From contig JAFUDV010000055.1 of NCBI GenBank assembly GCA_017464245.1, positions 1-34,578 of the forward strand: DNA of 34,578 nt, written 5' to 3'. Positions within the stretch are counted from its first letter, which is position 1. Every line of letters starts with the position of its first letter. Position numbers and translations under genes: made by a program. The stretch comes from Bacteroidales bacterium. Lineage in GTDB: Bacteria > Bacteroidota > Bacteroidia > Bacteroidales > UBA932. The notes beneath the pieces are model-generated. The model was not told where the DNA came from and did no database searches. It saw only the letters and a list, made by a program, of their open reading frames with translations. This document shows positions 1-34,578 of the stretch, piece after piece.

Positions 1-504
1 CATCTCCCAGAAGTTGTCGTGCTTGTTGCCGAGCAGGACATGGTCCGCCGGCATATGCTTGAGCCAGGCCGCCTGCGCCTCGGTGTCGAGGGTGGTGCCG
101 TCCTCGGCCGCGCCTTCGAACACCGTCGCATAGAGCTTGGTCTTGTCGATCTTGTACACTTCCGTGAGGAGTTCCCAGGCCCAGTCGATGGCCTCGGTCT
201 TGAAATAGTCCCCGAAGCTCCAGTTGCCCAGCATCTCGAACATGGTGTGGTGGCGGCCGTCGTGGCCCACCGCTTCCAGGTCGTTGTGCTTGCCGCTCAC
301 GCGGAGGCACTTCTGGCTGTCGGTCGCCCGGGGGAACTTGGGCGCCGCATTGCCCAGGAAGATATCCTTGAACTGGTTCATTCCCGCGTTCGTGAACATG
401 AGGGTCGGGTCGTTCTTGATCACCATCGGCGCGCTGGGCACCACCGTATGTCCCTTGGAAGCGAAGAATTCCAGGTACTTCTGTCGAATCTCTTTTGCAG
501 TCAT
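1..504 (-). CDS. alaS: Alanyl-tRNA synthetase, N-terminal part (cut by window edge)
   Basis: Class II aminoacyl-tRNA synthetase that charges tRNA-Ala in the cytoplasm. Only the first 168 codons are in the window; the full protein is normally about 870 residues. The visible part is the start of the catalytic domain: an opening [14 protein letters not shown], then [29 protein letters not shown] and the class II signature [20 protein letters not shown], all hallmarks of AlaS. The ATG at 504 is supported by the match at the extreme N-terminus and by a promoter about 25 bases upstream. It is transcribed in the same direction as the MATE and rsgA genes but has its own promoter, so it is probably an independent unit. 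Confidence 0.97.
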
Positions 505-529
505 TTTTACCTCAAATAAATATAGCCTG

Positions 530-560
530 CAAATATACGGCTTTTTACGCGGAAATTCAA
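530..560 (-). promoter_or_regulatory. alaS promoter
   Basis: On the minus strand a -33 TTG (558-560) is followed after 20 bases by TATATTTG (530-537), the Bacteroidota -7 box. The ATG of alaS lies 25 bases further on. The -33 element overlaps the stop codon of the upstream MATE gene. Confidence 0.7.
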
Positions 561-2053
561 GCGTAGGGGATGGCCTTCCGCCAGCGGAAGGTGAGATAGG
601 CGGCGCGGACGGCGAGATGGGTGAAATAGGCGGCCATGAGCAGGTGGATGGCCACCGTCTCGGGAACGGTCCCGTACACGGCGCGGAGGACGGCGAGCCC
701 GGCGAACCAGACTCCGAAGAAGCCCACGACGCACCAGGCCGTGGAATTGCGGAGGTCCTTCGAGGCGGTCGCCCCGGTGAAGATGCCGTCCCAGGTGAAG
801 GCGGGGCAGCCGATGACCGGCATCAGGAGCAGCCAGGGAATGAATTCCCGGGCCGATTCCACCACGTCCGGGTCCGAGGTCATGAGCTTCAGGAGCGGCA
901 CGCCGCCCACTCCGTACACGAGGAAGAACAGGACCGTGACGCCGGCGCTCCAAACGAAAGTCTGCCGGACGGTCGTCCGCACGCCCTCGGCGGACCCCTC
1001 CCCGATGAAACGGCCCGTCAGGGCCTCCCCGGCATAGGCGAACCCGTCGGTGAAGTAGCTGAAAATCATGAGGAGTTTCATCAGGATCGCCCCCACCGCC
1101 AGCATCATGTCCCCGTACCGGGCCGATATCATCGTGAACCCGATGTACACGGCGATCATGCACAGCGACCGCAGGAACAGGTCGCGGTTCAGCACGAAGA
1201 ACGCCCGCCAGCTACCCGTGCCCGTCGGCGACGCTTCCTGGTGCGGGCCCTCCACAACCGTCATTTCGAGCTGTTTTTGCTGGTTCTCCCGTGCTCCAGC
1301 GCCCGTCAACTGGCATTCCGGGCCCTTTTTGCCGGTTGAGACGTGCTCCTTTTGGGGGAGACGCGTGAAATAAGTCCCGTACCGCCGCCACACGGCGAGG
1401 GCCGCATAGGTGAACCCGGTCCACTGGGCGATGAGGGTGCCCCAGGCGACGCCGGCGAAGCCCAGTTCCGGGAGACCGGCGTAACCGAAGGCCAGGCCCA
1501 CGGACAGGAGGATGTTCACCAGGTTCACCAGGAGGTCGCAGGCCATGGGCCGGACCGTGTCCTGCATGCCGATGAACCAGCCCTTGAATGCGAACAGCGA
1601 AAGGGTCGCGGGCGCCGCCCAGATGCGGATGTAAAAGTATTGGGTGGCAAGGGCTTGCACCTCTGGGGAGCAGTCCACCAGCAGGAATGCCAGCTGCACG
1701 ACCACCCATTGCAGCGCCACCAGCGCCAGGCCCGACCCCAAGGCGATTCCCAGCGCCCGCTTCAGCGTCACGGCGATCTCATGCACCGCATCTTCCGCGC
1801 CGGCATGGTATCGTCCGTAGGCCTGTGCGGTAAGTCCTCCCGTACCGCCGCGCAGGAAGCCGAAGTTCCAGTACAGCATGTCGAACAGCATCGTGCCGAT
1901 GGAGATGCCGCCGATGAGGGAGGCGGCCGGAACGGCCCCGGAGGCGCCCAGGTGGCCGGCCACGGCGATGTCCACCATGCCCACGAGGGGGACGGTGATG
2001 TTCGCGAGGATGCTCGGCACGGCGAGGCGGAGGATGTTCCGGTGGAGGTTCAT
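557..2053 (-). CDS. MATE family efflux transporter (DinF-like), with an in-frame insert
   Basis: Integral inner-membrane multidrug/toxin extruder of the MATE family, closest in character to the DinF branch. The 498 residues give about 12 hydrophobic segments; the N-terminal half opens with [20 protein letters not shown], typical of MATE TM1. The start at 2053 matches the family N-terminus and forms an ATGA overlap with the rsgA stop, so the two are probably co-translated; a longer reading from 2185 would run into rsgA. Odd feature: between TM6 and TM7 (residues about 235-282, nucleotides about 1210-1351) the cytoplasmic loop carries roughly 45 extra polar residues ([14 protein letters not shown] to SPTGTGSW). 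They look unlike a MATE loop, and their DNA contains a motif seen again at 25645-25657. The substrate cannot be told from sequence. Confidence 0.9.
1210..1351. repeat. Putative in-frame repeat-like insert inside the MATE gene
   Basis: This segment encodes the extra loop residues of the transporter. On the plus strand it contains GTCATTTCGAGCT (1260-1272), shared with the palindromic repeat at 25644-25670. It also has short inverted pairs: CAACCG (1255-1260) with CGGTTG (1333-1338), TCAACTGGC with GCCGGTTGA, and GGGCCC near both ends. Boundaries are approximate and inferred from where MATE-like sequence stops and resumes. Confidence 0.4.
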
Positions 2054-2982
2054 CGGAATTTCTGGTCTTCCTCGAGCATGCCGAGATAGGAATTGTAGCG
2101 CTCCGGGGAGATGGTGCCTTCGTCCACGGCCGCCTTCACGGCGCAGCCTGGCTCGTGGGTATGGGTGCAGGGCGTGAAGCGGCACCCTTCCGAGGCGCGG
2201 AGCATCTCGGGGAAATACTTTCCGATTTCCTCCTTCTCCAGATCCACGAGGCCGAAGCCGCGAAGCCCCGGAGAGTCAATGACATAGCCTCCTGTCGCGA
2301 GGGGGTACATCTCGTAGAGGGAGGTGGTGTGCTTCCCTTGCAGGTGCGCGGTGGAAATCTGCCCGATCTTCGGGTCCAGCGACGGGTCCAGCGCCTTGAT
2401 GAGGGACGACTTGCCCACGCCGGATTCCCCGGAGAACAGGTTCACCTTGCCCCGGCAGGATTCCCGCAGCGTGCCGATGCCCTCGCCGGTCAGGACCGAG
2501 GTGTCGATGACCGGATACCCCGCCCCTTCGTAGATGGCGTGGAACGCATCCACCTGGTCCTGCGCCATTTCCCGGTACAGGTCCACCTTGGACAGGACGA
2601 TGGTCGCGGGAATCCCGTACACCCCGCAGGTGACGAGGATCCGGTCCAGGAACGGCAGCTTGATCTCGGGAAAGTACAGCGAGACGACGAGGTAGGCCAT
2701 GTCCACGTTGGCGGCGATGATGTGCGCCTGCCGCGACAGGTTCGTGGACCGCCGGATGACATAGTTCTCGCGGGGCAGGACCTCCGTGATCACGGCCGTC
2801 TCCTCCCCGTCGGGACGCTCGTACCGGACCCGGTCGCCCACGGCCACCGGATTCGTGATCTGGCTGGCTTTCAGCCGGATGCGTCCGCGCAGGACGGCGG
2901 GGAAGAGCTGCCAGGCCGGCAGCTCGGACAATTCATAGTGGCTTCCCGCGTTTTTGACGACGGTCGCTTCGCCTCGTGTCAT
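2050..2982 (-). CDS. rsgA: Ribosome small-subunit-dependent GTPase A
   Basis: Circularly permuted GTPase that acts late in 30S subunit assembly. The 310 residues show an N-terminal OB-fold region (about 20-75), then the GTPase motifs in permuted order: G4 as SKVD (131-134), G1 P-loop GESGVGKS (185-192), G2 around HTTS (218-221) and G3 as DSPG (236-239). The C-terminal zinc finger is present as C267-x4-C272-x-H274-x5-C280. The normal G3 of the family is DTPG; the serine is a mild variant. It is the first gene of a two-gene unit with the MATE transporter (4-base stop/start overlap) and diverges from malQ across 137 bases that hold both promoters. Confidence 0.97.
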   Translation of the reverse strand: MTRGEATVVKNAGSHYELSELPAWQLFPAVLRGRIRLKASQITNPVAVGDRVRYERPDGEETAVITEVLPRENYVIRRSTNLSRQAHIIAANVDMAYLVVSLYFPEIKLPFLDRILVTCGVYGIPATIVLSKVDLYREMAQDQVDAFHAIYEGAGYPVIDTSVLTGEGIGTLRESCRGKVNLFSGESGVGKSSLIKALDPSLDPKIGQISTAHLQGKHTTSLYEMYPLATGGYVIDSPGLRGFGLVDLEKEEIGKYFPEMLRASEGCRFTPCTHTHEPGCAVKAAVDEGTISPERYNSYLGMLEEDQKFR

Positions 2983-3011
2983 TCGTCGCTCTTTTTGAAC
3001 AGTTCGTACCG

Positions 3012-3019
3012 CAAAGATA
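3012..3019 (-). promoter_or_regulatory. rsgA -7 promoter box
   Basis: TATCTTTG on the minus strand, 29 bases before the rsgA ATG. No good -33 TTTG is seen at the expected distance, so this is a half-supported promoter. Confidence 0.5.
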
Positions 3020-3028
3020 CGGCTTTGT

Positions 3029-3059
3029 TTTGGAAATCCGTCCCCATTCCCTATTTTTG
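3029..3059 (+). promoter_or_regulatory. malQ promoter
   Basis: TTTG (3029-3032), a 19-base spacer and TATTTTTG (3052-3059) match the Bacteroidota consensus. The leader to the ATG at 3120 is about 57 bases and contains repeated GGTCCGG words able to form a small hairpin. Confidence 0.7.
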
Positions 3060-3119
3060 CTTTGCAAACGGTCCGGACGCAAAGGTCCGGTCCGGCAGGA
3101 CTATAACCAATTAGATGCT

Positions 3120-5552
3120 ATGAACATCCGAATCATCCTTCAGTACCATACTGCATGGGGCGAAAGCCTCGTGCTCCGCGTCGGGAAGAAGCGCTACCCG
3201 ATGGAATCCGCTTTCGCCGGCCTCTGGCAGGCGGACCTCACCGGGAGGAACCTCCGTGACGGCGACCGCTACGCCTTCGAGGTCGAGCGCGGGGGAAAGA
3301 CCGTCCGCACCGAGTGGCGCGCCCATCTGTACAGCGCCCCGGCCGATGCGAAATCCGTGGTCATCCGCGACCGCTGGACGGACCGTCCGGTGAATTCCTC
3401 CTTCTATGCCAACGCTTTCAGCGACGTCATCTTCCGCCGTCACGACGGCGCGTCCTTCCGTCATCCGCGTCCTGCGGAGCCGGGAAAGGGGAACGTGACC
3501 TTCCGCGTCGCCGTGCCCGAGGTGCGGAGCGGGGAGTCCGTCGCCCTGGCGGGCAGCGGGAAGGCCCTCGGCGACTGGAAGGAATTCCGCCTGCTGGACG
3601 ACGGCCGCTTCCCGTACTGGCAGCTGGACCTGGAGGTGAAGGATGTGTTCGAGTACAAGTTCGTCATCGTGGACACCGAGACCCGCCGTCCCCTCGTCTG
3701 GGAGGAGGGACCGAACCATTTCTTCGGCGAAGTGCCCGCGGCGGGGAGCCACGTGGTCGTCTCGGACATCGACCCGCAGTTCCTGTCCCGTCCCTGGCGG
3801 GGCGCAGGCGTGGCCGTGCCCGTATTCTCGCTCCGTACGGAGGACAGTTTCGGCGTGGGTGAGTTCCATGACATCAGGAAGCTCGTGGACTGGGCCGTGA
3901 AGGCCGGGCAGAGCGTCATCCAGCTCCTCCCGATCAATGACACGACGATGACCCATACCTGGCAGGACTCCTATCCTTACAACGCCGTGAGCTCCTTCGC
4001 CCTGCATCCCATGTTCATCCACCTGCCGGAGGCCGGTGTGCGCAAGGATGCCGCCTACAAGGCCCGGAAGCAGGAACTGGAATCCCTGACTGCCATTGAT
4101 TACGAGGTTGTTACGAAGACGAAGCTCACCCTGCTCCGGAAGCTCTTCAAGAGCGCCAAGGGGCAGCAGGAAGCTGCATCGGCCCCTTACAAGGCGTTCA
4201 TGGACGCCAACCAGGACTGGCTTCTCCCGTACGCCGTCTTCAGCGTGCTGCGGGACCGCAACGGCTCTCCGGAGTTCTCCGCCTGGGGCGAATGGAGCCG
4301 CTATGACCGCAGGAAGGCCCTGGCCTTCGCCACGGAGAACGCCGCCGAGGTGGACTTCTACTGCTTCCTGCAGTATCTGCTGGACAAGCAGCTCAAGGAC
4401 ACCGTGGCGTATGCGCACCTGCATGGCGTGGCGCTCAAGGGCGACCTTCCCATCGGCGTTTCCCGCGTCAGTGTCGATGCCTGGCAGCACCCGGAACTGT
4501 TCCACATGGACAGCCAGGCCGGCGCCCCGCCGGACGCCTTCGCGGCCGACGGCCAGAACTGGGGCTTCCCCACCTACAACTGGGAGAAGATGGCGGAGGA
4601 CGGCTTCGCCTGGTGGAAGGCCCGGATGCGCAAGATGGCGGAGTATTTCGACGCCTTCCGCATCGACCATATCCTCGGGTTCTTCCGCATCTGGGAGATT
4701 CCCGTCCCGTACAAGAGCGGGCTCATGGGCCACTTCAACCCGGCTCTCCCGTACAGCGGCGAAGACCTCCGGAACCAGGGCTTCAACCCGGAGAACACCG
4801 GCGATACGGATGTGCTCTTCGTGGAGGACCCCCGCCGGAAGGACGTGTGGCACCCGCGCATCTCCGCGCAGTTCACGAACGCCTATGCGCAACTGCCCGA
4901 ATGGCTCAAGGACCGCTACAACGCCCTGTACAACGATTTCTTCTACCGCCGCCACAACGGGTTCTGGAAGGAGTCGGCCATGACCAAGCTGCCCGCCCTC
5001 GTCCGTTCCACCGGCATGCTGTGCTGCGGCGAGGACCTGGGCATGATCCCGGACAGCGTTCCGGAGACCATGCGGGAGCTGGACATCCTGTCCCTCGAGA
5101 TCCAGCGGATGCCCAAGGATCCCCGCGACACCTTCGCCGACCCGGCCTCCTATCCCTATGCCTGCGTGTGCGCGACCGGCACCCATGATACGGCGCCGCT
5201 CCGCGCCTGGTGGGAGGAGGACCGCGGCCTGACGCAACGCTATTTCAACGAGATGCTCCACTGCGCCGGGGAAGCGCCGCAGTTCTGCGAACCGTGGGTG
5301 GCCGACCTCATCCTCGGCGCGCACTTGAAGTCGCCGGCGATGCTCGCCATCCTGCCCCTGCAGGACTGGCTCGCCACGGACGGCGAGGTCCGCTATGGCG
5401 GCGATCCCAAGGACGAGCGCATCAACGTTCCCGCCATCCCGCGCTACTACTGGCGCTACCGCATGCACTGCACCCTCGAGTCCCTGATCGGCAACGACGC
5501 GCTCAATGCCCATATCAAGGGGATGGTCGATGCTTCTGGCCGTAACCGATAG
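3120..5552 (+). CDS. malQ: 4-alpha-glucanotransferase (amylomaltase) with N-terminal starch-binding domains
   Basis: GH77 enzyme that disproportionates maltodextrins by transferring 1,4-alpha-glucan chains; cytoplasmic, since no signal peptide is visible. The 810 residues divide into two CBM20-like beta domains (about 1-95 and 120-215, the second with GSGKALGDWKEF) and a GH77 barrel from about residue 225. Catalytic residues are visible: nucleophile D516 in AFRIDH, acid/base E638 in CGEDLG and transition-state aspartate D690 in GTHDT. I start at ATG 3120 (MNIRIILQYHTAWGE) because the CBM20 strand begins at once; the open frame runs back to 2976, but that part crosses the promoter. The next gene starts four bases after its stop, so translation is probably coupled. 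Confidence 0.95.
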   Translation: MNIRIILQYHTAWGESLVLRVGKKRYPMESAFAGLWQADLTGRNLRDGDRYAFEVERGGKTVRTEWRAHLYSAPADAKSVVIRDRWTDRPVNSSFYANAFSDVIFRRHDGASFRHPRPAEPGKGNVTFRVAVPEVRSGESVALAGSGKALGDWKEFRLLDDGRFPYWQLDLEVKDVFEYKFVIVDTETRRPLVWEEGPNHFFGEVPAAGSHVVVSDIDPQFLSRPWRGAGVAVPVFSLRTEDSFGVGEFHDIRKLVDWAVKAGQSVIQLLPINDTTMTHTWQDSYPYNAVSSFALHPMFIHLPEAGVRKDAAYKARKQELESLTAIDYEVVTKTKLTLLRKLFKSAKGQQEAASAPYKAFMDANQDWLLPYAVFSVLRDRNGSPEFSAWGEWSRYDRRKALAFATENAAEVDFYCFLQYLLDKQLKDTVAYAHLHGVALKGDLPIGVSRVSVDAWQHPELFHMDSQAGAPPDAFAADGQNWGFPTYNWEKMAEDGFAWWKARMRKMAEYFDAFRIDHILGFFRIWEIPVPYKSGLMGHFNPALPYSGEDLRNQGFNPENTGDTDVLFVEDPRRKDVWHPRISAQFTNAYAQLPEWLKDRYNALYNDFFYRRHNGFWKESAMTKLPALVRSTGMLCCGEDLGMIPDSVPETMRELDILSLEIQRMPKDPRDTFADPASYPYACVCATGTHDTAPLRAWWEEDRGLTQRYFNEMLHCAGEAPQFCEPWVADLILGAHLKSPAMLAILPLQDWLATDGEVRYGGDPKDERINVPAIPRYYWRYRMHCTLESLIGNDALNAHIKGMVDASGRNR

Positions 5553-5556
5553 GACG

Positions 5557-5907
5557 ATGGCAGGCAAGGACAACGATTGGAAATCCCGTCTCGGCGTGGT
5601 GTATTCCACGAATCCCGACTTCCAGTACGAGACGGCCGCGGAGACGGAGACCGAGACGCTTCCGCCCGCAAAGCAGCGGCTCATCGTCGGGATCGACCGT
5701 CGCAACCGGGGCGGCAAGCAGGTGACGCTCGTCACCGGCTTCGTAGGCACGTCCGATGACCTCAAGGAACTCGGGAAGACCCTGAAGACCCGCTGCGGCG
5801 TGGGCGGGACGGCCAAGGACGGGGAGATCACCATCCAGGGCGACTTCCGCGACAAGGTGGCCGCCCTGCTCCGGGAAATGGGCTACAACGCCAAAAGGGG
5901 GAACTGA
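5557..5907 (+). CDS. SUI1/eIF1-family translation factor (YciH-like)
   Basis: A 116-residue protein with a low-complexity acidic N-terminal part (ETAAETETETLPP, residues about 25-37) and a SUI1 fold in the second half. Recognisable elements are the basic loop DRRNRGGKQVTLVTGF and the closing segment TAKDGEITIQGDFRDKVAALL. Family members bind near the ribosomal P site; bacterial YciH proteins are thought to affect initiation fidelity, but their role is not well defined. Start ATG 5557 is four bases after the malQ stop; an upstream reading from 5506 lies inside malQ. Its TGA overlaps the next gene's ATG. Confidence 0.88.
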   Translation: MAGKDNDWKSRLGVVYSTNPDFQYETAAETETETLPPAKQRLIVGIDRRNRGGKQVTLVTGFVGTSDDLKELGKTLKTRCGVGGTAKDGEITIQGDFRDKVAALLREMGYNAKRGN

Positions 5908-6611
5908 TGCTGCAGGAAGAGGTTTTCCGTTCCGGGCGGCTGCTGCTGCCCGACACGCCGCCGGAGGCGGCCGCCCCGGTGGAATCCGTTCCGCTGGCCG
6001 GCACCATCCTCGTGGTGGTCACGATCCTGCTGTTCCTCCTGGCGATCCGCAGTTTCCTCAACGTGCTGCCGTACCTGAGGGACAGCATCAGCCGGGCGCG
6101 GGGGAGCGCTGCGCTCGAGAACAGCGTCAAGGTGAGCCGCGACCGGAACCTGGTCGCTGCCGTGTTCCTCCTGCCGACCATCCTGCTGGCCTTCCGTTAC
6201 CGGCTTTACGATCCGGCTTTCCTGCAGGGCTGGGAACCCGATTTCCGCCTGCTGGCTGTCGCCGGCGCGTTCGTCGGCTTCCTCCTGCTGCGGTACCTGC
6301 TGTATCGCTGGCTGCGGCCCCGCCGCCGGTACGACGAATACCAGATGGCCTACCGCTCCGGCTACACGTTCTTCATCCTGCTGATGCTGCTGGCGCTCGT
6401 GACGGTGGGTGTCCTGTACGTGGTCGGTGCCGATGATTTGATGGTCAAGCGTTTCCTTTTGGTGGAAACAGGCGTGGTCTATCTCGTCTATCTGCTCCGG
6501 AAAGGACAAATTTTATCCGTATCTTGCAAACCTTTGACAACTTTTTTGTACCTTTGCGCGCTCGAATTGCTGCCTGCCGGCCTGCTGGCCGTTTCGGCGA
6601 CGATTCTCTAG
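5907..6611 (+). CDS. DUF4271 membrane protein
   Basis: A 234-residue integral membrane protein typical of the Bacteroidota family DUF4271, whose function is unknown. It begins with about 30 soluble residues, then hydrophobic spans near 30-50, 87-100, 112-132, 148-170 and 178-195, and a last one at the C-terminus. Charged loops such as RWLRPRRRYDEYQMAYR lie between spans. In Bacteroidota this family commonly sits directly upstream of hemD, as here, so a link to heme synthesis or the envelope is possible but unproven. ATG 5907 overlaps the previous TGA by one base. The 3' end contains a promoter-like sequence for hemD. Confidence 0.85.
   Translation: MLQEEVFRSGRLLLPDTPPEAAAPVESVPLAGTILVVVTILLFLLAIRSFLNVLPYLRDSISRARGSAALENSVKVSRDRNLVAAVFLLPTILLAFRYRLYDPAFLQGWEPDFRLLAVAGAFVGFLLLRYLLYRWLRPRRRYDEYQMAYRSGYTFFILLMLLALVTVGVLYVVGADDLMVKRFLLVETGVVYLVYLLRKGQILSVSCKPLTTFLYLCALELLPAGLLAVSATIL
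6524..6556 (+). promoter_or_regulatory. Internal promoter before hemD
   Basis: TACCTTTG (6549-6556) is a full -7 box inside the end of the DUF4271 gene; a TTG at 6524-6526 sits 22 bases upstream. The surrounding DNA is clearly richer in A and T than the rest of the gene. It would let hemD-rnpA-yidD-ubiE be expressed apart from malQ. Confidence 0.5.
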
Positions 6612-6627
6612 GTAGTGAAGTATTAGT

Positions 6628-7371
6628 ATGAGTGTACAGAAAATCCTGGTTTCCCAGAACGCACCGCGTGTCCTTACTCCCTATCAGGTCGTGACGGAGA
6701 AGTTCGGCGTGGAATTCGAGTTCCGCCCCTTCTTCCTCATCGAGCCGCTGACATCCCGTGAGTTCCGGGCCCAGCGGATCAACATCCTGGACTATACGGC
6801 CATCGTCTTCTCGTCCCGCCACGCCATCGACGCTTTCTTCGCGCTGGCGGAGGAACTCCGCTGCAAGATTCCCGAGACGATGAAGTATTTCTGCACGACC
6901 GAGCTCGTGGCGATGTACCTCCAGAAGCATATCGTGTACCGCAAGCGCAAGATCTTCTACGGGACGGGCACGCCCGAGAGTGTCGTCGCCCTGGTCACCG
7001 CCAAACACAAGGGGGATAAGTTCCTGATCGCCACGTCGGACAACTCCAACAGCGAGCCGCTCACCCGGCTGTTCGACGCGCAGAAGCTCGACTACACGAC
7101 CGCCGTGTTCGTGAAGACCGTTCCCCAGGACCTCTCCGGGGTGGACCTCCATGCCTATGACATGGTGGTCCTGTACAACCCCGCCGACGTCAAGTCCCTC
7201 TACGAGAACTTCCCCGGATTCGAACAGGGAGCCCTCAAGTTCGTCTCCTACGGCCGTTCCATCGTCAAGTCGATGGAGGAGGCCGGTCTCACCATCGAAG
7301 TCAAGGCCCCGACGCCCGAGATTCCTTCCGTGGCCCGCGCCATCGAAGCCTATCTCGAAAACCAGCAGTGA
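6628..7371 (+). CDS. hemD: Uroporphyrinogen-III synthase
   Basis: Cyclises hydroxymethylbilane to uroporphyrinogen III in tetrapyrrole synthesis; cytoplasmic. The 247 residues follow the two-lobed HemD pattern: first lobe with TAIVFSSRHAIDAFFAL (about 53-69), second lobe with KFLIATSDNSNSEP and a late YDMVVLYNPADVKSLYENF (about 174-192). Key residues in this family are poorly conserved, so the call rests on the overall pattern and on the neighbourhood (DUF4271-hemD-rnpA), which is usual in Bacteroidota. ATG 6628 is 17 bases after the previous stop. The stop overlaps the GTG of rnpA. Confidence 0.88.
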   Translation: MSVQKILVSQNAPRVLTPYQVVTEKFGVEFEFRPFFLIEPLTSREFRAQRINILDYTAIVFSSRHAIDAFFALAEELRCKIPETMKYFCTTELVAMYLQKHIVYRKRKIFYGTGTPESVVALVTAKHKGDKFLIATSDNSNSEPLTRLFDAQKLDYTTAVFVKTVPQDLSGVDLHAYDMVVLYNPADVKSLYENFPGFEQGALKFVSYGRSIVKSMEEAGLTIEVKAPTPEIPSVARAIEAYLENQQ

Positions 7372-7748
7372 CCGTGGCCGCGGCCACCCTTCCCAAGTCC
7401 GAGCGCCTGTGCGGGAAGAAACCCGTAGCAGGGCTCATGGACCGTGGAAAGGGCGGCGTGAGCGGCTGCCTGCGCTACCGGTTCCTGCGCCGGGAAGGCC
7501 CGGAGGCCGATGCCCCTGCACGTATCCTCGTCTCCGTCCCCAAGCGCAACTTCAAGCGCGCCGTCAAGCGCAATCTCCTGAAACGCCGCATCCGGGAATC
7601 CTACCGCCTGCAGAAGGAACTCCTTCCTGCCGGCATCGACATCATGTTCGTGTACCTGCCCCGGGAGGTCCTTCCTTCCGCGGACATCTTTGCGTCCATG
7701 ACCGAGGTCCTCGCCGCGGTGGCGGCCAAGTGCAACCCCAGTGAATAA
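7368..7748 (+). CDS. rnpA: Ribonuclease P protein component
   Basis: Protein subunit of RNase P, which trims the 5' leader of tRNA precursors. The 126 residues include the diagnostic basic helix [19 protein letters not shown] (about 62-80) preceded by ILVSVPKRN. The start is GTG at 7368, overlapping the hemD TGA; it gives a family-like N-terminus ([11 protein letters not shown]) without the long extension other frames would need. Its position directly before yidD is conserved across bacteria. Confidence 0.95.
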
Positions 7749-7986
7749 GCGTATGCCCAACTGGCTGAAACAGGTGCTGATCTTTCCTTTCGTGTTCCTG
7801 ATCAAGTTCTATCAGGTATGCGTGAGCCCGTTCATCCCGCCGGCCTGCCGGTTCACGCCCACCTGTTCCCAGTATGCCCTTGAGGCGTTCCGCAAACATG
7901 GTCCCTTCAAGGGCCTCTACCTCTCCGTCCGCCGCATCCTCCGCTGCCACCCCTGGGGAGGCAGTGGCTACGATCCTGTTCCGTAA
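7741..7986 (+). CDS. yidD: Membrane protein insertion efficiency factor
   Basis: Small protein of 81 residues (77 if the ATG at 7753 is used instead of GTG 7741) thought to assist YidC-mediated membrane insertion. The family signature is intact: [33 protein letters not shown] and the ending [14 protein letters not shown], with the conserved cysteines. It overlaps the end of rnpA by eight bases if GTG is used, and its TAA shares a base with the ubiE ATG. Confidence 0.96.
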
Positions 7987-8693
7987 TGCCCAAGAAAGAA
8001 AAGGTGCAGCAGATGTTCGACAACATCGCACCGACCTACGACAAGCTCAACCATATCATGTCCCTGAGCGTGGACAAGCTCTGGCGGCGCCATGCGCTGA
8101 GGGAGATCGTGGACGGCCGCGACCAGCGGATCCTGGACATCGCCTGCGGAACCGGCGATTCCACCATCGCCATCGCCCGGAAGGCGTCGGACGGGAGCCG
8201 GGTCGTGGGCACGGACATCTCGGACGGGATGATGGCGCTGGTCCGGCGCAAGGCCATCGACCGGGGCGTGGACTGGAAGATCGAGGTGGAGCAGGGCGAC
8301 GGGGAAGCCCTCCGGTTCGGGGAGGGGAGTTTCGATGCGGTCACCTGCCAGTTCGGCATCCGCAACTTCGAGCACAAGGAACGCGGTCTCTCCGAGATGT
8401 TCCGGGTCTTGAAGCCGGGCGGCAAGGCCGTCATCCTGGAACTGTCCGTTCCGGACAACAAGCGGGTGCGGGCCGTGTATGACCTCTATTTCCTGCATGT
8501 GCTGCCCTGGATTGGCGGCATCGTCTCCGGCGACAAGGCCGCCTACCGGTACCTTCCCGCCTCGGTCCACAACTTTCCTTCACCCCAAGCCTTCTGCGGG
8601 ATGATGGAGGATGTCGGCTTCCGCAACGTCCGCTGCCGCACCTTCACCTTCGGCCTCTGCCGGATGTTCACGGGCGAGAAGCGCCGCACATAG
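7986..8693 (+). CDS. ubiE: Demethylmenaquinone C-methyltransferase
   Basis: SAM-dependent methyltransferase of the UbiE/MenG family, which converts demethylmenaquinone to menaquinone; in Bacteroidota menaquinone is the respiratory quinone. The 235 residues show VQQMFDNIAPTYDKLNHIMS at the N-terminus, motif I as LDIACGTGDSTIA (about 49-61) and the family block QFGIRNFEHKERGLSEMFR followed by LKPGGKAVILELSVP. It is the last plus-strand gene of the run from malQ; downstream lie 69 bases with no visible gene and then the repeat that borders the hipBA unit. Confidence 0.94.
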   Translation: MPKKEKVQQMFDNIAPTYDKLNHIMSLSVDKLWRRHALREIVDGRDQRILDIACGTGDSTIAIARKASDGSRVVGTDISDGMMALVRRKAIDRGVDWKIEVEQGDGEALRFGEGSFDAVTCQFGIRNFEHKERGLSEMFRVLKPGGKAVILELSVPDNKRVRAVYDLYFLHVLPWIGGIVSGDKAAYRYLPASVHNFPSPQAFCGMMEDVGFRNVRCRTFTFGLCRMFTGEKRRT

Positions 8694-8762
8694 CCTTGCA
8701 GAGCGCGGTACCCAGTCACTCAGCGCACCCAAAGGGACTCTCGACGCTCCGTGAATTTCGGG

Positions 8763-8794
8763 TTGAACCATAACCTGAAAAGATTGTCCAATTA
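8763..8794 (+). repeat. Left copy of 32-bp direct repeat flanking hipBA
   Basis: Matches 10509-10540 at 29 of 32 positions (both run TTGAACCA-x-AACCTGAA-x-AGA-x-TGTCCAATTA). In this copy the ATG of the ligase gene reads TTG. Its last three bases, TTA at 8792-8794, are the stop codon of hipA read on the minus strand. Confidence 0.85.
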
Positions 8795-10068
8795 CCAGGC
8801 GTGGCTCCCGATATGGGACAGGATCAGGGAACGGATGGACTTCTCAAGGCCGGTTCCGGCAGCGATGGCCTCGAATGCCCCCACGGCCTCGGAGATTTCT
8901 TCCAGGATGGCGGCCGCATTCCGGATATCCTCCTGCTCGGCAAAGCGGAGGAGGTCGCTGCGCGAAACGAGCCTGTCCTTGCCGGCAAGGCTCATGACAT
9001 GCCGGTCTCCGATGAACTTGTTCATCAGGTTCACGGTAAAGGTGACGTCGTAGGCGGGTGCCAGACGCCAGATGCCGTCCGGAGAAAGGATGAACGAGAA
9101 ATTTTTGTCGTGGTCGTCGCAGACCCCGGTGAGATAGTTGAACACGGCGCGCCGGAAGACTTGTTCCATGTCCGGATAGGGAAGCCGCATCTTCCGGCAA
9201 ACCCGCATAATCTGCTCATAGGAAGCCGTTTCTCCGGCGAGTGCCTGAAGCGTTGCCGTGTGCAGTTTCTCCCCCTTTTTCCGATCGAACCGCTCCGTCA
9301 GGAAATGATTCTGTCCGTCGATGGAGATCAACCGGCAACGCTCCATGCGGATTCCGCTTTTCAGGGCCATCTCGTGATAGACCAGTTCTACCTCGGCGGT
9401 CGGCCAAATGTCCGAATCCCTGAATTTCAGGATGTATTGGGTAAACTCTTCCGGCAGCAGGAACTGACCGGACTTCACTTCCCCCGTATGCCAATTGATG
9501 GCGACGATGGCCTTGGGATGGACACCTCCGGCGCTCATTCCGACGGCCATCAAGTCTCCTATGCCCGGATGGGCGGCAAGGTCGACGGAGAAGCCTTCCC
9601 GGGCTTGTTGTATTTGTCGGGACAACGCACAGAGTTCTTCCAGCATCAGGGCACTTTCGGGAGAGAGGCCGTCGTACAGCTCCGGAACAAACTCCAAGGC
9701 ACCCATGCCGCGTTTTCCGATAAAAGCCAGCTTGTCCACGGGCGTGATGTCGGCATGGCGAAGTTTCCGGCTGTCAACCCAAGTCGAAAAAACAGTATTC
9801 CCCCAGTCATCAGGAAGGGCCCCCGAAAGGAAGCGGGCAGTCCCTCGTACTCCGTAGCCCGGCACCGGTCGGACAATCCTTTCTGAACCAGATAAATGGA
9901 ATGGTTATAGGGGCCGATGGGATCCAGATCCCACCCATAGCGCACATAGTCCGGATGGAAGGATATGACGGCGCCCTGCCTTCCGAACGAAGGCCGATAT
10001 CCTCCCTGCCATTCCAGCTTGGCGATTTCACGTCCCCAAAGCCGGACGCTTACGACATTGTCTTTCAT
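8792..10068 (-). pseudogene. hipA: HipA-family serine/threonine kinase toxin, frameshifted
   Basis: Type II toxin of the HipBA system; E. coli HipA phosphorylates glutamyl-tRNA synthetase and stops growth. Two frames must be joined. Residues 1-78 (from ATG 10068) give the N-subdomain and end in ATEYEGLP. A second frame, open from GTG 9865 to 8792, continues with FLSGALPDDWGN. Adding one base near 9833-9835 restores EGLPGFLSGALPDDWGN, the normal HipA sequence, and a protein of about 425 residues, the family length. Kinase elements in the second frame are intact: GGVHPKAIV, the DDHDKN catalytic loop (matching D309 and N314 of E. coli HipA) and PAYD as the metal-binding aspartate. So it is either a recent one-base deletion or a sequencing error. 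A natural HipS/HipT-style split is less likely because the fold breaks mid-motif. It starts nine bases after the hipB stop. Confidence 0.85.
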
Positions 10069-10077
10069 CTCCTGCCC

Positions 10078-10362
10078 TTATTTTGCGTAGAGGCTTCGGG
10101 GTAAATCCGGAATCACTCCGGCGATGTCCTCCAGGCGCTGAATGGCCCTGAGGAGGGCGATCAGATTGTCCAGGCGGATGGCATTGCCCTGGCCTTTTTC
10201 AAAACGGACCACCGTCATCACGGAAACACCGCTTTGGAGCGCCACCTGTTTCTGCGACAGCCCTAACGCACGCCGGTATTCCCGGAACCGTTCGCCAAGC
10301 TGTGCGGCCAACTCCCCGTTGGAATATGCGTAAAGATCTTGATCCCAGTCTTTGTTTTCCAT
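10078..10362 (-). CDS. hipB: HipB-like antitoxin, XRE-type DNA-binding protein
   Basis: A 94-residue protein with one helix-turn-helix of the Cro/C1 (XRE) type at about residues 25-75: LGERFREYRRALGLSQKQVALQSGVSVMTVVRFEKG (in two pieces here, helix 2 LSQKQVALQSG and recognition helix VSVMTVVRFE). Such antitoxins bind the cognate HipA and repress the operon. The ATG at 10362 is chosen because a promoter -7 box ends four bases upstream; a longer frame from 10509 would run through promoter and operators. The gene is directly upstream of hipA, as in the usual antitoxin-first order. Base composition here is visibly less GC-rich than in the genes on either side. Confidence 0.9.
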   Translation of the reverse strand: MENKDWDQDLYAYSNGELAAQLGERFREYRRALGLSQKQVALQSGVSVMTVVRFEKGQGNAIRLDNLIALLRAIQRLEDIAGVIPDLPRSLYAK

Positions 10363-10366
10363 AGGA

Positions 10367-10397
10367 CAAATATAACATCTTTGATGATTATTACAAA
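10367..10397 (-). promoter_or_regulatory. hipBA promoter
   Basis: On the minus strand TTTG (10394-10397), a 19-base spacer and TATATTTG (10367-10374), a perfect consensus. The hipB ATG begins four bases after the -7 box, predicting a leaderless transcript. Confidence 0.8.
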
Positions 10398-10430
10398 GAA
10401 AGCAGCAAAAAATCATCAAAATTGGTGATT
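10380..10430. promoter_or_regulatory. Candidate HipB operator array
   Basis: Two perfect inverted arms, TTTGATGATT (10380-10389) and AATCATCAAA (10411-10420), are followed directly by a looser third copy, ATTGGTGATT (10421-10430), which forms a second inverted pair with the middle arm. The first arm sits between the -33 and -7 boxes of the hipBA promoter; the others lie just upstream. This is the layout expected for autorepression by HipB. Confidence 0.65.
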
Positions 10431-10470
10431 TTACCATCGGCATGTTCTGGATGTATCGGGTGAGAGATAG

Positions 10471-10502
10471 TTTGCCCGTCCGGGGTTTTTTCGTTACCTT
10501 TG
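10471..10502 (+). promoter_or_regulatory. Promoter of the acyl ligase gene
   Basis: TTTG (10471-10474), a 20-base spacer and TACCTTTG (10495-10502). Predicted transcription start is near 10506, just ahead of the right-hand direct repeat, and the leader to ATG 10530 is about 24 bases. Confidence 0.75.
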
Positions 10503-10508
10503 CGTCCA

Positions 10509-10540
10509 TTGAACCAAAACCTGAACAGAATGTCCAATTA
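10509..10540 (+). repeat. Right copy of 32-bp direct repeat flanking hipBA
   Basis: Matches 8763-8794 with three mismatches. It covers the leader and first codons of the acyl ligase gene, including its ATG at 10530. Confidence 0.85.
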
Positions 10541-12020
10541 TTTCCATGACATGATTCCCCGGGAGGAGTTCGAGCGGATTCCGTATCTTCCTACCGTGGG
10601 CGAGTTCGTGGGGTGGATGGAAAAGGAATATGCCGACATGCCGGCCCTCTCCGACCTCGCCCACACCATTACGTACAAGGAATTAGGGGAGCGCGTCGCC
10701 CGCCGCCGCGCTTTCATCGAGGCCCTCGGCCTGCCGAAGGGTGCCCATATCGCCATCTTCGACCGCAACAGCCAGGACGCCATCGAGCTGTTCCTCGCGG
10801 TTACCAGCGCCGGTTACGTGGCGATGAATTTCCCGCCCTCCCTGCCGGAGATGGCCCTCATCGGCTCCTGCATGAAGTTCGACATCGCGGCCCTCTTCGT
10901 CCGCGAGGAGTTCATGCCCCTAACGGCGAAACTTCAGGGCGTGAAGGTCCTTCCGGCCGCCAGCATCGCGGAGGAAACGGCTCCCGTCACCATCGTGGAC
11001 AAGGACCAGCCGGCCGCCATCTTCTTCACCGGCGGCACCACCGGCGCCCCCAAGGGCGCCGTCCTGAGCCACCGCGCCCTCATGCGCGGCTGCTACAACG
11101 CCATTTTCAAACCCGGCAAGGTCATCGGCGTGCACCGCTATATCGCCCTGCTTCCGCTCAGCCACGTGTTCGGCCTGATCGCCGGCACCATGGGCTGCTT
11201 CTACACCGGCAACCTCCTGTTCACCTGCGAGGACATGAAGGCCACCATCGGCAAGCTGCCGGTCATCAAGCCCACCCTCCTTGTCATCGTTCCGGGCATC
11301 TGCGACATCCTCGCCGGCCTGTGCAAGATGTACGGCCCGCAGTTCCTCGGCGGCAGCCTGAGGATGATCATCTCCGGCGCCGCGAACGTGCCTCCGCGCC
11401 TGGTGGACATCTTTACCAAGCTGGGCGTCGAGTTCTGCTTCGGCTACGGCCTCACCGAGACGGCGAACCTCACTTCGGCCAATGCCGACGCGGTCACCCA
11501 TCCCACCTCCATCGGCAAGGTCTATCCCGGCCAGGAAGTCCGGATCGTGGACGGCGAACTCCAGGTCAAGGGTGACAACGTGTTCTCCGGCTACTACAAG
11601 GATCCCGAAAAGACGGCCGAAGCCTTCACCGAGGACGGCTGGTTCCGCACCGGCGACCTCATGCGCATCGACGAGGACGGTTTCCTGTACATCACCGGCC
11701 GCATCAAGAACCTCATCATCCTGTCCAACGGCGAGAACGTGAGCCCGGAGAGCCTGGAAGAGCCCTTCTATGCCGATCCGTGCGTCCGTGACGCCATGGT
11801 GAAGGAGGACGACCTGAACGGCGCCGCGGTCATTGCCGTGGAGATCCTCCCGTTCATGCCCGCCTTCGAGGGCAAGCCCTGGGAAGAGGTGACCGCGTAC
11901 ATGGACAACCTCGTGAAGAAGATCAACGATACGCTGCCTTCCACGCACCGGATCCTGAAGGTGACCGTGCGCACGGAGGATTTCAAGCGCACCGGCAGCA
12001 TGAAAGTCGCGCGCGTATGA
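10530..12020 (+). CDS. AMP-binding acyl ligase (fatty acyl-CoA/acyl-ACP synthetase type)
   Basis: A 496-residue member of the adenylate-forming superfamily, expected to activate a carboxylic acid with ATP. Core motifs are in order: TGGTTGAPKGAVLSH (from about residue 167), GYGLTETA, GWFRTGDL and GRIKNLIILSNGENVSPE; the A10 lysine is in the closing TGSMKVARV. The start ATG 10530 is preferred over an upstream TTG at 10500, which lies in the -7 box. The next gene is an acyl carrier protein with a 4-base ATGA overlap, so the acyl group is probably loaded onto that carrier rather than, or as well as, onto CoA. Substrate is not determinable. An acyl-ACP synthetase for a lipid pathway is the best guess. 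Confidence 0.85.
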   Translation: MSNYFHDMIPREEFERIPYLPTVGEFVGWMEKEYADMPALSDLAHTITYKELGERVARRRAFIEALGLPKGAHIAIFDRNSQDAIELFLAVTSAGYVAMNFPPSLPEMALIGSCMKFDIAALFVREEFMPLTAKLQGVKVLPAASIAEETAPVTIVDKDQPAAIFFTGGTTGAPKGAVLSHRALMRGCYNAIFKPGKVIGVHRYIALLPLSHVFGLIAGTMGCFYTGNLLFTCEDMKATIGKLPVIKPTLLVIVPGICDILAGLCKMYGPQFLGGSLRMIISGAANVPPRLVDIFTKLGVEFCFGYGLTETANLTSANADAVTHPTSIGKVYPGQEVRIVDGELQVKGDNVFSGYYKDPEKTAEAFTEDGWFRTGDLMRIDEDGFLYITGRIKNLIILSNGENVSPESLEEPFYADPCVRDAMVKEDDLNGAAVIAVEILPFMPAFEGKPWEEVTAYMDNLVKKINDTLPSTHRILKVTVRTEDFKRTGSMKVARV

Positions 12021-12259
12021 CCAAGGAACAAGTGTTTGACGGCCTGAAGGAAGTCCTCACCGTCCTGCGTCCCCATACGGACCTCGCCGACGTGAATTTC
12101 GATACCGAGCTCGTCCGCGGGCTCGGCATCGACTCCCTCACGATGATGCTCCTCTCCCTCGCGGTGGAGGAGAAGTTCCAGATGCGTTTTCCCGATGGCG
12201 AGCCGATGCCCGTCACCGTCGGAGACGTGTGTGACAATGTGCTGAAAGCGCTCGCTTAA
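12017..12259 (+). CDS. Acyl carrier protein (stand-alone, non-FAS type)
   Basis: An 80-residue four-helix carrier protein. The phosphopantetheine attachment serine is S40 in GLGIDSLTMMLLSLAVEEKF; DSL is the standard motif. Compared with the housekeeping AcpP it is less acidic and longer in the C-terminal half (FPDGEPMPVTVGDVCDNVLKAL), as in carriers dedicated to a special pathway. Translationally coupled to the ligase (ATGA). Its TAA shares the palindrome TTAA with the stop of the convergent acyltransferase gene. The carrier for the ligase product is the natural role. Confidence 0.88.
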   Translation: MTKEQVFDGLKEVLTVLRPHTDLADVNFDTELVRGLGIDSLTMMLLSLAVEEKFQMRFPDGEPMPVTVGDVCDNVLKALA

Positions 12260-13380
12260 GCCTCCAGATCCATCACATAACTGCGGCGCCGCTGGAACGG
12301 CTTCGGGTCGTACTCCCCGAACAGGGACTGGACCTTGTAGTTTTCCTCGAGCTGCGGATTCAGAAGCATCCGTTTGATTCCCAAGCGGATGCAATTTTCA
12401 TGGATGTACTTGAACATGAGGACGTTCGCGCCCTTGCCCTGGTACTCCGGCAGGACGCCGATGAGGAGCGCCTCGATCGTGTCGTTCTTGCGCAGGGAGC
12501 GGAGGATGGGGATGAAGCCGAAGGGGAAGAGGCGTCCCTTCGCCTTCCGGACGGCCCGGGAGATGGACGGCATCGTGACGGTGAAGCCCACGAGCTTGTC
12601 CTCCTCGTTCACGCAGAAGGCGACGAGGTCCTTGTTCATGATGGGAACGTATTGCTTCACGTAGCCGTCGATCTGCTCCTCGGTGAGCTTGGAATACTCG
12701 TACAGCGGGGCGAAGGCGTCGTTGAGGACATGGAACATTTCGCGGCCCCGCTTCGCCATCTCGCGGATGTTTTTCCCGCGCCAGATGTGAAGGCCGTAGC
12801 GCTTTTCCACGAGGTCCGCGTACTGGAACATGGGCGGCAGGGTGTCGGGCAGGTCGATGTACCGCTGGGTCCAGTCCACATCCTTGCGGAAGCCCATACG
12901 CTCGAGGTACTCGCCGTAATAGGGGAAGTTGTAGATGACCGTGAAGGGGGAGTCGTGCTCGAAGCCCTCCACCAGGAGGCCTTCCCGGTCCATGTCGGTG
13001 AATCCGAGGGGACCTTTCACCTTCTGCGCGCCCTTGGGGCGGCCCCAGGCGATGACCGCATCGACAAGGGCCTTCGCGACGTCGAAGTCCTCGATGAAGT
13101 CGATCCAGCCGAACCGGACGGTCTTCTCGCCCCACTTGTCGTTGGCCTTGTGGTTGATGATGGCGGCGACGCGGCCCACCACCTTCCCGTCCCGGCGGGC
13201 CAGGAACAGTTCGCGTTCGCAGAAGGAGAGCGAGGGATTCTCGTCGGAAAGGGACTTGAATTCGTCGTCTTCGAAGGAGGGGACCCACTGGGGGCAGTCC
13301 TTGTACAGGTCCAGGGGGAACCGGATGAATGCTTTCAGCATGCGACGTCCTTCGACGGGGACGATTTCGACAGGATTCAT
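12256..13380 (-). CDS. GNAT-fold N-acyltransferase, YghO-like
   Basis: A 374-residue soluble protein. The middle holds the pattern of the YghO-like family: KGPLGFTDMDREGLLVEGF followed by NFPYYGEYLERMGFRKDVDW (residues about 122-168). The C-terminal half has a GNAT acyl-CoA-type core with IEALLIGVLPEYQGKGANV (about 308-326), where QGKGAN is the pyrophosphate-binding loop. The family includes bacterial ceramide synthase (bCerS) of Caulobacter, which works with an acyl carrier protein and an acyl synthetase, but many members are uncharacterised. Start at ATG 13380 with a -7 box 27 bases upstream. Convergent with the ligase-ACP pair and divergent from the DUF2723 gene. Confidence 0.7.
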   Translation of the reverse strand: MNPVEIVPVEGRRMLKAFIRFPLDLYKDCPQWVPSFEDDEFKSLSDENPSLSFCERELFLARRDGKVVGRVAAIINHKANDKWGEKTVRFGWIDFIEDFDVAKALVDAVIAWGRPKGAQKVKGPLGFTDMDREGLLVEGFEHDSPFTVIYNFPYYGEYLERMGFRKDVDWTQRYIDLPDTLPPMFQYADLVEKRYGLHIWRGKNIREMAKRGREMFHVLNDAFAPLYEYSKLTEEQIDGYVKQYVPIMNKDLVAFCVNEEDKLVGFTVTMPSISRAVRKAKGRLFPFGFIPILRSLRKNDTIEALLIGVLPEYQGKGANVLMFKYIHENCIRLGIKRMLLNPQLEENYKVQSLFGEYDPKPFQRRRSYVMDLEA

Positions 13381-13407
13381 AGGCTTTCGTACGTTGGGTT
13401 AAGACAA

Positions 13408-13437
13408 CAAATATAACGAGAAATATTCTTATCTTTG
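13408..13437. promoter_or_regulatory. Overlapping divergent promoters (acyltransferase / DUF2723)
   Basis: Minus strand: TATATTTG at 13408-13415, with a TTTG 22 bases upstream at 13438-13441. Plus strand: TATCTTTG at 13430-13437, 24 bases before ATG 13462, without a clear -33. The plus -7 box lies inside the minus promoter spacer. Confidence 0.6.
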
Positions 13438-13461
13438 CAAAATATAGCGAAAAAGACGCCC

Positions 13462-16400
13462 ATGGACAAGAAGAAATTCAACCTGTGGAACCGGATCGTC
13501 GCCGTCGCCGTCTTCGTCGTCGCGGCCGTGACGTATCTTTCCACCATAGAGCCCACCGCTTCCTTCTGGGACTGCGGGGAATTCATCGCATCTTCCTACA
13601 AGCTGGAGGTGGGACACCCGCCGGGAAACCCCGTTTTCCAGTTGTTTGCCCGCCTCTTCACCATCCCCGTCCCGCCGGAGAAGGCGGCTGTGACGGTGAA
13701 TGCGATGAACGGTCTCCTGTCGGCCCTGACCATCTTCTTCCTGTACCTGACGGTCGTGTTCTTCGCCCGCCGGCTCGTGAAGCCGGGCAAGGACGGATAC
13801 AGTGTCGCGCAGGCGGTCGCCATCTTCGGCGCCGGCGCCGTGGGAGCGCTGGCCTATACCTTCTCGGACACTTTCTGGTTCTCCGCGGTGGAGGGCGAGG
13901 TGTATGCGATGTCGTCCCTCATGACCGCTCTCGTGTTCTGGGCGATGTGCAAGTGGTACGAGGAGGCCGACGAACCCCATGCGAACCGGTGGATCGTCCT
14001 GATTGCCTTCCTGATGGGCCTCAGTATCGGCATCCACCTTCTGAACCTCCTCACCATTCCGGCCTTCGTGTTCATGTACTACTACCGGAAGAACGAAGGG
14101 AAGCAGCTGTCTTTCAAGCACCTGCTGGGCATTTTCATGATCGGTGTGGTCATCGAGTTCCTGCTCGTGTTCCTGTTCATCCCGTACCTGCCGAAGCTGG
14201 CCGCCTTCTTCGACCGCATCTTCGTGAACTCCTTCGGGCTGCCGTACAACAGCGGTTCGCTCTTCTTCATGGTGGCCCTCCTGGCCCTTTGCTTCTGGTC
14301 GCTGTTCTACACCCTGAAAAAGGACAAGGTGTTCTGGAACACCGTCATGCTGTGCGTGACGACCCTTGTGATCGGCTTCTCGCTCTTCTCCATCGTCATC
14401 ATCCGCTCCGCGGTCAAGACCCCGACGAACGAGTACCAGCCGGACAACGCCTATACGCTCGTGCGCTATCTGTCCCGGGAACAGTACGGCTCCACGCCGC
14501 TCCTGTACGGGCAGTATTTCGACGCTCCCTATGACCTGAAGACCGGCAAGTACTGGGCGCCCCTGAACGGGAAGTATGTCCATGTGGACGGCCCGGCCGA
14601 TGCGGACTACCTCCCCGAGGGCAAGATGCTCTTCCCGCGGATGTGGTCCAGCGCCAGCCCCTCCCATGTGGAATTCTACGAATCCTACATGAACGGAAAG
14701 GGCATCCGTGTGAAGGGGGCGACGCACCGGAAGCCTACCTTCGGGGCGAACCTCCGCTTCTTCTTCGACTACCAGCTCAACTGGATGTACTGGCGGTATT
14801 TCATGTGGAACTTCGTCGGCCGCCAGAACGACATCCACAGCCCGTCCCCGGGCGAACTGTTCTACGGCAACTGGGAGAGCGGCATCGGCTTCATCGACCG
14901 GATCCGCCTGGGCGACCAGAGCGACGCACCGGCCCCCCTCGCCGACAACAAGGGCAAGAACCATTACTTCTTCCTTCCGCTGCTGCTGGGCCTGCTGGGC
15001 CTCGTGTTCCAGTTCGACCGGGACAAGCGCGGCTCCTGGGTCGTGTTCCTGATGTTCTTCATGACGGGCATCGCCATCGTCCTGTACCTCAACCAGCCGC
15101 CGTACCAGGTGCGCGAGCGGGACTATGCCTATGCGGGCTCGTTCTACATGTTCGCGATCTGGATCGGCCTGGGCGTCGCGGCCCTGTATGAATGGCTCAA
15201 CGACGCCGCCAAGGGCAAGGCCTCCAAGGCCGTCGCCGTGGGTGCGTCCGTCCTCTGCCTGGGCGTCCCGGCCCTCATGGCGGAGGAGAACTGGGACGAC
15301 CACGACCGCTCCAACCGCTTCACTTCCACGGAGATGGCGGAGAACTACCTGAATTCCGTGGGCCCGAACGGCCTCCTGGTGACGCACGGAGACAACGATA
15401 CCTTCCCGCTCTGGTATGCGCAGGAGATCGAGGGCTTCCGCACGGACGTCCGCGTGGTGAACACCTCGCTGCTGGGCACCGACTGGTACATCGACCAGAT
15501 GAAGTGGGCCTGCAACGAGTCCAAGCCGCTCCCGCTCACCATCCCGCAGTCGCAGTACCTCTACGGCACGAACGAATACGTGTTCATCGCCTATGACGAC
15601 GGTGCACCGTGCCTCCTGCGCGACGTGATGGATGTCTTCAAGAGCCAGGAACCGGACACGAAGGTCCCGCTGAGCTCCGGCCGCAAGGTGGACTTCATCA
15701 TGGCCCGGAAGCTCGTGATCCCGGTGAACAAGGAGAACTGCCTCAAGTACGGCATCGTCCCCGAGTCCATGGCCGACGAGATCCCCGAGACCATCACCCT
15801 CACGATGTCCGAGGACAAGAACTACCTTTCCAAGCCGGAACTCTTCATGCTGGACCTGCTGGACGGGTATGAGTGGGACCGCCCGCTGAACCTGCTGAAC
15901 ATGGGCGGCGACCTGAACATCGGCATCAAGGACTACCTGATGTTCGACGGCTTCTCCTACCGCTTCACGCCCATCCGGAACAAGCCCGCCACCACGGACC
16001 CGGGCCGGCTGGATGCGCTGGAGATGTACCGGAAGATGACGGACGGCACCTTCAAGTGGGACGCCCTGCGTCGGACGGACTACTTCGTGGACTACCAGAA
16101 CCTGTACACCTTCATGGGCGTGCTCTCCCAGCGGCAACTGTTCCTGAACGTCGCGAATGCGCTCATCGACATCGAGGAGGACGACAAGGCCCTGGAGATC
16201 CTGGACCTGTGCCAGCGGAACTTCCCGGCGGAGAACTATCCGCTGGAGAGCATCTCCCTCGGCTTCTCCGGCAATGACTACATGGTCATCCAGATGGTGG
16301 AGGACTACTATTTCCTGCGGCAGCCCGAAAAGGCCCGTGAACTGGGCCTGAAACTGGCGGACGGCCTCCTGGCCACCGCCCGCTTCTACCTGGAATTCTA

Positions 16401-16605
16401 CGAGTATTCCGCTTCCAGCTTCGAAACCACCCACCGCTGCCTGCTGTACCTTTCCGACGTATTCAAGCAGTACGGCGACAAGGACCTTTCCGACCAGGTG
16501 ATCGATTCGCTGGAACTGCTGGTCCGCGTGGCTACGGGCCGTCTCGAGCCGGAAAGGGACGAGTCGGCGGCCGTTCCGGATACGTCGGCCGTACCTGCGG
16601 AATAA
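13462..16605 (+). CDS. DUF2723 family membrane protein (TMEM260-like, possible O-glycosyltransferase)
   Basis: A large protein of 1047 residues. The N-terminal third is a polytopic membrane region with the family signature STIEPTASFWDCGEFIASSY (about 27-46) and HPPGNPVFQLFARLF, where the aspartate and glutamate in WDCGE are the likely catalytic or metal-linked residues as in GT-C folds. More spans follow near 500-590 (LLLGLLGLVFQF; AYAGSFYMFAIWIGLGVAALY). The C-terminal 400 residues are soluble with repeat-like helices. Human TMEM260, which carries DUF2723, is a protein O-mannosyltransferase, and Bacteroidota export many O-glycosylated proteins, so that role is a reasonable inference only. 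ATG 13462 is 24 bases after a -7 box. The gene ends at a strong terminator. Confidence 0.85.
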   Translation: MDKKKFNLWNRIVAVAVFVVAAVTYLSTIEPTASFWDCGEFIASSYKLEVGHPPGNPVFQLFARLFTIPVPPEKAAVTVNAMNGLLSALTIFFLYLTVVFFARRLVKPGKDGYSVAQAVAIFGAGAVGALAYTFSDTFWFSAVEGEVYAMSSLMTALVFWAMCKWYEEADEPHANRWIVLIAFLMGLSIGIHLLNLLTIPAFVFMYYYRKNEGKQLSFKHLLGIFMIGVVIEFLLVFLFIPYLPKLAAFFDRIFVNSFGLPYNSGSLFFMVALLALCFWSLFYTLKKDKVFWNTVMLCVTTLVIGFSLFSIVIIRSAVKTPTNEYQPDNAYTLVRYLSREQYGSTPLLYGQYFDAPYDLKTGKYWAPLNGKYVHVDGPADADYLPEGKMLFPRMWSSASPSHVEFYESYMNGKGIRVKGATHRKPTFGANLRFFFDYQLNWMYWRYFMWNFVGRQNDIHSPSPGELFYGNWESGIGFIDRIRLGDQSDAPAPLADNKGKNHYFFLPLLLGLLGLVFQFDRDKRGSWVVFLMFFMTGIAIVLYLNQPPYQVRERDYAYAGSFYMFAIWIGLGVAALYEWLNDAAKGKASKAVAVGASVLCLGVPALMAEENWDDHDRSNRFTSTEMAENYLNSVGPNGLLVTHGDNDTFPLWYAQEIEGFRTDVRVVNTSLLGTDWYIDQMKWACNESKPLPLTIPQSQYLYGTNEYVFIAYDDGAPCLLRDVMDVFKSQEPDTKVPLSSGRKVDFIMARKLVIPVNKENCLKYGIVPESMADEIPETITLTMSEDKNYLSKPELFMLDLLDGYEWDRPLNLLNMGGDLNIGIKDYLMFDGFSYRFTPIRNKPATTDPGRLDALEMYRKMTDGTFKWDALRRTDYFVDYQNLYTFMGVLSQRQLFLNVANALIDIEEDDKALEILDLCQRNFPAENYPLESISLGFSGNDYMVIQMVEDYYFLRQPEKARELGLKLADGLLATARFYLEFYEYSASSFETTHRCLLYLSDVFKQYGDKDLSDQVIDSLELLVRVATGRLEPERDESAAVPDTSAVPAE

Positions 16606-16619
16606 GTGCTATAGGACAA

Positions 16620-16655
16620 AAAATCGGGCGGAAGCATTGCTTTCCGCCCGATTTT
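16620..16655. terminator. Two-way intrinsic terminator between DUF2723 gene and pgk
   Basis: Perfect 14-bp stem: AAAATCGGGCGGAA (16620-16633) pairs with TTCCGCCCGATTTT (16642-16655) around an 8-base loop. The A-run on the left and T-run on the right let it work for both converging genes. Confidence 0.92.
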
Positions 16656-16670
16656 CTTATATGCCGGTGC

Positions 16671-17924
16671 TTACTCCTGGATGGCCGCGATGCCCGGGAG
16701 AACCTTTCCTTCGATGGCTTCGAGCATGGCGCCGCCGCCGGTGGAGACGTAGGAGACCTTGTCGGCATAACCCATCTGGGTCACGGCCGCGACGGAGTCA
16801 CCGCCGCCCACGAGGGTGTAGGCGCCGTTCGCGGTGGCCTCGGCGAGGTCCTCGGCGATCTGCAGGGTGCCCTTCGCGAAGTTCGGGAGCTCGAACACGC
16901 CCACGGGACCGTTCCACAGGATGGTCTTGGAAGCGAGGATGACCTTCTTCCAGGCCTCGAGGGTGACGGGGGCGGCGTCCATGCCCTCCCATCCGTCGGC
17001 GATGTTGTTGGTGTCGAAGATCTGGCGCGGGGTGTCGTTGTCGAACGCCTGGCCGGCCACGGTCTGGATGGACAGGTACACGTTCACGCCCTTCTCCTGG
17101 GCGGTCTTCAGGATCTCGAGGGCGTCGGGGATGAGCTCGTCCTCATGCAGGGACAGGCCGATCTTGCCGCCCTTGGCCTTGATGAAGGTGTAACCCATGC
17201 CGCCACCGATGATGAGGTTGTCCACCTTGCCCACGAGGTTCTTCAGGACCGCGAGCTTGGAGGAGACCTTGGAGCCGCCGATGATGGCGGTCAGCGGGCG
17301 CTGGGCGTTCTTGAGGACATTGTCGATGGCCTTGATCTCGCCTTCCATCAGGTAGCCGAACATCTTGTCGTTCGGGAAGTACTCGGCGATGAGGGCGGTG
17401 GAGCCGTGGGCGCGGTGGGCCGTGCCGAAGGCGTCGTTGATGTAGCAGTCGGCATAGGAGGCGAGCTTCTTCACGAACGCCTTCTGGGACTCCTTGACGG
17501 CCTTCTTGGCAGCCTTCTTCTCCTCCTCGGTGGCATCCTCGGCGAGGCCGCGCGGCTTGCCTTCCTCCTCGGCGTAGAAGCGGAGGTTCTCCAGCAGGAG
17601 GGCCTCACCCGGCTTCAGGGCCGCGGCCTGCGCATCGGCCTTCTGGCAGTCCTCGGCGAACTGCACGGGAACGCCCAGGCACTCGGAAACGTGGTCCACG
17701 ATGTGCTTGAGGGAGAACTTGGGGTCCACCTTCTTGGGACGTCCGAGGTGGGACATGATGATCAGGGAACCGCCCTTCTCCAGGACCTTCTTGAGGGTGG
17801 GCATGGCCCGGCGGATGCGGGTGTCGTCCGTGATGTGGAAGTTCTCGTCCAGGGGGACGTTGAAATCGACTCTCACGATGGCTTTCTTGCCGGTGAAGTC
17901 GTAGCTGTCGATAAACTGTTGCAT
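16671..17924 (-). CDS. pgk: Phosphoglycerate kinase
   Basis: Glycolytic enzyme that makes ATP and 3-phosphoglycerate from 1,3-bisphosphoglycerate. The 417 residues match the family throughout: [15 protein letters not shown] (about 13-27), [49 protein letters not shown] and the nucleotide-binding end [16 protein letters not shown] followed by [14 protein letters not shown]. An extra charged stretch after [21 protein letters not shown] is common in Bacteroidota orthologs. Monocistronic: own promoter upstream and the two-way terminator downstream. Confidence 0.98.
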
Positions 17925-17958
17925 ATCCGTTGTTTTGTTATAAGTTTCTTCGAGTCTG

Positions 17959-17989
17959 CAAATTTAGCTATCTTTGCATAAAAATCAAA
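17959..17989 (-). promoter_or_regulatory. pgk promoter
   Basis: On the minus strand TTTG (17986-17989), a 19-base spacer and TAAATTTG (17959-17966). The -7 box of the divergent methyltransferase lies inside this spacer, so the two promoters cannot easily be occupied at once. Confidence 0.75.
17969..17976 (+). promoter_or_regulatory. Methyltransferase gene -7 promoter box
   Basis: TATCTTTG, 17 bases before the ATG at 17994; a weak TTTC at 17945-17948 is 20 bases upstream. Confidence 0.55.
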
Positions 17990-17993
17990 GGCC

Positions 17994-18983
17994 ATGACCA
18001 TCGAATACCCGGCACCCTACTGGAAGGACTACGAACTCATCGACTCGGGACGCGGCGAGAAGCTGGAGCGCTTCGGCAAGTATGTGCTCCGCCGTCCGGA
18101 GCCCAAGGCCCTGTGGGCCCCGTCCCTTCCCGACAGCGAGTGGAAGCGTCTCAGCCATGTGGTGTTCCGCCCGGGCGCGGGGTTCGGCAAGGCCGGCAAG
18201 GAGGACAGCGGAACCTGGGAGAAAGTCCGCAAGATGGACGACCAGTGGGGCATCGTCTACAACGGCGAGCCGGATGCGGAGACGCATGCGGCGTCGGACC
18301 TGCATATCGCCCTGCGGCTGGGCCTGACATCCTTCAAGCATGTGGGCGTCTTCCCCGAGCAGGCGGCGAACTGGGAGTACATCTTCCGGGAGACCGCCCG
18401 GCTGGGCCGCATCGCCAAGGCGAACGGCCTTCCCGCCCCCAAGGTCCTGAACCTGTTCGCCTACACGGGCGCCGCCTCGCTGGCCGCCAAGGCCGCCGGG
18501 GCCGATGTCACGCATCTCGACTCCGTCCGGCAGGTGGTCACCTGGGCCCGGGAGAACATGGAGCGCAGCGGCCTGGACGGCGTGCGCTGGGTGGTGGAGG
18601 ACGCGCTGAAATTCGCCAGGCGCGAGGCCAAGCGCGGAAACACCTACCAGGGCATCATCCTGGACCCGCCTGCCTACGGGCACGGCCCGGACGGCGAGAA
18701 ATGGAAACTGGACGAACTCCTGTTCGACCTCCTGAAGAACGTCGCCCAGATTCTCTCCCCGCGCGACTCCTTCATGGTCCTCAACCTCTACAGCAACGGC
18801 TACTCCGCCATGCTGGGCGAAACCACCGTCCGCGAGGCCTTCGGCCTTCGGCCTGAGGCCGGTTTCGCCGCCGCCCCCGGCCATGACGGGAACTACCTCG
18901 CGCTGGAGAGCGGGGAGCTCGCCCTCCGGGATTCCTTCGGGAAAGTGCTCCCGCTGAGCATTTTTGTGCGGCTGAAACGATAA
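17994..18983 (+). CDS. Class I SAM-dependent methyltransferase, RlmI-like
   Basis: A 329-residue enzyme resembling the RlmI/RlmK group of 23S rRNA methyltransferases. Motif I is LNLFAYTGAASLAAKAAGAD (about 157-176), followed by an acidic HLDSV for the SAM ribose, and the catalytic-side motif ILDPPAYGHG (about 222-231). The N-terminal part lacks an evident PUA domain but has an extended region with YNGEPDAETHAASDL. RNA is the probable substrate; the exact position methylated cannot be read. It diverges from pgk, and lgt starts 18 bases after its stop. Confidence 0.82.
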   Translation: MTIEYPAPYWKDYELIDSGRGEKLERFGKYVLRRPEPKALWAPSLPDSEWKRLSHVVFRPGAGFGKAGKEDSGTWEKVRKMDDQWGIVYNGEPDAETHAASDLHIALRLGLTSFKHVGVFPEQAANWEYIFRETARLGRIAKANGLPAPKVLNLFAYTGAASLAAKAAGADVTHLDSVRQVVTWARENMERSGLDGVRWVVEDALKFARREAKRGNTYQGIILDPPAYGHGPDGEKWKLDELLFDLLKNVAQILSPRDSFMVLNLYSNGYSAMLGETTVREAFGLRPEAGFAAAPGHDGNYLALESGELALRDSFGKVLPLSIFVRLKR

Positions 18984-18989
18984 AATATG

Positions 18990-18997
18990 TATCTTTG
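18990..18997 (+). promoter_or_regulatory. lgt -7 promoter box, leaderless layout
   Basis: TATCTTTG ends four bases before the lgt ATG at 19002. A TTTG at 18963-18966 gives a 23-base spacer, slightly long. If active, the mRNA would start at or next to the AUG. Confidence 0.55.
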
Positions 18998-19001
18998 CAC
19001 C

Positions 19002-19886
19002 ATGTTCAATACGCTTGTCGTCCATTGGCACGTCGATCCTGCCATCCTGCATATCGGAAGCTTCGAGCTCCGCTGGTATTCGCTCCTGTTCGTGAGCGGC
19101 TTCATCCTGGGCTGGTTCATCTTCTCGTGGTTCTTCGACCGGGAGAAGGTGGACAAGAAACTGCTGGACCCGCTGCTGTACACCCTCCTCATCTGCACGA
19201 TCGTGGGCGCCCGGCTCGGGCACTGCCTGTTCTACCAGCCGGACTATTACCTGGGCAGCTGGAAGGGTTTCCTGGAGATCTTCATGCCCTGGAAGGGCGG
19301 CCTGGCGAGCCATGGCGGCACCATCGCCCTCATCCTGGGAATGTGGTGGTTCGCCAGCCATTACGGGAAGAAGCACGATTTCGATTTCGTGTGGCTGCTG
19401 GACCATCTGGCCATCGCGGTGGCTTTCGCCGGGGCCTTCATCCGCTTCGGCAACCTGTTCAACTCGGAGATCTACGGCGACGTGACGGACCTTCCCTGGG
19501 GCTTCATCTTCGAGCTCCGCGGCGAGACCGAGCCCAAGCACCCTACGCAGCTCTATGAGGGTTTCACTTACCTCCTGCTCGGATTCGCCCTCATCGGCCT
19601 GTACTGGAAGAAACTGGACAAGATGTACCGCGGCCTGTTCGTGGGCATCTTCCTCACGGTGTGCTTCGGCTCCCGTTTCCTCATCGAATTCATCAAGGAA
19701 CCGCAGGTGGCGTTCGAGGAGTCGATGACCCTCAACATGGGCCAGCTCCTGTCCATCCCGTTCATCCTGCTGGGCGTGGGTTTCATCGTGTATGCCTGCG
19801 TGAAGAAGATCCCGGCGCGGGCGGTTCATCCGGAGCCGGTGAAGGCGAAGAAGGAGGCTACCCATTACGCGAAACCGCTTTCGTAG
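19002..19886 (+). CDS. lgt: Prolipoprotein diacylglyceryl transferase
   Basis: Inner-membrane enzyme that adds diacylglycerol from phosphatidylglycerol to the lipobox cysteine of prolipoproteins; it is needed for lipoproteins such as GldH and the RND adaptor in this window. The 294 residues (from 19002) show DPAILHIGSFELRWYSLLF at the N-terminus, then GARLGHCLFY, the GGLASHGG segment, the signature FIRFGNLFNSEIYG and HPTQLYEG. About seven membrane spans. ATG 19002 fits the usual distance to RWY; the ATG at 18987 lies ahead of a -7 box and adds five unlikely residues. A terminator hairpin follows the gene. Confidence 0.96.
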   Translation: MFNTLVVHWHVDPAILHIGSFELRWYSLLFVSGFILGWFIFSWFFDREKVDKKLLDPLLYTLLICTIVGARLGHCLFYQPDYYLGSWKGFLEIFMPWKGGLASHGGTIALILGMWWFASHYGKKHDFDFVWLLDHLAIAVAFAGAFIRFGNLFNSEIYGDVTDLPWGFIFELRGETEPKHPTQLYEGFTYLLLGFALIGLYWKKLDKMYRGLFVGIFLTVCFGSRFLIEFIKEPQVAFEESMTLNMGQLLSIPFILLGVGFIVYACVKKIPARAVHPEPVKAKKEATHYAKPLS

Positions 19887-19910
19887 AAGAAAATCGGCCT
19901 TTCGTCTAAA

Positions 19911-19936
19911 AAAAATCCTGCTATTAGGATTTTTGT
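19911..19936 (+). terminator. lgt intrinsic terminator
   Basis: AAAAATCCT (19911-19919) pairs perfectly with AGGATTTTT (19926-19934) around GCTATT, ending in a T-run. It lies just upstream of the efflux operon promoter. Confidence 0.75.
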
Positions 19937-19939
19937 GGC

Positions 19940-19973
19940 TATCTTTGTACACTTTATACAAGAAGGTACAAAG
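19940..19973 (+). promoter_or_regulatory. Efflux operon -7 box with overlapping inverted repeat (candidate operator)
   Basis: TATCTTTG at 19940-19947 is the -7 box. A perfect 8-bp inverted repeat, CTTTGTAC (19943-19950) and GTACAAAG (19966-19973) with a 15-base spacer, overlaps it and the predicted transcription start. No regulator gene is adjacent, so the binding protein is unknown. Confidence 0.55.
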
Positions 19974-19984
19974 TTAGTTAGTAT

Positions 19985-21493
19985 ATGTATATCAGGAAAA
20001 TCGCCGTCCTTGCCGCTGGCATCCTCCTGGCCTTTCCGGCCGTTGCGCAGTACAAGGACGAGGCACCGCGGGAGGGGAAGGTGGTCCTGACCCTCGACGA
20101 CGCCCTCAGGATCGCCCTCAGCGAGAATACGTCCGTGAAGGTCGCGGACATGGAAATCCAGCGGCAGCAGTACGCCCGGAAAGGCTCCTATTCCGCCCTG
20201 CTTCCGCAGGTCAGCGCCTCCGGCATGTACAGTTACGCCCTCAAGAAGCAGAAGGTCTATTTCGGGTCGGACAAGACCGATGACGAAGGAGGCTCCTCCT
20301 CCGGCGGCGGCATGGCCGGGATGATGGCCGGCCTCATGGAGCCCATCATGTACTACATCATGGACCTGTATGAGGCGACCGGCACCCCCTTCGTCCCGTA
20401 TGTCCCCACGCCCAGCGAGGACAGCGGCTCTTCCTCCGAGCCCATCGAGATGGGCCGTTCCCATTCCGTCAACTTCGGCGTCAACGCGCAGATGCCCTTG
20501 GTGAACTTCCAGCTCTGGGAGAGCCTCCGGCTCACCGGCGACCAGGTGGAACTGGCCGTGGAGCAGGCCCGCGAATCCCGTCTCGGGACCGTCGCCTCCG
20601 TGAAGCAGGCCTATTTCGCCATCCTGTTCGCCCGGGAGGCGTACAACGTCTATAACTCGGTCTATGAGAACGCGGTGGAGAACTACCGTCTCACCGAGAT
20701 GCGCTACAACGCGCAGAAGGCTTCCGAACTGGACCTCACCCGGGCAAAGTCCAACGTCGCGGCCGCCATTCCCAACCTGTATAACGCGGAGAACTCCGTG
20801 GAACTGGCCCTGTGGCAGCTCAAGGCCGTGATGGGCATCGACCTGGAGCGGGACATCGACGTCGCCGGCGCCCTCGAGGACTATGCCGCGGAGATGTTCC
20901 GGGACATCCATGAGGCGGAGGACGCCTCCCTGGACGGCAACACGCAGCTCCGGCAGCTCGCCAGGCAGGCGGAGATGCTCTCCAAGCAGATCCGCATGCA
21001 GCAGTATGCCTACCTGCCCACCCTGGCCCTGTCCTTCTCCTACTCCTTCCTGACGCAGAGCGACATCTTCAACCTGAGCCAGTGGAAGTGGTTCCCGTCC
21101 TCCACCCTGGGCCTGAGCCTGTCCATCCCGATCTTCTCCGGCGGACAGCGTTACCACGCAATCAAGCAGACCCGTGTCCAGGCCGACGAACTGGAGCTCC
21201 AGCGCATCAATGCCGAGCGGCAGCTCCGTATCGGCATCCGTCAGAGCCTGAACACCATGGAGACGGCAATGCGGACGCACGACGCCTCCAAGGAAGCCCT
21301 CGTCTCCGCGGAGAAGGCCTACGACATCGCCGTCAAGTCCTACCAGCTCGGGAAGAGCACCCTGACGGACCTCAACAACACGGAACTGGTCCTTACCCAG
21401 TCCCGCCTTGCCGTCTCCCAGGCCGTGTACAACTTCGTCATCGCGAAGGCCGGCCTGGAACAGACCCTCGGTTATGATTTTAACGAAAAGTAA
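19985..21493 (+). CDS. TolC-family outer-membrane efflux channel
   Basis: Outer-membrane exit duct of a tripartite RND pump, 502 residues. A signal peptide (MYIRKIAVLAAGILLAFPAVA, in two halves MYIRKIAVLA and GILLAFPAVA) precedes the mature start near QYKDE. Two OEP repeats follow: the first begins LTLDDALRIALSENTSVKVAD, the second LRQLARQAEMLSKQIR, ending with the typical YNFVIAKAGLEQTLGYDF. The first beta hairpin carries an unusually long Gly/Ser/Met-rich loop (residues about 95-150: GGSSSGGGMAGMMAGL, then a proline/serine stretch), probably exposed. First gene of a four-gene operon; the adaptor starts three bases after its stop. Confidence 0.93.
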   Translation: MYIRKIAVLAAGILLAFPAVAQYKDEAPREGKVVLTLDDALRIALSENTSVKVADMEIQRQQYARKGSYSALLPQVSASGMYSYALKKQKVYFGSDKTDDEGGSSSGGGMAGMMAGLMEPIMYYIMDLYEATGTPFVPYVPTPSEDSGSSSEPIEMGRSHSVNFGVNAQMPLVNFQLWESLRLTGDQVELAVEQARESRLGTVASVKQAYFAILFAREAYNVYNSVYENAVENYRLTEMRYNAQKASELDLTRAKSNVAAAIPNLYNAENSVELALWQLKAVMGIDLERDIDVAGALEDYAAEMFRDIHEAEDASLDGNTQLRQLARQAEMLSKQIRMQQYAYLPTLALSFSYSFLTQSDIFNLSQWKWFPSSTLGLSLSIPIFSGGQRYHAIKQTRVQADELELQRINAERQLRIGIRQSLNTMETAMRTHDASKEALVSAEKAYDIAVKSYQLGKSTLTDLNNTELVLTQSRLAVSQAVYNFVIAKAGLEQTLGYDFNEK

Positions 21494-21496
21494 GAT

Positions 21497-22534
21497 ATGA
21501 ACTGCAGATTCCTCATCCCTGTCCTCGCCGCCAGCCTCCTCACCGCCTGCGGCAACCGCGGCGGGCAGTCCGAAACCGCCGCTCCGGGAGCCGGCGCTCC
21601 CCAGGCCGACGTCATCCCCGCCGTGGAGGTGGTCACCGCCACCGCCCGCGACGTCGCCGACGAGAACACCTATTCCTCCACCGTGGAGGCCTATGCGACC
21701 AACAACATCATGCCCCAGACCGGCGCCCGTATCCGCAAGATCAACGTGGAGGTGGGCGACTATGTCGTGAAGGGCCAGATCCTTGCGGAGATGGACCGCC
21801 TCCAGCTGGAGCAGCTGGAACTCCAGATCCAGAACGACGAGGTGGAATACGCCCGCCTGAAGGGCCTCTACGAGCAGGGCGGCGTGTCCCAGTCCGACTT
21901 CGAGGCCGCCGAACTCGGCTACAAGGTGCGCAAGACCAATTACGACAACCTGCTGGAGAACACCATCCTCCGGAGCCCGATCAACGGTTTCGTGACCGCC
22001 CGCAACTTCGACGTGGGGGACATGTTCGCGATGAGCGCCCCCCTGTTCACCGTGCAGCAGGTCGTGCCGGTGAAGCTCCTCGTGGGCATCTCCGAGAGCG
22101 AGTACACCAAGGTCAAGAAGGGGGACACCGTGTCCATCACCGTGGACGCCCTTCCGGGCCGCTCCTTCTCCGGCAAGGTGAACCGCCTGTATCCGACCAT
22201 CAACGCCACCACCCATACCTTCAGCGCCGAGGTCCTCGTGAACAACGCTGACCGGGCCCTCCGTCCGGGTATGTACGCCCGCGTGAGCGTGAACTTCGGT
22301 ACGAGCCACCGCATCGTCCTGCCCGACCGCTGCATCGTCAAGCAGGAGGGAACCGGACAGCGCTTCGTGTATGTCCTGAAGTCCGACGACACCGTCAGCT
22401 ACGTTCCCGTGACGCTCGGCAAGCACACCGGCTTCGAGTATGAGGTCATCGACGGCATCCAGGAAGGCGAGTTCATCGTCCAGAAGGGCCAGGCCGCGCT
22501 CAAGGACGGCGTGAAGGTGAAGGTTCTCGACTAA
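21497..22534 (+). CDS. RND periplasmic adaptor (membrane fusion protein), lipoprotein
   Basis: HlyD/AcrA-type adaptor of 345 residues linking the RND permease with the TolC-like duct. The N-terminus ends in the lipobox LLTAC with lipidation at C18, followed by a Gly/Ala-rich linker. A biotinyl-lipoyl hairpin region is seen (RIRKINVEVGDYVVKGQILAEMD), a short coiled hairpin (ELQIQNDEVEYARLKGLYEQ) and beta-barrel strands ending in HTGFEYEVIDGIQEGEFIVQ. It depends on Lgt, encoded nearby. The permease starts 12 bases after its stop behind the purine-rich stretch CGGAGGGG. Confidence 0.94.
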   Translation: MNCRFLIPVLAASLLTACGNRGGQSETAAPGAGAPQADVIPAVEVVTATARDVADENTYSSTVEAYATNNIMPQTGARIRKINVEVGDYVVKGQILAEMDRLQLEQLELQIQNDEVEYARLKGLYEQGGVSQSDFEAAELGYKVRKTNYDNLLENTILRSPINGFVTARNFDVGDMFAMSAPLFTVQQVVPVKLLVGISESEYTKVKKGDTVSITVDALPGRSFSGKVNRLYPTINATTHTFSAEVLVNNADRALRPGMYARVSVNFGTSHRIVLPDRCIVKQEGTGQRFVYVLKSDDTVSYVPVTLGKHTGFEYEVIDGIQEGEFIVQKGQAALKDGVKVKVLD

Positions 22535-22546
22535 CGGAGGGGCCCT

Positions 22547-25500
22547 ATGAGCATCTACAGAACTTCCGTCGACCATCCGGTAACGACCGCCCTTGTCTTC
22601 GTGGCGTTCGCGATCCTGGGCATCTTCGCCCTGACGCGGCTCCCCGTGGACAACTTCCCGGACGTGGAGTCCAACGTCATCATGGTGATGTCCTCCTATC
22701 CGGGCGCCAGCGCCGAGGACGTGGAGAACAACCTCACGAAGGTCCTCGAGAACTCCTTGAACGGCGTGGCGAACCTCAAGGACATCACGTCCAACTCCCG
22801 GGAGAACATCTCGGTCCTCACGCTCGAGTTCAACTACGGCACCGACATCGAGGTCGCGACGAACGACGTCCGCGACAAGCTGAGCATGGTGAGCCAGACG
22901 CTCCCGGACGGGGCCTCCTCCCCGACCATCTTCAAGTTCAGCGTGGACGACATGCCCATCATGATCATGTCCGCCACCGCCGACCAGAGCGTCTCCGCCC
23001 TGGACAAGATCCTGGACGACCGTGTGGCCACCCCGCTCGCCCGCGTCACCGGCGTGGGCACGGTGTCCGTCAACGGCGCCCCCAAGCGGGAGATCCAGGT
23101 CTATTGCGACCCGACCAAGCTGGAGGCCTACGGGCTCACCCTCGCCTCCATCTCGCAGGTGATCGCGGCGGAGAACCGCAACGTCCCTTCCGGCAACATC
23201 GACATCGGCTCCGACACCTATACCCTCCGCATCACGAAGGAGTTCAAGGACCCCTCGGAGATCATGGACATCGTCCTGGGGTCGTTCAATGGCGGCACCG
23301 TCTATCTGCGGGACGTCGCCCGCGTGCAGGACGGCCTGGAGGAGCGCTCCATGGAATCCTATACGAACGGCGTCCGCGGCGCGCAGATCATCATCCAGAA
23401 GCAGTCCGGTTACAACACCGTGAACGTGATCCGGGGCGTCAAGAAGGAGATGAAGAAGCTGGAACGGAACCTCCCTTCCGACATCAAGGTCACGACGGTG
23501 GTCGATTCCTCCGACAACATCCTCCGCACCATCAACTCCCTGAAGGAGACCATCCTCATCACCTTCCTCGTGGTGATGCTCGTGGTGTACGTGTTCCTGG
23601 GACGGTGGAGGGGTACCCTCATCGTCATCCTGTCCATCCCGATCGCCCTCCTGGCTTCGCTGATCTACCTGTTCGCGACCGGCAACACGCTGAACATCAT
23701 CTCCATGTCCGCGCTCTCGATCGCCATAGGCATGGTCGTGGACGACGCCATCGGCGTCCTGGAGAACGTGACCACGCACCTGGAACGGGGCGAGAAGCCC
23801 AAGGAGGCCGCCGTCCACGGCACCGCCGAGGTGGGCATCTCCGTCATCGCCTCCACCCTCACGATGCTGTGTGTGTTCCTCCCGCTCACGATGATCTCCG
23901 GCATGGCCGGCATCATGTTCAAGCAGCTGGGCTGGATCGTGTCCATCATCATGATCGTGTCCACGACCGCCGCCCTCACCCTCGTCCCGATGCTGTGCTC
24001 GCAGCTCCTGAAGAACGAGAACACGAGCGGCCGGCTGTACCACTTCATCTTCGACCCGGTGAACCGGGCCCTGGACGCCGTCTCCCACGGCTATTCCCGC
24101 ATGATCGCCTGGTGCATGAACCACAAGCGGATCATCATGGTGGGCGCCGCCGTCGTCTTTGCGGCCGTCCTCGCCCTGTACGTGCCCCGGATGAAGACGG
24201 AATACTTCCCGACGCAGGACCAGGGCCGTATCCAGGTGTCCGTGGAGTTGCCCATCGGAACGGCGCAGGACGTCACCCGTGACCTCGCCGAGCGCCTGTA
24301 CGAGAAGATCCGTGCCGACGTCCCCGAGATCAAGGTCATGAGCTACAACTTCGGCCAGGCCGATTCCGAGAACGCCTTCGCCTCCATGCGCAACAACGGC
24401 ACCTATCTGATTTCAATGAACATCAACATCGGGTCGATGGAGGACCGCAAGCGTTCCACGTCCGAGATCGCGGACCTCATCCGCGCGGACCTGAAGCTCT
24501 TCCCCGAGATCAACAAGTCCACCGTCACGGAAGGCGGCATGGGCATGGGCGGCCGTTCCTCCGTCCAGCTGGAGATCTACGGCTACGACTTCGAGGAAAC
24601 CGAGAACGCCGCCCGGAAGATGCGGGCCAAGATGCTGGAGGACCCGAACTTCGTGCAGGTGATCGTCAGCCGTGACCAGTACACCCCGGAATACGAGGTG
24701 GACTTCGACCGTGAGAAGCTGGCCCTCAACGGGCTCACCTCCACGACCGCTGCTGCCGCCGTGAGTGCGGCGATGAGCGGCACCGTGGCCTCCTATTACC
24801 GCGAGGACGGCGAGGAATACAACATCCGCGTCCGTTTCGCCCCCGAGTTCCGCGAGAGTGTGGCGGACATCGAGAACATCGTGGTGACCAACGCCCAGGG
24901 CCGGGGCATCCGCGTCCGCGACCTCGGGCAGGTGGTCGAGTCCCGCGTCCCGCCCACCATCACCCGCAAGAACCGTGACCGTTACATCACCGTCACCGGC
25001 ATGATGGCCCGCGGCCATGCCCTGAGCGAGGGCGTGGAGTCCGTCACCGCCATGCTGGAGGCCGATCCGCTCCCCGCCGGCCTGTCATGGGACATCGGCG
25101 GCGACTATGAGGACCAGCAGTCCATGTTCTCGGACATGATCCTGCTGATGCTCCTCATGGTCATCCTCGTGTACATGGTGATGGCCTCCCAGTTCGAGTC
25201 CTTCCTGGGTCCGCTCGTGATCATGTTCTCCATCCCGTTCGCCTTCACCGGCGTCGCCCTCGGAAACATGCTGCACGGGATGGCCGTGGGCGTGATGTCC
25301 ATGATCGGCATCATCATCCTCCTGGGCATCGTGGTGAAGAACGGTATCGTCCTCATCGACTATACGATCCTGTGCCAGGAACGCGGCATGAGCGTCCGGG
25401 AGTCCTCCGTGACCGCCGCCCGCAGCCGTCTCCGCCCGATCCTCATGACCACCCTCACCACCGTCCTGGGCATGCTGCCCATGGCATGGGGCACCGGCGA

Positions 25501-25642
25501 GGGCTCCGAAATGTGGAAGGGCCTGGGCATCACCGTGGCGTGGGGCCTTTCCATCTCCACCCTCATCACCCTCGTCATCATCCCGGTCCTGTACTGCGGC
25601 ATCACCGAGCACCTCGAGCGCCGCAAGGCCCGGAAATCCTGA
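22547..25642 (+). CDS. RND efflux permease (AcrB/HAE1 type)
   Basis: Inner-membrane proton-driven pump of 1031 residues with 12 expected spans and two large periplasmic loops. It begins MSIYRTSVDHPVTTALVF, typical of HAE1 transporters. The proton-relay pair in TM4 is present as D399 and D400 (GMVVDDAIGVLENV). Porter-domain signatures include DNFPDVESNVIMVMSSYPGAS and SPTIFKFS; the second half has GIVVKNGIVLIDY and SRLRPILMTTLTTVLGMLPMAWG. Substrate range is not predictable. A PG0541-type gene follows 35 bases downstream, the order seen for PG0538-PG0541 of Porphyromonas gingivalis. Confidence 0.96.
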   Translation: MSIYRTSVDHPVTTALVFVAFAILGIFALTRLPVDNFPDVESNVIMVMSSYPGASAEDVENNLTKVLENSLNGVANLKDITSNSRENISVLTLEFNYGTDIEVATNDVRDKLSMVSQTLPDGASSPTIFKFSVDDMPIMIMSATADQSVSALDKILDDRVATPLARVTGVGTVSVNGAPKREIQVYCDPTKLEAYGLTLASISQVIAAENRNVPSGNIDIGSDTYTLRITKEFKDPSEIMDIVLGSFNGGTVYLRDVARVQDGLEERSMESYTNGVRGAQIIIQKQSGYNTVNVIRGVKKEMKKLERNLPSDIKVTTVVDSSDNILRTINSLKETILITFLVVMLVVYVFLGRWRGTLIVILSIPIALLASLIYLFATGNTLNIISMSALSIAIGMVVDDAIGVLENVTTHLERGEKPKEAAVHGTAEVGISVIASTLTMLCVFLPLTMISGMAGIMFKQLGWIVSIIMIVSTTAALTLVPMLCSQLLKNENTSGRLYHFIFDPVNRALDAVSHGYSRMIAWCMNHKRIIMVGAAVVFAAVLALYVPRMKTEYFPTQDQGRIQVSVELPIGTAQDVTRDLAERLYEKIRADVPEIKVMSYNFGQADSENAFASMRNNGTYLISMNINIGSMEDRKRSTSEIADLIRADLKLFPEINKSTVTEGGMGMGGRSSVQLEIYGYDFEETENAARKMRAKMLEDPNFVQVIVSRDQYTPEYEVDFDREKLALNGLTSTTAAAAVSAAMSGTVASYYREDGEEYNIRVRFAPEFRESVADIENIVVTNAQGRGIRVRDLGQVVESRVPPTITRKNRDRYITVTGMMARGHALSEGVESVTAMLEADPLPAGLSWDIGGDYEDQQSMFSDMILLMLLMVILVYMVMASQFESFLGPLVIMFSIPFAFTGVALGNMLHGMAVGVMSMIGIIILLGIVVKNGIVLIDYTILCQERGMSVRESSVTAARSRLRPILMTTLTTVLGMLPMAWGTGEGSEMWKGLGITVAWGLSISTLITLVIIPVLYCGITEHLERRKARKS

Positions 25643-25643
25643 C

Positions 25644-25670
25644 TGTCATTTCGAGCTTGTCGAGAAATCT
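25644..25670. repeat. Short palindromic intergenic repeat (TGTCATTTCGAGC type)
   Basis: Contains TGTCATTTCGAGC and TCGAGAAATCT, whose TTTCGA and TCGAGAAA halves face each other around CTTG. I recall similar words as dispersed repeats in Bacteroidota genomes; a 13-base part recurs at 1260-1272. Confidence 0.5.
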
Positions 25671-25677
25671 ATTGAAA

Positions 25678-25971
25678 ATGAAAGCGATATTCATAGCCTA
25701 CAACCAGGCCTACAACCAAGAGATCGTGGAACTGCTGGAAGACTGCGGCCAGCGCGGCTATACCGTGTGGGAGGAGATCGGCGGCCGGGGCAGCGAAACC
25801 GGGGAGCCCCACCTGGGCAACCATGCCTGGCCCACCCAGAACCACGCCCTGCTCTCCGTCGTGGAAGACGGACTGGCCGGGAAAGTGATGCAGCGTCTCC
25901 GCGAGACCGACCGGAACAACCCCAAGCTGGGCCTCCGTGCCTACGTCCTCCCCGTGGAGGATGCGTTGTGA
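25678..25971 (+). CDS. PG0541-family transporter-associated protein (PII-like)
   Basis: A 97-residue soluble protein: MKAIFIAYNQAYNQEIVELL, then a central GYTVWEEIGGRGSETGEPHLG and a C-terminal LGLRAYVLPVEDAL. It matches the small PII-like family found after RND pump genes in Bacteroidota (type member PG0541). The beta-alpha-beta pattern, with a Gly-rich loop where PII proteins bind ligands, suggests a regulator of the pump, but the ligand is unknown. It lies behind a palindromic repeat 35 bases from the permease, so it is probably transcribed with it. Confidence 0.8.
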   Translation: MKAIFIAYNQAYNQEIVELLEDCGQRGYTVWEEIGGRGSETGEPHLGNHAWPTQNHALLSVVEDGLAGKVMQRLRETDRNNPKLGLRAYVLPVEDAL

Positions 25972-25982
25972 AAATAAATTGT

Positions 25983-25990
25983 TATATTTG
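25983..25990 (+). promoter_or_regulatory. trxA -7 promoter box
   Basis: TATATTTG, 25 bases before the trxA ATG in an AT-rich gap. The nearest TTG is only 14 bases upstream, so the -33 part is weak. Confidence 0.5.
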
Positions 25991-26015
25991 CAAGGATATA
26001 TAAACTCCAACGATT

Positions 26016-26330
26016 ATGGCAAAGATTGCGACCAATACCAATTTCGACGAACTTCTCCAGGACGGGAAGCTCGTGATTGTGGATTTCTGGGCCGTCTGGT
26101 GCGGTCCCTGCCGGATGCTTTCCCCGCTTCTGGACGAGGTGGAGGAGGAGATGGCGGACAAGGTCACCGTCGTCAAGGTCAATGTGGACGACGCCGACGA
26201 GATCGCGATGAAGTACCGCATCATGAACATCCCCACGCTGCTCTTCTTCAAGGGCGGCCAGCTGGTGGACAAGACCGTGGGCGCCATGCCCAAGAACGTC
26301 CTCGTGGACAAGATCAACGCAAACCTTTAA
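26016..26330 (+). CDS. trxA: Thioredoxin
   Basis: A 104-residue cytoplasmic dithiol-disulfide oxidoreductase. The active site is WCGPC with C29 and C32 in VDFWAVWCGPC, and the cis-proline is in NIPTLLFFKGG. The length is that of a bare thioredoxin with no signal peptide. Own promoter box upstream; the next gene begins nine bases after the stop. Confidence 0.97.
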   Translation: MAKIATNTNFDELLQDGKLVIVDFWAVWCGPCRMLSPLLDEVEEEMADKVTVVKVNVDDADEIAMKYRIMNIPTLLFFKGGQLVDKTVGAMPKNVLVDKINANL

Positions 26331-26339
26331 GCGAATCAT

Positions 26340-26987
26340 ATGAAAAAGATTTTGGCCATAGCGGCCCTTTTCGCCTCGATGGCGGTTGCCAGTGCCCAGC
26401 AGTTCGGCGTGATGGGCGGACTCACCCTTTCCTCGATGAACGGCTCCCAGAAAAACGAGGACAGCAAGACAATGACCCTGTACGGGGCCGGTGTCCTGTA
26501 CAAGGCGGACCTCGGTGCCGGTTTCGCGGTCCAGCCTGCCCTGAGCTATCAGGTCAAAGGCGCCAGCATCAACCAGGGCAATGACATCGTCACCACTTCC
26601 AAGACGGGCTTTGCGGAGCTGTCCGTGGGCCTTCAGTGGGGTCCGGACCTCCTGGCTTTCCGCCCCTACCTGTTCGTCGAACCGTACGTCGGCTACGGCG
26701 TCACCGGATCCGAGAAGGTGGGCTGGTCCAGCCTCAGCGAGGATCTCCTGAAGAAGTATGCGACGGCCCTCAACGAGGCCAAGAACAAACTCGAATACGG
26801 CGTGGGCGCCGGTATCGGCCTGGAAATCGCCAGCCATATCCAGTTGTCCTGCCAGCTGTTCCGCAGCTTCGGCCCCCTCTACAACAGTGACAAGTTGGAG
26901 GTGGATGCGCTGAAGAACGTCAAGAGTTACTACGGAGGCCTCAAGAACTATCAGGGCGTCAAGCTCAACCTTGCCATCCTGTTCTAG
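26340..26987 (+). CDS. Outer-membrane beta-barrel protein (PorT-like)
   Basis: A 215-residue exported protein with a clear signal peptide (MKKILAIAALFASMAVASA, then QQFG). The mature part alternates in strands ending in aromatic residues (GVMGGLTLSSMNG, GAGFAVQPALSYQVKG, FRPYLFVEPYVGYGVTG) and closes with VKLNLAILF, a C-terminal phenylalanine as in outer-membrane barrels; about eight strands. It belongs to the broad Bacteroidota porin/PorT-type barrel group with no assigned function. It is placed between trxA and the LOG gene without a gap, so it shares their transcript. Confidence 0.8.
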   Translation: MKKILAIAALFASMAVASAQQFGVMGGLTLSSMNGSQKNEDSKTMTLYGAGVLYKADLGAGFAVQPALSYQVKGASINQGNDIVTTSKTGFAELSVGLQWGPDLLAFRPYLFVEPYVGYGVTGSEKVGWSSLSEDLLKKYATALNEAKNKLEYGVGAGIGLEIASHIQLSCQLFRSFGPLYNSDKLEVDALKNVKSYYGGLKNYQGVKLNLAILF

Positions 26988-26990
26988 GTG

Positions 26991-27524
26991 ATGCCGGAAC
27001 GCAAGGCGGTCGTCTTCTGCTCGGCAGCGGGCGGCCTCGACCCGAAGTATGACCTGGCAGCGCGTGAAGTAGTTCGCGCGCTGCACGCTTATGGATGGGG
27101 GCTCGTGTCCGGCGGCAGTTTCCGCGGGCTCATGGGCTCCCTCTCCGACGAGATGGAACGGCTCGGGGGAGCGCACAAGGGCGTGATCCCGCGCTTCATG
27201 AAAGGCCTGGAGTACCCCCGCCTCACGGAACTTGTCTGGACCGACACGATGTCCGAGCGGAAGGAGCGGATGCGGGAAGGAACCTCCGCCGCAATCATGC
27301 TTCCCGGCGGCATCGGGTCTCTGGACGAGTTCGTCGAGACGCATGTCCTGCGGAAACTGGGACGCTACGACGGCCTTCTCCTGGCCCTGAACCTGGACGG
27401 GTTCTACGAACCGCTGAAGGACCTGTTCCGCCACTATGAGGCGCAGGGCATGCTCGAGGCCCGCGACCGGGATCTCGTCGTTTTCGCCGACACCGTGGAA
27501 GAATTGGCCGAATACCTGAAATAA
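26991..27524 (+). CDS. LOG-family protein (nucleoside-monophosphate phosphoribohydrolase type)
   Basis: A 177-residue Rossmann-like enzyme of the LOG/TIGR00730 group, members of which release the base from nucleoside 5'-monophosphates (cytokinin activation in plants, AMP and relatives in bacteria). Visible: VVFCSAAGGLDPKYD at the start, SGGSFRGLMGSL for phosphate binding and the family signature as PGGIGSLDEFVE (classical PGGxGTxxE, with S for T and D inserted). ATG 26991 is preferred; GTG 26988 directly before it is possible. The next gene begins three bases after the stop. Confidence 0.88.
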   Translation: MPERKAVVFCSAAGGLDPKYDLAAREVVRALHAYGWGLVSGGSFRGLMGSLSDEMERLGGAHKGVIPRFMKGLEYPRLTELVWTDTMSERKERMREGTSAAIMLPGGIGSLDEFVETHVLRKLGRYDGLLLALNLDGFYEPLKDLFRHYEAQGMLEARDRDLVVFADTVEELAEYLK

Positions 27525-27527
27525 CCG

Positions 27528-28505
27528 ATGGATATCCTGGAAATCAAGGCCCGTCTTTCCGGGCCGATGGCGCAGGTGGACGCGCTGATGGAGTCGGTGC
27601 TCCACAGCGACATCCGTCTGCTGGATGCCACGAACCAGTCCCTGCTCCAGCAGGGCGGGAAGCAGCTCAGGCCCATCCTGACGCTCCTCGCCGCCGGAGC
27701 CTGCGGGGGTGTCAATGCGGACACCGTCCGTTTTGCCGCGGCGTCCGAGCTCATCCACAATTCCACGCTCCTGCACGACGACGTCGTGGACGGGGCGGCG
27801 ACGCGGCGCGGCAGGCCCACGGTGATGTCCATCCTGAGCGGCCCGGCCTCGGTGCTCATCGGCGACTACTGGCTCGTGAAGGCCATCCGCTGCATCCTGG
27901 ATGCGGACCGGTACAGCGAGCGGGTGGTCCGCCTGTTCGCCAAGACCCTCTCCGACCTGTCGGAAGGGGAGCTCCTGCAGATGCAGCGGTCCTCCAAGGC
28001 CGATACGACCCGGGAGGACTACTTCCGGATCATCTACTCCAAGACGGCCTCCCTGTTCGAGGCGTCCGTCCTGTCGGGCGCCGTCTCTGCCGGGGCTCCG
28101 GAGGAATGGACCGCCGCCCTCGCCGCCTATGCGCGGAACCTGGGCCTGGCGTTCCAGATCAAGGACGACATCTTCGACTATACCGGCGGAGGCGCGCTGG
28201 GAAAGCCTGTAGGCATCGACCTGCGGGAGCAGAAGGTGACGTTGCCGCTGCTGTGCGCCCTGGAATCCGTGCCGGAGGAGGAGCGGCTGGCCGTCCGGGC
28301 GATGGTGAGCCAGATTTCCGACATGCCGGACCTGGCGGTCCGGGTGCGGGACTTCGTCCTGGCCCACGACGGCATCGCGAAGGCAGCCGCCGAAATGGAA
28401 AAATACATTGGCGAAGCGGTTTTCTCCCTGGAGGAGCTGCCGCAATCCGAAGAAAAATCGTATCTTGCACAACTGGCCCGTTTTGTGGGCGAAAGGACCT
28501 ATTGA
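27528..28505 (+). CDS. Polyprenyl diphosphate synthase (long-chain, trans)
   Basis: A 325-residue isoprenoid chain-elongating enzyme. Both aspartate-rich motifs are intact: DDVVD from residue 84 in LLHDDVVDGAATRRGRPT and DDIFD from residue 213 in FQIKDDIFDY. GGKQLRPILTLLA near the N-terminus is also typical. The product is probably the octaprenyl or similar side chain of menaquinone, which would fit with UbiE/MenG in the same window; chain length is not readable with confidence. holB follows within five bases. Confidence 0.93.
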   Translation: MDILEIKARLSGPMAQVDALMESVLHSDIRLLDATNQSLLQQGGKQLRPILTLLAAGACGGVNADTVRFAAASELIHNSTLLHDDVVDGAATRRGRPTVMSILSGPASVLIGDYWLVKAIRCILDADRYSERVVRLFAKTLSDLSEGELLQMQRSSKADTTREDYFRIIYSKTASLFEASVLSGAVSAGAPEEWTAALAAYARNLGLAFQIKDDIFDYTGGGALGKPVGIDLREQKVTLPLLCALESVPEEERLAVRAMVSQISDMPDLAVRVRDFVLAHDGIAKAAAEMEKYIGEAVFSLEELPQSEEKSYLAQLARFVGERTY

Positions 28506-28509
28506 CCTT

Positions 28510-29496
28510 ATGGCAGTGAACGGCAGCAACGCGACCCTTGCGGCGACTCTCCGGCAGATGGCCGGGAGCGGCCGGATCCCGCATGCGATGCTGTTCCACG
28601 AGAATGACGGCGGGGGCGCCTTCCCGCTCATCCTGGACTTCCTGGACGAGGTCTATGGGCACAGCCCGCGGGTGAAGAAGCTCATCCATCCCGACATCCA
28701 CTTCGTCTTCCCGGTCGCCGGCTCCGACAAGCCGGTGTCCGTGCAGTTCATCGGCAAGTTCCGGGAACTCCTGCAGGAGAATCCGTACTTCTTTGAGAAT
28801 GAGCTGTATGCCGCCATCGGCATTGAAGGGAAGCAGAGCAACATCTCGGTCCATGAGGCCCGTTCCATCCTGGAGAGGCTGTCCCTTTCCGCGGTGGAGG
28901 GCGGCTGGCGGACCGTCGTCCTGTACCTGCCCGAGAAGATGAACCAGCAGGCGGCGAACAGCCTTCTGAAAATGGTGGAGGAACCGCCGGAGAAGACCCT
29001 GTTCCTGATGGTCACCCATGCGCCGGAGAAGGTGCTCACGACGATCTCGTCCCGGTGCCTGTTCCTGCGCGTCCTGCCGTTGTCGCGGGAGGAGATGCGC
29101 TCGGTGCATCCGCAGCAGGGCAGGGAAGTGACCGTGCTCACGGACTTGTTCCACGACCTGATGGACGCCCTGGTCCGGAAGGACCTCCTGGGTGCGCTGG
29201 AGACGGGGGAGGCGGTGGCCGCCCTGGATTCCCGCGAGAAGCAGAAGGGCTTCTGCCGGGTGGCCGGTGAAGGGCTGCGGAACCTCTTCCTCCTGCAGCA
29301 GGGCCTGTCCCGGCTCGGGGACATCCCGGAGGACGAGCAGGCTTTCTACGCCGACCTGGCCGGCAAGTTGCGCAAGAATTTTTCCCGCCAGGGTCTTGCG
29401 GCCCTGGACCGGGCGCTCCTGCTGCTGGAGCGGAACGTAAACCAGAAAATCCTGTTCACCGAACTGGTGGACCGGCTCTATATGACTGTGCTATGA
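28510..29496 (+). CDS. holB: DNA polymerase III delta-prime subunit-like protein
   Basis: Clamp-loader subunit of 328 residues. Recognisable parts: SGRIPHAMLFHEN at the start, KKLIHPDIHFVFPV, then EGGWRTVVLYLPEKMNQQAANSLLKMVEEPPEKTLFLMVT and the arginine motif TISSRCLFLRV (sensor region with SRC). The P-loop is degraded (NDGGGAF), as usual for delta-prime, and the zinc-binding cysteines normally found after the P-loop are absent here (the only cysteines are in SSRC and GFCRV). Start ATG 28510 is used; an earlier frame from 28408 lies within the synthase gene. ricT overlaps its stop (ATGATG). Confidence 0.88.
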   Translation: MAVNGSNATLAATLRQMAGSGRIPHAMLFHENDGGGAFPLILDFLDEVYGHSPRVKKLIHPDIHFVFPVAGSDKPVSVQFIGKFRELLQENPYFFENELYAAIGIEGKQSNISVHEARSILERLSLSAVEGGWRTVVLYLPEKMNQQAANSLLKMVEEPPEKTLFLMVTHAPEKVLTTISSRCLFLRVLPLSREEMRSVHPQQGREVTVLTDLFHDLMDALVRKDLLGALETGEAVAALDSREKQKGFCRVAGEGLRNLFLLQQGLSRLGDIPEDEQAFYADLAGKLRKNFSRQGLAALDRALLLLERNVNQKILFTELVDRLYMTVL

Positions 29497-30662
29497 TGGA
29501 TACCAACGAAAACGTCAGATACGACTGCTTCCGCGGCTGTGTGATCAGCGGCAACGAGGAGACGGGGACGGAAGACATCCGCTACCGTCAGGGTTGCTGC
29601 AAGCTGGAGGTGTACAACTACCTCAAGGGCATCGCCCAGGAACAGTACGACAGCCTGTTCGAAGTCCGTTTCAAGAATACCCGCAAAGGAATCTATGTCA
29701 ATGCTTCCGGCCAGAGCGTCAAGACCGGCGACCTGGTGGTCGTGGAGGCCCAGACGGGCCACGACCTGGGGATCGTCACGCTGGAGGGCCCGATCGTGGC
29801 CCGGCAGATGAAGTGCAAGGGCATCGACCCGGAGAAGACGGTGTTCCGGAAGATCTACCGGAAGGCGAAGCCCTACGACATCGAGCGCTGGCAGGACGCC
29901 ATCGCCCGGGAGCAGGAGACGATGATCCGCTCCCGCGTGCTGGCCGCGAACCTGGGCCTGGAGATGAAGATCGGCGACGTGGAGTTCCAGGGGGACGGCA
30001 CGAAGGCCATCTTCTACTATATCGCCGACGGGCGCGTGGACTTCCGCCAGCTCATCAAGGACTTTGCCGAGGAGTTCCATATCCGTGTGGAAATGAAGCA
30101 GATCGGGGCCCGGCAGGAAGCCGGCCTGATCGGCGGGCTGGGCATCTGCGGCCGGGAGCTGTGCTGCGCGAACTACATCACGGAGTTCAAGAGCATCAGC
30201 ACTTCCGCCGCCCGGGTCCAGGACCTTTCCCTGAATCCCCAGAAGCTCGCCGGCCAGTGCGGCAAGCTCAAATGCTGCCTGAACTACGAGGTGGCGGCCT
30301 ACATGGACGCCCATACGCGCATCCCCAAGGTCTCCGAGCCCCTGGAGTTCCAGGACGGCCTGGCCTACCTGGTGAAGACGGACATCCTCCGCGAGACGAT
30401 GTGGTTCTCCTACGAGAAGGGCTCCCTGGCGAAGATGTACCCGCTCCCGGCCTCCGAGGTCCGCGAGATCATCATGATGAACCGCAACGGCCAGAAGCCG
30501 GAGACGCTCCTTCCGGATGTCGCTCCCTCCGCGCCGGAGTTCGTCACCGCCGTGGGCGACGACAGCATCTCCCGCTTCGATGAAGCGCGCAAGAAGAAGC
30601 GCCGGAACAACAAGGGCGGCAACCGGAACCGGAAGAATAATAAACCTAAGAAGGATGCGTAG
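29493..30662 (+). CDS. ricT: PSP1-domain protein RicT (YaaT)
   Basis: A 389-residue protein of the PSP1/RicT family; in Bacillus RicT joins RicA and RicF in an iron-sulfur complex that affects RNase Y and mRNA maturation. The PSP1 core has the paired cysteine blocks GGLGICGRELCCANY and LAGQCGKLKCCLNYE (about 213-270), the likely cluster ligands. The C-terminal 30 residues are very basic (KKKRRNNKGGNRNRKNN) and may contact nucleic acid. Two ATGs in tandem (29493, 29496) are possible starts. In Bacteroidota ricT commonly precedes gldH, as here. Its stop codon TAG (30660-30662) lies inside the left arm of the 167-bp inverted-repeat element. Confidence 0.92.
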   Translation: MMDTNENVRYDCFRGCVISGNEETGTEDIRYRQGCCKLEVYNYLKGIAQEQYDSLFEVRFKNTRKGIYVNASGQSVKTGDLVVVEAQTGHDLGIVTLEGPIVARQMKCKGIDPEKTVFRKIYRKAKPYDIERWQDAIAREQETMIRSRVLAANLGLEMKIGDVEFQGDGTKAIFYYIADGRVDFRQLIKDFAEEFHIRVEMKQIGARQEAGLIGGLGICGRELCCANYITEFKSISTSAARVQDLSLNPQKLAGQCGKLKCCLNYEVAAYMDAHTRIPKVSEPLEFQDGLAYLVKTDILRETMWFSYEKGSLAKMYPLPASEVREIIMMNRNGQKPETLLPDVAPSAPEFVTAVGDDSISRFDEARKKKRRNNKGGNRNRKNNKPKKDA

Positions 30663-30822
30663 ACCGGGCAGGACCTCCACAAACCGTCGCGTCGCGACCC
30701 CTCCCATCAAAGATGGGCCCCTCGAAGGGTTGGCAAACGGGGCCCCCGAAAATCTGTCGATTTTTGGGGTGTCTCGGCCGAGGGTGGCCACAGGTTTGTG
30801 GAGGTCCTACCCGGTCTACGCA
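30656..30822. repeat. 167-bp nested inverted-repeat element between ricT and gldH
   Basis: The 30-base arms 30656-30685 and 30793-30822 are inverted copies with one mismatch. Inside lie more pairings: CCCATC-AAA-GATGGG (30703-30717), an 11-bp stem CCCCGAAAATC with GATTTTTGGGG (30744-30769), and the palindromes GGGGCCCC (30739-30746) and CTCGGCCGAG (30773-30782). It reads as a compact mobile or structured-RNA element. No ORF of its own is apparent, but the gldH frame is open right through it. Confidence 0.8.
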
Positions 30823-31251
30823 GCACTGATTCTGTTACTGGTGACGGGGTGTCGGGAACCGATGTCTGTGGAGCGGTTCGTGAAAGGGGAGGGACCGTAT
30901 ACGTTTTTCGTCGACCTGAGTGACAGTACGGCTACCTACGATTTTGACTTTTACACGCGGGTGGATGCGCCGCTGGATTCGCTGCGGCGGATGCAGGCGC
31001 TGCCTTTGACCGTAACCTGGACGTCGCCGTCGTTCCGTGTGTTCCGGGAGGAGGTGTACCTGCCTCTCGAAGGGCAGACGACCTTCTTCTCCCGGCAGGT
31101 GCGGGCCCCGTACCGGGCCGGTGTGCGGCCGTCGGTATGGGGACAGTGGACGCTGGCGGTCCGGGTGACGGATGCGCCGGAAGGGCTCCGGGGCATGGGG
31201 CTGATCGTAAGGCGGAACAAGGAGGAACAGGGATGGGACACGGAAAACTGA
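30784..31251 (+). CDS. gldH: Gliding-motility-type lipoprotein GldH
   Basis: Lipoprotein of the GldH family, linked to gliding and type IX secretion in Flavobacterium but widely kept in non-gliding Bacteroidota. The lipobox is LVTGC (C23 when starting at GTG 30784), followed by REPMSVERFVKGEGPYTFFVDLSDSTATYDFDFY (in two parts) typical of the family. The start is uncertain: ATG 30655 overlaps the ricT stop and is in frame but puts 65 residues before the lipobox; GTG 30784 or TTG 30796 give a normal signal peptide and about 151-155 residues. The right arm of the inverted-repeat element encodes WRSYPVYA of that peptide. It overlaps trmB by 19 bases. Confidence 0.8.
   Translation: MATGLWRSYPVYAALILLLVTGCREPMSVERFVKGEGPYTFFVDLSDSTATYDFDFYTRVDAPLDSLRRMQALPLTVTWTSPSFRVFREEVYLPLEGQTTFFSRQVRAPYRAGVRPSVWGQWTLAVRVTDAPEGLRGMGLIVRRNKEEQGWDTEN
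31219..31225 (+). promoter_or_regulatory. Strong Shine-Dalgarno sequence for trmB
   Basis: AAGGAGG eight bases before the trmB ATG at 31233, inside the end of gldH. Most genes in this window lack such a site, as usual in Bacteroidota, so it stands out and supports the chosen start. Confidence 0.5.
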
Positions 31252-32087
31252 AGAAATTTGCGGAGAACGAAACCTTCCGCTGCCTGCTGCAGCCGGATGC
31301 GAACTCCGTCCTGGCGAAGCCGGAAGGATCGAAGGAACTGGTCCTGCGGGACCATGCCATCAAGGGTAACTGGAACCGCGACATGTTCGCGAAAGCGCAG
31401 CCCATCGTCCTGGAACTGGGCTGTGGGAAAGGCGATTACACGATAGCGTTGGCCAGGAGGCACCCGGAGATGAACTTCATCGGAGTGGACATCAAGGGCG
31501 CCCGTCTGTGGAAGGGCGCGAAGGAGGCCACCGAGGATTCCCTCGGGAACGTCGCCTTCCTCCGCACGCGCATCGAGTTCATCGACGCTTTCTTCGGCTC
31601 CGGCGAGGTCTCCGAGATCTGGCTCACCTTCTCTGACCCGCAGCTCCGCGGCAGCGAGAATGCCCGTCTGACCTCCCCGCTGTTCCTCCAGCGCTACATC
31701 CGTTTCCTCCGCCCCGGCGGCATCGTTCACCTGAAGACCGATTCCCGCTTCCTCTACGAATACACCCAGTCCGTCATCCGCGCCAACGGCTTGCAGGTCC
31801 TGGCGTCGGGCACGGACATTTACAGCGATGGTCTTCTGACAGGGTGTGCCCTGCCAGAAGAAGATGAATGGGATATCGAGGCGGTGTTCGAGGTCCAGAC
31901 TTTCTACGAGCAGATGTTCTTGAAGATGGGGCTGCCCATCACGTACCTGGCATTCCGGCTGGACCGGGCAGGCCTGGAGGCGGGTGCTCCGTTCGCATAC
32001 CCGACGGACTTCGATGCGGCCTACTGGCGCGAGGCCGAGGGACCGCGCCGGTCGTTCAGCCATCAGCCCGCGAGAGGACAGGCATGA
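31233..32087 (+). CDS. trmB: tRNA (guanine-N7)-methyltransferase
   Basis: SAM-dependent enzyme that forms m7G46 in tRNA. The 284 residues carry motif I as LELGCGKGDYTIALA (about 52-66), the family block FIGVDIKGARLWKGAKEA and the catalytic FSDPQLRG (the usual is FPDPW/Q), followed by FLRPGGIVHLKTDS. The C-terminal 50 residues extend past the normal end and include a Bacteroidota-type tail with PTDFDAAYW. Start ATG 31233 is backed by AAGGAGG; an upstream frame from 31137 lies in gldH. Last gene of the long run from trxA. A 186-base gap follows. Confidence 0.93.
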   Translation: MGHGKLKKFAENETFRCLLQPDANSVLAKPEGSKELVLRDHAIKGNWNRDMFAKAQPIVLELGCGKGDYTIALARRHPEMNFIGVDIKGARLWKGAKEATEDSLGNVAFLRTRIEFIDAFFGSGEVSEIWLTFSDPQLRGSENARLTSPLFLQRYIRFLRPGGIVHLKTDSRFLYEYTQSVIRANGLQVLASGTDIYSDGLLTGCALPEEDEWDIEAVFEVQTFYEQMFLKMGLPITYLAFRLDRAGLEAGAPFAYPTDFDAAYWREAEGPRRSFSHQPARGQA

Positions 32088-32273
32088 GTGCGTGAAGCAA
32101 GGGCCCCAGGAGGGGGCAGTACACCTTGTATTTTAATCTATTGAAGATAAATCAGTTACGTTTTTGTTTGCGCAAACCCCATCGAAAAAGAGGAGAGGTT
32201 AGTACGGGCGCAAAAATAAAATGCTGAATATCAAGTATTTGAGAGGTGTCGCGGGCTGACCTCGCCACCGGGC
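32088..32273. other. AT-rich intergenic stretch between trmB and smpB
   Basis: This gap is clearly richer in A and T than the flanking genes. It holds the 12-base palindrome GTTTGCGCAAAC (32166-32177) and a GCCCC/GGGGC pair near 32103 without a following T-run. I see no RNA gene, ORF or good terminator. Confidence 0.4.
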
Positions 32274-32729
32274 TTAATAGTCCCCCCGGTCCATCTCACG
32301 GCGGACGTCGCGTTCCTTGATGGTGTTGCGCTTGTCGTACTCCTTCTTGCCCTTGGCGAGGGCGATGAGAAGCTTCGCATAGCCGTTGTCCGCGATGAAA
32401 AGCTTTACGGCGACGATGGTGAGGCCGGTCTTCTTGTCTTCCATCAGCAGATGGTTCAACTCCTTGCGGGTGAGGAGCAGCCGGCGGTCGCGGACGGGTT
32501 CGTGCTGGCCCCAGGAGCCCCAGTGATACTGGGCGATGTTCATGCCCCGGACAAAGAGCTGGTTGCCGGCGAAATAGCAATAGGCATCCTGGAGCGAGAC
32601 CTTGCCCGCCCGGATGGACTTGATTTCCGTCCCCACCAGCTGGATACCGGCGGTATAGGTTTCCAGGAACTCGTAATCGAACGAGGCCCGGCGGTTCTTG
32701 ACCTGTATGGTGCTCTTCGCTTTCGGCAT
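32274..32729 (-). CDS. smpB: SsrA-binding protein
   Basis: Partner of tmRNA in rescuing stalled ribosomes, 151 residues. Signatures: NRRASFDYEFLETYTAGIQLVGTEIKS (in parts, residues about 12-38), IRAGKVSLQDAYCYF, RDRRLLLTRKELNHL and the basic tail KGKKEYDKRNTIKERD. The start at 32729 is set by the conserved N-terminus; a much longer open frame back to 33674 is a shadow of miaA. A -7 box TACCTTTG ends seven bases before the ATG, so the leader is only a few bases. Confidence 0.96.
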   Translation of the reverse strand: MPKAKSTIQVKNRRASFDYEFLETYTAGIQLVGTEIKSIRAGKVSLQDAYCYFAGNQLFVRGMNIAQYHWGSWGQHEPVRDRRLLLTRKELNHLLMEDKKTGLTIVAVKLFIADNGYAKLLIALAKGKKEYDKRNTIKERDVRREMDRGDY

Positions 32730-32736
32730 AGGGTTG

Positions 32737-32744
32737 CAAAGGTA
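32737..32744 (-). promoter_or_regulatory. smpB -7 promoter box
   Basis: TACCTTTG on the minus strand, seven bases before the smpB ATG; no clear -33 partner. Confidence 0.5.
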
Positions 32745-32756
32745 GTACTTTTTCTC

Positions 32757-32764
32757 TAATTTTG
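32757..32764 (+). promoter_or_regulatory. miaA -7 promoter box, leaderless layout
   Basis: TAATTTTG ends four bases before the ATG at 32769, the same spacing as at lgt and hipB. It diverges from the smpB box only 12 bases away. Confidence 0.5.
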
Positions 32765-32768
32765 CGCT

Positions 32769-33581
32769 ATGTCCCTGCCCAATAAGACCCACCTCCTCCC
32801 CGACCGCCCCGGCATCCCGCCCATGGCCGCGATGCCCGAGCCCGAATCCATCGACCCCGAAACCCTCGCCCGGGCCTATGCAGACGGGGACATCGACCTC
32901 GTCTGCGTCCTCGGCCCCACCGCCTCCGGCAAGACCCGCTACGCGGTGCAACTGGCGAAGGCGTTTGGCAACGCGGAGATTCTCTCCGCCGACTCCCGGC
33001 AGGTCTATACGGGTATGGACATCGGGACGGGGAAGGACCTCGGAGAGTACGGCGAGGTGCCGTACCACCTCATCGACATCGTTCCGGCCGGGTCCAAGTA
33101 CAATATCTACCAGTACCAGGCGGCCTTTGCCGATGCCTGGGCCGATGTCCGCGCCCGCGGCTGCGTCCCCATCCTGTGCGGCGGCTCCGGCCTGTACATC
33201 GAGTCCGCCACCCGGGCCTACAAGTTTGACAAAGAGAACGGCGTCCCGGCGGAACGCCTGCCGCAGAACACTTTCTACATCGGCACGCTGATTTCGCGGG
33301 AGGAACGGGTGGAACGCATCGACCGCCGCCTGGACGAGCGGTTGCAGGAAGGGCTCGTGGAAGAGATCCGGGACCTGCTGGGAAGCGGCATCCCGGCCGA
33401 GGACCTCATCTGGTACGGACTTGAATACAAGTTCGTTACGCAGTACGTCTTGGGGCAGTTGTCCTACGATGAGATGCACATCCTCCTCGCCAACGCCATC
33501 CACCAGTTCGCCAAGCGCCAGATGACCTGGTTCCGCGGGATGGAACGCGACGGCGTCCGCATCCACTGGGTCCGGCCGTAA
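32769..33581 (+). CDS. miaA: tRNA dimethylallyltransferase, short form
   Basis: Transfers a dimethylallyl group to A37 of tRNAs reading UNN codons. The 270 residues hold the P-loop GPTASGKT (about 49-56), SADSRQVYTGMDIGTGKD, HLIDIVPAG and GGSGLYIES, then a shortened C-terminal region with LIWYGLEYKFVTQYVLG and AKRQMTWFRGM. It is shorter than the usual 300-plus residues, and about 40 residues precede the catalytic core. ATG 32769 gives MSLPNKTHLL; ATG 32823 or 32832 is possible and would give a normal leader of about 55 bases. Bacteroidota often carry such a second, shorter MiaA. Confidence 0.9.
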   Translation: MSLPNKTHLLPDRPGIPPMAAMPEPESIDPETLARAYADGDIDLVCVLGPTASGKTRYAVQLAKAFGNAEILSADSRQVYTGMDIGTGKDLGEYGEVPYHLIDIVPAGSKYNIYQYQAAFADAWADVRARGCVPILCGGSGLYIESATRAYKFDKENGVPAERLPQNTFYIGTLISREERVERIDRRLDERLQEGLVEEIRDLLGSGIPAEDLIWYGLEYKFVTQYVLGQLSYDEMHILLANAIHQFAKRQMTWFRGMERDGVRIHWVRP

Positions 33582-33598
33582 AAAAGTCAAATATTTCC

Positions 33599-33628
33599 TT
33601 GCGGATTCAAAAAAAAGTCGTACCTTTG
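33599..33628 (+). promoter_or_regulatory. metK promoter
   Basis: TTG (33599-33601), a 19-base spacer and TACCTTTG (33621-33628). Transcription would start near 33632, leaving a leader of about 120 bases that holds the riboswitch. Confidence 0.7.
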
Positions 33629-33644
33629 CCGTCCCAAAAACAGA

Positions 33645-33690
33645 AGTGGAGAGATTTGGATTGCTTGCAACCACTCAAAAAAATGCTAAA
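33645..33690 (+). ncRNA. SAM-II (SAM-alpha) riboswitch aptamer
   Basis: The leader has AGTGG (33645-33649) pairing with CCACT, an AGATTTG loop strand, GCTTGCAACCACT, an A-rich linker and the conserved GCTAAA (33685-33690). This order matches the SAM-II class (a compact pseudoknot that binds S-adenosylmethionine) as I know it. It sits upstream of metK, the gene making SAM, so it would provide feedback control. The call is from motif reading, not a covariance search. Confidence 0.8.
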
Positions 33691-33696
33691 TTACAT

Positions 33697-33759
33697 TTCA
33701 TATCAGTGTTTTGTGTTTTTAGCTCCACGTCTGTAGGGGCTAATTTTTTTTGATATGAA
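33697..33759 (+). promoter_or_regulatory. metK expression platform: nested hairpins over the start codon
   Basis: TTCATATCA (33697-33705) pairs perfectly with TGATATGAA (33751-33759), which contains the metK ATG (33755-33757). Nested inside is a terminator-like hairpin, TTAGCTCC (33719-33726) with GGGGCTAA (33736-33743) followed by eight T. TTTAGC at 33718-33723 could instead pair with the aptamer's GCTAAA. Confidence 0.6.
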
Positions 33760-34578
33760 TTATCTGTTCACCTCCGAATCCGTTTCCGAAGGCCACCCGG
33801 ACAAAGTGGCCGACCAGATCAGCGACGCCATCCTGGACGAGTTCCTCCGCCAGGACCCCGAATCCAAGGTCGCCTGCGAGAGCTTCTGCTCCACGGGCAT
33901 GGTCGTGGTGATGGGCGAGGTTAAGTCCGAGGCCTACGTGGATATCCAGACCACCGTGCGCAACACCATCAACCGCATCGGCTACAACAAGGCTGAATAC
34001 ATGTTCGACGGCAACTCCTGCGGGGTGATGTCCGCCCTGCACGAGCAGAGCGCTGACATCAACCGCGGCGTGGAGCGCGCCGACGAGGAAGAGCAGGGTG
34101 CCGGCGACCAGGGCATGATGTTCGGCTATGCCTGCCGCGACACGGAGGATTACATGCCGCTCCCGCTGTACCTGAGCCACCTTGCCCTCCGGATCCTCGC
34201 CGACATCCGCCACAAGGAGCCGGAGCTGATGCCGTACCTCCGCCCGGACGCCAAGTCCCAGTTCACCATCGAATATGACGGGGAAACGCACCAGCCTGTA
34301 AAGGTCCATACCATCGTCATTTCCACCCAGCACGACGAGTTCGTCCCCGCGTGCCTGGGCAAGATGACCTATGCGGAGGCCGTGAAGCAGTACGGCCAGG
34401 CCAAGGTCGATTTCGAGATGCAGGCGAAGATCCGCTACGATGTGGAGACCATCCTCATCCCGCGCCTGAAGGCCGCCCTCCCGGAGGAGACCGCGCGTCT
34501 CATCCACAGCTTCATCCTGCACGTGAACCCGACGGGCAAGTTCGTCATCGGCGGTCCCCACGGCGACACCGGCCTCAC
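33755..34578 (+). CDS. metK: S-adenosylmethionine synthetase, N-terminal part (cut by window edge)
   Basis: Makes SAM from methionine and ATP; cytoplasmic. The first 274 codons are present of roughly 385-430. The sequence opens MNYLFTSESVSEGHPDKVAD, with the conserved HPDK, then QISDAILDEFLRQDP, the signature GAGDQGMMFGYACRDT (about 111-126) and near the edge NPTGKFVIGGPHGDTGL. All key motifs are intact. Start ATG 33755 lies three bases after a T-run and inside a stem, consistent with control by the upstream riboswitch. Confidence 0.97.
   Translation, partial: MNYLFTSESVSEGHPDKVADQISDAILDEFLRQDPESKVACESFCSTGMVVVMGEVKSEAYVDIQTTVRNTINRIGYNKAEYMFDGNSCGVMSALHEQSADINRGVERADEEEQGAGDQGMMFGYACRDTEDYMPLPLYLSHLALRILADIRHKEPELMPYLRPDAKSQFTIEYDGETHQPVKVHTIVISTQHDEFVPACLGKMTYAEAVKQYGQAKVDFEMQAKIRYDVETILIPRLKAALPEETARLIHSFILHVNPTGKFVIGGPHGDTGL

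Follow-up and report, generated by a model that had tools for sequence, protein, structure and literature searches.

A dispersed, probably RPE-like coding palindrome with a structured core and site-specific complementary arms in gut Bacteroidales

To our knowledge, in-frame mobile palindromes are described mainly from Rickettsiales, and their mode of insertion there is unexplained. Hairpin elements of another kind, the REP and BIME sequences, are found with RAYT-type Y1 transposases, whose genes they flank, and the foot of the REP hairpin reportedly carries a four-nucleotide tag, GTAG or CGTC (PMC3733652). The Rickettsia palindromic elements (RPE) are, in the portions of the sources used here, dispersed palindromes of about 100-150 bp that lie in frame in unrelated protein genes (PMC10969869), with one further in-frame case (PMC5656822). 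Bacterial MITEs, RUP, BOX and ERIC are short, non-autonomous, dispersed inverted repeats, some of them intragenic, according to the same portion of PMC10969869. Inverted repeats can also be generated by mutation, and the excerpts consulted state that template switching creates stems (PMC8794818) and that, between inverted repeats, it homogenises the arms and inverts the spacers (PMC8604942). Long near-perfect inverted repeats also occur in translated genes of Nematomorpha mitochondria (PMC6649704, in part). In the literature searched, outside which most subscription journals lay, no family of such a kind was found reported for the genus concerned, probably Candidatus Cryptobacteroides. Here, we describe one that is represented in the window, i.e., the whole stretch of 34,578 nucleotides that was analysed.

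A first-pass annotation of the window, made from the sequence alone, had proposed a 167-bp nested hairpin at 30656-30822. The structure is real; its arms pair at 29 of 30 positions (97%) and enclose 107 nt (Table 1). The RNA folding recommended in that annotation gave -111.1 kcal/mol compared to a mean of -65.6 (sd 4.32) for shuffled sequences (z -10.53), and none of 200 shuffles was as stable. Within the extra stretch, a nested hairpin is formed by pairing of 30744-30754 with 30759-30769 (CCCCGAAAATC/GATTTTTGGGG, 30744-30769). In other copies of the element, described below, the GAGGG-type loop of the core 3' end pairs with an upstream CCCTC-type stretch to form a pseudoknot; the window copy has no plain CCCTC partner upstream at the usual place. 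At the gathering score, Rfam left the element unmatched, and its sole match in the window was a SAM-II riboswitch at 33640-33699, immediately 5' of metK (from 33755).

Table 1. Features of the element and of the ricT-gldH junction in the window.
Feature	Position	Strand	Remarks
ricT	29493..30662	+	Stop codon within the left arm
gldH reading frame	30655..31251	+	Begins at the probable ancestral ATG, crosses the element and ends at the stop
Left arm	30656..30685	+	Contains the ricT stop and the ancestral gldH start codon minus its first base (comparison with G003)
First core hairpin, GTCGC-GTC-GCGAC, GTCGCGTCGCGAC	30686..30698	+	Recurs in other copies
Second core hairpin, CCCATC-AAA-GATGGG	30703..30717	+	Helix covaries across copies
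Extra stretch with nested hairpin	30724..30772	+	No counterpart in the other five aligned copies
Conserved core 3' end, GGCC-GAGGGT-GGCCACAGG	30776..30794	+	
Possible restarts in frame, within the element	GTG 30784, TTG 30796	+	Counted by hand on the sequence
Right arm	30793..30822	+	Complementary to the left arm

The protein labelled gldH in the first-pass annotation is named by neither Pfam nor NCBIfam; it has a lipoprotein-like start, and its gene is flanked by ricT and trmB. Its frame had been said to stay open across the element, which is indeed the case, up to the stop at 31251. Related junctions were compared, as the annotation had also recommended. The closest of the 61 genomes searched with RicT, G003 (95% identity over the query), has a ricT-gldH junction (L313) that is empty of the element. 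There, gldH starts within the final ricT codons (gATGCATAA) and reads MHKLLHILPFLLLFTSC. The window has gATGCGTAG at this place, and the frame from the ATG at 30655 crosses the element into VYAALILLLVTGC. Since the G003 junction is empty and the gldH start lies inside the end of ricT, the window copy sits in frame in the signal-peptide region of gldH. The match of gATGCGTAG to the layout of the G003 junction indicates that the left arm contains ancestral sequence. The outer left arm can thus be read as original host sequence, and the CTACGCA of the outer right arm reads as a putative inverted copy of the left TGCGTAG. The present gldH translation possibly starts at the ATG or at one of the two restarts listed in Table 1. 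This comparison is based on 7 of 30 ricT-gldH loci, and in two of the genomes, G037 and G038 (L315 and L317), trmB follows ricT directly or past a short repeat, with no gldH frame between.

The element is dispersed. Its own genome, an assembly of 97 contigs and 2.37 Mb with 84.7% completeness, was searched for repeats with 201 bases around the element. The annotation had proposed to look for further copies with either the arm or the core, and had considered that the lack of a second copy would speak against a mobile repeat. The core was found on other contigs, at ten places including the window; the proposed arm matched itself alone. The idea of a mobile repeat therefore survived through the core, and a search with the arm only would have failed, because the arms are site-specific. 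Seven of the ten copies lie inside genes, two are intergenic (L009 and L012) and the window copy lies at a gene start. The frame is open in eight of them, the seven in-gene copies and the window copy, which supports the earlier suggestion of a palindromic mobile element inserted in frame, recalling those of Rickettsia. The hosts of the in-gene copies are murB, ribF, the genes for an ABC ATPase (just behind Walker A), an APH/RapZ fusion, a class I/II aminotransferase and a family 2 glycosyltransferase, and that for a protein with a THUMP-like domain. Alignment of the MurB host with solved MurB chains covered positions 8-210 and 240-377 of the query, stretches that abut on the chain, and the two aligned stretches of the RibF host are separated by 53 residues compared to 13 in the chain. 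These split alignments place the inserts between segments that are conserved. In its FAD-binding part, the MurB frame (L024) has another short repeat in frame (CHSERSEES) that is unrelated to the element. When folded, each of the ten copies shows a related core enclosed by long arms that pair with each other; the arm sequences differ between copies. A repeat finder delimited the arms of five own copies at 16-29 nt with 94-97% complementarity, and those of L006 at 55 nt with 73%.

A covariance model built from nine own cores matched, at E <= 0.01, 76 of 150 genomes, all of them draft metagenome assemblies; for many genomes, the copy numbers given by the model are to be taken as "at least". The matches fall in 75 of the 91 genus genomes, the own genome among them, and in G117, a member of another family of the order, where two matches were found (best E 5.5e-7) that are possibly the product of transfer. 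A core pattern was present in 64 of the 91 genus genomes, with as many as 29 occurrences in one genome; the reversed pattern was found in none. The orthologous contigs belong mostly to Bacteroidales from ruminant or horse gut. Two are from Candidatus Cryptobacteroides, with 46% and 51% identity, and we infer that this is the host genus; nearer records are labelled Bacteroidales or Bacteroidia. Phage carriage was considered and rejected: the one pattern match in viral_contigs lay, as judged by eye, within a long tape-measure-like frame and was taken as chance.

The core consists of two hairpins and a pseudoknot, and this structure is supported by covariation in 106 aligned cores (96 distinct) from 96 chosen loci. 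Whole-structure covariation was 0.320 compared to 0.099 in shuffled alignments and was reached by none of 500 shuffles; the number of further pair types was not unusual (87 of 500), and these shuffle counts are not probabilities because the alignment rows are related. The pseudoknot helix, which lies outside the alignment model, was paired in 100% of the counted cells, with changes on both sides in two of its five pairs (mainly U-A, G-C and A-U at one, C-G and U-A at the other). Two outer hairpin pairs were often unpaired (41 and 59 rows). We read this pattern as selection on the core in the form of RNA or of single-stranded DNA.

For the analysis of reading frames, copies were chosen by the core pattern with a required flank of 300 bp, so that it covers neither the window copy nor those close to the end of a contig, and coding was judged by a codon-usage score. 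Among the 96 copies, neither flank was coding in 40, one flank in 33, and both flanks on opposite strands in 2. In the remaining 21, both flanks were coding on the same strand, and every one of these copies was in frame and free of stops. The scorer, trained on five window genes, missed the own in-gene copies L013 and L017. On average, 53% of the six frames through a copy were open, and an insertion at random would therefore disrupt the frame in most cases. The predicted peptides are drawn from several of the frames, on either strand. The arm-to-arm length modulo 3 is uninformative, since the arm ends are fuzzy.

Although complementary within each copy, the arms are specific to their sites. 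In 69 copies from eight genomes, the median arm score was 41 for a copy's own pair, 14 for cross-copy pairs of the same genome and 12 for shuffled arms. Cross pairs that scored as high as the own-pair median of their genome numbered 29 of 462 in G065, 2 of 12 in G068, 1 of 132 in G058 and 0 of 184 in the other five genomes. In G065, about ten copies have one common 20-bp arm, i.e., the arms travel with the core there; the arms of L233 (score 14) and L234 (score 21), two G068 copies, are weak. The first-pass annotation had suggested a MITE-like or palindromic repeat. A dispersed palindrome it is, but the family is not a strict MITE because, the G065 subfamily excepted, the terminal repeats are not common to the copies. 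Pairs of copies such as L259/L263, L260/L262, L272/L276 and L284/L285 have unrelated arms despite the identity of the last 40 bases of their cores, and L264-L266 have a common 31-nt core end with different arms, one of them AT-rich. GC content in the outer arms rises with that of the flanks at a distance of 100-200 bp (rho 0.39, p 0.001); in the core it does not (rho -0.30, p 0.012).

Empty and filled sites were compared at the ABC ATPase locus in 34 sequences, the own one and 33 of 78. The site is empty in L097 (GCTTCCGGG-GCTGCCGTC) and filled in L098 with both flanks intact; in L098, CCCGGAA, the inverse of TTCCGGG, was added behind the core. Unambiguously empty sites are few, and L097 may itself have arisen by deletion. 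No target-site duplication was seen by eye at the two sites inspected, L097/L098 and the window junction. A fixed polarity of copying, 3' of the core, was dropped because an inverted copy in L190 reads on the other side. Scar-like remnants, with the arms or one core end present and the rest missing, were observed in L093, L112, L291 and L295, suggesting loss by deletion; the first three had been considered as empty sites and were reread as likely scars. The ABC loop behind Walker A (L093-L124) is an insertion hot spot, where other palindromic or repeat inserts (e.g., L118/L123/L120, L109 and L099) and a CHSERSE-type repeat (L104/L105) were also found.

The two arms of a copy evolve jointly. 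Ten pairwise comparisons of a site between species, not mutually independent because sequences recur in them, gave 17 double compensated changes versus 23 one-sided changes (8 left, 15 right) and 2 both-sided changes without pairing. L026 and L305 differ by five right-only changes and none compensated, and L113 and L119 by one left-only change. The sole clear core flip is at the RapZ site: the arms of L026 and L306 are similar and their unusual first hairpin is the same, but their cores lie in opposite orientations. Covariation in a long stem is to be regarded with caution, since template switching may produce it as well as selection on an RNA.

The family is probably an RPE-like coding palindrome that is non-autonomous, with arms made and kept by snap-back template switching on the flanking DNA. 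The core would move as RNA or single-stranded DNA and would be recognised by an enzyme supplied in trans. At the inserted core, the growing DNA end would snap back, copy about 10-25 nt of the flanking host sequence in reverse and then rejoin. Later template switching from arm to arm would re-homogenise the arms and could flip the core. Selection would remove the insertions that break the frame, and in-frame ones in tolerant loops would survive in genes. As only these would survive, each may lengthen its host protein by a loop of about 30-50 residues.

Other explanations were weighed. The arms might be the element's own closing stem, selected for pairing in a functional RNA or DNA structure and diverging by compensatory change, so that the match to the host flank would be incidental. 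The covariation of the core under selection, the arms that co-vary between species at the same site, the common arms of one G065 subfamily and the many left arms that finish in similar C-rich stretches before an AAAC-type end are all consistent with such a stem. We nevertheless consider it unlikely: identical core ends carry unrelated arms within one genome, the GC content of the outer arms tracks the flanks, L098 holds the inverse of the host flank of L097, and the ricT stop lies in the arm of the window copy. It is even more improbable that the element is removed from the mRNA or skipped by the ribosome, in the manner of an intron or a bypass, with the arms joining its ends. Paired arms would draw both ends together, and murB and ribF are among the hosts, but removal would not need the open frames seen in 21 of the 21 scored in-gene copies, when an average of just over half of the six frames is open through a copy. 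The annotation had also offered a structured mRNA segment tuning gldH and trmB, to which we give almost no credence as the reason for the existence of the element, notwithstanding a strong fold that adjoins the gene start and the possible restarts inside it. Regulation is not supported as that reason, since related cores lie in unrelated genes and in both orientations; the element has no Rfam match. In view of the dispersed core and the empty junction of the closest relative, G003, a regulatory gldH leader was rejected. The window copy may still have a local effect on the translation of gldH.

Within the preferred reading, a non-autonomous coding palindrome served in trans, the enzyme could be a RAYT-type Y1 transposase, as for REP, a sub-case that we regard as rather doubtful. 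RAYT genes were present in 58 of the 64 genomes with the core pattern versus 10 of the 27 without it (Fisher p 3e-7, Spearman 0.53, kinship uncorrected). Against this co-occurrence, the own genome, with its ten copies, gave no RAYT match at E <= 0.001, six genomes have the element without RAYT, and model matches lie near only 1 of 30 RAYT loci (L217). At that locus (L217:510-915, in G047), two model matches 343 bp apart are located upstream of the RAYT gene. A reverse transcriptase (PF00078), the enzyme type of group II introns and retrons, was rejected as a partner, as it was found in 4 of 12 high-copy versus 4 of 6 zero-copy congeners and not in the own genome.

The comparison with the described systems can now be made. 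Like REP/BIME, the family is composed of hairpin elements and co-occurs with RAYT at the genome level, but its members do not as a rule flank the RAYT gene. The family also differs from REP in being larger, in lying in genes and in having a pseudoknot. It shares with RPE the palindromic nature, the dispersal and the in-frame location inside genes, in a different bacterial phylum. The conserved peptide of one frame attributed to RPE in the consulted portion of PMC10969869 has no equivalent, as several frames on both strands are used here. For this reason the family is not filed as RPE, with which it was compared by description. Site-specific arms, a feature of this family, are not mentioned for RPE in the portions of PMC10969869 and PMC5656822 considered. 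With bacterial MITEs, RUP, BOX and ERIC, the likeness lies in the short, non-autonomous, dispersed and partly intragenic inverted repeats (PMC10969869, in part); shared terminal inverted repeats set MITEs apart. Template switching between inverted repeats, as outlined in the excerpts of PMC8794818 and PMC8604942, resembles what is proposed here in the creation and maintenance of stems, the homogenisation of arms and the inversion of spacers. It is, however, a mutation process and not an element, and would act here on a mobile core. The coding palindromes of Nematomorpha mitochondria are alike in structure and in lying within protein genes that are translated but, unlike this family, no common dispersed core is described for them in the part of PMC6649704 consulted.

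More tentatively, and with the odds rather against it, the family may be a new kind of mobile element, one that would move as pseudoknotted RNA or single-stranded DNA, build its terminal inverted repeats anew for each target by snap-back copying, use these arms for repair and core inversion, and add in-frame loops to conserved proteins throughout the genus. The family is present in most of the 91 genus genomes, and many copies have still-identical cores. With such traces of insertion as target-matching arms, the flip and the scars, the spread of coding palindromes and the gain of protein loops become testable.
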